DNA from: Nioella sp. MMSF_3534
Lineage (GTDB): Bacteria > Pseudomonadota > Alphaproteobacteria > Rhodobacterales > Rhodobacteraceae
Length of the DNA: 43,778 bases
NCBI RefSeq assembly: GCF_030732985.1
Contig: NZ_JASHJX010000040.1
Location: forward strand, 1 to 43,778
Reading direction: 5' to 3'
Positions 1 through 43,778 of the stretch are shown here, one piece after another. The stretch's first letter is position 1. Every line of letters starts with the position of its first letter. Below the pieces are notes generated by a model that did not search any database, was not told the origin of the DNA, and saw only the letters and a list, made by a program, of their open reading frames with translations. The position numbers were made by a program, and so were the translations under genes.

Positions 1-89
1 CCGTCGCGCCGGGGCATGGTTGCTCCGGGGCGGCAAACCGAACCACACGAGAACGGCCCGCAGATGACGGGCAACCGAGGACGAGACAC

Positions 90-1418
90 ATGACCATCGA
101 CTATCTCAAGCGAGGCAAACCGGCGGATGAACGGGCCGAAGATGACGCCAAGACCCGCGCCGTGGTGGAGGCGACGCTCGCGGATATCGAAGAACGCGGG
201 GACGCGGCGGTGCGGGAGCTGTCCGAGAAGTTCGATGGCTATTCGCCTGCGAGCTACCGGCTGTCCGAGGCCGAGATCGCGGCGCTGATCGACGAACTGA
301 CTGACCGCGAACTGGCCGATATCAGGTTCGCCCAGGAACAGGTGGTCAAGTTTGCGCAGGCACAGCGCGACTCGATGCTGGATATCGAGGTGGAAACCCT
401 GCCCGGCGTCATTTTGGGTCACAAGAACATCCCCATGCAATCCGTGGGCTGTTACGTGCCCGGCGGCAAGTTCCCCATGGTGGCCTCGGCCCATATGTCG
501 GTGGCCACGGCATCGGTCGCGGGCGTGCCGCGCATCGTGGCCTGTACGCCGCCATGGCAGGGCAAGCCCAACCCCGCCGTCATTGCCGCCATGCATCTGG
601 GCGGCGCGCATGAGATCTACGTTCTGGGCGGTATCCAGGCCGTGGGGGCCATGGCGCTCGGCACCGAGACGATCGAACCCGTGCACATGCTGGTCGGACC
701 CGGAAATGCCTTCGTGGCCGAAGCCAAGCGCCAGCTTTACGGACGCGTCGGCATCGACCTATTCGCAGGCCCGACCGAAACCATGGTGATCGCCGACGAC
801 ACCGTGGATGGCGAGCTTTGCGCCACCGATCTGCTGGGGCAGGCTGAGCATGGCTACAACTCTCCCGCCGTGCTGGTCACGAACTCACGGAAACTGGCCG
901 AGGAGACCCTGTCCGAAATCGACCGGATCCTGACCATCCTGCCCACGGCAGATACCGCGCGCACCAGTTGGGAAGACTATGGCGAGGTGATCCTCTGCGA
1001 CAGCTATGACGAGATGCTGGCCGTGGCCGATGACATCGCATCGGAGCATGTGCAGGTGATGACCGACCGCGATGACTGGTTCCTGGAGAACATGACCTGC
1101 TACGGCGCGCTCTTCCTCGGGGCGCGGACGAATGTGGCCAATGGCGACAAGGTGATCGGCACAAACCACACGCTGCCCACCAAGAAGGCCGGGCGCTATA
1201 CCGGCGGGCTCTGGGTCGGCAAGTTCCTGAAAACCCACAGCTACCAGAAGGTGCTGACCGATGAGGCCGCGACCATGATCGGCGAATATGGCAGCCGCCT
1301 GTGCATGCTGGAGGGCTTCGTGGGCCATGCCGAGCAATGCAACATCCGCGTGCGTCGCTATGGCGGGGTCAATGTGCCCTATGGCGAAGGCGCGCCCCAC
1401 CGGGAAGCGGCGGAATGA
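90..1418 (+). CDS. Histidinol-dehydrogenase-family NAD-dependent alcohol dehydrogenase (HisD/HpsN-like paralogue)
   Basis: A 442-residue HisD-fold protein of normal family length. The zinc and catalytic positions are visible: Gln251 and His254 in GQAEHG, the Glu319-His320 pair in ASEH, Asp353 and His360 in the GD...GTNH stretch, and His413 near the C-terminus. HisD enzymes oxidise a primary alcohol to a carboxylate in two NAD-dependent steps. The gene sits far from the other his genes of the window (21161-24428) and heads a catabolic cluster with an SDR and a LacI regulator, so a true histidine-biosynthetic role is unlikely. HpsN, the sulfopropanediol 3-dehydrogenase, is the best-known catabolic relative, but hpsO, hpsP and a TRAP transporter are not seen here. 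The start ATG has GAGGACGAG just upstream. Family call is firm; substrate is unknown. Confidence 0.85.
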
Positions 1419-1431
1419 GCGGAGCGCGGGC

Positions 1432-1523
1432 AAGGCGCTTCGAAGCGCCTTCAAAAAGCGGTTTCGAAACCGCTTCCCACGCGATTTGCAAATCGCGTCT
1501 TTCATGGCCCTTCGAAGGGCCAT
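1432..1523. repeat. Four consecutive 20-bp perfect palindromes
   Basis: Between the HisD-like gene and the next gene lie four perfect palindromes of exactly 20 bp: 1432-1451 (arm AAGGCGCTTC), 1456-1475 (arm AAGCGGTTTC), 1479-1498 (arm ACGCGATTTG) and 1504-1523 (arm ATGGCCCTTC). Spacers are 4, 3 and 5 nt, giving centre-to-centre distances of 24, 23 and 25 bp. Three share a TTCGAA core and one has TTGCAA. The arms differ, so this is not a copied unit but a string of different palindromes of one design. In RNA each could fold as a hairpin with a 4-nt loop. It may belong to a dispersed intergenic repeat family, may end or protect the upstream mRNA, or may bind a protein. Confidence 0.93.
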
Positions 1524-1550
1524 CCTCCGCCTGTGTCAACCGGGCGCGCC

Positions 1551-2594
1551 ATGACTGACCGCAGCGCCAGTATCAAGGCCGCGATTGCCCCGCTTCGGGC
1601 GGCCATGGCGGATTTCGCGGAGGCTCCGGTGCGGAAGGCTCTGGCGGGGATCGCGCCGGACGTGGCCGTTCGGTTGTGCCACCCGTTCGGCGACCTGTCA
1701 GGCGCTCAGGCACTCTATGACACCGCCTATGCGCCGCTGCTGGCCGCCATGCCCGACCTCGAACGCCGCGACATGATCGTCATGGCGGGCACCACGCCCG
1801 AGGGGCAGGACTGGGTCGGCTGCATGGGCAATTACATGGGCACGTTCCGCGCGCCCTTCCTCGATATTCCCCCCACGGGCCATCTGGCCCATATGCGCTA
1901 TCACGAGTTCTTTCGGCTGGAAAACGGTCAGATCACCGAGATGCAGGCGATCTGGGACATTCCCGAATTGATGATGCAGGCAAACGCCTGGCCCATGGCG
2001 CCGCAGCTTGGGGCCTTCCTCTGCACACCTGCACCCATGTCGGGCGACGGGCTGGCCATAGAGGGCGACGGGCAGGCGGCCATGGATCACGTCATCGCCA
2101 TGCTGACGGATCTCTGCAAGTTCCCGGGCAACCCGGATCCGGGCGTCATGCAGCTTCACCGGTACTGGCACCCCAAAATGAACTGGTACGGCCCCGCCGG
2201 CATCGGCACCGCACGCGGCATCGCGGGCTTCCGCACCTGGCATCAGGGCCCGTTCCTGCGCGGCATGCCCGACCGCAAGCTCGACGCCATGGGCGATCTC
2301 ATGTCCCACTGGGTGGGCGAGGGCGACTATGTCTGCGAAACCGGGTGGCCCAATATGCGGCTGACGCTGTCGGGCGATGGCTGGATGGGGATTGCGCCCT
2401 CCGACAGGGAAATCCTGCTGCGCAGTCTTGATTTCTGGCGGCTGGAGGGCGGGCTCATCCGTGAAAACTGGGTCCTTGTGGACATTCTCGACGCCTACCG
2501 GCAGCTTGGGGTGGATGTGCTTGGGCGCATGCGGGAATTCAACAAGGCCCGCGTTCCCGGCACCATCCCCGAACCGGATTGGAGAGACGCATGA
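1551..2594 (+). CDS. Double NTF2/SnoaL-like domain protein
   Basis: A 347-residue protein that reads as two NTF2-like (SnoaL/ester cyclase) domains, roughly residues 30-145 and 175-335. Each half shows the usual pattern of helices followed by strands ending in a hydrophobic, Trp-rich segment. Members of this fold are small cone-shaped enzymes (cyclases, isomerases, dehydratases) or binding proteins, and catalytic residues vary too much to name here. ATG at 1551 is preferred over an in-frame GTG at 1533. The stop overlaps the next start as ATGA at 2591-2594, so it is translationally coupled to the SDR gene. A second two-domain protein of the same type lies at 4371. Specific function unknown. 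Confidence 0.75.
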   Translation: MTDRSASIKAAIAPLRAAMADFAEAPVRKALAGIAPDVAVRLCHPFGDLSGAQALYDTAYAPLLAAMPDLERRDMIVMAGTTPEGQDWVGCMGNYMGTFRAPFLDIPPTGHLAHMRYHEFFRLENGQITEMQAIWDIPELMMQANAWPMAPQLGAFLCTPAPMSGDGLAIEGDGQAAMDHVIAMLTDLCKFPGNPDPGVMQLHRYWHPKMNWYGPAGIGTARGIAGFRTWHQGPFLRGMPDRKLDAMGDLMSHWVGEGDYVCETGWPNMRLTLSGDGWMGIAPSDREILLRSLDFWRLEGGLIRENWVLVDILDAYRQLGVDVLGRMREFNKARVPGTIPEPDWRDA

Positions 2595-3355
2595 CCCTGC
2601 CCCGCACCCCCTCGTTCCGCCTCGACGGCAAACGCGCTCTGGTCACGGGCGCCTCTTCCGGCATCGGGCTGGCGGCCGCCGTGGCACTGGCCGAGGCCGG
2701 GGCGCATGTGGTTCTGGCAGCGCGCTCCGCCGACAAGCTCGGCGCGGCGGTGGCGGCCATGCAGGCCGAAGGCATGAGCGCCGAGGCGCTGGTCCTCGAT
2801 GTCTCCGACGTGGCCGCAACCGAGGATGCCGTCGCGCGGGCGGAACCCTTCGATGTGCTGGTCAACTCCGCAGGGGTTGCGCGCCATTCCCCGGCGCTTG
2901 ACACGACCGAGGGCGATTTCGACCTGGCCATGGGGCTCAATCTGCGCGGGGCCTATTTCCTGACGCGCGCCGTGGCGGAGCGGCTGATCGGCAGCGGGCG
3001 GCCCGGATCGCTGATCAACATTTCCAGCCAGATGGCGCATGTGGGGGGCATCGACCGCGCGGTCTATTGCGCGAGCAAACATGCGGTCGAGGGCTTTACC
3101 AAGGCGATGGCGATCGAATGGGGCCCGCGCCAGATCCGCGTCAATACGATCTGTCCCACCTTCATCCTGACGCCGCTGACGCAATCCACCTTCGACAATC
3201 CGGAACGCGCGGCCTGGATCAGGGAGAAGATCAAACTGGGCCGTCCGGGCGAGGTCGAGGATATCATGGGCGCGGTGGTGTTCCTGGCCTCCGACGCCTC
3301 GGCGCTTGTCACGGGCACGGCGCTGATGGTGGACGGGGGGTGGACGGCAGACTGA
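2591..3355 (+). CDS. SDR-family NAD(P)-dependent oxidoreductase
   Basis: A 254-residue classical short-chain dehydrogenase/reductase. The nucleotide motif TGASSGIG is at residues 19-26, the NSAG structural motif near 92-95, the catalytic Ser at 145/146, and the YCASK motif gives Tyr159 and Lys163. Classical SDRs interconvert a secondary alcohol and a ketone with NAD(P). The ATG overlaps the upstream stop (ATGA), which fixes this start over an in-frame TTG 12 nt earlier, and the stop overlaps the next start by one base. In this cluster it probably oxidises a hydroxyl of the pathway substrate or an intermediate. The substrate cannot be inferred. Confidence 0.9.
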   Translation: MTLPRTPSFRLDGKRALVTGASSGIGLAAAVALAEAGAHVVLAARSADKLGAAVAAMQAEGMSAEALVLDVSDVAATEDAVARAEPFDVLVNSAGVARHSPALDTTEGDFDLAMGLNLRGAYFLTRAVAERLIGSGRPGSLINISSQMAHVGGIDRAVYCASKHAVEGFTKAMAIEWGPRQIRVNTICPTFILTPLTQSTFDNPERAAWIREKIKLGRPGEVEDIMGAVVFLASDASALVTGTALMVDGGWTAD

Positions 3356-4374
3356 TGGCAGAGAAAGTCACATCCCTTCAGGTCGCAGAACGCGCGGGCG
3401 TCAGCCAAAGCGCCGTCAGCCGCGTCTTCACCCCCGGCGCGTCGGTCTCGGCGAAAACGGCGGAAAAGGTGCGCAAGGCGGCGCGCGAACTGGGCTACCG
3501 CCCCAACATCCTTGCCCGCGCCATGATCACCGGGCGTAGCCGCATCATCGGGCTGGTGGTGGCCTATCTGGAAAACCACTTCTACCCGGAAGTGCTGGAG
3601 AAGCTGTCGAACGCGTTGCAGGCGCAGGGCTATCACGTGCTGATCTTCATGGCCTCCAACACCGCCGACAATATCGACAGCGTGATGGATGAGATCCTCG
3701 ATTACCAGGTTGACGGCATCATCCTCGCCTCGGTCGCCATGTCCTCGGACCTGACGCAGCGCTGTGAGGCGGCAGGCGTTCCGGTGGTGCTGTTCAACCG
3801 TTTGCAGGATGACGAAACGCTGTCCGGTGTCGCCTCCGACAACGTGGCGGGCGGGCGCAAGCTGGCCGAGTTCCTCGTTGCGGGCGGTCACCGCAAGATC
3901 GCCCATATCGCGGGATGGGAGGGGGCCTCCACGCAGCGCGACCGCGAAAAGGGGTTCCTTGAGGGGCTGACGGCCGCGGGCCTCTCGCTTCATTCGCGGG
4001 CCGTCGGCAATTTCCACACCGATCAGGCGCAGGCTGCCGCGCGGCAGCTATTCGACACAGAGGATCGCCCCGACGCCGTCTTTGTCGCCAACGATCACAT
4101 GGCCTTCGCGGTGATGGATGTGCTGCGCTACGAGCTTGGCCTTGGCATCCCCGCCGATGTCTCCGTCGTCGGCTATGACGATGTCATCATCTCCGCCTGG
4201 CCCAGCTATAACCTGACCACCGTGCGCCAGCCCGCCAACCGGATGGTGGAGGAAACCGTGCGCACCATGCTGGCCCGTATCGACACGCCCAACATGCCCG
4301 CCCGCCGGGTGGCCATCGACGGCCCGCTCATCATTCGCGGCTCGGCCCGCATTCCCCAAGGATGGACCTCATGA
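3355..4374 (+). CDS. LacI-family transcriptional regulator of the catabolic cluster
   Basis: A 339-residue LacI/GalR regulator. The N-terminal helix-turn-helix covers about residues 6-28 (VAERAGVSQSAVSRVF), followed by a hinge helix (residues 45-60, including PNILARAMITGRS) and a periplasmic-binding-protein-like effector domain ending in the usual SVVGYDD segment. The ATG overlaps the SDR stop by one base (TGATG), so the regulator is inside the operon rather than at its edge. LacI proteins generally sense a small sugar-like or polyol-like ligand and repress their own cluster, which hints at a hydroxylated substrate. No convincing operator was found in the part of the upstream region that is inside the window. 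Confidence 0.92.
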   Translation: MAEKVTSLQVAERAGVSQSAVSRVFTPGASVSAKTAEKVRKAARELGYRPNILARAMITGRSRIIGLVVAYLENHFYPEVLEKLSNALQAQGYHVLIFMASNTADNIDSVMDEILDYQVDGIILASVAMSSDLTQRCEAAGVPVVLFNRLQDDETLSGVASDNVAGGRKLAEFLVAGGHRKIAHIAGWEGASTQRDREKGFLEGLTAAGLSLHSRAVGNFHTDQAQAAARQLFDTEDRPDAVFVANDHMAFAVMDVLRYELGLGIPADVSVVGYDDVIISAWPSYNLTTVRQPANRMVEETVRTMLARIDTPNMPARRVAIDGPLIIRGSARIPQGWTS

Positions 4375-5348
4375 AAGGGTTTGACCCCAAATTCGCCGAT
4401 TTCCCCGATTACATCCTCGGCATCACGCGCGAGATCTGGGAAGATCGCGGCATCGCCACGCTGCACGACTACTACGCGCCCGATATCGTGGTGCGCAGCC
4501 CCGGTTCCGTCGTCATCGGCAACCAGGGCGTCATCGGCGCGACCATGGCGACACTGGCGGAGTTTCCCGACCGGCAGTTGCTGGGAGAGGATGTGATCTG
4601 GTCCGGCACGCCGGAGGAGGGGATGCTGTCTTCGCACCGCATTCTGTCCACCGCCACCCATGCCTGCGACGGGGTCTACGGCAAGGCCACGGGCACAAAG
4701 CTCACCTACCGGATCATCGCGGATTGCCACGCGATCGCGAACCAGATCAACGATGAATGGCTGATCCGCGATCAGGGCGCAATCGTGCGCCAGATGGGCT
4801 GGACGCCCAGGAAATACGCCCGCGCGCTGATCAAATCCGAGGGCGGGCCGGAAAAGGCCGTGCGCCCGCTGACCCCCGCCAATGACGTGTCCGGCCCCTA
4901 CAAGGGTCGGGGCAATGACAATGAATGGGGCCAGCGCTATGCCGACATCCTGACCCGGATCATGGGCGCCGACATGGCCGCGATCCCGCGCGAATACGAC
5001 CGCGCAGTGCAGACCGAGTATCCCGGCGGCGTGACCGGACATTCCTGGGGCTCGGTTGATGGCTTCTGGATGGGCCTGCGCGCGGCCCTGCCCGATGCAA
5101 CCTTCACCATCGACCACCAGATCGGGCGGGACGACCCCCTGATGCCGCCCCGCGCCGCGATCCGCTGGTCACTGCATGGGCGTCACGAAGGCTGGGGCTG
5201 TTTCGGCAAACCCACGGGGGCCGAGATCTACCTTCTTGGCATCACCCACGCGGAGTTTGGCCCGCGCGGCATCCGCCGCGAATACACGCTCTTCGATGAA
5301 ACCGCGATCTGGAAACAGATCCTCCTGCATAGCGGGGCCGCCGAATGA
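4371..5348 (+). CDS. Second double NTF2/SnoaL-like domain protein (ester-cyclase-like)
   Basis: A 325-residue protein made of two NTF2-like domains, about residues 14-150 and 180-320. The N-terminal part carries the ester-cyclase-like pattern of an early helix, a YYAPDIVVRSP strand and an IGNQGVI segment; the C-terminal part has GRHEGWGCFGKPTG followed by EYTLFDE. ATG at 4371 overlaps the LacI stop as ATGA and has AAGGA 8 nt upstream; an alternative ATG at 4362 has no well-placed ribosome site. It is the second two-domain NTF2 protein of the cluster and is clearly diverged from the one at 1551. Role unknown, possibly isomerisation, dehydration or ring opening of a pathway intermediate. Confidence 0.78.
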   Translation: MKGFDPKFADFPDYILGITREIWEDRGIATLHDYYAPDIVVRSPGSVVIGNQGVIGATMATLAEFPDRQLLGEDVIWSGTPEEGMLSSHRILSTATHACDGVYGKATGTKLTYRIIADCHAIANQINDEWLIRDQGAIVRQMGWTPRKYARALIKSEGGPEKAVRPLTPANDVSGPYKGRGNDNEWGQRYADILTRIMGADMAAIPREYDRAVQTEYPGGVTGHSWGSVDGFWMGLRAALPDATFTIDHQIGRDDPLMPPRAAIRWSLHGRHEGWGCFGKPTGAEIYLLGITHAEFGPRGIRREYTLFDETAIWKQILLHSGAAE

Positions 5349-5446
5349 CAGGGCTGCGCCCCACCCTGGCGCTTACGCGCCGCCACGGCTTCCTCGCCAG
5401 CCGACGCGCACGGCGGCTGAACCTGCGACCACCGGGAACGGGCTGA
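5345..5446 (+). other. Possible 33-codon small ORF coupled to the upstream gene
   Basis: An ATG at 5345 overlaps the stop of the NTF2 protein as ATGA and opens a 33-codon, Arg-rich frame ending with TGA at 5444-5446, inside a GGGCTG/CAGCCC hairpin (5440-5455). ATGA coupling is how several genes of this cluster are joined, but the peptide resembles nothing known and could be chance in high-GC DNA. The 140-bp gap also holds a GGCGC/GCGCC hairpin at 5368-5381. Confidence 0.2.
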
Positions 5447-5488
5447 CACCAGCCCAACCCAACCCGCAGTTTCACAAAGGATAGCACA

Positions 5489-6457
5489 ATGACCCCGCAA
5501 GAGATGGAAGCCCGCATCGTCCGTTATGGCGACCTCCAACCCTGCAAGACCGCCTTCATCGACGCCCATACGCCCGGCAGCGACCAGAAGGAAAACTTCA
5601 CCATCATCGGCGGCGGCGTCAGCGAAAGCCCCGATCAGCACGTCCACATCTCGATCCCGCATGGTTTCAACATCGGCGCGGCGGGCCAGCCCCCCAAATG
5701 CCGCAACTCGCTGCACGATCACCGCACGGCAGAGGCGTTCTTCGTCCTCTCCGGCCGCTGGCGCTTCTTCTGGGGGCGCTATGGAACGGCGGGTGAAGTG
5801 ACGCTGGAAGAGGGTGACATCTTCAACATTCCCACCGGCGTGTTCCGGGGGTTCGAGAATATCGGTACCGATTACGGAATGATCATGGCCATCCTCGGCG
5901 GCGACGATGCCGGCGGCGGCGTGATGTGGGCGCCGCAGGTGATCGAGGATGCCGCCGATCACGGGCTGGTGCTGGCAGAAACCGGCAAGCTCTATGACAC
6001 CAAGCAGGGCGAGGCGCTGCCAAAGGGCGTGGCCCCCATGCCGCTCATGTCCGCCGAAGAGCTTGCCAAGCGGGGGGAACCCAGCACGGCAGAGGTCCTG
6101 CCCAACCACGTCGCCCGCTACTGGGACATGGTGGCGCTGGCCGACAAAACGCCCTGCAAGGTGATCGGTGAATCCGGCCTGTTGCGCGACAAACCCGGCT
6201 TCGAGGTCGATTTCATCACCCGCGCCTCCGCCACGGATGCCAAGCACAGCCATGACAAGCCCTCCGTCCTGATGCCGGTCAAAGGCCACTGGCGGGTGGA
6301 CTGGGACGGCGGCAGCGCCACGCTTGCCCCCGGCGACACGATGAGCGTTCCCGAAGGCTTGGCCCATAGCGCGGTGCCGTCGATGACCGGTGAAGCCGCA
6401 ATGTACCACATCGTCGCCACGGGCGACCCCGCCGGGCTGACCTGGCAGGGCAAATGA
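5489..6457 (+). CDS. Bicupin protein with two incomplete metal sites
   Basis: A 322-residue protein with two cupin domains, about residues 60-140 and 230-315, a layout like gentisate-type dioxygenases. The first has HxH-x3-E-x6-G (His76, His78, Glu82) but Arg120 where motif 2 normally has its His. The second has His253, His255 and His293 but Ser259 where motif 1 normally has Glu. The sites therefore read as 2-His-1-Glu and 3-His, each with a different ligand lost. Cupins of this kind bind Fe, Mn or Ni and may be dioxygenases, isomerases or lyases. Its ribosome site is AAAGGATAG. A strong terminator follows, so this is probably the last gene of the first transcript. Substrate unknown. Confidence 0.8.
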   Translation: MTPQEMEARIVRYGDLQPCKTAFIDAHTPGSDQKENFTIIGGGVSESPDQHVHISIPHGFNIGAAGQPPKCRNSLHDHRTAEAFFVLSGRWRFFWGRYGTAGEVTLEEGDIFNIPTGVFRGFENIGTDYGMIMAILGGDDAGGGVMWAPQVIEDAADHGLVLAETGKLYDTKQGEALPKGVAPMPLMSAEELAKRGEPSTAEVLPNHVARYWDMVALADKTPCKVIGESGLLRDKPGFEVDFITRASATDAKHSHDKPSVLMPVKGHWRVDWDGGSATLAPGDTMSVPEGLAHSAVPSMTGEAAMYHIVATGDPAGLTWQGK

Positions 6458-6466
6458 CGATCCGAG

Positions 6467-6495
6467 GGGTGGCCCCACGGCGGGGCCGCCCTTTT
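6467..6495 (+). terminator. Rho-independent terminator after the bicupin gene
   Basis: A 9-bp stem (6468-6476 with 6482-6490, one G-T pair) with a 5-nt loop, followed by CTTTT. It separates the upstream cluster from the transferase-hydrolase-lyase unit. Confidence 0.75.
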
Positions 6496-6529
6496 CCCCG
6501 TCCTTCCCGCGAGACGCCGTTTTGTCTGC

Positions 6530-6580
6530 ACGGGGGGTGTACGGGGGGTGTACAGGGGGTGTACGCATGGCACCCCCCTG
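6530..6580 (+). promoter_or_regulatory. Three 11-bp G-rich tandem repeats and a complementary C-rich arm
   Basis: Units ACGGGGGGTGT at 6530-6540 and 6541-6551 and ACAGGGGGTGT at 6552-6562 repeat with an 11-bp period, about one helical turn. CACCCCCCTG at 6571-6580 is complementary to the repeat core and can pair with any unit; the closest pairing gives a hairpin with about 9 pairs and a 9-nt loop. It ends 25 nt before the ATG at 6606, so it could be a multi-site operator or a leader RNA with alternative folds. Confidence 0.6.
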
Positions 6581-6605
6581 TTTTCGACAGGGAGGAGAGA
6601 CATAA

Positions 6606-7733
6606 ATGACCCGAATTCTGACGACCCATGTGGGCAGTCTTCCCCGCACGCAGGAGGTGGTGGATTTCATCTTCGCCCGCGAACGGGAAGAGCCTTTTGA
6701 CGCCGCCGCCTTTGATGCCTGCATGACGGCGGCTGTCTCAGAAACCGTGAAAAAACAAAGGGATGCAGGGATTGATATCGTCTCGGACGGCGAGACGTCG
6801 AAGATCTCCTACGCGACTTACGTAAAAGACCGCTACACTGGCTTCTCCGGCGACAGCCCCCGCAACGCGCCCGCCGATCTCAAGATGTTTCCCAGCTTTC
6901 TCAAGCGGTTAGCGGATGACGGTGGCACCCCGCAATACGCCCGCCCCATGTGCACCGGAGAGGTGCGGTCGAAAGGGCAGGGCGAGCTGGAAAAGGACAT
7001 CGCCAATCTGAAGGCCGCGATGGCCGAACACGGGGTGTCTCGCGGTTTCATGAACGCCGCCAGCCCCGGTGTTATCTCCCTGTTTTTACAGAATGATTTC
7101 TACAAGACACGAGAGGCCTACCTGGCCGCGCTGGCTGATGCGATGAAGGCGGAGTACGAAACCATCGTGGCCGCCGGACTCGATCTGCAACTCGATTGCC
7201 CCGATTTGGCGCTCTCCCGTCACATGTTGTTTACCGATTTGTCGGATACTGAGTTCCTGAAGGTCGCCAACATGCATGTGGAGGCGCTCAATCACGCCCT
7301 TCAGGATGTGCCGCAGGGTCGCGTAAGGGTCCATATTTGCTGGGGAAATTACGAAGGGCCCCATTGCTGCGACATCCCAATGGCCAAGATGTTCGACACG
7401 CTCATGTCGACCAAATCGCGCTATGTGCTGTTCGAGACGTCGAACCCCCGCCACGGCCATGAATGGACCGTGTTCCGCGACCGCAAGGCAGATATCCCGG
7501 ACGACAAGGTGCTGGTCCCCGGCGTGGTCGATACAACGACCAATTTCGTGGAGCATCCGGAGCTTGTTTCTCAGCGAATCCAACGGTTTACCGACATTGT
7601 CGGCGCGGATCGCGTAATCGCGGGCAGCGATTGCGGCTTCGGCACCTTCGCCGGTTTCGGCGCCGTCGATCCCGAGATTGCCTATGCCAAGCTGAAAGCC
7701 CTCTCCGACGGTGCGGCGCTGGCAAGCCAATGA
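6606..7733 (+). CDS. Core-MetE/UROD-like zinc methyl- or alkyltransferase
   Basis: A 375-residue protein matching only the catalytic half of cobalamin-independent methionine synthase. Zinc ligands are in place: His243 and Cys245 in VHICWG, Glu277 in LFETSN and Cys343 in GSDCGF; the N-terminal THVGSLPR motif is also typical. The family includes short MetE-like methyltransferases and epoxyalkane:coenzyme M transferase, all of which activate a thiol on zinc. Full MetE is about 750 residues, so this is not a standard methionine synthase. The ribosome site is GGGAGGAGAG and the stop overlaps the next start as ATGA. In a catabolic cluster a demethylating or dealkylating step is the simplest reading; this is inference. 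Confidence 0.8.
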   Translation: MTRILTTHVGSLPRTQEVVDFIFAREREEPFDAAAFDACMTAAVSETVKKQRDAGIDIVSDGETSKISYATYVKDRYTGFSGDSPRNAPADLKMFPSFLKRLADDGGTPQYARPMCTGEVRSKGQGELEKDIANLKAAMAEHGVSRGFMNAASPGVISLFLQNDFYKTREAYLAALADAMKAEYETIVAAGLDLQLDCPDLALSRHMLFTDLSDTEFLKVANMHVEALNHALQDVPQGRVRVHICWGNYEGPHCCDIPMAKMFDTLMSTKSRYVLFETSNPRHGHEWTVFRDRKADIPDDKVLVPGVVDTTTNFVEHPELVSQRIQRFTDIVGADRVIAGSDCGFGTFAGFGAVDPEIAYAKLKALSDGAALASQ

Positions 7734-8425
7734 CGCTACCGCTGTTGCTTCTGCCGGGCATGATGTGCGATGCCCGGCTGTTTTTCCCCCAGATATCAGT
7801 GCTTTCCGCGCAGCGCGCTGTGATGGTTGCACCCATGGGCGGGGCCGACAACATGGCCGAACTCGCACGCGACGTGCTGGCAAACGCGCCGCCCCGCTTC
7901 GCGCTTGCTGGCCTGTCCATGGGAGGTATCCTCGCCATGGAGATCGTGCGCCAAGCACCGGACCGGGTGGAGCGGCTGGCGCTTCTCGACACCAACCCGC
8001 GAGCTGAACTGCCCGAGGTGAAGGCCCGTCGCATCCCGCAGATGGAGGCCGTGAAAGCGGGCCGCCTGCGCGAGGTCATGCGCGACGAGATGAAGCCGAA
8101 TTACCTCGTCGACAGCCCACGCAAACCGGCGATCCTGGATCTCTGCATGGATATGGCGCTGGACCTCGGCCCGAAGGTTTTTCTCAATCAATCCATTGCC
8201 TTGCGCGACCGGCCTGACCAACAGGAGACGCTCGCCGCCTACAAGGGCAAAGCGCTGGTCCTGTGCGGGCGGCATGACGCGCTCTGCCCCGTGGAACGGC
8301 ATGAGCTCATGCACGGGCTGCTGGAAAACAGCCACCTGGAGATCATCGAAAACGCGGGCCATCTGCCCACGCTGGAACAACCCGAACACACCACGGCGGC
8401 CCTGATCCGCTGGCTGGAGGATTGA
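7730..8425 (+). CDS. Alpha/beta hydrolase
   Basis: A 231-residue alpha/beta hydrolase. The nucleophile elbow GLSMGG puts Ser63 in place; Asp183 in GRHD and His211 in NAGHLP complete the triad. LLLPGMMCD near residues 6-14 supplies the oxyanion-hole region. It is short for the family, so the lid is small. It would cleave an ester, thioester, lactone or C-C bond of a pathway intermediate. It is coupled to the transferase upstream (ATGA at 7730) and to the RraA-like gene downstream (1-nt overlap), which makes these three one unit. Confidence 0.88.
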   Translation: MTLPLLLLPGMMCDARLFFPQISVLSAQRAVMVAPMGGADNMAELARDVLANAPPRFALAGLSMGGILAMEIVRQAPDRVERLALLDTNPRAELPEVKARRIPQMEAVKAGRLREVMRDEMKPNYLVDSPRKPAILDLCMDMALDLGPKVFLNQSIALRDRPDQQETLAAYKGKALVLCGRHDALCPVERHELMHGLLENSHLEIIENAGHLPTLEQPEHTTAALIRWLED

Positions 8426-9117
8426 TGGACGACACCCTTCTGACCCTGCTCAACAGCGTCGATACCCCCACCGTCTGCAACGCCATCGAAGTGGCGCAAG
8501 GCAAGCGCGGCTTCAACGCCTTCACCCGCGGCACGATGCTGGCCAGCGACCCCACGGGCGTGATGGTGGGCTACGCCGTAACAGCGCAGATCGCCGCCGT
8601 CGCGCCTCCCACGGAAGACGCCGCTACGATCCGCGCCCGCCGCATGGCCTATTACAAGGCGATGGCGGAGGGGCCGAAACCCTCGGTCGCGGTTGTGGAG
8701 GATCTCGACTACCCCAATGCCATCGGCGCCTACTGGGGCGAGGTGAACACGACGATCCACAAGGGCTTCGGCATGTCCGGTGCGTTGACCAACGGGGTCA
8801 TGCGCGACCTTGGCGACCTCGCCCCTGATTTCCCGGTGGTTGCGGGCAGCATCGGGCCGAGCCATGGCTTCGTCCATGTGCGCAGCATCAATCAGCCGGT
8901 GCGGATCATGGGCATGGATGTGCGCCCCGGCGACCTGATCCATGCCGACCGGCACGGGGCGGTTGTGATCCCGCCAGAGGTTGTCGACCAACTGGCCGCT
9001 GCAATCGAAAAAATGCAGGAAACCGAACGGCTTGTGCTGGAGCCGGCCCGCGCCGAAGGGTTCGATTTCAACGCCTTCGAGAAAGCCTGGACGGCCTTCG
9101 AAAAGGCGCGCACCTGA
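8425..9117 (+). CDS. RraA-family aldolase/lyase (HMG-aldolase-like)
   Basis: A 230-residue RraA-like protein. The metal-binding and substrate Arg-Asp pair is at Arg127-Asp128 in ALTNGVMRDL, and the C-terminal family signature HADRHGAVVIP is at 173-183. Class II relatives are 4-hydroxy-4-methyl-2-oxoglutarate/oxaloacetate aldolases and decarboxylases using a divalent metal; plain RraA (about 160 residues) inhibits RNase E. Length and catabolic context favour an enzyme that cleaves a 2-oxo acid near the end of the pathway. The ATG shares a base with the hydrolase stop (TGATG); an in-frame TTG at 8422 is less likely. The exact reaction is not known. Confidence 0.82.
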   Translation: MDDTLLTLLNSVDTPTVCNAIEVAQGKRGFNAFTRGTMLASDPTGVMVGYAVTAQIAAVAPPTEDAATIRARRMAYYKAMAEGPKPSVAVVEDLDYPNAIGAYWGEVNTTIHKGFGMSGALTNGVMRDLGDLAPDFPVVAGSIGPSHGFVHVRSINQPVRIMGMDVRPGDLIHADRHGAVVIPPEVVDQLAAAIEKMQETERLVLEPARAEGFDFNAFEKAWTAFEKART

Positions 9118-9202
9118 AAGGCTGGCAAGGGGCCGGTCGCTTGGTCTATCCTTTTCTGCAGATGGCGGAGATTACCCCATCAACAGGATCAGGGGATCGG
9201 GC

Positions 9203-9586
9203 ATGAAGATTTTGCGCAATATCATATTGGGGCTTGTGGCCCTTGTCGGGCTTACTCTGGCGATTGTGATGTTTTTCAGCGCGGGGGCACGGGAACACGC
9301 GCGCGGATTTGTGGAGGATGTGTCGGCTGGCGATTTCGCCGCTGCACATGCGCGGCTGCACCCCCAGTTGCAACAGCTGACGAGCGAAGAAGAATTGCAG
9401 CAGATGTTCGAAGGCTCGGAGCCTTATGCCGAGGTTTCCTTCAGCTCGATCAGCGTCGAGAACAGCCGGGCCGAACTGTCTGGCACGGCCTCCACGATCA
9501 GCGATTGCAGCAGCGAAGTGCGTTTCGTGCTGCTTGACGATCAGATCACCATGTTCGACATCACACCGCTCTGCCCTGCGCCCTGA
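9203..9586 (+). CDS. Small membrane-anchored protein of unknown function
   Basis: A 127-residue protein with one N-terminal membrane segment or uncleaved signal anchor (about residues 6-26) and a soluble remainder that begins with a helix (FVEDVSAGDFAAAHARLHPQLQQL). The helix-plus-strands pattern resembles small NTF2-like or Coa1-like periplasmic domains, but this is only a resemblance. The two Cys (in ISDCSSE and near the end, PLCPAP) could form a disulfide if the domain is periplasmic. It has no coupled neighbour and abuts the convergent MFS gene. Real gene likely; function unknown. Confidence 0.65.
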   Translation: MKILRNIILGLVALVGLTLAIVMFFSAGAREHARGFVEDVSAGDFAAAHARLHPQLQQLTSEEELQQMFEGSEPYAEVSFSSISVENSRAELSGTASTISDCSSEVRFVLLDDQITMFDITPLCPAP

Positions 9587-10834
9587 TCATTCCGCCGGGG
9601 CGGGCAGGCGCGGTTTGAGGATGGTTTCGTTGCCCATCTCGGGGTGACGCGGGATCAGCGTCGCCAAAAGCAGCGACACCATGGCCATACCGGCGGCCAG
9701 TGCAAAGACCGCGCCGGGATAGACCAGCCACAGATAGCCGAGCGAGGCAGGCAGGAATACCGCCGCGATGTGGTTGATGGTGAAGGCCACGGCTGCCGTT
9801 GGGGCAATGTCGCCGGGATCGGCGATCTTCTGGAAATAGGTCTTGATCGCCAGCGCCAGCGAGAAGAACAGGTGATCGACCACGTATAGGACAAGCGCCA
9901 GAGTCACGCCCCAATCGAAGAAATAGATCCCGGCATAAAGCAGGAAGACCCCGGTCAGGCCGGTGTATTCGAACACCAGCGCAGCGCGCTCTCCGAACAG
10001 GCTGACGAATTTGCCCAGAAGCGGCGCAAGCCCCATGTTCAGCACGAGCGTCACCATGAACAGCGCCGTGATCTGGTGCACGTCGAAGCCGAAGCGCTCC
10101 ACCATCATGAAGCCTGCGAAGACGGTGAAGATCTGCCGCCGTGCGCCCGACATGAATTGCAGCGCATAGTAGAGCCAGTAGCGGCGGCGCAGGATGAACT
10201 GCTTGCGCTGCGGGTTGGGGGCCTCGAATTGCGGGAAAATGATCAGGCAGGCCAGCGCGACCAGAACGGTAAAGCCGCCTGCCACCCAGTAGACGGTGGA
10301 AAAGCTGAGGTCATAGGCGCGCCATGTGAGGATGATCAGGCCATAGGCCAGCAATGTTCCGCCGGACGCCACCGCAACCAGCCAGCCAAGCACCTGCGGC
10401 GCGCGTTTCTTATCCAGCCATTGCAGTTGCAGCGACTGGTTCACCGTCTCGTAATAGTGGAACCCGATGGAGCTGAGCAGCGTCACCATCAGGATGCCGC
10501 CGAAACTCGGGAAATTGGCCGTGATGGCCGTGGCCACCCCGAGCAGGATCAGAGACAGCAGCCCGAGCACCTGTTCGCGGATCACCATGATCAGGGCGAT
10601 CACCCCGATGGCCAGGAAGCCGGGGATCTCGCGCACCGTATGCAGCCAGCCGATATCGGAGCCGTCGAACTGGGCCACCTCGACCACGAAATTGTTCAGT
10701 AGCGCCGACCACGTGGCGAAGGCAATCGGCATCGCCAGCGACATGATCACCAGCAGCGCAATCGGCTGCCGCCAGATCGGCAGGGTCTTGGCATCGGCCA
10801 GAGACATGGTGCGAAAGGGGGACGGGCGGGACAT
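9587..10834 (-). CDS. MFS transporter
   Basis: A 415-residue inner-membrane protein with about 12 hydrophobic segments typical of the major facilitator superfamily. Several conserved-looking charged loops occur (for example RREIPGF-type after the second segment and the RRRYWLYYALQF loop in mid-protein). The substrate cannot be read. ATG at 10834 is preferred because AAGGCG lies just upstream; an in-frame GTG at 10840 would sit on top of it. It is divergent from the sulfur transporter gene at 10965, and the intergenic operator-like site could serve both. It converges on the small gene ending at 9586 with no gap. Confidence 0.85.
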   Translation of the reverse strand: MSRPSPFRTMSLADAKTLPIWRQPIALLVIMSLAMPIAFATWSALLNNFVVEVAQFDGSDIGWLHTVREIPGFLAIGVIALIMVIREQVLGLLSLILLGVATAITANFPSFGGILMVTLLSSIGFHYYETVNQSLQLQWLDKKRAPQVLGWLVAVASGGTLLAYGLIILTWRAYDLSFSTVYWVAGGFTVLVALACLIIFPQFEAPNPQRKQFILRRRYWLYYALQFMSGARRQIFTVFAGFMMVERFGFDVHQITALFMVTLVLNMGLAPLLGKFVSLFGERAALVFEYTGLTGVFLLYAGIYFFDWGVTLALVLYVVDHLFFSLALAIKTYFQKIADPGDIAPTAAVAFTINHIAAVFLPASLGYLWLVYPGAVFALAAGMAMVSLLLATLIPRHPEMGNETILKPRLPAPAE

Positions 10835-10882
10835 GGGCACGCCTTAGGGCCTTTCTTGCGGGCTGACGAGCAAAAATTTCGC

Positions 10883-10898
10883 ATTCCAGCCTTTGAAT
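10883..10898. promoter_or_regulatory. ATTC-N8-GAAT inverted repeat, candidate BigR/SqrR-type operator
   Basis: ATTC at 10883-10886 and GAAT at 10895-10898 with an 8-nt spacer match the motif I recall for the persulfide-sensing ArsR-family repressors SqrR and BigR. It lies between the MFS gene and the YeeE/YedE gene, a transporter type that such repressors often control. A second inverted repeat CTTGA-G-TCAAG is at 10903-10913. Confidence 0.4.
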
Positions 10899-10964
10899 AT
10901 GACTTGAGTCAAGGTCCGCCCCGCTGCAATCGGCCAAACCGCAGCCAAGTTGCAGGAGATCATC

Positions 10965-12029
10965 ATGGATATCGTTCCCCTCGTTGACCGGATCGGAGAA
11001 CCCCAAACCGCCGCATTGTTCGGGTTGATCACCGGATTGCTGCTCGGCATCGCGGCGCAGCGGTCATCCTTTTGCCTGCGCGCCTCGGTGGTGGAGTTCG
11101 CGAAAGGCCAGCTCGGCAGCCGCATGGCGGTCTGGCTGCTGGCCTTCTCGACGGCGGTTGTCTGGACGCAACTTGCGGCATTGTCGGGGATGATGCGGGT
11201 CGAGGATGCGCGGATGATGGCGGTGCCGGGCTCGATCTCGGGTGCGATCGTCGGCGGGTTGCTGTTCGGCGCGGGCATGGTCATGGCGCGCGGCTGTTCA
11301 GGCCGGTTGCTGGTGCTGGCGGCAACGGGAAACATGCGCTCGCTCGTGTCGGGGCTGGTCTTTGCCGTGGTGGCGCAGATGGCATTGCAGGGCTGGCTGT
11401 CACCGCTGCGCAACTGGGTGGCGGGGCTGTGGATCACGCCCGGCGGCACCAATTTCAACCTGCTTACCTCGCTGCATCTGCCGCCCGTGTCCGGCTTCAT
11501 GATCGGGCTCGGCTTTGCATTGGCGGCGCTTTGGCTGGCGCGCAAGAACCGGGTCAGCTTGCGGGTTCTGTTTACCGCGTCTGGCGTGGGGTTCGCGGTC
11601 GCGGCGGGATGGGTGCTGACCTATTCGCTCAGCCAGGTGGCCTTCGATCCCGTGCAGGTGGAAAGCGCGACCTTCACGGGGCCGTCCGCCAACACGCTGA
11701 TGTTCTTCCTGACCTCCAGCCCGGTGCTGGAGTTCGATATCGGCCTCGTGCCCGGCGTCTTCCTGGGGGCCTTCCTGTCGGCGCTCTGGGGACGGGAGCT
11801 GAAGCTGCAGGGCTTTGACGGCGCTGGCAATATGAGCCGTGCCCTCATCGGGGCGGCGTTCATGGGAATGGGCGGCATGCTGGCAGGAGGCTGCGCAATC
11901 GGGGCAGGCGTGACCGGCGGCTCGATCTTCGTGGGCACGGCGTGGCTGGCGCTGTTGTGCATGTGGATCGGCGGCATGGTGACAAGCTGGCTGCTGGACC
12001 AACGGGGTGCCGTGGCGCAGCCCGCTTAG
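10965..12029 (+). CDS. YeeE/YedE (TsuA-type) sulfur-compound transporter
   Basis: A 354-residue integral membrane protein of the YeeE/YedE family. The family cysteines sit in conserved loops: Cys37 in QRSSFCLR, Cys111 in MARGCSGR and Cys310 in LAGGCAIGAG. Characterised members (TsuA) import thiosulfate by handing it between these cysteines; PmpA/PmpB relatives are linked to sulfide and persulfide handling. The length fits the single-chain form with two homologous halves, each carrying an A/G-x-G-C motif. AGGAG lies 7 nt before ATG 10965, which is preferred to an upstream in-frame TTG at 10950. Transport of a reduced sulfur compound is likely; the exact ion is not known. Confidence 0.85.
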   Translation: MDIVPLVDRIGEPQTAALFGLITGLLLGIAAQRSSFCLRASVVEFAKGQLGSRMAVWLLAFSTAVVWTQLAALSGMMRVEDARMMAVPGSISGAIVGGLLFGAGMVMARGCSGRLLVLAATGNMRSLVSGLVFAVVAQMALQGWLSPLRNWVAGLWITPGGTNFNLLTSLHLPPVSGFMIGLGFALAALWLARKNRVSLRVLFTASGVGFAVAAGWVLTYSLSQVAFDPVQVESATFTGPSANTLMFFLTSSPVLEFDIGLVPGVFLGAFLSALWGRELKLQGFDGAGNMSRALIGAAFMGMGGMLAGGCAIGAGVTGGSIFVGTAWLALLCMWIGGMVTSWLLDQRGAVAQPA

Positions 12030-12043
12030 ACGAGACCTGCGAA

Positions 12044-12067
12044 AAAGCCGCCCCGAAGGGCGGCTTT
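12044..12067. terminator. Bidirectional terminator between convergent genes
   Basis: A 10-bp stem (AAAGCCGCCC with GGGCGGCTTT) and a CGAA loop, flanked by A-runs on the left and TTT on the right. It sits between the stops of the transporter (12029) and homospermidine synthase (12073), and can serve both. Confidence 0.85.
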
Positions 12068-12072
12068 GGTGA

Positions 12073-13488
12073 TCAGCTGGCCAACACGTTGCGGAAGGCC
12101 CAGGGTTCGCTTTCGTCGATATCTTCGGGGAACAGTTCCCACCGGTCCTGCAGGGGCGTCCAGTCGGTGTAGTGCGCCTCGACCGGGCCGAGATAGGGGC
12201 GCTGCACCTCAAGGCATCGGGCGTGGTCCATCTCGTCGGCTTCCACGATCCCGGCATTGGGGTTTTCCAGTGCCCAGACCATGCCAGCCAGCACAGCGGA
12301 TGTCACCTGTAGCCCGGTCGCGTTCTGGTACGGGGCCAGATCGCGGGTTTCCTCGTTCGACAGGCGCGAGCCGAACCACAGCGCGTTCTTCTCATGCCCG
12401 TAGAGCAGCACGCCAAGCTCATCAATTCCTTCGACGATCTCGTCCTCGGTCAGGATGTGGTGCTTGGTCTGCTGACGGCCAGATCCGAACATCTCGTGCA
12501 GGGACAGCACCGCGTCATCGCAGGGGTGATAGGCGTAGTGGCAGGTCGGGCGATAGTCCGGCGCGGCAGGATCGCCGATAGTGTAGTAGTCGGAGATCGA
12601 GATCGCCTCGTTATGGGTCACGAGGAAGCCGAATTGCGGGCCGGGGGTCGGGCACCAGGTATGCACGCGGGTGATCGCGCCGGGGCGGTCCAGCCAGATG
12701 CCTGCCATGCAGCCGGTGTCGTGGCTGTGGCCGTTTTCGGGGAACCATGGCTCATGCGTGCCCCAACCCAGTTCGGCGGGTTGGAAGCCTTCGGAGATGA
12801 AGCCCTCGACCGACCAGGTGTTGACGAAGACACCGCGCGGTCGGGGCAGGCGGCGGGCCTGGGTGTCGCGTTCTGCGATATGGACGCCCTGAACGCCGAG
12901 GCTTTGCATCAACTGGCCCCATCCGGCGCGGTCCGTGGGCGCTGCGATGTCACGGCCGGTGTCCTTGGCCAGCGTCAGAAGCGCCTCTTTCACGAACCAG
13001 CTGACCATGCCGGGATTGGCGCCGCAGCAGCTGACGGCGGTGGTGCCGCCGGGATTGGCGGCCTTTTCGTCCCGCACCTTTTGGCGCAGGGCATAGTTGG
13101 TGCGCGCGGCGTTGTCGGTGGTGCCGAAGTAGTAACCCGCCCAGGGTTCGACCACGGTGTCGATATAGGGCACCCCGATTTCGCGGCAAAAGCGCATCAG
13201 ATCGAGCGAGGAGGTATCGACGCTGAGATTGACGCAGAAGCCTTTGCCCGGTTCCAGCAACTCGCCCAGAACCTCGCGGTAATTGTCCGGCGTGATCGCG
13301 GTCTGCACATGGTTCAGCTTGTGCTGGCGCAGGAAATTGGCCTGACCGGCATCGGGTTCGATCACGGTGAACTTGTCCGCGTCATAGTCGAAATGACGCT
13401 CGATAAGTGGCCAGGTGCCTTTTCCGATCGAGCCGAAGCCGATCATCACAATGGGGCCGTCGATGCGGGCGTAGACAGGGTGGGTCAT
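12073..13488 (-). CDS. hss: Homospermidine synthase
   Basis: A 471-residue protein of the bacterial homospermidine synthase family (saccharopine-dehydrogenase-like fold). The NAD-binding glycine motif GFGSIGKG is at residues 17-24; further family stretches include DTVVEPWAGYY, CCGANPGMVSWF and THEPWFPENGHSHDTG. The enzyme joins two putrescines (or putrescine and spermidine) with bound NAD to make sym-homospermidine, a main polyamine of many alphaproteobacteria. It acts in the cytoplasm. ATG 13488 has AAGGA upstream, preferred over an in-frame start at 13536. It is monocistronic, with a bidirectional terminator downstream and the rpsD terminator upstream. Confidence 0.93.
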   Translation of the reverse strand: MTHPVYARIDGPIVMIGFGSIGKGTWPLIERHFDYDADKFTVIEPDAGQANFLRQHKLNHVQTAITPDNYREVLGELLEPGKGFCVNLSVDTSSLDLMRFCREIGVPYIDTVVEPWAGYYFGTTDNAARTNYALRQKVRDEKAANPGGTTAVSCCGANPGMVSWFVKEALLTLAKDTGRDIAAPTDRAGWGQLMQSLGVQGVHIAERDTQARRLPRPRGVFVNTWSVEGFISEGFQPAELGWGTHEPWFPENGHSHDTGCMAGIWLDRPGAITRVHTWCPTPGPQFGFLVTHNEAISISDYYTIGDPAAPDYRPTCHYAYHPCDDAVLSLHEMFGSGRQQTKHHILTEDEIVEGIDELGVLLYGHEKNALWFGSRLSNEETRDLAPYQNATGLQVTSAVLAGMVWALENPNAGIVEADEMDHARCLEVQRPYLGPVEAHYTDWTPLQDRWELFPEDIDESEPWAFRNVLAS

Positions 13489-13522
13489 GTCCGGCGGATC
13501 CTTCTTTCCGGGGGCAGAACGC

Positions 13523-13554
13523 AAAAAGGGCCGCACCGGATTTCGGCGCGGCCC
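13523..13554 (-). terminator. Rho-independent terminator of rpsD
   Basis: Read on the minus strand: a GGGCCGC/GCGGCCC stem (13548-13554 with 13528-13534) plus inner pairs, then TTTTT (13527-13523). It lies 24 nt after the rpsD stop. Confidence 0.85.
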
Positions 13555-13577
13555 CCTCTGTTCGACGCGTCAGACGC

Positions 13578-14198
13578 TTAGTTCTGAGCGTAGTATTCGA
13601 TGACCAGGTTCGGTTCCATCATCACCGGGTAGGGCACGTCGCCCAGGCCCGGAGTGCGGACGAAGGTGGCCTTCATCTTGGAATGGTCGGCGTCGATATA
13701 GTCGGGCACATCACGCTCGGCCAGCTGGACGGCTTCCAGCAGAACGGCGAGCTGCTTGGACTTGTCGCGCACTTCCACGACGTCGCCCTCTTTAACACGG
13801 TAGGAGGGGATGTTGACGCGCTTGCCGTTCACGGTCACGTGGCCGTGGTTCACGAACTGGCGGGCGGCGAAGACGGTCGGCACGAACTTGGCGCGGTAGA
13901 CGATGGCATCCAGACGGCTTTCCAGCAGGCCGATCAGGTTTTCACCGGTGTCGCCCTTGCGGCGCTCGGCCTCGGTGAAGATGCGGCGGAACTGCTTCTC
14001 GGTCAGGTCGCCATAGTAGCCTTTCAGCTTCTGCTTTGCGCGCAGCTGCAGACCGAAGTCCGACAGTTTGCCCTTGCGGCGCTGGCCGTGCTGGCCGGGG
14101 CCGTATTCGCGGCGGTTGACCGGGGATTTCGGACGACCCCAGATGTTTTCGCCCATCCGGCGGTCGATCTTGTACTTGGCAGAGGTGCGTTTGGTCAC
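13578..14198 (-). CDS. rpsD: 30S ribosomal protein S4
   Basis: A 206-residue S4 protein. The N-terminal part ([18 protein letters not shown]) and the [20 protein letters not shown] segment are characteristic, and the S4 RNA-binding domain spans about 93-155 ([13 protein letters not shown] through [16 protein letters not shown]). S4 binds 16S rRNA early in 30S assembly. The start is GTG at 14198 with AAGGAGATC upstream, which gives the exact family length; longer in-frame starts would add an unrelated extension. It stands alone rather than in the alpha operon, as is usual in alphaproteobacteria. Confidence 0.97.
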
Positions 14199-14288
14199 CG
14201 TCTGATCTCCTTCTTGACGTGTCGAAGGGCGTTGTCCTTTGGCCGAGGCCCGACAGGCATCCCCTTGCGGGGGCCACCAACACCAATG

Positions 14289-14314
14289 AAAACCCCGGCA
14301 AGCGGGTTGCCGGG
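14289..14314 (-). terminator. Rho-independent terminator of the Hint-domain gene
   Basis: On the minus strand an 8-bp stem (CCCGGCAA/TTGCCGGG, 14314-14307 with 14301-14294) with a 5-nt loop is followed by GTTTT. It lies between the stop at 14347 and the rpsD start. Confidence 0.7.
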
Positions 14315-14346
14315 ATGCGCGCGTTTTACACATGCGGTCTGGGGTG

Positions 14347-15417
14347 TCAATGCCTGCCGGCGGTCTTTCGATAGCCGTGCATCAGGATGGCGGCCTCGGC
14401 CCGGTCCAGCATCCGCCGCGCGGGGGCGCCGTAGTTGAACGGGTCATCCGCCAGATCGGGGAAGAGCGACAGCATGCTGCGCCGCTGGCCGCCTTCCAGG
14501 TGGTCGAGCCCCATGAAACCGGGGTGGAAGGTTTCGACCTCCAGCCCATTGGCCCAGATCACCTGATGGCGTTCCAGCATCAGATGCACATACCAGGTTT
14601 CGCGCATGGAATGGTCAACGGTCACCAGCCGGTCACTGACCAGATCGCGGGCAGAGACCAGAACCTCCGGCTCGCCCCACAGGTCGCGGGCGACGGCACC
14701 CTTCACGATGACGCGGTGTTCGGGGGAAACCACGAGATCGGCGTCGGGCCGGTAGACGCCAAGCGCGCCCTCGCGGATGCGGATGGGTCTCTGGTCGGGC
14801 ATCGCAAAGAGACGTGCCCCCGACATGCGCCGCTGACCGGTCCAGACGACCTCTTGCGGGCCGTCATCGCGGGTGAGCAGCCGGTCGCCGGGGCCGAGAT
14901 CCTCGATGGCGATGTCGCCCTGTTCGGTCCGAAGGCGGGTGCCGGGGGTGAAACAGATGACCGAGGCGCTCTCGACCGCTGCCATCGGGCGCGGCTGGTT
15001 CACGCGGATGATGGTGAGATCGCGGTTCACCGGCGGAATGGCCTCGGGGAAGATCAGGATGGGCAGACGTCCCTTGCCCGCCGCAACTGGCACCACGGTG
15101 TAAAAACGCGGACCGTCGGCAACCATGAACGCGTCGCCAAAGAGCGGGTCCGCATCGAGGGCGGCATCCTGTTTGGGGGTGGGCGCGGGGTGATGCAGCA
15201 ATTTACGCACCACCCGCGCGGCCCGTGCACGGAGCTCGGCGTGATCCTGGCTGACTCCCAGAAGCAGCGCGGCGCCATCGCCCTCCAGAGGAAGAGCGCG
15301 TCCCTGCCAGCGCCAGGACATTCCTTCGGCCAGTTCGTTGTTATTCTCTGCCGGTACGCCGTCGATCAGGGTTTGCGACCATGCGATCATGGTCAGGCCC
15401 CGATAGCCCGTGCTCAT
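14347..15417 (-). CDS. Hint-domain (hedgehog/intein-type) protein
   Basis: A 356-residue protein. Residues 155 onward form a Hint domain: first residue Cys155 in CFTPGTRL, then [12 protein letters not shown], and the block-B-like SPEHRV at 231-236. Before it lies a region of about 150 residues with a [11 protein letters not shown] start and a Pro-rich stretch, not recognised. Such Hint proteins are abundant in roseobacters and are thought to self-cleave rather than splice, since no C-terminal extein follows. ATG 15417 is chosen; ATG 15390 (MIAWSQ) is also possible, and neither has a strong ribosome site. It has its own terminator. Biological role unknown. Confidence 0.8.
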
Positions 15418-15471
15418 GGTATTCTGCCTGTGTTTATTGGTACATTCTGCCCTGTGGGACGAATCTAGCAG

Positions 15472-15527
15472 AGGCGAATCACCTTGGGAAGGGGGTGATT
15501 CGCCTGCGATTCGAAAAAAATCGAATC
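15472..15527 (-). terminator. Two tandem hairpins downstream of the LpxR-like gene
   Basis: A 7-bp stem GATTCGA/TCGAATC with a 6-nt A (or T) loop at 15508-15527, and a perfect 12-bp stem (15472-15483 with 15494-15505) with a 10-nt loop. Both follow the stop at 15534 on the minus strand. They probably end or stabilise that mRNA, although a clean T-run after the large stem is lacking. Confidence 0.55.
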
Positions 15528-15533
15528 GGGGCG

Positions 15534-16463
15534 TCAGAATTCCAGAGCGATGGTGACGGACCCGATGGTCTGGCCCTCGCTCTGGCCCACGAATTCCTCC
15601 GACAGATAGGTCAGCCCGTAGAAGATATTGGAGTGACCGAATGCGTAATTCACCCCGGCGCGTAGGCGATAGCGGGTGTCCTCGGGCGTATAGCCCCGGT
15701 CCGACGGCAGGTAGCGGGAGCTCTCGACCCACGCATAGTCACCGCCAAGCAGCAGGGATAGCCCGTGATCGTCTTCGCTGTCGATGGCGCTGATCCGGTG
15801 GCCGGTGGTCACATCGCGCAGGCTCAGCCCGCCCTGACCGTAGTTGCCAAATGTCAGGTCGAACCCGACGCGCGCCATGGTTTCAACCCCGGCTTGCAGT
15901 TCCAGGAAGGGGCGCACGTGGCCCGATCCGAAAGAAAACTCGCGCCCGATTTCGGCGGTGCCATGCAGGTAGACCCCGTTATCGACCTGAAAGCTTTCGA
16001 CCCGGCTGGATTGCAGGCTGAATGCCTCGTGCACCACCTCTTGGAGGTGACGGATGCCCGTCTGTTCGCCCATTGCAACGATATCCGCGCCAAGCGCCAC
16101 ATCGAACCCGCTCCATGAAAAATGCGTATGCGCGCCGACCGACAGCACACCGGCGTAAAGCCTGTCGCCGGGGGCGGGGTTGCTGATGCTGGCCGGTGTG
16201 ATCACCTCGCCGCGAAAGCGGTATTCCATGATTTCGCCCATGCGCAGGGGCAGATACCCGTCCCAGGACGGACCGCGCACAGTGCTGATGCCATAGGCCC
16301 CGGATCGCCAGCGGTCGCGGCCATCGCCAATCAGGTCGTTGGTGAAAAGGCGCGCCTGGCCGAGCGTTTCACGCCCTTCAAAGATTCCCTGAGCCGATGC
16401 CAAGGAACTGGAAAGACCAAGTGCACACAGGATGGCTCCTGCTCGGCGAACTGCCTGCCACAT
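15534..16463 (-). CDS. LpxR-like outer-membrane lipid A deacylase family protein
   Basis: A 309-residue exported protein with a signal peptide (about residues 1-24, ending ASA) and a C-terminal Phe after an aromatic beta strand, as in outer-membrane barrels. The start of the mature part has the LpxR/DUF2219 pattern: Asn42-Asp43 in FTNDLIGDGRDRW, then YGIS, and a later SVGAHTHFSW segment that would hold the catalytic His. LpxR removes the 3-prime acyloxyacyl chain of lipid A. Only the N-terminal and His motifs were matched, so activity is not assured. It is divergent from the exported gene pair at 16661-18228. Confidence 0.7.
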   Translation of the reverse strand: MWQAVRRAGAILCALGLSSSLASAQGIFEGRETLGQARLFTNDLIGDGRDRWRSGAYGISTVRGPSWDGYLPLRMGEIMEYRFRGEVITPASISNPAPGDRLYAGVLSVGAHTHFSWSGFDVALGADIVAMGEQTGIRHLQEVVHEAFSLQSSRVESFQVDNGVYLHGTAEIGREFSFGSGHVRPFLELQAGVETMARVGFDLTFGNYGQGGLSLRDVTTGHRISAIDSEDDHGLSLLLGGDYAWVESSRYLPSDRGYTPEDTRYRLRAGVNYAFGHSNIFYGLTYLSEEFVGQSEGQTIGSVTIALEF

Positions 16464-16568
16464 ATCACTGCCTCATGTCCGTTACCGGTTTTTCCCCGGT
16501 CTATGCGGGAATTGCGGCGAGATTATCACAGCATCGGGGACAGGGCTAGGCGTTGTGGCCCGCCCGGT

Positions 16569-16582
16569 TTGATCCTGCTCAA
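16569..16582. promoter_or_regulatory. FNR/FnrL-like box
   Basis: TTGAT-CCTG-CTCAA differs from the consensus TTGAT-N4-ATCAA at one of ten defined bases. It lies 78 bp upstream of the ATG at 16661 in the 197-bp divergent region. The centre TTGATCC resembles FnrL sites of Rhodobacterales. Confidence 0.4.
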
Positions 16583-16660
16583 GGCGCGCCTGCGCCGGCT
16601 CGGCCAGAGTTGTGGCCAAGGCCAAAACGGACGTGCCACAGCGCAGAGGAGACACCGCCC

Positions 16661-17410
16661 ATGAGACTGATCCTGACTGCCATCGCAGTGATTGTTGCCT
16701 TTGCAGGCCACCCGCAGGCCCAGGCACAGCAATTGCTGGAAAGCTATACGGCGCTGCTCAGCTGGAATGACCACTATAATTCCAACGGTCAGCGGCTGAC
16801 GGAGCCTTGGCAGATCATCCGTCAGGACCGTGCCAATTATCACCGCTACGGCGAGGCCGACCCGCAGGACCAATGGGACAGTTTCTTCAGCGATTTCACC
16901 AACCGGGCGCGGGCGGAGCAGATGTTGGCAAGCGGCTATGTCTCGCCTGCGGCGCGCACTGCCATCGTGAACGGCCCGGTTCTGGTGCAGGTCGAAATCT
17001 GGGGGCAGGGTGCGACGGGCGCCCATATTCGGGTCGATGTCGCGGGTGGCGGTTCGATGCAGGGGCAACCGGCCCCGCAGCCGGGGGGTCTGTCGGTGAT
17101 CGAAAGCTATACCGCCTTCCTCAGCTGGAACGATCATTACAATTCGAATGGCCAGCGCCTGACGGAACCGTGGCAGATCATCCGCCAGGACCGTGCCAAT
17201 TACCACCGCTACGGCGAGGCCGATCCGGGCGACCAATGGGACAGTTTCTTCAGCAGTTTCACCAACCGCGCACGAGCCGAGCAGATGCTGGCCGCCGGGT
17301 CGATCTCTCCTGCGGCGCGCAATGCCATCGTGAATGGCGAGGTTATGATACGGGTCGAGATCCTGGGCCATGGCAACACTGGCACCGCGATCCGGGTTGA
17401 CGTGTTCTGA
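16661..17410 (+). CDS. Exported protein made of two near-identical tandem repeats
   Basis: A 249-residue protein with a signal peptide (about residues 1-22). The mature part is two copies of one domain, residues 26-127 and 147-248, joined by a Gly/Gln/Pro linker (128-146). The offset is exactly 121 residues (363 bp), and segments such as LSWNDHYNSNGQRLTEPW and IIRQDRANYHRYGEAD are the same in both. Differences are scattered and mostly conservative. I do not recognise the domain; it is rich in Trp, Tyr and charged residues and lacks Cys. The ribosome site is AGAGGAGA, and the stop overlaps the M15 peptidase start by one base, so the two are co-expressed in the periplasm. Cell-envelope role is inferred only. 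Confidence 0.8.
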   Translation: MRLILTAIAVIVAFAGHPQAQAQQLLESYTALLSWNDHYNSNGQRLTEPWQIIRQDRANYHRYGEADPQDQWDSFFSDFTNRARAEQMLASGYVSPAARTAIVNGPVLVQVEIWGQGATGAHIRVDVAGGGSMQGQPAPQPGGLSVIESYTAFLSWNDHYNSNGQRLTEPWQIIRQDRANYHRYGEADPGDQWDSFFSSFTNRARAEQMLAAGSISPAARNAIVNGEVMIRVEILGHGNTGTAIRVDVF

Positions 17411-18228
17411 TGTGGCGCCTCTGTCTGGCCCTTTGCCTTGCGGCCTCAACGGCGGCTGCCGATTGTACACCGGTGAATTGGCTGACCCTGCCGCTGCGCA
17501 GGGCGGGCGATCCGGTGGAAACCGCGCTTGAAACCGCTTATCCGGGGCTCGACCTCGACCGGGCAGCGGGGACCGTCACCTTTGCCAGCGGCACGGTGCT
17601 GCCCTTTGCGCCGGCGCGGCAGGTGGACCCGGCGGCACGGCTGATCAATGCAACGCTTGGCGATCAGTTTGTCTATGTCTACCCGCTGGACTTCTCGCTG
17701 ACCGACCGGCGCAGCGCGTTCCATGATCCCGGCCGGCTGCGCAACGACGATTTCTTTCGCGCGCTTTATGCCGAGACGCAGGCGGAGGTGCGCGCCACGC
17801 TGACCCGGGTCAGCTATGACGGGCCGGGCGGCGCGACCCGCTTCAACGTCACGCAAGACCATTGTGTCCATGTCCAGCTGGACACCGCTCTGACCGAGAT
17901 CGAGGCGCTTGGCCCCGACTATGCAATCTATTTCGAAAATTCCGGCGGCAGCTTCAACTGGCGGGTGATTGCGGGTACGGACCGGCTTTCGGTGCACAGC
18001 TTCGGCATTGCCGTCGATCTGAACACCGAACTTGGCGGCTATTGGAGATGGTCGGGTGCAGCGCAGGGGCAGGCGACCGAATACAACAATCGCATCCCCG
18101 CCGAGATCGTGCAGGCCTTCGAACGCTACGGATTCATCTGGGGCGGCAAGTGGCACCATTACGACGGGATGCATTTCGAATACCGCCCCGAACTGATCCT
18201 GCATGCCCGATTGATGGGGCAGGGCTGA
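17410..18228 (+). CDS. M15-family (VanY/DD-carboxypeptidase-like) metallopeptidase
   Basis: A 272-residue exported protein with a signal peptide (about 1-17). The zinc ligands of the M15 family are visible: His196 and Asp203 in SVHSFGIAVD and His255 in GMHFEY, preceded by WGGKWHHYD; the general-base Glu is probably Glu257. M15 enzymes cut the peptide stems of peptidoglycan (D-Ala-D-Ala or L-Ala-D-Glu type). The N-terminal 140 residues have no motif that I recognise. Translation is coupled to the repeat protein upstream (TGATG at 17408). Likely acts on the wall in the periplasm. Confidence 0.85.
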   Translation: MWRLCLALCLAASTAAADCTPVNWLTLPLRRAGDPVETALETAYPGLDLDRAAGTVTFASGTVLPFAPARQVDPAARLINATLGDQFVYVYPLDFSLTDRRSAFHDPGRLRNDDFFRALYAETQAEVRATLTRVSYDGPGGATRFNVTQDHCVHVQLDTALTEIEALGPDYAIYFENSGGSFNWRVIAGTDRLSVHSFGIAVDLNTELGGYWRWSGAAQGQATEYNNRIPAEIVQAFERYGFIWGGKWHHYDGMHFEYRPELILHARLMGQG

Positions 18229-18243
18229 GCCCCGCCCGACCGG

Positions 18244-20517
18244 TCAGGCGCATTTCGAGTGGCCGCAGCTTGGGCAGGTCATGCAGCCCTCGACCATGCG
18301 CATCCCGTACTCGCCGCAGGACGGACAGGCCGCGCCTCGCGGGTTGGGGGCGCCGATGGCGGCGACCTTCGCACGCGGGTCGTCCTTGAGCCCCATGCCC
18401 TCGCCCTCGATGAAACCGATGGCAATCAGGTGCTTTTCGATCACGCCGCCGATCGCAGCCAGAATGGAGGGCACATATTTGCCCTGCATCCACGCGCCGC
18501 CGCGCGGGTCGAACACCGCTTTCAGCTCCTCCACCACGAAGGACACATCGCCGCCGCGCCGGAACACCGCGCTGATCATTCGGGTCAGGGCCACGGTCCA
18601 GGCGAAATGCTCCATGTTCTTGGAATTGATGAAGATCTCGAACGGGCGACGGTGGCCCGCGATGACGATATCGTTAATGGTGATATAGATCGCGTGGTTC
18701 GAATCCGGCCATTTGAGCTTGTAGGTCTGGCCCTCCAGCTCCTGCGGGCGATCGAGTGGTTCGGCGATGTAGACGACGTCGCCATCGGCGTCGGGCTGTT
18801 CCGCAACGGGTTTGTCCTCAGCCTCGCTGACACTCAGCACCGACCCCGTCACATCATTGGGCCGGTAGGTGGTGCAGCCCTTGCAGCCCGTATCCCAGGC
18901 CTGCATGTAGACATCCTTGAACGCTTCGAAGCTGATATCCTCGGGGCAGTTGATCGTCTTGGAGATGCTGGAATCCACCCATTTCTGCGCGGCGGCCTGC
19001 ATCTTGACGTGATCGGCGGGCGGCAGGGTCTGGGCGTTGACGAAATAGTCGGGCAGGGGCGCATCGCCTTTCAGGTCGCGCCACAGTTTGACGGCGTAAT
19101 CGACGACCTCTTCCTCGGTCCGGCTGCCGTCGCGCTGCAGCACCTTGCGGGTATAGGCATAGGCGAAGACCGGCTCGATCCCGGATGACACGTTGCCAGC
19201 ATAGAGCGAGATCGTCCCCGTCGGCGCGATGGAGGTCAGCAGCGCGTTGCGGATGCCATATTGCCTTATGTCGTCGCGCAGGGCGTCGTCCATGTTCTGC
19301 ATGTTGCCCGAGGCAAGGAAAGCGTCGGCGTCGAACAGCGGGAACGCCCCGCGTTCCTTCGCCAGATCGACCGAGGCGCGATAGGCGGCATGGGCGATCT
19401 GCCTCATCCACCCTTCCGTTTGCGCGGCGGCCTCGTCCGAGCCATAGCGCAGCCCCAGCATCAGCAGTGCATCGGCCAGCCCCGTCACGCCAAGCCCGAT
19501 CCGGCGCTTCGCCTGTGCCTCCTGCGCCTGCGCCTCCAGCGGGAATTTGGAGGCATCGACCACGTTATCCATCATCCGCACGGCGGTGGCGACCAGATCG
19601 TCCAGCGCGGCAGCGTTCAGTTGGGCTGCCTCCGTGAACGGGTCGCTGACCAGCCGCGCGAGGTTGACGGAGCCAAGCAGGCAGGCGCCGTAAGGCGGCA
19701 GGGGCTGCTCGCCACAAGGATTGGTCGCCGCGATGGTCTCGGCGTAACCCAGATTGTTGGCCGCATTGATGCGGTCGATGAAGATCACGCCCGGTTCGGC
19801 ATAATCATAGGTCGACTGCATGATCCGGTTCCAGAGATCGCGCGCCTGAACCGTGTGATAGACCTTGCCGCCAAAGACCAGCTCCCACGGGCCATCGGCC
19901 TTCACCGCCTCCATGAACGGGTCGGTCACCAGCACGCTCATGTTGAACATGCGCAGACGGGCGGGGTCGGATTTGGCGGTGATGAAGGCCTCGATATCCG
20001 GGTGATCACAGCGCATCGTCGCCATCATCGCGCCCCGGCGGCTGCCTGCCGACATGATCGTGCGGCACATCGCGTCCCAGACATCCATGAAGCTGAGCGG
20101 GCCCGAGGCATCGGCGGCGACCCCATGCACATCGGCGCCCTTGGGGCGAATGGTGGAGAAATCGTAACCGATCCCGCCGCCCTGCTGCATGGTCAGCGCG
20201 GCCTCTTTCAGGTTTTCGAAGATGCCCGCCAGGCTGTCGGGAATCGTGCCCATGACGAAACAGTTGAACAGCGTCACATTGCGCCCGGTGCCTGCACCTG
20301 CGGTGATGCGGCCTGCGGGCAGGTATTTGAAATCTTCCAGCGCGGCATAGAACCGGTCTTCCCAAGTGGCGGGGTCGGTCTCCACCTCAGCCAGCGCGCG
20401 GGCGATTCGGCGCCACGTATCCTCGATGGATTGGTCAATGGGCGTGCCATCGGCCTGTTTGAGCCGGTATTTCATGTCCCAGATGGCTTCGGCAATCGGG
20501 GCGGAGAAGCGGCTCAT
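18244..20517 (-). CDS. nrdJ: Adenosylcobalamin-dependent (class II) ribonucleotide reductase
   Basis: A 757-residue class II RNR. The active site NPCGEQPLPPYG (Cys268, Glu270) and the redox Cys86 in FNCFVMG are present. The tail carries two CPSC motifs (CPSCGEYG and CPSCGHSK) and a final Cys, a zinc-ribbon-like, redox-type end. The enzyme makes deoxynucleotides with or without oxygen using a radical from adenosylcobalamin. The start ATG matches a promoter TTGACC-N17-TATCTT upstream. No nrdA, nrdB or nrdD is in the window. No cobalamin riboswitch was seen in the short leader. Confidence 0.95.
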   Translation of the reverse strand: MSRFSAPIAEAIWDMKYRLKQADGTPIDQSIEDTWRRIARALAEVETDPATWEDRFYAALEDFKYLPAGRITAGAGTGRNVTLFNCFVMGTIPDSLAGIFENLKEAALTMQQGGGIGYDFSTIRPKGADVHGVAADASGPLSFMDVWDAMCRTIMSAGSRRGAMMATMRCDHPDIEAFITAKSDPARLRMFNMSVLVTDPFMEAVKADGPWELVFGGKVYHTVQARDLWNRIMQSTYDYAEPGVIFIDRINAANNLGYAETIAATNPCGEQPLPPYGACLLGSVNLARLVSDPFTEAAQLNAAALDDLVATAVRMMDNVVDASKFPLEAQAQEAQAKRRIGLGVTGLADALLMLGLRYGSDEAAAQTEGWMRQIAHAAYRASVDLAKERGAFPLFDADAFLASGNMQNMDDALRDDIRQYGIRNALLTSIAPTGTISLYAGNVSSGIEPVFAYAYTRKVLQRDGSRTEEEVVDYAVKLWRDLKGDAPLPDYFVNAQTLPPADHVKMQAAAQKWVDSSISKTINCPEDISFEAFKDVYMQAWDTGCKGCTTYRPNDVTGSVLSVSEAEDKPVAEQPDADGDVVYIAEPLDRPQELEGQTYKLKWPDSNHAIYITINDIVIAGHRRPFEIFINSKNMEHFAWTVALTRMISAVFRRGGDVSFVVEELKAVFDPRGGAWMQGKYVPSILAAIGGVIEKHLIAIGFIEGEGMGLKDDPRAKVAAIGAPNPRGAACPSCGEYGMRMVEGCMTCPSCGHSKCA

Positions 20518-20551
20518 TGGTCATTATCCATATTGGTAGGGGGGACGGACG

Positions 20552-20580
20552 AAGATACCCACAAGACCTGCCCGGGTCAA
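20552..20580 (-). promoter_or_regulatory. Sigma-70 promoter of nrdJ
   Basis: On the minus strand TTGACC (20580-20575), a 17-nt spacer and TATCTT (20557-20552). The predicted leader is only about 30 nt. Confidence 0.55.
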
Positions 20581-20581
20581 C

Positions 20582-20610
20582 TTGGCAGGCATGGGGAACC
20601 GCCCTATGTT
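20582..20610 (+). promoter_or_regulatory. Sigma-70 promoter of the DUF1489 gene
   Basis: TTGGCA (20582-20587), a 17-nt spacer and TATGTT (20605-20610). Its -35 box is one base from the -35 box of the nrdJ promoter on the other strand. Confidence 0.5.
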
Positions 20611-20631
20611 GCAGATCAGCAAGGGGGACCG

Positions 20632-21066
20632 ATGGCAGCCAAGTTTACGCATCTCTTAAAGCTCAGCGTCGGCACGGAAACGGTCGACGATCTGGCCGCC
20701 TGGCAGGCTACGGCGCATGAGCGCTGGCCGGACGGGCAGCCCCGCCACGTGACCCGCATGTGGCCCAAGCGCGAGGCCGAGATCTTGGCAGGCGGGTCGA
20801 TCTACTGGGTGATCAAAGGGTTCGTTCAGGCGCGGCAAAAGGTGCTGCGGCTGGAAGAGGTCATCGGGCAGGATGGCATCCGCCGCTGTGCCATCGTGTT
20901 GGACATGCGGCTCGTCCGGGTCGAGGCAACCCCCAAGCGGGCCTTTCAGGGCTGGCGCTATCTGAAGCCTGAGGATGCCCCGCGGGATCTGTCCGGCGCC
21001 CGAGCGCAGGAAGAGGCGCTGCCGCTGGATCTGCAAAACGCCCTTGCAAACCTGGGGGTTCTGTAG
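20632..21066 (+). CDS. DUF1489 family protein
   Basis: A 144-residue soluble protein matching the alphaproteobacterial DUF1489 family: an early HLLKLSVG segment, HVTRMWPKR, the GGSIYWVIKG stretch, and a basic RAFQGWRYL segment near the C-terminus. No catalytic motif is known to me. The DUF has been regarded as conserved hypothetical. It is transcribed alone from its own promoter and ends in a bidirectional terminator shared with hisG. Confidence 0.8.
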   Translation: MAAKFTHLLKLSVGTETVDDLAAWQATAHERWPDGQPRHVTRMWPKREAEILAGGSIYWVIKGFVQARQKVLRLEEVIGQDGIRRCAIVLDMRLVRVEATPKRAFQGWRYLKPEDAPRDLSGARAQEEALPLDLQNALANLGVL

Positions 21067-21094
21067 CGCCCGACTATTTGGACGTTGTGTAACG

Positions 21095-21126
21095 AAAAAA
21101 GCCGGGCGCTGATGCACCCGGCTCTT
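21095..21126. terminator. Bidirectional terminator between DUF1489 gene and hisG
   Basis: Stem AGCCGGG/CCCGGCT (21100-21106 with 21117-21123) extended by inner GC pairs, with an A-run on the left (21095-21100) and TCTTGTTGT on the right. It lies between two convergent stops. Confidence 0.8.
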
Positions 21127-21160
21127 GTTGTAAGCGGCAGTGGCCTGTCCCACCCCATCT

Positions 21161-21850
21161 TCACCCGTGCAGCCGCTCCGTCAGCTCTTCCAGTATCTCT
21201 TTGTTCCCATTGGACCAATCTGCGGTTCGCGACTTGAACAGCACCGCCTGACTGCGGTGGATCAGTCCTCCAGGCAGAATTTTCAGGTGATTGGCGCGCA
21301 GGGTTTCTCCGGTCGAGGTGATGTCGGCGACGGCCTCGGCTGTCAGGTTCTTGACGGTGCCTTCTGTTGCGCCCTGGCTGTCGACCAGTTGATAGTCCGC
21401 CACGCCCGCATCGCGCAGGAACTCCCGCACCAGCCGGTGATATTTGGTGGCGATTCGCAGGCGGTGACCGTGACGACGGCGGAAATCGGCGGCAGCGGCA
21501 TCAAGATCGTCGAGCGAGTTCACATCGACCCAGAAGGCGGGCACCGCGATGATCAGGTCGGCAAAGCCGAAGCCCATGGGCTGCAATTCGCGCACGACGT
21601 CCTGCCAGGCGGGGATGCGTTCGCGCACGAGGTCGCTGCCGGTCACGCCCAGGTGAATGCGGCCGGCCTGCAATTCGCGCGGGATCTCTCCGGCGCTGAG
21701 CAGCACAAGGTCCACGTCCGCCCCGTCCACTTGGGCCGCGTATTCCCGGTCCGACCCGCTGCGGCGCATGTCGATGCCCCGGTCGGCGAACCAGTCGAAG
21801 GTCTTTTCCATCAGCCGGCCCTTGGAGGGCACACCGAGTTTCAGGGTCAT
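21161..21850 (-). CDS. hisG: ATP phosphoribosyltransferase, short form
   Basis: A 229-residue HisG. It has the family start LGVPSKGRLME, GVTGSDLV near residue 70, and the PRPP-binding segment near 165-180 (STGETLRANHL lies just after). At this length it lacks the C-terminal regulatory domain of long HisG and must work with HisZ. It catalyses the first step of histidine synthesis, joining ATP and PRPP. The start overlaps the hisZ stop (ATGA-type), which fits a fixed HisG-HisZ complex. Last gene of the hisS-hisZ-hisG operon. Confidence 0.95.
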   Translation of the reverse strand: MTLKLGVPSKGRLMEKTFDWFADRGIDMRRSGSDREYAAQVDGADVDLVLLSAGEIPRELQAGRIHLGVTGSDLVRERIPAWQDVVRELQPMGFGFADLIIAVPAFWVDVNSLDDLDAAAADFRRRHGHRLRIATKYHRLVREFLRDAGVADYQLVDSQGATEGTVKNLTAEAVADITSTGETLRANHLKILPGGLIHRSQAVLFKSRTADWSNGNKEILEELTERLHG

Positions 21851-22953
21851 GCCAGACCCTCCCGCAATTGCTGCACCAGTTCGGGGCGGATCACGCCGCC
21901 AACGGCGGGGATTTCCTGACCGCGCCCCAGAACGCGGGTCAGCGCATCATAGCGGCCACCGGTGGCCACGGGGGGCAGGTCGGGGCGGCCCTCGGCGACG
22001 AAGCCAAAGACAAAGCCATCATAGTATTCCAGCGTCGTGCGGCCAAAGCTCGCCTCGAAGGGCAGGTCCTCGACCGTGATCCCGGCAGCAGCCAGCGCAT
22101 CCATGCGCCGGGCCATGCGGTCCACGGAAGCGGCCATGCCGGGCAGATCGACGGTGATATCGCGCAGGTGCTGATGCGCGTTCGGCAGGGTTTCCCGCAA
22201 GGACAGGATCACATCCAGAACCTCCGCCTCGCTGCGGCTGATCGGGGGCTCTGCGGCATCGGCCTGAAGATGGGCAAGGCGGGCGAGCACGTCTTCGCGG
22301 CTGCGCAGGCCAATTTCGGGACCACCCGCATTCACCACCGTTCCGGCCCCGTCCTTGGCGACCCGGTCCAGCAGCGCTTTGCGGGCGGCGTCCATGTCGT
22401 CCCGTCCGGTGAACCGGTCCAGCAGGGCGCGGAACCGGCGGGGTCGCCAGATATGACGCATCAGCGCGCCCTTGCGGCGGTCGGTCGTGGTCAGGGTTTC
22501 GACGGCGGCTTTCAGAATGCCGATATCGCCCGTTGCGGGGCGCAACCCAAGCGGCGACAACACTTCGTTGAACAGCGAAAACACTTCGGCATCGGCGCGT
22601 TCCGGGTCTTCGCGGTCGAAAAGCTCATACCCAACCTGCAGATATTCCGTGGCGCGACCGGAATCGGCCTGCTGCTTCCGAAAGACCTCGCCCAGATAGG
22701 TGTAGCGCGCCGGTTCGCCGCCATGTTCCATATGGGTCTGCACCACCGGCACGGTGAAGTCGGGGCGCAGCATCATCTCGCCCCGGTTCGGATCCTGCGT
22801 GACATAGGCCCGCGCGCGGATATCCTCGCCATAGAGGTCCAGCAGCGTATCCGCCGGTTGCAGCAGATCGGCGTCGATGGCCATGGCGCCAGACGCCTTG
22901 AAAAAGGCGAAGAGCCGCTCAGCCTCGGCCCGGACGGTGATCTTGTCGGTCAT
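21847..22953 (-). CDS. hisZ: ATP phosphoribosyltransferase regulatory subunit
   Basis: A 368-residue HisS-like protein without synthetase activity motifs complete. Class II synthetase motif 2 is recognisable as a relic ([13 protein letters not shown]), and the C-terminal catalytic-like segment ends [10 protein letters not shown]; the anticodon-binding domain of HisS is absent. HisZ binds histidine and controls short-form HisG. ATG 22953 overlaps the hisS stop (ATGA at 22950-22953), chosen over a longer in-frame start. It sits between hisS and hisG, so synthesis and charging of histidine are encoded together. Confidence 0.93.
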
Positions 22954-24428
22954 TTGCCCCGGTCCAGGATGGCGCGGACTTCCTTGACGAGATCCTCGCG
23001 CGGAACCTCCCGCTGTGCGGGCTGCGATTTCCATTCCTCAAGGCTGGCTTCCTGCGCGATCTGTGCGCCAAGGATCAGGTCCTTGATCTGCACCACGCCA
23101 CGCTCGGCCTCGTCGGACCCCTGGATGATCGCCACCGGGCTTTCGCGTTTGTCCGCGTATTTCAGCTGGTTGCCGAAGTTCTTGGGATTGCCCAGATAGA
23201 CCTCGGCCCGGATGCCCGCATTGCGCAGCTCCGTCGCCATGCGCTGATATTCCGCCATCCGGTCGCGGTCCATCACGGTCACGACCACGGGCCCCTGCAT
23301 AGTGCCGCCGATCCGGCCCTTTTCGCGCAGCGCGGCCAGCAGCCGGTCCACCCCGATGGAGACACCCGTCGCAGGCACCGCCTGCCCGGTGAAGCGCTTG
23401 ACCAGATCATCATAGCGCCCGCCGCCTGCCACCGACCCGAACTGGCGCGGGCGGCCCTTGTCGTCGAGCACCTCGAAGGTCAGCTCCGCCTCGTAGACGG
23501 GGCCGGTGTAGTAGCCGAGCCCGCGCACGACCGAAGGGTCGATGACAATGCGGTCGGGGCCGTAGCCCTGCGCATCGAGAAGGGAAGCGATGGTTTCGAG
23601 TTCTTCGACGCCTTGGGTGCCGGTTGTGGACTCACCGATTGCGGCACGGAGATTTGCCAGAGTCTCCTCTGCGTTCGCTCCCTTAGATGTCAGGAACGCG
23701 ATCACTGGTTCGGCTTGTGCGTCGCTCAGCCCCACTCCATCAATGTAGGCGCCAGAGGCATCTAGGCGCCCTTTGCCGAGAAGCTCGCGCACGCCCGCCT
23801 CACCCACTTTGTCGAACTTGTCGATTGTGCGCAGCACGGCGTTGCGGTTGTCCTCGTCGTCGCCAATGCCCATGGTTTCCAGAACGCCCGTCAAAACCTT
23901 CCGGTTGTTCACCCGCACGATGTAATCCCCGCGCGGGATGCCCACGGCCTCCAGCGTGTCGGCCAGCATCGCGCAGATCTCCGCATCCGCTGCCACTGAA
24001 GGCGCGCCCACGGTATCCGCGTCGCACTGGTAGAACTGGCGGAAGCGGCCCGGTCCCGGCTTTTCGTTACGCCAGACCGGCCCCATGGTAAACCGCCGGT
24101 AGGGGGCCGGCAGGTCGTTGCGGAACTGGGCGGCGACGCGGGCCAAGGGCGCGGTCATGTCATAGCGCAGCGCCAGCCATTTGCCGTCGTCTTCCTCCTG
24201 CCACGCGAACACGCCCGCATTGGGCCGGTCCACGTCTGGCAGGAACTTTCCGAGCGCCTCCACCGTTTCCACGGCGGATGTTTCCAACGGATCGAAGCCG
24301 TAGCGATGATAGACCTCGGCGATCCGGTCCAGCATCTCCTTGCGCTCGGTCACCTCCGCGCCGAAATAGTCGCGGAAGCCCTTGGGCGTTTCTGCCTTGG
24401 GGCGGGGCTGTTTCTTTTGCTTGGCCAT
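22950..24428 (-). CDS. hisS: Histidine--tRNA ligase
   Basis: A 492-residue class II aminoacyl-tRNA synthetase. Motif 1 is near residue 40 onward; motif 2 is [20 protein letters not shown]; the histidine-specific GLGYYTG motif and motif 3 [10 protein letters not shown] are present; the C-terminal anticodon-binding domain follows (VVVTVMDRD through about residue 470). It charges tRNA-His with histidine in the cytoplasm. The start is MAKQKKQP at 24428; MASMAKQ at 24437 is an equal alternative. First gene of a three-gene operon with hisZ and hisG; divergent from slyX. Confidence 0.95.
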
Positions 24429-24535
24429 GCTTGCCATCCGTTCGGATCCGGGGTTCACCGGGCGTTTAACTTGGGGGGCGCGTGGGGGCAAGGCGGCGGG
24501 CTGGCCTTTCGGGCAAAACCCTGTAGGAAGAACAT

Positions 24536-24739
24536 ATGAGTGACACAACCCATCTTGAGGAAACGCTGGCCCACCTGACCCGTCAGGTCGAGGACCTGTC
24601 CGACGTCATCGCCCGGCAGGACCGGGAGATCGCGGTTCTGACCCGCCGGGTCGAGATGCTGATGAACCGCGAGGCGGAGCGCGAGCTGGATCAGGGCGGC
24701 ACGGTGCCGCTGGCCGATCAGAAGCCACCGCACTGGTAG
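24536..24739 (+). CDS. slyX: SlyX family protein
   Basis: A 67-residue SlyX-like protein: a heptad-patterned helix (about residues 5-48, [19 protein letters not shown]) that should form a coiled coil, and the typical C-terminal PPHW. Function of SlyX is poorly known; in enterobacteria it lies next to slyD. The start has AGGAAG close upstream. Monocistronic and divergent from hisS. Confidence 0.85.
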
Positions 24740-24758
24740 GGTTTTCGGCCCGTTCAAC

Positions 24759-24787
24759 TTGACGGGTCCGGGGCGGGCTGCCTACCT
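24759..24787 (+). promoter_or_regulatory. Candidate promoter of the polyol-operon regulator
   Basis: TTGACG (24759-24764), a 17-nt spacer and CTACCT (24782-24787). A near-copy of the ACGCGCGT operator (ACGCGCGG, 24806-24813) lies just downstream, which would allow autorepression. Confidence 0.4.
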
Positions 24788-24883
24788 TGAAAGAGCAGAT
24801 ATTTAACGCGCGGTATGTTTGATGCACGTTTTTTGGGTCAGCCGCGTGATGCCCGGCCTGGGTTTGAAGGGAACGACCTGCCA

Positions 24884-25915
24884 ATGAGCGACCGCAAGAT
24901 CAGGAACATGGAAGAGTTCGCCGCCGTCAGCGGCATCTCGCGGCCTACCGTTTCCAAGTATTTCAACGACCCCGACAGCGTGCGCCAGACCACGCGCGCC
25001 CGGATCGAGGCGGCGCTGGAGCAATATGACTACCGCCCCAATGTGTTTGCCATCAACCAGAACCGGCGACTGACCAAGAATCTTGGGATCGTCGTGCCCT
25101 ATCTGGCCGACCCCTTCTTTGCCGAGATTGCCCGCAATATCGAGAACCTGTGTATCGAGGCGGGGTTTCGCCCGATCCTGCTTAGTTCGCATGGCGAACA
25201 ATCGCAGGAAATCGACAATCTCGACAGCCTTCGGTCGCTCAAGCCCGCCGGTGTTCTGCTGGCCCCCCTGGGAAGGGCCTCGGACAAATCCGCCATTGAG
25301 CGGTTTTGCGAGGACGTGCCCACAGTGCTTTTTGACAGCAATATCGAGGGGATGGGCGAGGCTTTTGTCGGGTCCGACAATGCCAGTTTCGTCAATCAAA
25401 CGGTCGATTACCTGATGCGCAGCGGCGAACCGCCCTGTTTTCTGGAAATGCGCACCCCGGCAAACCCGAATGCCAACAAACGCCGTATTGCCTATATCGA
25501 GGCGATGAAGCGTCACAGGCAGGACCCTGTTGTGGTGGGAATGGAAGGTGACGGGTGGGCCTTTGAAGAGATCGGGCGGCAGGGGACGCATGCGGCGATC
25601 GCGGCGGGGGATTTCACCACCAACACCATCCTGTGTTCGAATGACCGGTTGGCCATCGGCGCTCTGTCCGCCTGCTACGAACGGGGGCTGAAGGTCGGGC
25701 GCGGGTCCGATTGCGATCTGCGCGTGGCGTCCCATGACGATCATCCGTTTTCACGCTTTACCTGCCCGGCCCTGACCACGGCGGCCCATGACTATACCGC
25801 CGTTGCGGGGCGCAGCGTGGAAACCCTGTTGGAACTCATCGAAAGCGGCGGGCGTTTCTCGTCCCGGCAGGAGACCCTGTTTCCCGCGCATCTGGTGGTT
25901 CGAGCTTCGGCCTGA
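24884..25915 (+). CDS. LacI-family regulator of the sorbitol/mannitol operon
   Basis: A 343-residue LacI/GalR regulator. The helix-turn-helix (FAAVSGISRPTVSKYF) is near residues 11-26, the hinge YRPNVFAINQNRR follows, and the effector domain contains LGIVVPYLADPFFAEI and a late CSNDRLAIGAL. MSDRKIRN at 24884 is the likely start, with AAGGGA upstream; an in-frame ATG at 24815 would begin upstream of the normal family N-terminus. It lies directly before smoE with operators in between, so it should respond to a polyol or a product such as fructose. Confidence 0.9.
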   Translation: MSDRKIRNMEEFAAVSGISRPTVSKYFNDPDSVRQTTRARIEAALEQYDYRPNVFAINQNRRLTKNLGIVVPYLADPFFAEIARNIENLCIEAGFRPILLSSHGEQSQEIDNLDSLRSLKPAGVLLAPLGRASDKSAIERFCEDVPTVLFDSNIEGMGEAFVGSDNASFVNQTVDYLMRSGEPPCFLEMRTPANPNANKRRIAYIEAMKRHRQDPVVVGMEGDGWAFEEIGRQGTHAAIAAGDFTTNTILCSNDRLAIGALSACYERGLKVGRGSDCDLRVASHDDHPFSRFTCPALTTAAHDYTAVAGRSVETLLELIESGGRFSSRQETLFPAHLVVRASA

Positions 25916-25926
25916 ATGGTCTAAAA

Positions 25927-25958
25927 TTTACGCGCGTAAAAATTATGTTGACGCGCGT
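25927..25958. promoter_or_regulatory. Two LacI-type operators upstream of smoE
   Basis: Site 1 is the perfect 14-bp palindrome TTTACGCGCGTAAA (25927-25940); site 2 has the same 8-bp core ACGCGCGT (25951-25958). Centres are 21 bp apart, two helical turns, so bound dimers would face the same side. Site 2 overlaps a TTGACG (25948-25953) that could be the -35 box; no clear -10 was found. Confidence 0.7.
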
Positions 25959-26008
25959 ATGATTCTTTCGCATGGTGCGGCGCATTACATCCATCAAGGG
26001 AGGACAGG

Positions 26009-27319
26009 ATGTCTTCGAAGACTCTTATTCGCACCACCAGTGCGCTTGCGCTGTGCCTGACTGCATCGGCAGCTCTGGCACAGGACACCACCATCACCAT
26101 CGCGACCGTGAATAACGGCGACATGATCCGCATGCAGGGTTACACGGACCAGTTCACCGAGGCGACCGGCATCGCGGTCGAGTGGGTGACGCTGGAAGAA
26201 AACGTTCTGCGTCAGCGCGTCACCACCGACATCACCACCAATGGTGGGCAGTTCGACATCATGACCATCGGCATGTACGAAACCCCGATCTGGGGCGCCA
26301 ATGGCTGGCTCGTGCCGCTGGATGGCCTGTCGGAAGACTACAACGTCGATGACATCCTGCCCGCCATGCGCGGCGGTCTGAGCCATGAGGGCACGCTCTA
26401 TGCAGCGCCCTTCTATGGCGAAAGCTCCATGGTGATGTACCGCACCGACCTGATGGAGGCAGCTGGCCTCGAAATGCCCGACGCACCGACCTGGGAATTC
26501 ATTCGCGAAGCTGCGGCTGCAATGACCGACCGCGAGAATGACGTCAACGGCATCTGCCTGCGCGGCAAGCCCGGTTGGGGTGAAGGCGGCGCCTTCATCA
26601 CCGCGATGTCCAACTCCTTCGGCGCCCGCTGGTTCGACATGGACTGGAACGCCCAGTTCGACACGCAGCCCTGGCTCGACACGCTGACCTTCTTCGAAGG
26701 CATGATGAGCGAAAGCGGCCCGGCCGGCTATGCCACCAATGGCTTCAACGAAAACCTGTCGCTGTTCCAGCAGGGCCTCTGCGGCATGTGGATCGACGCC
26801 ACCGTTGCGGCGTCCTTCGTGACCAACCCGGAAGATTCGGAAGTTGCAGACTCCGTCGGTTTTGCCCTTGCCCCCGACAACGGTCTGGGTGTGCGGTCCA
26901 ACTGGTTGTGGGCCTGGGCCCTTGCCATTCCCGCAGGCACACAGCAGGCGGATGCCGCGCTGCAGTTCATCGAGTGGGCCACCTCTGCCGACTACATCGA
27001 GCTGGTCGCCGAGAACGAAGGATGGGCCAACGTCCCGCCGGGTGCACGGACCTCTCTCTACGAGAATCCCGACTACATCTCGGTTCCCTTCGCGCAGATG
27101 ACGCTGGACTCGATCCTGTCGGCTGATCCGAACAACTCCACCGTTGAACCGAGCCCCTATGTCGGCATCCAGTTCGCGGCCATTCCGGAGTTTGCAGGCA
27201 TCGCCTCCGAGGTAAGCCAGGAGTTCTCGGCCTTCTATGCCGGTCAACAGACCGTAGAAGAGGCCCTGGCGAACGCTCAGGCGATCACCTCTGAAGCCAT
27301 GGAAGCTGCGGGCTACTAA
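26009..27319 (+). CDS. smoE: Polyol ABC transporter substrate-binding protein
   Basis: A 436-residue periplasmic binding protein with a signal peptide ending ALA (about residues 1-24). The mature part is a family 1-type solute-binding fold: TITIATVNNGDMIRMQGYTDQF at the start, PFYGESSMVMYRTDLMEAAGL, and a late NWLWAWALAIPAGTQQ. The order smoE-smoF-smoG-smoK-smoS-mtlK matches the Rhodobacter sorbitol/mannitol operon. It should bind D-sorbitol, D-mannitol or D-arabitol and deliver them to SmoFG. A strong hairpin after the stop may keep its mRNA in excess over the permease genes. Confidence 0.9.
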   Translation: MSSKTLIRTTSALALCLTASAALAQDTTITIATVNNGDMIRMQGYTDQFTEATGIAVEWVTLEENVLRQRVTTDITTNGGQFDIMTIGMYETPIWGANGWLVPLDGLSEDYNVDDILPAMRGGLSHEGTLYAAPFYGESSMVMYRTDLMEAAGLEMPDAPTWEFIREAAAAMTDRENDVNGICLRGKPGWGEGGAFITAMSNSFGARWFDMDWNAQFDTQPWLDTLTFFEGMMSESGPAGYATNGFNENLSLFQQGLCGMWIDATVAASFVTNPEDSEVADSVGFALAPDNGLGVRSNWLWAWALAIPAGTQQADAALQFIEWATSADYIELVAENEGWANVPPGARTSLYENPDYISVPFAQMTLDSILSADPNNSTVEPSPYVGIQFAAIPEFAGIASEVSQEFSAFYAGQQTVEEALANAQAITSEAMEAAGY

Positions 27320-27337
27320 GGCCGGTTTCTTCCTCCC

Positions 27338-27362
27338 GGGGGGCGGCCCTCATCCGCCCCCC
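27338..27362 (+). terminator. Intercistronic hairpin between smoE and smoF
   Basis: A perfect 9-bp GC-only stem (GGGGGGCGG/CCGCCCCCC) with a 7-nt loop and no T-run after it. In binding-protein operons such stems usually stabilise the upstream message or attenuate read-through rather than end it. Confidence 0.65.
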
Positions 27363-27470
27363 ACCCAATTCTCTCCTGTCTCGCCGGTGCCTCTGTTGCC
27401 CGGCCCCCATTCCCCTTGCCATTCTGCCTTGGACGCGTTGAACGCGCCGACAGAAAGAGAGGATCCCGTC

Positions 27471-28337
27471 ATGGCTACCCAGCATTCCCGCTCCGCCGCG
27501 CGCTTCATGATGGCACCAGCGGTCTTTCTGCTTCTCGTCTGGATGCTTGTCCCGTTGTCGATGACGCTCTGGTTCTCCTTCCGGCGCTTCCTCCCGCTTC
27601 GTGGCGGCGATCAGGGATTTGTCTGGTTCGAGAACTATTCCCGCTTCATCTCGTCCAGTGCGTTCTGGCCATCGGTTCAGACAACGCTGATCATCGTTGG
27701 CGGCATCCTGCTGATCTCGGTCGTCTTCGGCATCCTTCTGGCGCTGCTGCTGGATCAGCCGATGTGGGGGCAAGGCGTCGTGCGCATCCTTGTCATCGCG
27801 CCCTTTTTCGTCATGCCGACCGTGTCTGCCCTGGTGTGGAAGAACATGTTCATGGATCCGACGAATGGCCTGTTCGCCCATCTTTGGCGCGCCTTCGGGG
27901 CCGATCCGGTGGTGTGGCTCAGCGATGCACCGCTGTTTTCCATCATCCTGATCGTGTCCTGGCAGTGGCTGCCCTTCGCGACGCTGATCCTGCTGACCGC
28001 CATCCAGTCGCTCGATAGCGAGCAACTGGAGGCAGCGGAAATGGATGGTGCCGGGCACCTGTCGCGGTTCGGCTACATCATCCTGCCGCATATGAGCCGC
28101 GCCATCACCATCGTCATCCTGATCCAGACGATCTTCCTTCTGTCGATCTTCGCGGAAATCTTCGTGACCACGGGCGGTGCCTTCGGCTCGCGGACCCTGA
28201 CCTACCTGATCTACCAGCGTGTGCTGGAAAGCCAGAATGTGGGTCTCGGCAGTGCCGGTGGCGTTTACGCCATCATCCTCGCCAATATCGTTGCGCTCTT
28301 CCTGATGCGCATCGTCGGCAAGAACCTGGACGCCTGA
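27471..28337 (+). CDS. smoF: Polyol ABC transporter permease, first subunit
   Basis: A 288-residue inner-membrane permease of the MalF type with about six membrane segments. The EAA loop that contacts the ATPase is at LEAAEMDGAGHLSRFGYIILP, near residues 190-210. ATG 27471 has AGAGAGGA upstream and is chosen over an in-frame start in the smoE-smoF gap. It pairs with SmoG to form the channel for sorbitol or mannitol. Confidence 0.92.
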   Translation: MATQHSRSAARFMMAPAVFLLLVWMLVPLSMTLWFSFRRFLPLRGGDQGFVWFENYSRFISSSAFWPSVQTTLIIVGGILLISVVFGILLALLLDQPMWGQGVVRILVIAPFFVMPTVSALVWKNMFMDPTNGLFAHLWRAFGADPVVWLSDAPLFSIILIVSWQWLPFATLILLTAIQSLDSEQLEAAEMDGAGHLSRFGYIILPHMSRAITIVILIQTIFLLSIFAEIFVTTGGAFGSRTLTYLIYQRVLESQNVGLGSAGGVYAIILANIVALFLMRIVGKNLDA

Positions 28338-28350
28338 GGAGGACCTGACC

Positions 28351-29181
28351 ATGGCACGTGCCGTTTCCAACCCGCGCAAGGCGCTCAATACCGCAATCGC
28401 CTGGGGCATCGGTCTGCTGATCTTCTTCCCGATCCTGTGGACCATCCTGACCAGCTTCAAGACCGAGGCCGAGGCCATCGCGAACCCGCCGGTCTTCCTG
28501 GCCTTCGACTGGACGCTGGAAAACTATTCCGTCGTGCAGGAGCGGTCGAACTACATGCGCTTCCTGTGGAACTCTGTCTTCATTGCGGGGGGCTCCACGC
28601 TGCTTGGTGTCATCATCGCGGTGCCAGCCGCCTGGTCCATGGCCTTCGTTCCGTCGAAGCGGACCAAGGACATCCTTCTGTGGATGCTGTCGACCAAGAT
28701 GCTGCCTGCTGTCGGCGTGCTTTACCCCATCTACCTGCTGTGCATTCAACTGGGGGTTCTGGACAACCGCTATGCCCTGGTGGTGATCCTGATGCTGATC
28801 AACCTGCCGATCATCGTGTGGATGCTCTACACCTACTTCAAGGAAATCCCCGGCGAGATCCTGGAAGCGGCGCGGATGGACGGTGCGGGGCTGAAAGAGG
28901 AAATCCTTTATGTCCTGACGCCCATGGCGGTGCCGGGCATCGCCTCCACCCTGCTGTTGAACTTCATCCTGGCCTGGAACGAAGCCTTCTGGACGCTGAA
29001 CCTGACCGCCGTCGATGCCGCGCCTCTGACCGCCTTCATCGCCAGCTATTCCAGCCCCGAGGGCCTGTTCTTCGCCAAGCTCAGCGCAGCTTCGACCATG
29101 GCCATCGCCCCGATCCTCATCCTTGGCTGGTTCAGCCAGAAACAACTTGTCCGTGGCCTGACCTTCGGCGCCGTCAAATAA
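28351..29181 (+). CDS. smoG: Polyol ABC transporter permease, second subunit
   Basis: A 276-residue MalG-type permease with about six membrane segments. The EAA loop is ILEAARMDGAGLKEEILYVL, near residues 170-189. The ribosome site is GAGGA, 13 nt after the smoF stop. Partner of SmoF in the inner membrane. Confidence 0.92.
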   Translation: MARAVSNPRKALNTAIAWGIGLLIFFPILWTILTSFKTEAEAIANPPVFLAFDWTLENYSVVQERSNYMRFLWNSVFIAGGSTLLGVIIAVPAAWSMAFVPSKRTKDILLWMLSTKMLPAVGVLYPIYLLCIQLGVLDNRYALVVILMLINLPIIVWMLYTYFKEIPGEILEAARMDGAGLKEEILYVLTPMAVPGIASTLLLNFILAWNEAFWTLNLTAVDAAPLTAFIASYSSPEGLFFAKLSAASTMAIAPILILGWFSQKQLVRGLTFGAVK

Positions 29182-29193
29182 GGAACCAAGAAC

Positions 29194-30194
<1,001 letters not shown>

Positions 30195-30198
<4 letters not shown>

Positions 30199-30968
30199 AA
30201 CGGCTGGCGGGAAAATCGGCCCTGATCACGGGGGGCGCTCGGGGGATCGGCCTTGCCTTCGCCGAAGCCTATGTCGCGGAAGGTGCGCGGGTTGCGATTG
30301 CCGATATCGACATCGCGCGCGCCCGCGCCGCGGCGGCCGATCTTGGCGCGGCGGCGATTGCCGTGGAGATGGACGTGACCCGGCAGGACAGCATCGACAC
30401 GGCCGTAGCGGAAACCGTGGAAAGGCTCGGCCAGATCGACATCCTGATCAACAACGCCGCGATCTTTTCCGCCGCCCCGATCGTCGAGATCACCCGCGAA
30501 GACTTCGACCGGGTGTTCAAGATCAATGTCTCCGGTGCGCTTTTCACGATGCAGGCGGTTGCCAAGCACATGATAGAGCGCGGGCAGGGTGGCAAGATCA
30601 TCAACATGGCCAGCCAGGCGGGCCGCCGGGGCGAAGCCCTCGTCGCGGTCTATTGCGCCTCGAAGGCCGCGGTCATCAGCCTGACCCAGTCGGCGGGGCT
30701 GAACCTGATCCGTCACGGGATCAACGTGAACGCCATCGCGCCCGGCGTTGTGGACGGGGAGCACTGGGACGGCGTCGACGCCTTCTTCGCCAAATACGAA
30801 AACAAGGCCCCCGGACAGAAGAAGCGCGAGGTCGGCGAAGCCGTTCCCTTCGGCCGCATGGGCACTGCACAGGATCTGACCGGCATGGCCGTTTTTCTGG
30901 CCTCGCCCGAGGCCGATTATATCGTCGCCCAGACATACAATGTCGACGGCGGCAACTGGATGAGCTGA
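30195..30968 (+). CDS. smoS: Sorbitol dehydrogenase (SDR type)
   Basis: A 257-residue classical SDR. The cofactor motif TGGARGIG is at 12-19; catalytic Asn111, Ser140, Tyr153 and Lys157 match the numbering I recall for Rhodobacter sorbitol dehydrogenase. It oxidises D-sorbitol to D-fructose (and galactitol to tagatose) with NAD. Coupled to smoK upstream; 12 nt from mtlK downstream. Confidence 0.92.
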
Positions 30969-30980
30969 GGGAGACCGGCC

Positions 30981-32474
30981 ATGGCCAGCGCCGTGCACAA
31001 GACATTCTCGGATCTGCTCTCCCTGTCGAATGCCACTCTGGCGGCTTTGCCCGCAGAGGTGCGGCGCCCTGGCTATGACCGGTCTGGCCTGACCGCCGGC
31101 ATTGTCCATATCGGCGTGGGCAATTTTCATCGTGCGCATCAAGCCTGGTATCTGAGCCGGCTGATGGAGATGGGGCTGGCGAAGGACTGGGCCATCCTTG
31201 GGGCCGGGGTCCGGCCCTATGATGCCGCCATGCGCGACAAGCTGCTGGCGCAGGATTGCCTGACAACCCTGATCGAGCTGGACGCCGATCACCGGGCGGC
31301 AGAGGTCATCGGCTCGATGATCGACTATGTGCCGGTTGCCGAAGGTCACGGCCCGTTGATTGCGGCGATGGCCGATCCCGCCATTCGCATCGTTGCGATG
31401 ACCGTGACGGAGGGGGGGTATTTTCAGTTGGGTGGAGCGCTGGATATCGCTCACCCCGAGATCGTCCATGATGCGGCGAATCCCGACCGGCCCGGCACCG
31501 TGTTTGGCGCGATCATCGCGGCGCTGCGGCTGCGGCGGGAAAGGGGGGACGGACCCGTCACGCTGCTGAGCTGTGACAACCTGCAGGGCAATGGCGCGAT
31601 CCTGCGGGGCGTTGTCATCGGGTTGGCGCGCCTTTCCGACCCTGCGCTGGCCGACTGGATCGAAGACAGCTGTAGTTTCCCCAATTCCATGGTGGATTGC
31701 ATCGTGCCCGCGACCGGCGAACGCGAGCTGGATTTCGCGCGGGCCTTCGGGGTGAACGACGCCGCGCCCGTCTCGCATGAGGCGTTCCGGCAGTGGGTGA
31801 TAGAGGATGATTTCTGCGCAGGTCGTCCGCCGCTGGAGAAGGTCGGAGTAACCTTTTCGGCTTCGGTTCACGACTACGAGATGATGAAGCTGCGTCTTCT
31901 GAACGCGGGGCATCAGATGGTGGCGAATGCGGGGGCTTTGCTGGGTCTGGAAACGATTGCCGAGGCGACGACGCACCCGGCCGTCGGGGCGTTCCTGCAC
32001 AAGGTGTTGAGCGAAGAGGTCGCGCCGCATGTCCCCTCGGTGGCAGAGTTCACGCCGGACCAGTACATTACGCTGATCAAGCGGCGCTTTTCCAACCCGT
32101 CCATCGTCGACACCACGCGGCGGGTGGCGTTCGACGGCTCCAGCAGGCATCCCGGTTTCGTGCTGCCCTCGCTGCGCGATGCCCTGTTGTCGGACGGCGG
32201 GTTTTCCGGGCTTGCCCTGACCGAAGCGCTATGGGCGCGCTATTGTCTGGGAACGACCGAAGCCGGGGAGGCCATCGCCGCAAACGACCCGCAATGGGAC
32301 CGGCTGACGAAACGCGCCAGAGAGGCCATGAACCGCCCTCAAGCATGGCTGGAGATGTCGGCAATCTATGGCGATCTTTCGCAGGACCCACGATTTGCAG
32401 CCGCTTTCGCGGACTGGATGGGCGTCCTTGCCCAAGACGGGGTAGAGGCCGCGATTGCGCTATATGTCGGCTAG
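30981..32474 (+). CDS. mtlK: Mannitol 2-dehydrogenase
   Basis: A 497-residue polyol-specific long-chain dehydrogenase/reductase. The N-terminal IVHIGVGNFHRAHQ is at 41-54; the catalytic region MMKLRLLNAGHQ gives Lys303, Asn308 and His311. It oxidises D-mannitol to D-fructose with NAD. Last gene of the smo operon; a fructokinase must be elsewhere. Its TAG stop shares the palindrome CTAG (32471-32474) with the stop of the convergent desaturase gene. Confidence 0.94.
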   Translation: MASAVHKTFSDLLSLSNATLAALPAEVRRPGYDRSGLTAGIVHIGVGNFHRAHQAWYLSRLMEMGLAKDWAILGAGVRPYDAAMRDKLLAQDCLTTLIELDADHRAAEVIGSMIDYVPVAEGHGPLIAAMADPAIRIVAMTVTEGGYFQLGGALDIAHPEIVHDAANPDRPGTVFGAIIAALRLRRERGDGPVTLLSCDNLQGNGAILRGVVIGLARLSDPALADWIEDSCSFPNSMVDCIVPATGERELDFARAFGVNDAAPVSHEAFRQWVIEDDFCAGRPPLEKVGVTFSASVHDYEMMKLRLLNAGHQMVANAGALLGLETIAEATTHPAVGAFLHKVLSEEVAPHVPSVAEFTPDQYITLIKRRFSNPSIVDTTRRVAFDGSSRHPGFVLPSLRDALLSDGGFSGLALTEALWARYCLGTTEAGEAIAANDPQWDRLTKRAREAMNRPQAWLEMSAIYGDLSQDPRFAAAFADWMGVLAQDGVEAAIALYVG

Positions 32475-33466
32475 CCCGTCATCCGTTGCATCAACCCGCT
32501 GAACGCCCGCCGTTCATTCGGGAAGGGAACCAGGCGTCCCTGATCCTCGTCCCACAGCTTCAGGGTGAAACTGCGGATCGCCTCTGGCCAGTTGATCGTC
32601 GGCAGGTCGAACTGGTCGCGGATGGCCCTGTGGCATTTGCGCAGCCTGTAGCTGGGGATATTGGCGTTGAAATGGTGGATGTCGTGATAGGCGATATTGC
32701 CGGTCGCAAGATCGAACCACCAGCCGAGGTCCAGCGCCGATGACCCCTGCAGCGCCGCCTGATCGTGGCGCAGGTCGGGGCGGCGGTCCCAGTAGGTGTC
32801 CTCGAAATTGTGCTGAAGATAGACGAGGAACACGCCCGAACAGGCTGCCACGAAGACGGTGGCCAGATAGACCATCAGCGCAGGCACACCGCCAAGCCAG
32901 TAGAGCAGCGCGATCCAGCCGAGCAACAGCGCGTCATGCATCAGCACCCCGGCGGCACCTACCCTCAAAGTGTTCTTGGGCCAGCGATAGCGCAGGGCAT
33001 AGACGAAGACGCCGCCGATGGGGATCAGGATCAGCGGGTTGCGGTACAGCCGGTAGAACAGGCGCGTTTTCCAGTCGGCCTCGTTCCATTCGCGCAGGGT
33101 CATGGTGTGGATCTCGCCCGACCGGCGTTCTTCCAGATCTCCAAGGAATTTGTGGTGTTCGTTGTGATTGTACTGCATCGCCCTGTAGGGGGTCAGCGTG
33201 AAGGTCGACAGGCCGTAACCGGCCCAATCGTTCATCCACCGCTTGGAAAACAGCGAACTGTGCCCGCAATCATGTTGCAGCACATAAAGCCTGACACCCG
33301 ACAGCGCGTTGATGACCACCAGAGGGGCCACCAGATACCAGGCATCGTAGAAATGGACGGCAAGGTAGAGCGTCAGGAAATAGACGGCGAATGTGCCGAA
33401 ATAACTGGCCGAGGCAAGCGCGTCGCTGCGCTCGCAATAGGCGCGGGTGACTTCTCGTATCGACAT
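32471..33466 (-). CDS. Membrane fatty acid desaturase
   Basis: A 331-residue membrane protein with the three histidine boxes of the desaturase superfamily: HDCGH (65-69), HNEHH (101-105) and HDIHH (261-265), separated by hydrophobic segments. It binds a di-iron centre and adds a double bond to an acyl chain, or hydroxylates a related lipid, in the inner membrane. It has no co-directional neighbour close by. Substrate (fatty acid or other lipid) is not decidable from sequence. Confidence 0.88.
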   Translation of the reverse strand: MSIREVTRAYCERSDALASASYFGTFAVYFLTLYLAVHFYDAWYLVAPLVVINALSGVRLYVLQHDCGHSSLFSKRWMNDWAGYGLSTFTLTPYRAMQYNHNEHHKFLGDLEERRSGEIHTMTLREWNEADWKTRLFYRLYRNPLILIPIGGVFVYALRYRWPKNTLRVGAAGVLMHDALLLGWIALLYWLGGVPALMVYLATVFVAACSGVFLVYLQHNFEDTYWDRRPDLRHDQAALQGSSALDLGWWFDLATGNIAYHDIHHFNANIPSYRLRKCHRAIRDQFDLPTINWPEAIRSFTLKLWDEDQGRLVPFPNERRAFSGLMQRMTG

Positions 33467-33576
33467 TGAACCGGTCTCTTGTTCTGTCTCGCACGAGGTG
33501 CCGGTCTGGCCCGGTCCCTCGCATCAGGAAGATGTGGTCGTCGCGTAGCCATTTCAAATTTTGGTGACAGGAATTT

Positions 33577-33592
33577 AACGGAAAAATCCGTT
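33577..33592 (-). terminator. Weak hairpin after the second MFS gene
   Basis: AACGGA/TCCGTT stem of 6 bp with a 4-nt loop, followed on the minus strand by AAATT, 30 nt past the stop at 33622. Possible terminator. The rest of the 155-nt gap up to the desaturase start at 33466 shows nothing clear. Confidence 0.3.
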
Positions 33593-33621
33593 CTGGTCGA
33601 CTCCCGCCCCGCCGGTCGGCA

Positions 33622-34899
33622 TCAGGCCGCCACCGGTGCCGCGCGGCGGGGCCGGGATTGCAGCAGGATCAGCGCCATGATTCCGATGTTCAGAACGTTG
33701 AAGGCGATGCCGTTGATGAAAGCCCATTGATAGCTGCCGGTCACGTCATAGATCCAGCCCGACATCCAGCCGCCGATGGCCATGCCCGCGATGGTAGACA
33801 TCATCACCAGACCCACCCGCGCGCCGGCCTCTCTCGGGGGCAGGTATTCGCGCACGATGATGGCGTAGCTCGGCACGATGCCCCCCTGGCTGAGCCCGAA
33901 GACGAGGCTGACGAGATAGAGCGATGTGAGCCCCGTCGTCGGCAGATATAGGAACAACGCGATACATTGCAGGGCAGAGCCGATAAGCAGCGTCGTCACG
34001 CCTCCCAGCCAGTCGGCCAGCGCGCCTGAAACCAGCCGCGAGGCCACTCCGCCAAACAGCATCAGAGACAGCATCTCGGCCCCGATGGCCGGCCCGTAGC
34101 CAAGATCGGTACAGAAAGCCACGATATGGACCTGTGGCATCGACATGGCGACGCAGCAGCCGATGCCCGCAATGGCCAGCAGCATGGTCAGGGTCCGGGG
34201 CGAAAAGCTGACCGAGCGGGCGCGCAGGGCGGCGGAGGCTTCGGCCTCCACGCGCGCGGCCTCGGGCACGCGGGCGCGCAGCAGCAGCGACAGGGGGACC
34301 ATCACCAGCAGCGTGACCACCGCCAGCACCAGATAGGCCGTGCGCCATCCCTGGGTGGCGAGGATATCGGCCAGGATCAGCGGCCAGATCGCACCGGAAA
34401 GATAGTTGGACGAGGCCGCGATGGCCACCGCAATGCCCCTTCGGCGCAGGAACCAGTGCGACACGTCGGCGATAAGCGGCCCGAAACAGGTTGCGGTTCC
34501 GAAGCCGATCAGCAATTGCAGGGCCGTCAAGGTCGCGATGTTGGGCGCCATGGCCGCCCCGGCGAAACCAAGGGCGATCAGACCGGCAGCGGCAATCATC
34601 GAGACGGTGATCCCCCACCGGTCCACGGCCCGCCCGATGAAGTAATTGCCAAGCGCAAAGCCCACCATTGTCAGCGTATAGGGCAGGGACGCATCGCCCC
34701 GGTCCACGTTGAACTCTGCCTGCACGGCGGGAAGGATGACGATGATTGCCCACATGCCGACATTGCCCACCAGTCCGATGGTCAGGGAAATCGCAAGGCG
34801 CATCCATGAAGCGCGCGAGTCGAGGGCGGAGGCAGGTGTCATGTCGGGGACGTTAGGGGCGGTTTCGGCGATTGGGAAGTGGAACGTTGCGATTGACAT
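33622..34899 (-). CDS. MFS transporter (oxalate/formate-antiporter-like)
   Basis: A 425-residue carrier with about 12 membrane segments. The MFS loop 2-3 motif is seen as GNYFIGRAVDRWG, and a matching GRxxxR-type loop follows the eighth segment (SGALADWLGG). General shape resembles the monocarboxylate or oxalate/formate group, so an organic acid is a reasonable guess. ATG 34899 is used; ATG 34842 (MTPASA) is an alternative, and neither has a good ribosome site. Monocistronic, divergent from msrA. Confidence 0.8.
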   Translation of the reverse strand: MSIATFHFPIAETAPNVPDMTPASALDSRASWMRLAISLTIGLVGNVGMWAIIVILPAVQAEFNVDRGDASLPYTLTMVGFALGNYFIGRAVDRWGITVSMIAAAGLIALGFAGAAMAPNIATLTALQLLIGFGTATCFGPLIADVSHWFLRRRGIAVAIAASSNYLSGAIWPLILADILATQGWRTAYLVLAVVTLLVMVPLSLLLRARVPEAARVEAEASAALRARSVSFSPRTLTMLLAIAGIGCCVAMSMPQVHIVAFCTDLGYGPAIGAEMLSLMLFGGVASRLVSGALADWLGGVTTLLIGSALQCIALFLYLPTTGLTSLYLVSLVFGLSQGGIVPSYAIIVREYLPPREAGARVGLVMMSTIAGMAIGGWMSGWIYDVTGSYQWAFINGIAFNVLNIGIMALILLQSRPRRAAPVAA

Positions 34900-35016
34900 G
34901 ATCTCTTGATCGCGCTGTCGTGATCTTTATCGAGAGGCGGCCGCTCTGGTCGCGGGGTGGCTTGCGCCCCATCTATGGACGGGTGCAAGATGCCGGAAGC
35001 GAAAGGGAGACGCGCG

Positions 35017-35667
35017 ATGTTCGGATTCAAGGCAAAGAAGATGGAGATGATCTCGGCTGCCGAGGCGCTGCCGGGACGGGCAACGGCAATCCCGACGGCG
35101 GACACGCATTTCGTAAACGGCCGTCCCCTAACCCCCGATGTGCCCGAGGGCATGGAGGCGGCCATGTTCGGCATGGGATGCTTCTGGGGCGTGGAGCGGA
35201 TGTTCTGGAAGCTCGACGGCGTCTTGTTGACCATGGTGGGCTATGCGGGTGGGCATACGCCCAATGCCACCTATGAAGAGGTCTGCACCGCGAGGACCGG
35301 CCACAATGAGGTGGTGCGGGTCGTCTATGACCCCAAAATCATCAGCTATGAGGCGCTGCTGAAGGTGTTCTGGGAAAATCACGACCCGACGCAAGGCATG
35401 CGGCAGGGCAATGACATGGGCACCCAGTACCGGTCGGGGATCTATACCTTCTCGGAGGCGCAGCAGAAGGCCGCCAAGGACAGTCTTCCGGGCATGCAGG
35501 CCCGCCTGACAGCGGCCGGGTTCGGCGCGATCACCACCGAGATCCTGCCCGCGCCGGAATTCTACTTTGCCGAGGACTACCACCAGCAATACCTGGCCAA
35601 GAACCCGTCCGGCTATTGCGGGATCGGCGGCACCGGCGTGACCTGCCCCATCGGGCTCGACGCCTGA
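35017..35667 (+). CDS. msrA: Peptide-methionine (S)-S-oxide reductase
   Basis: A 216-residue MsrA. The catalytic Cys55 is in GMGCFWG; substrate-side [16 protein letters not shown] and NHDPTQ motifs follow; Cys201 and Cys210 near the C-terminus are the resolving pair. It reduces methionine-S-sulfoxide in proteins and free form using thioredoxin. Start 35017 has AAAGGGAGA 7 nt upstream. The N-terminal extension of about 40 residues before the core is usual in the alphaproteobacterial form. Confidence 0.95.
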
Positions 35668-35697
35668 CGGCGCCGACCGGGGAACGGCCCGGCTCAA

Positions 35698-35713
35698 GCC
35701 CCCGTTCGGGGGC
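35698..35713 (+). terminator. Hairpin after msrA
   Basis: Stem GCCCCC/GGGGGC with a GTTC loop, 30 nt past the msrA stop; no T-run. The rest of the 211-nt gap to prmA has one looser inverted repeat, AGGCGCA/TGCGCCT, around 35818-35850 with a T6 run in its loop. Confidence 0.4.
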
Positions 35714-35878
35714 CCTCGCCGACCCGTGCTGCCGCGGGATATCTGTGAAGGCGGCGCGACCTCGGGCGGGAGGGTGACGCTGATAGGTCCGGGTATGAGT
35801 ATTTGGACCAAGAAGAAGGCGCATTGTGTTTTTTGCAGCCTGCGCCTAAGGCGTGAGAAACCTGACAGGAGTTGACCG

Positions 35879-36745
35879 ATGCCGACCTTCACCGCCCTCA
35901 CCACCCTTGAAGACAAGGAACAGGCCGAGGCGCTTGGCCTTGCCCTGGAAGAGATCGAGCCCGAGGCGACGGGCGTCGGTGTCTTCGAGATGGAGGATGG
36001 GTCCGGCCTGTGGGAGGTGGGCGCCTATTTCGTGGAGGCCCCGGACGAGGTGGCCCTTGCTCTGCTGGCGGCGGCCCATGGCGCCAAGCCCTTCGTGGTG
36101 TCGGAACTGCCGGAAACCGATTGGGTTGCCCATGTGAAACGCGAGCTGCATCCGGTGGAGGCCGGGCGGTTCTTCGTCTATGGCAGCCATGACGCGGACA
36201 AGGTGCCGGATGGGTGTGTGCCCCTCTTGATCGAGGCGGCGATGGCCTTTGGCACCGGGCATCACGGGACGACCAAGGGTTGCCTTGAGGCACTGGAACG
36301 GTTGATCCAGGCCGGCGAAGTCAAGAAGAACACCGTCGATATCGGCTGCGGTACCGCCGTGCTGGCGCTGGCGGCGGCAAAGGTCTGGCCCGAGCCGGTT
36401 CTGGCTTCCGATATCGACGAGGTTGCCGTGGATGTGGCCCTGGCCAATGTGGCGGCAAATGGCGAGGCGGGGCGGGTGCGCTGCCTTGAGGCGGCGGGGC
36501 TCGACCACGCGGAGCTGCATGCCGCCGCGCCCTACGACCTGATCTTTGCCAATATCCTGAAAGGTCCGCTGGTGGAGCTTGCCCCCGACGTGGCGGCGCA
36601 TTGCGCGGAAGGTGGCCATGTCATCCTGTCCGGCTTGCTCAATGAACAGGGCGACGAGGTTGTCGCGGCCTATGCGGCGCAGGGCATGACCCTGGAGCAT
36701 CGGGCCGAGCTTGGCGAATGGACCACGCTGACCCTGCGCCGCTGA
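35879..36745 (+). CDS. prmA: 50S ribosomal protein L11 methyltransferase
   Basis: A 288-residue PrmA. The family motif AFGTGHHGTT is at 123-132, SAM motif I DIGCGTAVLALAAA at 154-167, and FANILKGPL (family NILxxPL) near 220. It trimethylates L11 at several sites, using S-adenosylmethionine. An N-terminal L11-recognition domain of about 90 residues precedes the Rossmann fold. The start has ACAGGAG upstream. Confidence 0.93.
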   Translation: MPTFTALTTLEDKEQAEALGLALEEIEPEATGVGVFEMEDGSGLWEVGAYFVEAPDEVALALLAAAHGAKPFVVSELPETDWVAHVKRELHPVEAGRFFVYGSHDADKVPDGCVPLLIEAAMAFGTGHHGTTKGCLEALERLIQAGEVKKNTVDIGCGTAVLALAAAKVWPEPVLASDIDEVAVDVALANVAANGEAGRVRCLEAAGLDHAELHAAAPYDLIFANILKGPLVELAPDVAAHCAEGGHVILSGLLNEQGDEVVAAYAAQGMTLEHRAELGEWTTLTLRR

Positions 36746-36761
36746 CCGGCACAGTTTTGCC

Positions 36762-36780
36762 ATAATTTGCGGATAATTTG
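36762..36780 (+). repeat. ATAATTTG direct repeat, 11-bp period
   Basis: ATAATTTG at 36762-36769 and 36773-36780 in an AT-rich patch 34 nt before the next gene. It could be a promoter element or a binding site with one-turn spacing. Confidence 0.4.
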
Positions 36781-36813
36781 TGCACGGGTGGGGCAGGCGC
36801 AAGAGGTGCCCCG

Positions 36814-37164
36814 ATGGATGCGAATTACGACCGGTTTCAGGAACGGCTGCGCAGGATGAACCAGTCCGGCGCGGGCGAGGGACATGGCGTGGTGGTGCAG
36901 CCAGACGGGCTCGTCGTTCCGCGCCGCCGACGTGTTCGCCTGTCGTTTCCCTGGCGCAGCCTGGCACTCGCGGTAATCTGCTGTTTCCTGTTCAAGGGCT
37001 TCATGATCTGGCACCAGGGCGAGGCGGACTACGCCGCGCGGTTGGCGGAATTGTCGGACCAGTCGACCGGCCATCGGGCCGCGGCATGGGTTCTGTCCAT
37101 GGATCCGGTATCCGTCTGGATCGGCACGACCCTGAGAGACGCGATCGGGCGTCCACCGGTCTGA
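36814..37164 (+). CDS. Small single-pass membrane protein, unknown
   Basis: A 116-residue protein: an acidic-basic N-terminus, one membrane helix at about 44-65 (after RRRRVRLSFPWRS, so the N-side is probably cytoplasmic), and a soluble tail with WVLSMDPVSVWIGTTLRD. I do not recognise the family. Ribosome site AAGAGG lies upstream. Position between prmA and a DUF1127 gene gives no functional clue. Confidence 0.65.
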   Translation: MDANYDRFQERLRRMNQSGAGEGHGVVVQPDGLVVPRRRRVRLSFPWRSLALAVICCFLFKGFMIWHQGEADYAARLAELSDQSTGHRAAAWVLSMDPVSVWIGTTLRDAIGRPPV

Positions 37165-37181
37165 CCCCCTTGAAACGAAAG

Positions 37182-37207
37182 AAACCGCCCCGGGGTCGGA
37201 GCGGCTT
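37182..37207 (-). terminator. Rho-independent terminator of the DUF1127 gene
   Basis: On the minus strand a 10-bp stem with two G-T pairs (37207-37198 with 37191-37182), followed by TTTCG. It ends the short convergent transcript after the stop at 37237. Confidence 0.6.
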
Positions 37208-37236
37208 CAATCGGGGAGAGAAGAGTGAGAGATATC

Positions 37237-37437
37237 TCAGCGGTAGATGCCATTGGCAATCGAGTCGATATCCCCGCGGTTCAGGCCCAGATCGTCCAGT
37301 TCACGATCGGACAGAGCCTCCAGCGCTTTGCGGGTTACGCGGGCGTCGTTCCAGGCTGCAATCCGACCCACGAAGATGGAGAGGATCGAGGCGACGCTGA
37401 AGCCGGCGTCAACGGTGCGGTTGGTCACGGTAGCCAT
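37237..37437 (-). CDS. DUF1127 micro-protein
   Basis: A 66-residue protein with the DUF1127 core near residues 26-62 (RIAAWNDARVTRKALEALSD then RELDDLGLNRGDI). Members of this family are short, positively charged, often stress-induced, and some bind RNA or affect phosphate or sRNA control in alphaproteobacteria. ATG 37437 has AAGGAA upstream. It has its own terminator. Specific role here unknown. Confidence 0.85.
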   Translation of the reverse strand: MATVTNRTVDAGFSVASILSIFVGRIAAWNDARVTRKALEALSDRELDDLGLNRGDIDSIANGIYR

Positions 37438-37612
37438 CTGAATGTTCCTTCCAGATAAGAGGGTGGGTTGCGAAGTGTTCGCTTGCTGAACCGGCACTTA
37501 GGGGCCGGGGCTGGCCCGAGCAATGCCGATTTTCGCATGGGTCATATGCAATCTGCGCATAGGTCTGAATTGGACGTAACGACATGAATTTCGGGCAAAA
37601 ATCCGCCACAAT

Positions 37613-37645
37613 TCCTGTCGGAACAGGATCAGGAAGTTGTCCTGA
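37613..37645. repeat. Two adjacent hairpins
   Basis: TCCTGT-CGGA-ACAGGA (37613-37628) is followed without a gap by TCAGGA-AGTTG-TCCTGA (37629-37645). The CAGGA and TCCTG elements alternate, so other pairings are possible in RNA. Could be part of a small RNA or an attenuator; only the structure is seen. Confidence 0.55.
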
Positions 37646-37715
37646 ATCGACATCCCCGCCGGTGCTTGTCGCTTTTGTTTCAGTGCACGCCGAAAACCGA
37701 CTTTGTCTGGTCAAT

Positions 37716-37730
37716 GTTCTCGTTTCGTGC
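37716..37730. promoter_or_regulatory. Candidate LexA box upstream of ruvC
   Basis: GTTC-N7-GTGC differs by one base from the alphaproteobacterial LexA box GTTC-N7-GTTC. It lies 45 bp before the ruvC ATG and overlaps a GCTAGT that could be the -10 region. Confidence 0.4.
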
Positions 37731-37774
37731 TAGTGCTGCAAAAAAGTCGCAAGAATTTTACGGGGTCGGGCAGC

Positions 37775-38278
37775 ATGAGGATCATCGGGATCGATCCGGG
37801 GCTCAGAAACATGGGCTGGGGCGTGATCGAGTCGCGGGGATCGCGACTCAGTCACATCGCCAACGGAACCTGCCACAGCGAAGGCAAGGACCTTGCTGCG
37901 CGGCTCTTGTCGCTGTACCGGCAGTTGTCCGAGGTGCTGGACCGCTGGCAGCCGGACCAGGCCGCCGTGGAACAAACCTTCGTCAACCGCGATGCCGTGG
38001 CGACCCTGAAACTGGGGCAGGCGCGGGGGATCGCGCTGCTGGTTCCGGCGCAGGCGGGGCTTAGCGTGGCGGAATACGCCCCCAATGCGGTCAAGAAGAC
38101 GGTGGTCGGCGTGGGGCACGCGGAAAAGGGACAGGTGGCGCATATGGTCAAGATGCAATTGCCCGGAGCGAACCCATCCAGCCCCGACGCGGCGGATGCG
38201 CTTGCCATTGCCATCTGTCATGCCTTTCATGCGCAGACCGCAGGCCGGCTGGCCGCAGCAGTGGAGGCGGGGCGATGA
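37775..38278 (+). CDS. ruvC: Holliday junction endodeoxyribonuclease RuvC
   Basis: A 167-residue RuvC. The catalytic acids Asp7 (IGIDPG), Glu66 (VEQ), Asp138 and Asp141 (SPDAADALA) fall at the same numbers as in E. coli. It cleaves Holliday junctions resolved with RuvAB. Start 37775 is chosen by the family N-terminus MRIIGIDPG; an upstream in-frame extension is not conserved in kind. It overlaps ruvA by four bases (ATGA). Confidence 0.95.
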
Positions 38279-38937
38279 TCGGCAAACTGACAGGCCGGGT
38301 GGATTACAAGGGCAGCGACCATGTGCTGCTGGATGTGAATGGCGTGGGCTATGTCGTTTACTGCTCCGACCGGACACTGGCCGCTTTGCCGGGGCCGGGC
38401 GAGGCGGCGGCACTGTTCACCGAATTGCTGGTGCGTGAGGATCTGTTGCAGCTTTTCGGCTTCCCGACGCTTTATGACCGCGAATGGCACCGGCTGCTGA
38501 TTTCCGTTCAGGGCGTGGGGGCCAAGGCGGCGATGGCCATTCTGGGCACTTTGGGGGCCGAGGGCGTGGCGCGGGCGATCTCGCTTGGCGACGCGGCAGC
38601 GGTCAAGGCCGCGCCCGGTGTCGGCCCCAAGCTGGCGCAGCGGGTGGTGAACGAGCTGAAAGACAAGGCCCCCGGCGTGATGGCCATGGGGGGCGAGGTG
38701 ATCGAGGCCCTGGGGGATGCCCCGGTGGCGGTGGTTGCGCAGCCCGATATCGCGGCGCCAATCCGGGCACGCCCGTCCTCATCCTCTCAGGCCGAGGCTC
38801 TTTCGGCGCTGAAGAACCTGGGCTATGCCCCGGCAGAGGCCGCCATGGCGGTGGCGCAGGCCGCGGGGGACGCGCCCGACGCGGAAACCCCGGCCCTGAT
38901 CCGCGCGGCCCTGAAGCTGCTGGCCCCGAAGGATTGA
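38275..38937 (+). CDS. ruvA: Holliday junction branch migration protein RuvA
   Basis: A 220-residue RuvA. Domain I ([13 protein letters not shown]), the helix-hairpin-helix pairs ([14 protein letters not shown] and [15 protein letters not shown]) and the C-terminal RuvB-binding domain ([19 protein letters not shown]) are visible. It binds the junction as a tetramer and loads RuvB. Coupled to ruvC by ATGA; ruvB follows after a 1-nt gap. Confidence 0.95.
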
Positions 38938-38938
38938 G

Positions 38939-39967
38939 ATGACAGAGCCCGACCCCACCCTGCGCGCGACGCCCTTGCCCGAGGATCAAAGCCCCGACCG
39001 CGCGTTGCGTCCGCAGGAGCTGACGGAATTCATCGGCCAGGAGGAGGCGCGCGCCAACCTGCGTGTCTTCATCGAAAGCGCCCGCAGGCGGGAAGAGGCG
39101 ATGGACCATGTGCTGTTCCACGGCCCGCCCGGTCTGGGCAAGACGACGCTCGCGCAGATCATGGCACGGGAGTTGGGGGTGAATTTCCGCATGACCTCTG
39201 GCCCGGTTCTGGCCAAGGCGGGCGACCTTGCCGCGATCCTGACCAATCTGGAGGCGCGCGATGTCCTGTTCATCGACGAGATCCACCGGCTGAACCCGGC
39301 GGTGGAGGAGGTGCTCTACCCCGCGATGGAGGATTTCGAGCTGGACCTCGTAATCGGCGAAGGCCCCGCCGCGCGGACGGTGCGGATCGAGCTGCAGCCC
39401 TTTACGCTTGTGGGGGCGACAACCCGGCTCGGCCTGCTGACCACGCCCCTGCGGGACCGGTTCGGCATTCCCACGCGTCTGCAATTCTACACGGTGCCGG
39501 AACTGCACGAGATCGTGACGCGCGGTTCGCGGATGTTGGGCATCCCGTCCGATCCCGAAGGCGCGCTGGAAATTGCCCGCCGTGCCCGTGGCACCCCCCG
39601 GATCGCAGGGCGGCTGCTGCGCAGGGTGGTGGATTTCGCACTGGTCGAAGGCGACGGGCGGCTGACACAGGCGATTGCCGACAGCGCGCTGACACGGCTC
39701 GGGGTCGATCACCTCGGCCTCGACGGGGCCGACCGGCGTTACATGATGCTGATGGCGGAGAACTACGGCGGTGGTCCCGTGGGGGTGGAGACCATGGCCG
39801 CCGCCCTGTCGGAAAGCCGCGACGCGATCGAAGAGGTGATCGAGCCTTATCTGCTGCAACAGGGCTTGATTGCCCGCACCCCGCGCGGAAGGATGCTGGC
39901 ATCCAAAGGCTGGTCGCATCTGGGTCTTGCCGCCCCGATGCCGCCCGAGCAGGGCAGCCTTATTTAA
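38939..39967 (+). CDS. ruvB: Holliday junction branch migration helicase RuvB
   Basis: A 342-residue AAA+ ATPase. Walker [10 protein letters not shown] is at 62-70, Walker B LFIDEIHR at 110-117, sensor and arginine-finger regions follow ([29 protein letters not shown]), and a C-terminal winged-helix domain ends the protein. It drives branch migration with RuvA. Last of the ruvCAB operon. Confidence 0.96.
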
Positions 39968-39986
39968 CCCTATCGGGAGCATTGCC

Positions 39987-40820
39987 ATGATCCGATTTCT
40001 ATGTGCCGCCCTTGTTGCCCTCTCGGCCAGCGCGGCAAGTGCCGATGTCGACTTCGGCAGTTACGATCAGTTTCAGACCCGGTTCGGCGCGGCCTCGGTC
40101 GTGGGCGCGCGTCCCAGCCAAGGGCTGATGGTTTCCGGTGCGACCCTGCCGGTGGAGCTGGACTATATGTGGGAAATCCTGGGGGCCTGGGCGCTTGAAG
40201 GATCGGACCATGACTGGCTGCTGGCCACCCATCACCACGGCGGCAATATGTGCGGTCCCGGCGTGACGGTGATCCGCGTCGGTCAGGGAACGGTGCAGGT
40301 GATGGGCGAAACAGGGGCCTGCGAAGGCGCGGTCAGCGATATGCGGATCGAGCCCGATGCGTTGGAGCTCGACATCTTCGTCGACGGCATACGCCAGCAA
40401 TTCACCACCTACCGGTTCAGCGATGCGGGCATGGAGACCACGCCCGGCGAACAACCCTTCGCGGGCATTCCCGCTGGTCCCGGCGCGGATGCGACCCGCT
40501 GGATCGGGGAACATCCCTACGCCATCTTCCGCGACCCCGGCGAACGTGCCCGCTTCCTGACCATCATGACCGAAGACCAGATCCGCGACCTTGCCGACCG
40601 GATCGGCCCCGCAAACAGCGTGATCCAGCGGGGTGATTGGGTGCTTGGCGCGGGCTGCATGGCCCATGCCTGCAACATTTCGGCGGGCGCTTGGGGCATT
40701 CGCATTTCGGACGGGGCGGCGGCTGCTGCCATCTACGAAAGCGGCACCGCCCCGCAGGTCTATGGCCCTGCCGCCTATGATCCGGTATTCGCGGGCTGGA
40801 TGGCGGAAAACAACCTGTAA
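39987..40820 (+). CDS. Exported protein of unknown function
   Basis: A 277-residue protein with a signal peptide (cleavage after ASA, about residue 19). The mature part has a THHHGGNMCGP segment, a second Cys in TGACEG, and a late GAGCMAHACNISAGAW with two Cys, so four Cys could form disulfides in the periplasm. I do not recognise the family. Ribosome site GGGAG is 7 nt upstream of ATG 39987. Twelve bases separate it from the next gene, so the two are probably co-transcribed, perhaps with ruvCAB. Confidence 0.75.
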   Translation: MIRFLCAALVALSASAASADVDFGSYDQFQTRFGAASVVGARPSQGLMVSGATLPVELDYMWEILGAWALEGSDHDWLLATHHHGGNMCGPGVTVIRVGQGTVQVMGETGACEGAVSDMRIEPDALELDIFVDGIRQQFTTYRFSDAGMETTPGEQPFAGIPAGPGADATRWIGEHPYAIFRDPGERARFLTIMTEDQIRDLADRIGPANSVIQRGDWVLGAGCMAHACNISAGAWGIRISDGAAAAAIYESGTAPQVYGPAAYDPVFAGWMAENNL

Positions 40821-40832
40821 GGAGCCCCCGGA

Positions 40833-41459
40833 ATGGATGCCGACGCGGTCACGCGCCTTTTTACCCGCTCTGACGGAAACTACCTCTTTGCCCGGTGGGG
40901 ACGCCCCATCGTGCCCGTGGTCTTCGGGGTGGAGGATGCGACCGTCAGCATCTTGAAAGGCGCGATCGAGGCGGTGGTGGCGCTGGCCGGTCACAAGATG
41001 GCCGAGACCGACCCGGAACTGGGCGCGAACCTGATGGTGTTCTTCTTCCGCGAGTGGGACGAGCTGACCGAGACGCCCAATCTCGACCGGCTGATCCCCG
41101 ACCTGCCCGCCACGGTGGACCGGCTGAAAGCGGCGGATGCCAACCAGTATCGCAGCTTCCGGTTCGACGACACGGGGGCCATTCAGGCGGCCTTCGTCTT
41201 CATCCGCATGGATGAGGAGATGTCCAAGGTCCCGGCGGAAACCATCGCACTATCCCAGATGGTGCAGGTGATCCTGCTGTGGTCCGATACGGCCTTCACC
41301 GACAGCTCCCCCCTTGCCGCGGCCCCCGGCCAACCCGCCGTCCTGAAACCCGAGATCGCCAACGTGATCCGCGCAGGCTACGACCCGGTGATGCCCGCCA
41401 GCGCCAACGACCCGAGCCACGGGCTGAGACTGGCGGCACGGGTGGGGATGCTGTCGTGA
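40833..41459 (+). CDS. Conserved-looking cytoplasmic protein, unknown
   Basis: A 208-residue soluble protein with no signal peptide or membrane segment. The first half is strand-rich (NYLFARWGRPIVPVVFGVED) and the middle has VFFFREWDELTETPNLDRL. No motif recognised. The stop overlaps the GTG start of ybgC (GTGA), so translation is coupled to the Tol block. Likely real because of length, coupling and codon use like its neighbours. Confidence 0.75.
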   Translation: MDADAVTRLFTRSDGNYLFARWGRPIVPVVFGVEDATVSILKGAIEAVVALAGHKMAETDPELGANLMVFFFREWDELTETPNLDRLIPDLPATVDRLKAADANQYRSFRFDDTGAIQAAFVFIRMDEEMSKVPAETIALSQMVQVILLWSDTAFTDSSPLAAAPGQPAVLKPEIANVIRAGYDPVMPASANDPSHGLRLAARVGMLS

Positions 41460-41857
41460 CCCACCATTTCCACACCCGCGTCTATTATGAAGACACCGAT
41501 CTGGCGGGGATCGTCTATCACGCCAATTACCTCAAGTTCATCGAACGGGCCCGGTCCGAGATGGTGCGCGAGGCGGGGATTTCGCAGACCGCGCTGAAGG
41601 CCGATCAGGGGATCGTCTTTGCGGTGCGGCGGATGGAGATGGATTTCATTGCGCCCGCCCGATTCGAGGATGATCTGAGGGTCAAAACCCGTCTGATCGG
41701 CGTCAAAGGGGCCAGTTTCGACCTCGATCAGACCGTCTGGCGGGGTGCGGACCGGCTCTATGCGGCAAAGGTTCAGGTGGTCTGCCTTGCCGAAAATGGC
41801 CGCGCGGTGCGGATTCCGGCGGATATCCGCCAAAAGCTGGTTACGTTTCAGCAGTGA
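41456..41857 (+). CDS. ybgC: Tol-Pal system acyl-CoA thioesterase
   Basis: A 133-residue hotdog-fold thioesterase. The YbgC signature YYEDTDLAGIVYHANYLKFIERARSE is at the N-terminus, with catalytic Asp15 and His22. It hydrolyses short-chain acyl-CoA and is a standard member of the tol-pal cluster. GTG start at 41456 overlaps the previous stop, chosen because it gives the family N-terminus. Confidence 0.92.
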   Translation: MTHHFHTRVYYEDTDLAGIVYHANYLKFIERARSEMVREAGISQTALKADQGIVFAVRRMEMDFIAPARFEDDLRVKTRLIGVKGASFDLDQTVWRGADRLYAAKVQVVCLAENGRAVRIPADIRQKLVTFQQ

Positions 41858-41978
41858 AACCGACCGTGACGCAAGCCAATGGTGTTTGCTCTTCCTCTTT
41901 GCTAGATTCCCCTCCAAATGAGATGCCGCGAACAAGATGGCATCCGACCAGAGGCCGGGCAGATAGGAAACGCACTTC

Positions 41979-42671
41979 ATGGAAACCGAAACGCTGAGCA
42001 TGGCGCAGGAGATGGATTTCTCGCTGCTGGCCCTGTTCTTCCGCGCAAGCTTTGTCGTCCAGATCGTCATGGTGATGCTCTTCGCGGCGTCGATCTGGGT
42101 TTGGGCAATCGCCTTCTCCAAATTCTCCACCTACCGGCTATCGCGCCGTAGGGCGGCGCAGTTCGACGCGGCCTTCTGGTCGGGTGAGCCGCTGGATGAG
42201 CTCTTCGACAAGGTGGCCGAGCGGCCCCGGTCCGCGTCGGAACGGGTCTTCGTCGCGGGCATGACCGAATGGCAGCGATCCTTGCGCGATGACGGGGCGC
42301 TCATTCCCGGTGTGCAGCAGCGCGTGGACCGGTCGATGGACGTGGCGATTGGACGAGAGGCGGAGCGGCTGACATCCGGTCTCAACTTCCTGGCCACCAC
42401 CGGTGCGACCGCGCCCTTCATCGGGCTTTTTGGAACGGTCTGGGGGATCATGCGGTCCTTTCAGGAGATCGCGACCTCGGGCAACACCTCGCTTGCGGTT
42501 GTGGCGCCGGGTATTGCAGAGGCGCTGCTAGCCACCGGGCTTGGCCTTCTGGCCGCTATCCCCGCAGTTATCCTCTATAACAAGCTCTCTGCCGATGCCG
42601 ACCGGCTGGTCGCGGGGTACGAGGGCTTTGCGGATGAGTTTTCCACCCTCCTCTCCCGGCAGTTGGACTGA
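41979..42671 (+). CDS. tolQ: Tol-Pal protein TolQ
   Basis: A 230-residue ExbB/TolQ inner-membrane protein with three membrane segments, about 24-46, 134-158 and 172-199, and a large cytoplasmic loop between the first two. The TM2-TM3 region (ATTGATAPFIGLFGTVWGIM and GIAEALLATGLGLLAAIPAV) holds the conserved pattern. TolQ and TolR form the proton-driven motor that energises TolA for envelope constriction. A GCTAGATTC element at 41903-41911 may be part of its promoter. Confidence 0.95.
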   Translation: METETLSMAQEMDFSLLALFFRASFVVQIVMVMLFAASIWVWAIAFSKFSTYRLSRRRAAQFDAAFWSGEPLDELFDKVAERPRSASERVFVAGMTEWQRSLRDDGALIPGVQQRVDRSMDVAIGREAERLTSGLNFLATTGATAPFIGLFGTVWGIMRSFQEIATSGNTSLAVVAPGIAEALLATGLGLLAAIPAVILYNKLSADADRLVAGYEGFADEFSTLLSRQLD

Positions 42672-42674
42672 CCC

Positions 42675-43157
42675 ATGGGGGCCGGAGTGAAACAGGGGCA
42701 GACGGGCGGGCGCAGCAGGCGCGGCAACCGCCGGTCCCGCCACGCCGCCATGTCGGAAATCAACGTCACCCCCTTCGTGGACGTGATGCTGGTGCTGCTG
42801 ATCGTCTTCATGGTTTCTGCCCCTCTGATGACCGTGGGCGTGCCGATTGAGCTGCCCGAAACCGCCGCCGAGCCGCTGCCGGGCGAGCAGGAGGAGGAAC
42901 CCCTTGCCGTGACGCTGACCGCCGACGGGCAGGTGATGATCCAGACCACGCCGGTTCCCATGGAGGAGCTGGTGACGCGCCTTCAGGGCATCGCCGCCGA
43001 ACGCGACAGCAACCAGATTTTCCTGCGCGCGGACGGGGGCATTCCCTATGCCGACGTGATGCAGGTGATGGGCGCACTCAATGCCGGTGGATTCCGCGAA
43101 ATCGGGCTGGTGACCGATGCGGGTGGCCCGCGTCTCGACGAACAGGCAGGGGAGTGA
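42675..43157 (+). CDS. tolR: Tol-Pal protein TolR
   Basis: A 160-residue ExbD/TolR protein. After a basic cytoplasmic tail (GRSRRGNRRSRH) the single membrane segment is about 33-52 and carries the proton-path Asp36 in TPFVDVMLVLL. The periplasmic domain (about 70-155) has the usual PISSE-type strand pattern. Four nt from tolQ. Confidence 0.95.
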   Translation: MGAGVKQGQTGGRSRRGNRRSRHAAMSEINVTPFVDVMLVLLIVFMVSAPLMTVGVPIELPETAAEPLPGEQEEEPLAVTLTADGQVMIQTTPVPMEELVTRLQGIAAERDSNQIFLRADGGIPYADVMQVMGALNAGGFREIGLVTDAGGPRLDEQAGE

Positions 43158-43164
43158 CGGGCCG

Positions 43165-43778
43165 ATGCGGCGTGCGCTCTATGCCTCCAGCGGACTGCAT
43201 TTCGGGGTGCTCTTCTGGGCGCTGATCGGGGGTAGTCTGTTCAGCGATACGGAGGAAGAGCCGTTCGAACTGACCGGGGTCACGCTGATTTCGGCGCAGG
43301 AATTCGACGCCATGTTCGAAACCGTCGTGCCTGTGCCCGCCGTGGTGGAACAGCCCGCGTTGCCGACACCGCCCGCGCCCGATATCACCGAACCGACCCC
43401 ACCCACGCCAGAGGCCGCCGCGCCGGACGCGACACCGCCCGAGGCCACGCCGGAACCGCCGACTGAAACGCAGCCCGACATGTCGGCGCTGGCCCCGCTA
43501 CCCGATACCGAGGTGCAGGCGGAAGTGGCCGCGCTGCCAAGCCCGCCCGCACAGGACGTGACCGCGCCACCCTCTGACACGCCCGCGCCGAGCGAAGCGC
43601 CCCGTGTGGCCCCGCTTCCTGCACCCGCACCGCCGCCTGAGGCCGAGATCGCGCCCGAGGTGGTGACGCGGCCAGAGCCGTCCGAGACTCCCACACCGGT
43701 GCCCGACACGCCCCCGACCGCGCCCGAGGAAGCCACGACCGAGATCGTGACCGAGGCCGAAACGCCCGCCGCCGCCCT
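43165..43778 (+). CDS. tolA: TolA-like protein, truncated by the window edge
   Basis: An open frame from ATG 43165 to the end, at least 204 residues without stop. It has one N-terminal membrane segment (about 5-25, with SSGLHFGV like the TolA anchor) and then a long Pro/Ala/Glu/Thr-rich linker, low-complexity and acidic. Position directly after tolR and the build fit TolA, whose C-terminal domain would lie beyond the window. Alphaproteobacterial TolA often has this Pro-rich rather than Lys/Ala helical spacer. Confidence 0.85.
   Translation, partial: MRRALYASSGLHFGVLFWALIGGSLFSDTEEEPFELTGVTLISAQEFDAMFETVVPVPAVVEQPALPTPPAPDITEPTPPTPEAAAPDATPPEATPEPPTETQPDMSALAPLPDTEVQAEVAALPSPPAQDVTAPPSDTPAPSEAPRVAPLPAPAPPPEAEIAPEVVTRPEPSETPTPVPDTPPTAPEEATTEIVTEAETPAAA

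Follow-up and report, generated by a model that had tools for sequence, protein, structure and literature searches.

By sequence comparison, many marine roseobacters share a common block of about 15 genes, and the nine of them that lie inside the window analysed here, a stretch of 43,778 nucleotides from Nioella sp. MMSF_3534, are the 3' part of this larger island. The window spans a complete contig, and as it begins where the contig does, it lacks the 5' portion of the island. With a probability of about one half, the island would, under LacI control, take up and break down a polyhydroxylated and often methylated compound, with a pyruvate-forming aldolase acting last. The initial annotation had proposed a pathway for a methylated polar compound, and this interpretation is partly supported overall.

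Arrangement of the nine genes

The open reading frame and family-profile check revealed all nine genes on the plus strand, with the families and the order given before. They are listed together with the noncoding features between them.

90..1418, plus strand, HisD/HpsN-type dehydrogenase (PF00815, E 1.9e-132)
1419..1550, no strand, intergenic gap with four tandem palindromes (1435, 1457, 1480, 1506), a dispersed intergenic repeat
1551..2594, plus strand, double SnoaL/NTF2-fold protein a (PF07366, 8.3e-22; PF12680; conserved residues in alignment A2)
2591..3355, plus strand, SDR dehydrogenase (nearest models KduD/GolD)
3352..4374, plus strand, LacI-family regulator (PF00356, PF13377)
4371..5348, plus strand, double SnoaL/NTF2-fold protein b (PF07366, 4.8e-13; alignment A3)
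5489..6457, plus strand, bicupin (PF07883; alignment A4)
6464..6494, plus strand, hairpin followed by TTTT, between the cupin and MetE genes (-27 kcal/mol, z -2.6)
6555..6577, plus strand, second terminator-like hairpin (consensus scan; fold z of region 6520-6590, -2.3)
6606..7733, plus strand, MetE-core zinc thiol methyltransferase-like protein, 375 aa (PF01717, 2e-13)
7730..8425, plus strand, alpha/beta hydrolase (nearest models enol-lactonase PcaD)
8425..9117, plus strand, RraA-like class II pyruvate aldolase candidate (PF03737, 9.3e-20)

With the starts chosen, five of the eight junctions overlap by 1-4 nt, as had been stated for most of them. The other three are gaps of 132, 140 and 148 nt, and tight spacing, attributed before to the whole set, is therefore limited to two blocks, genes 2-5 and 7-9. 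For the double SnoaL genes, GTG at 1533 is a possible earlier start of a, and ATG at 4362 an alternative start of b. The palindrome repeat in the 132-nt gap (fold z -4.2) has further copies elsewhere in the same genome, and it splits a HisD-SnoaL junction that is usually tight (median gap 1.5 nt in 60 relatives). The hairpin noted previously between the cupin and MetE genes was recovered and is probably an intrinsic terminator or attenuator, judging by its fold, which 4 of 200 shuffles matched; it was absent from the list produced by the terminator consensus scan.

Conservation, importer and candidate operator

Gene order was compared in 80 relatives picked by MetE similarity, so that MetE is present in all 80 by construction; some of these loci are cut by contig ends, and a few (e.g. 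L079, L124, L126) are short contigs with two or three island genes. In all 80, the island genes detected are collinear and on one strand, and all nine were found in 51. Order is kept far beyond the genus, as the initial reading required. MetE and the alpha/beta hydrolase gene are closely coupled (median distance -4 nt; within 10 nt in 59 of 59).

Surveys of Rhodobacteraceae yielded a MetE-like match in 153 of 394 genomes, 241 remaining without a match at E 1e-100, and a bicupin match in 162 of 388. The two surveys are different draws, and some genomes with one gene only were perhaps probed once. Both genes occur together in 141 genomes (Fisher odds ratio 120, taking 388 as total and ignoring kinship), and 21 of the 162 cupin genomes are without a MetE match, a miss visible for G004, G012 and G023 among the no-match genomes listed. 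The place of one gene is unlisted in one survey output for 14 of the 141 shared genomes. Among the 127 placed, MetE and cupin lie within 6 kb in 102, farther apart on one contig in 2, and on different contigs in 23. From these 25 unlinked genomes, 21 were examined (G223, G229, G324 and G399 were left out), and in 18 MetE still has one or more further island genes beside it, the hydrolase being its sole island neighbour within the stretch examined in four of them. Just three MetE genes are therefore alone, and separate contigs were rejected as proof of inheritance in trans. Chance neighbourhood was rejected on the collinearity in all 80 loci together with the co-occurrence survey. Methanethiol oxidase was rejected as a general island member, as it adjoins only 2 of 107 loci. 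Two entries, L042 and L096, are one place, and other locus pairs across the two collections may be as well.

The transporter expected upstream of the window was borne out by annotated relatives. A sugar-type ABC importer and further SnoaL genes are located upstream in Ruegeria, Octadecabacter, Marinovum and Paracoccus, and in annotated alphaproteobacterial relatives the importer is a CUT1 sugar-type system. From the original suggestion of TRAP or ABC genes, the ABC part stood in these relatives and the TRAP part did not; TRAP genes occur beside the ABC importer in Roseibium and L175. Of 98 loci, 66 and 60 had permease clusters and 44 had a binding-protein cluster, flank length being limiting. 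Because the transport type varies between relatives (ABC, TRAP, or SSF with a TonB receptor), the importer leaves the substrate class unfixed. In the genome studied, the importer and further SnoaL-like genes were assigned to another contig, C68, by an 86% alignment with N. ostreopsis. Searched in the same genome, the N. ostreopsis GMC oxidoreductase gave a best match of 39%, and the single SnoaL best matches of 32% and 26%, both to other double SnoaL genes. The claim that the nine genes form a complete pathway has to be given up, with the importer, the single SnoaL and other SnoaL genes located outside the window.

A LacI-type candidate operator, TTTGCAWRCGYWTGCAAA, is located upstream of many importers and, in single cases, before HisD or a lone MetE, and the LacI-family regulator of the island is presumed to read it. 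The motif emerged once importer upstream regions were scanned. In ATPase upstream regions, the palindrome test gave 33 matches in 19 of 36 regions versus 3.1 in shuffles, and exact sites of this type numbered 45 in 30 of 132 loci (one double-counted) versus 1 in a single shuffle; the shuffles in all operator tests preserve base composition only. No exact site was present in the other 102 loci, in many of which the importer upstream region is uncovered. The case for the operator rests on these two counts because the set for the binding protein (SBP) contains mis-extracted stretches for L098, and the GMC set for L118. The Nioella genome (4.15 Mb) contains three operator sites, two of which, 55 nt apart, precede the importer. 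Among the 21 genomes with MetE and cupin apart, an exact operator precedes MetE in three, and two of these MetE genes stand without island neighbours over the stretch examined. A looser palindrome test revealed no enrichment before HisD (11 matches in 101 regions versus 11.9 in shuffles) and 5 matches in 72 regions before the single SnoaL versus 9.7. A 16-nt CG-centred palindrome was likewise not enriched in three island intergenic regions, with 0, 2 and 5 matches versus about 2.5 each.

Several observations were counted against the proposed LacI-regulated island: the two hairpins and the 148-nt gap that set the MetE block apart, an operator scan inside the window that gave no site, several lineages with no MetE near the cupin, and distance correlations between island proteins of 0.27-0.72, uncorrected for the species tree.

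Predicted enzymes and alternative readings

On the preferred reading, a polyhydroxylated, sugar-like small molecule would enter through the ABC importer, and its presence would detach LacI from the operator upstream of the importer genes. The HisD-type enzyme could then convert a primary alcohol to a carboxylate. Its best solved relative is sulfopropanediol 3-dehydrogenase (8v35, E 4.9e-116), followed by (R)-DHPS dehydrogenase (8wwe), histidinol dehydrogenases being weaker. The motifs GDK..G.NH and QAEHG are kept in all 81 orthologs, and SEH is present in 64 of them and YEH in at least 11 others; the zinc and EH motifs have catalytic roles in these enzymes. From family membership we infer that zinc and NAD are used. 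The SDR, which stays below the cut-offs of 25 NCBIfam models among the matches listed, would oxidise a secondary alcohol to a ketone, and the double SnoaL proteins a and b (PF07366, 77.8 and 49.5 bits, gathering score 28.4) could carry out acid-base steps on the oxo intermediate, i.e. dehydration, isomerisation or retro-aldol cleavage.

Removal of a substrate methyl group may be the task of the MetE-like enzyme, using a zinc-activated thiol, which from the conserved residues is most likely homocysteine. The protein comprises PF01717 only, without the folate-binding N-terminal half. Aligned to the MetE motifs of 1xpg/1t7l, its zinc ligands H243, C245, E277 and C343 correspond to H641, C643, E665 and C726 of E. 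coli MetE, and S11, E63 and D197 match the homocysteine residues S433, E484 and D599. Neither alignment (28 and 24 sequences) shows any variation at these positions apart from E277, which is kept in all 28 sequences of the first and in 23 of 24 of the second, with Asp instead in L073. The roles of these residues in core methionine synthases are described in PMC7857596, according to which the characterised MesB shows the same Glu-to-Asp change. The MetE step would be optional.

The cupin and the alpha/beta hydrolase would open or hydrolyse the demethylated product. In the N-terminal domain of the bicupin, which is more conserved than the C-terminal cupin, H76, H78 and E82 are likely metal ligands, and Arg120 takes the place of the fourth His, the usual metal ligand in the cupin motif. 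HxHxTAE is present in 81 of 81 and PT(G/N)(I/V)FRG in 78 of 81 orthologs; the best profile match to a solved structure, acireductone dioxygenase, is weak (E 0.0009, 42 positions). The hydrolase retains GxSxG in 73 of 73 orthologs and scores 88 bits against PcaDC, with a cut-off of 390. Finally, the RraA-type aldolase, replaced by an HpcH/HpaI type in some relatives, would free pyruvate. GE-x20-RD is conserved in 72 of 72 orthologs of the RraA-like protein, which aligns over the RD motif to the CHA aldolase 3noj, where GD stands in place of GE. CHA/HMG aldolases have an RD catalytic pair preceded by an acidic residue.

The MetE-like gene was the one argument for a methylated substrate, and with 21 of 162 cupin genomes having no MetE match this claim is unsupported as stated. 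It is possible, with the odds against it, that the core breaks down a polyol or sugar acid without methyl groups and that the co-induced MetE-like protein is a methionine synthase receiving its methyl group from elsewhere. Such a core would fit these 21 genomes and the islands without MetE in the stretch, the remainder of which is similar; annotated plasmids of Roseibium, Alloyangia, Sinorhizobium and Paracoccus also showed no MetE in the stretches given (incomplete gene tables, plasmids only). Likewise, a sphingomonad relative beside metF, purU, folD and a LigM-type gene could use methyl-folate, and a Phaeobacter inhibens bmt mutant has residual low growth without methionine (PMC12366255). 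Evidence to the contrary comes from the 141 of 153 MetE genomes that also carry the cupin, from the coupling of MetE to the hydrolase gene and from the missing folate-binding half.

A more specific version of the methylated substrate appears doubtful, namely breakdown of mycosporine-like amino acid cores by the island via 4-carboxy-4-hydroxy-2-oxoadipate. These cores, 4-deoxygadusol or gadusol, are methoxylated cyclohexenones of algal sunscreens. In this scheme, HisD would turn the ring CH2OH into a carboxylate, and transfer of the enol methyl to homocysteine by the MetE-like enzyme would leave a reductone, whose ring the cupin would split between C2 and C3. In theory, the result is exactly 4-carboxy-4-hydroxy-2-oxoadipate, from which LigK-type aldolases make pyruvate and oxaloacetate. 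Tool results supply the enzyme types only; chemistry and compound structures come from background knowledge and inference.

That the MetE-like protein is a general, housekeeping methionine synthase is improbable. The retained zinc and homocysteine residues would agree with it, as would the residual growth of the bmt mutant, for which the authors of PMC12366255 consider a second methionine synthase, with Mes-like as the candidate. However, for the P. inhibens mes-like mutant they used the medium of the other mutants, without the methionine that bmt received (PMC12366255), and mutation of mtgCDE makes P. inhibens a methionine auxotroph despite its core-MetE homolog (PMC12478193). Published knockout primers put the ortholog concerned, PGA1_c27430, in the same island; primers 15 and 16 have at least six mismatches to the P. 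italicus locus, where their placing is unclear, and primer 16 fits L077 with 3 mismatches in 21 positions. Furthermore, the Nioella genome matches MetH in pieces, below the curated cut-off, the pattern expected of a split enzyme, and 241 of the 394 genomes surveyed have no MetE-like match.

Still less credible is that HisD serves as HpsN in the breakdown of a C3 sulfonate such as 2,3-dihydroxypropane-1-sulfonate, a reading suggested by the nearest solved relatives of HisD. The importer is of the CUT1 ABC type in annotated loci, and none of the annotated neighbours was recognised, by annotation alone, as a sulfonate gene. The HpsN pathway has hps partner genes and TRAP uptake, and we know of no role for SnoaL, MetE, cupin or RraA in the known DHPS route. 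The MetE-like and SnoaL superfamilies each have epoxide-acting members, yet thiol-dependent epoxide opening by the former, in the manner of epoxyalkane:coenzyme M transferase, with the latter acting like limonene-epoxide hydrolase, has the least to recommend it: the homocysteine residues are retained, and among the annotated neighbours neither a monooxygenase nor a CoM gene was recognised by annotation alone. Members of the UroD superfamily are listed in PMC10418091.

Since the marker genes occur in about two fifths of the sampled genomes, the substrate is probably common in the mostly marine habitats of these bacteria. Ways to approach it are offered by the importer, by the repressor and its clear candidate operator, by the existing P. 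inhibens mutant and by what may be a non-folate source of methyl groups for homocysteine. If an algal methyl group were indeed passed directly to homocysteine, the core-MetE homologs of marine bacteria, the function of which is termed questionable in PMC12478193, would gain a role.

Comparison with known systems

The initial annotation knew of no described pathway with this gene set, and the open-access literature searched gave no paper on it. HpsN shares its motifs with the island HisD, which has other operon partners and another importer in the loci seen. HMG/CHA aldolases of the LigK type belong to the same fold family as the RraA-like protein and share GE-x20-RD, but the latter falls far short of the curated ligK cut-off (41.9 bits versus 304.5). 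The core methionine synthases MesA-D (Price et al. 2021, PMC7857596) are alike in having a single catalytic domain, H, C, E and C as zinc ligands and S, E and D at the substrate. Unlike these, the island gene is located in a catabolic operon with a hydrolase and an aldolase, and, as noted above, the mutant of its P. inhibens ortholog was cultured with no methionine supplement. For MesX, the partner of MesD, PF08908 gave zero matches in the Nioella genome, the control being likewise silent.

Outside the family, a sphingomonad MetE-like protein is 51-54% identical. As in sphingomonad O-demethylation clusters (ligM, metF), this relative and an NTF2 protein are encoded beside LigM-like, metF, purU and folD genes, and the Croceicoccus cluster additionally has ligK and ligJ-like genes. 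LigM acts in tetrahydrofolate-dependent aromatic O-demethylation (PMC8091115). A SnoaL/NTF2 gene was near MetE in five of ten loci outside Rhodobacterales, L147 included, and in three of eight further loci (L178, L220-L226; BLAST with a limited query set), which rules out a general MetE-SnoaL link beyond the family. In contrast to the sphingomonad clusters, the island has no annotated folate, LigM-like or ring-cleavage gene and carries a sugar importer, HisD and LacI.

Gene arrangement and conservation of the island

Contig C40 of the draft assembly (105 contigs) corresponds to the window in full (43,778 bases), in which the following features are considered.

90-9117, + strand: nine ORFs, for a HisD-type dehydrogenase, double SnoaL-a, SDR, LacI, double SnoaL-b, bicupin, MetE-like protein, alpha/beta hydrolase (ABH) and RraA-like protein
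1419-1550: four palindromes in succession, from a dispersed repeat
about 6464-6494: strong hairpin with T tract between the cupin and MetE genes
6555-6577: additional hairpin
10950-12029: TsuA/YeeE-like transporter, well under the curated cut-offs for thiosulfate transporters

Family matches of all nine ORFs bore out the families named in the initial annotation, and the hairpin with T tract lies about where it placed a terminator. The tight spacing it reported applies to five junctions, which overlap by 1-4 nt, but not to three others, which are 132, 140 and 148 nt wide. The palindrome array lies in the 132-nt gap, at a junction whose median width in 60 relatives is 1.5 nt. The four palindromes differ from each other and have the centre TTCGAA or TTTGCAAA; partial copies are numerous in other parts of the genome. 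The array is a REP-like intergenic element.

The MetE-like protein is 98% identical to its counterpart in Nioella ostreopsis; G003, a surveyed genome, belongs to the same genus as the source genome. Conservation was determined in named genomes at 80 loci, kept as the best of 568 relatives in a search with the MetE-like protein; the detection threshold was at least 45% identity. They span Ruegeria, Aliiroseovarius, Shimia, Leisingera, Phaeobacter, Sulfitobacter, Yoonia, Planktomarina, Amylibacter, and others. Conserved gene order had been proposed as a check, and in all 80 of these MetE-chosen loci the detected genes are collinear on one strand. The complete set of nine genes is present in 51 of them, and single genes in 65 (RraA) to 80 loci (cupin and MetE), contig ends truncating some loci so that three retain just two or three genes. 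Within genes 2-5 and within genes 7-9, nearly every pair measured is coupled, with medians of -1 to -4 nt, while the junctions SnoaL-b/cupin (median 151 nt) and cupin/MetE (median 78 nt) are loose.

Two probes were used to survey the family. Matches to the MetE-like protein (E 1e-100) were obtained in 153 of 394 genomes and to the bicupin (E 1e-60) in 162 of 388; 141 genomes contain both, 12 MetE alone, and 21 the cupin alone, among them G004 from the genus of the window. Where both places were listed, the two genes are at most 6 kb apart in 102 of 127 genomes. The association is far above independence, the two draws of genomes (394 and 388) not being identical and genomes of one family not being independent.

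Upstream importer and a putative operator

A transporter had been expected upstream, and ABC importer genes do precede HisD in annotated relatives (Ruegeria conchae, Octadecabacter, Marinovum, Paracoccus alcaliphilus): an ATPase, a solute-binding protein, two permeases, an extra double SnoaL and, in many cases, a single SnoaL. A count over 98 loci (L039-L136), constrained by limited upstream flanks, gave 66 and 60 for the clusters of the two permeases, 44 for the binding protein, 29 for the ATPase, and 68 for the single SnoaL. The N. ostreopsis binding protein belongs to Pfam SBP_bac_1 and its permeases to BPD_transp_1.

In the source genome, the binding protein was located on another contig, C68 (89%). 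C68:10-5541 aligns over 5.5 kb to the N. ostreopsis locus, ending at the last permease, and C40 aligns to it from position 90 onward, starting at HisD. Because of this synteny, C68 probably abuts C40. Positions 1-5541 of C68 encode the importer together with a divergently oriented double SnoaL protein, genes that belong upstream of the window; the assembly break lies between permease and HisD, where a GMC oxidoreductase gene precedes HisD in N. ostreopsis.

CG-centred palindromes with the consensus TTTGCAWRCGYWTGCAAA were detected before the importer ATPase gene, 33 in 19 of 36 regions versus 3.1 in shuffles. There are 45 exact cores, TGCAWNCGNWTGCA, spread over 30 of the 132 loci (2.74 Mb), a total in which one place is counted twice, versus one in a shuffled copy. 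This putative operator also precedes lone MetE genes in two of three cases and is located about 60-90 nt upstream of HisD in three relative loci (L050, L246, L249); HisD upstream regions as a whole showed no enrichment, and no site was found inside the window. The source genome (4.15 Mb) has three exact sites, two of them before the importer, 55 nt apart. The obvious candidate for reading the operator is the LacI protein (gene 4). The third site, TTGCAACCGGTTGCAA (contig C49, 16195-16208; L238), lies just upstream of a Gfo/Idh/MocA-like frame, a family assigned by eye, and belongs perhaps to another LacI regulon.

Variation between islands

In the islands of Roseibium, Alloyangia, Sinorhizobium, and Paracoccus, no MetE gene was seen in the stretches covered by their incomplete gene tables, and in two family genomes (G328, G719) it was detected neither in the island stretch nor genome-wide at E 1e-60. 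In some relatives an HpcH/HpaI-type aldolase replaces RraA, and uptake can rely on an ABC system, on TRAP, or on a sodium symporter together with a TonB receptor. Therefore, alcohol oxidation by HisD and SDR, a cupin, a hydrolase, and an aldolase of the pyruvate type form the stable core; the number of SnoaL proteins varies, and MetE is a common addition. An Amidohydro_2 protein is present in R. conchae and in G428, a genome from another class of the phylum.

Much of the module is accompanied by a TonB receptor and a sodium:solute symporter in three loci (L178, L179, L220), which suggests that the enzyme set was transferred between uptake systems. On plasmids of Sphingobium (L142) and Croceicoccus (L148), a MetE-like gene, 51-54% identical, overlaps an NTF2 gene, and genes for LigM-like, metF, purU, folD, and dihydroneopterin aldolase are no more than about 12 kb away; this set may serve as a methyl sink for aromatic O-demethylation. 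On the archaeal Halobellus limi plasmid (L141), five ester-cyclase genes directly precede a 41% identical MetE-like gene in a cluster also containing ABC permeases and an aldehyde dehydrogenase. Two of 107 loci (L139, L186) have a selenium-binding-protein-56 family gene, of the methanethiol oxidase type, as a neighbour: in Marinovum it adjoins the island, in Phaeobacter piscinae an ABC/ester-cyclase cluster.

Proposed methyl transfer and pathway

The MetE-like protein comprises the catalytic half only. A set of 28 sequences, haloarchaea included, shows no variation at the aligned zinc ligands (H243, C245, E277, C343) or at the homocysteine residues (S11, E63, D197). Both groups of residues line up with MetE structures, and their roles are described in PMC7857596; in a second set of 24 sequences, E277 is once replaced by Asp. 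HisD is nearest to HpsN-type dehydrogenases, and its motifs QAEHG and GDK..G.NH are present in 81 of 81 orthologs. The bicupin retains HxH and E, with Arg at the usual position of the fourth ligand, and GE-x20-RD of RraA (72/72) and GxSxG of the hydrolase (73/73) are fully conserved.

PGA1_c27430 ("Mes-like") was knocked out in a study of the lag phase of Phaeobacter inhibens, with primers printed (PMC12366255). By their gene-specific parts, three of the primers could be placed in the island of Phaeobacter italicus (L127), at the cupin, MetE/ABH junction, and RraA with 4/21, 2/22, and 2/20 mismatches, in correct order and strand; these parts translate to motifs of these proteins, AFIDAH, TPLLLL, and IGAYWG; two verification primers had no clear placement in this locus. 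From these matches, PGA1_c27430 is very probably the MetE-like gene of the island. In the study, the bmt mutant showed residual growth without methionine, which the authors attributed to a possible additional synthase, naming Mes-like as candidate, but the mes-like mutant was grown without the methionine supplied to bmt, and shortening of the lag by DMSP was still seen (PMC12366255). On balance, a dedicated rather than housekeeping role of the MetE-like protein fits.

The island is best read as a catabolic operon whose methyl-transfer component is unusual. In the most likely scheme, the substrate would be imported, its primary and secondary alcohol groups oxidised, SnoaL proteins would catalyse acid-base steps, the zinc thiolate would remove a methyl group, and hydrolysis and aldol cleavage would then yield pyruvate. 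Gene content, conservation, co-occurrence, operator, and catalytic residues are seen directly; the reactions, one and all, as well as the substrate and the acceptor thiol are what we infer. Breakdown of gadusol-type compounds via 4-carboxy-4-hydroxy-2-oxoadipate is an attractive, unproven special case, disfavoured for the general substrate because MetE-less islands occur in soil rhizobia. A term search of one review on such compounds (PMC10384724) yielded no mention of biodegradation or demethylation, and among the 12 literature matches listed, out of 53, no paper dealt with their catabolism.

The initial annotation was aware of no described pathway with this gene set, and in the open-access literature searched, mostly at title level, no description of the gene combination, the operator, or the placement of Mes-like was found. 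The component families are already known.
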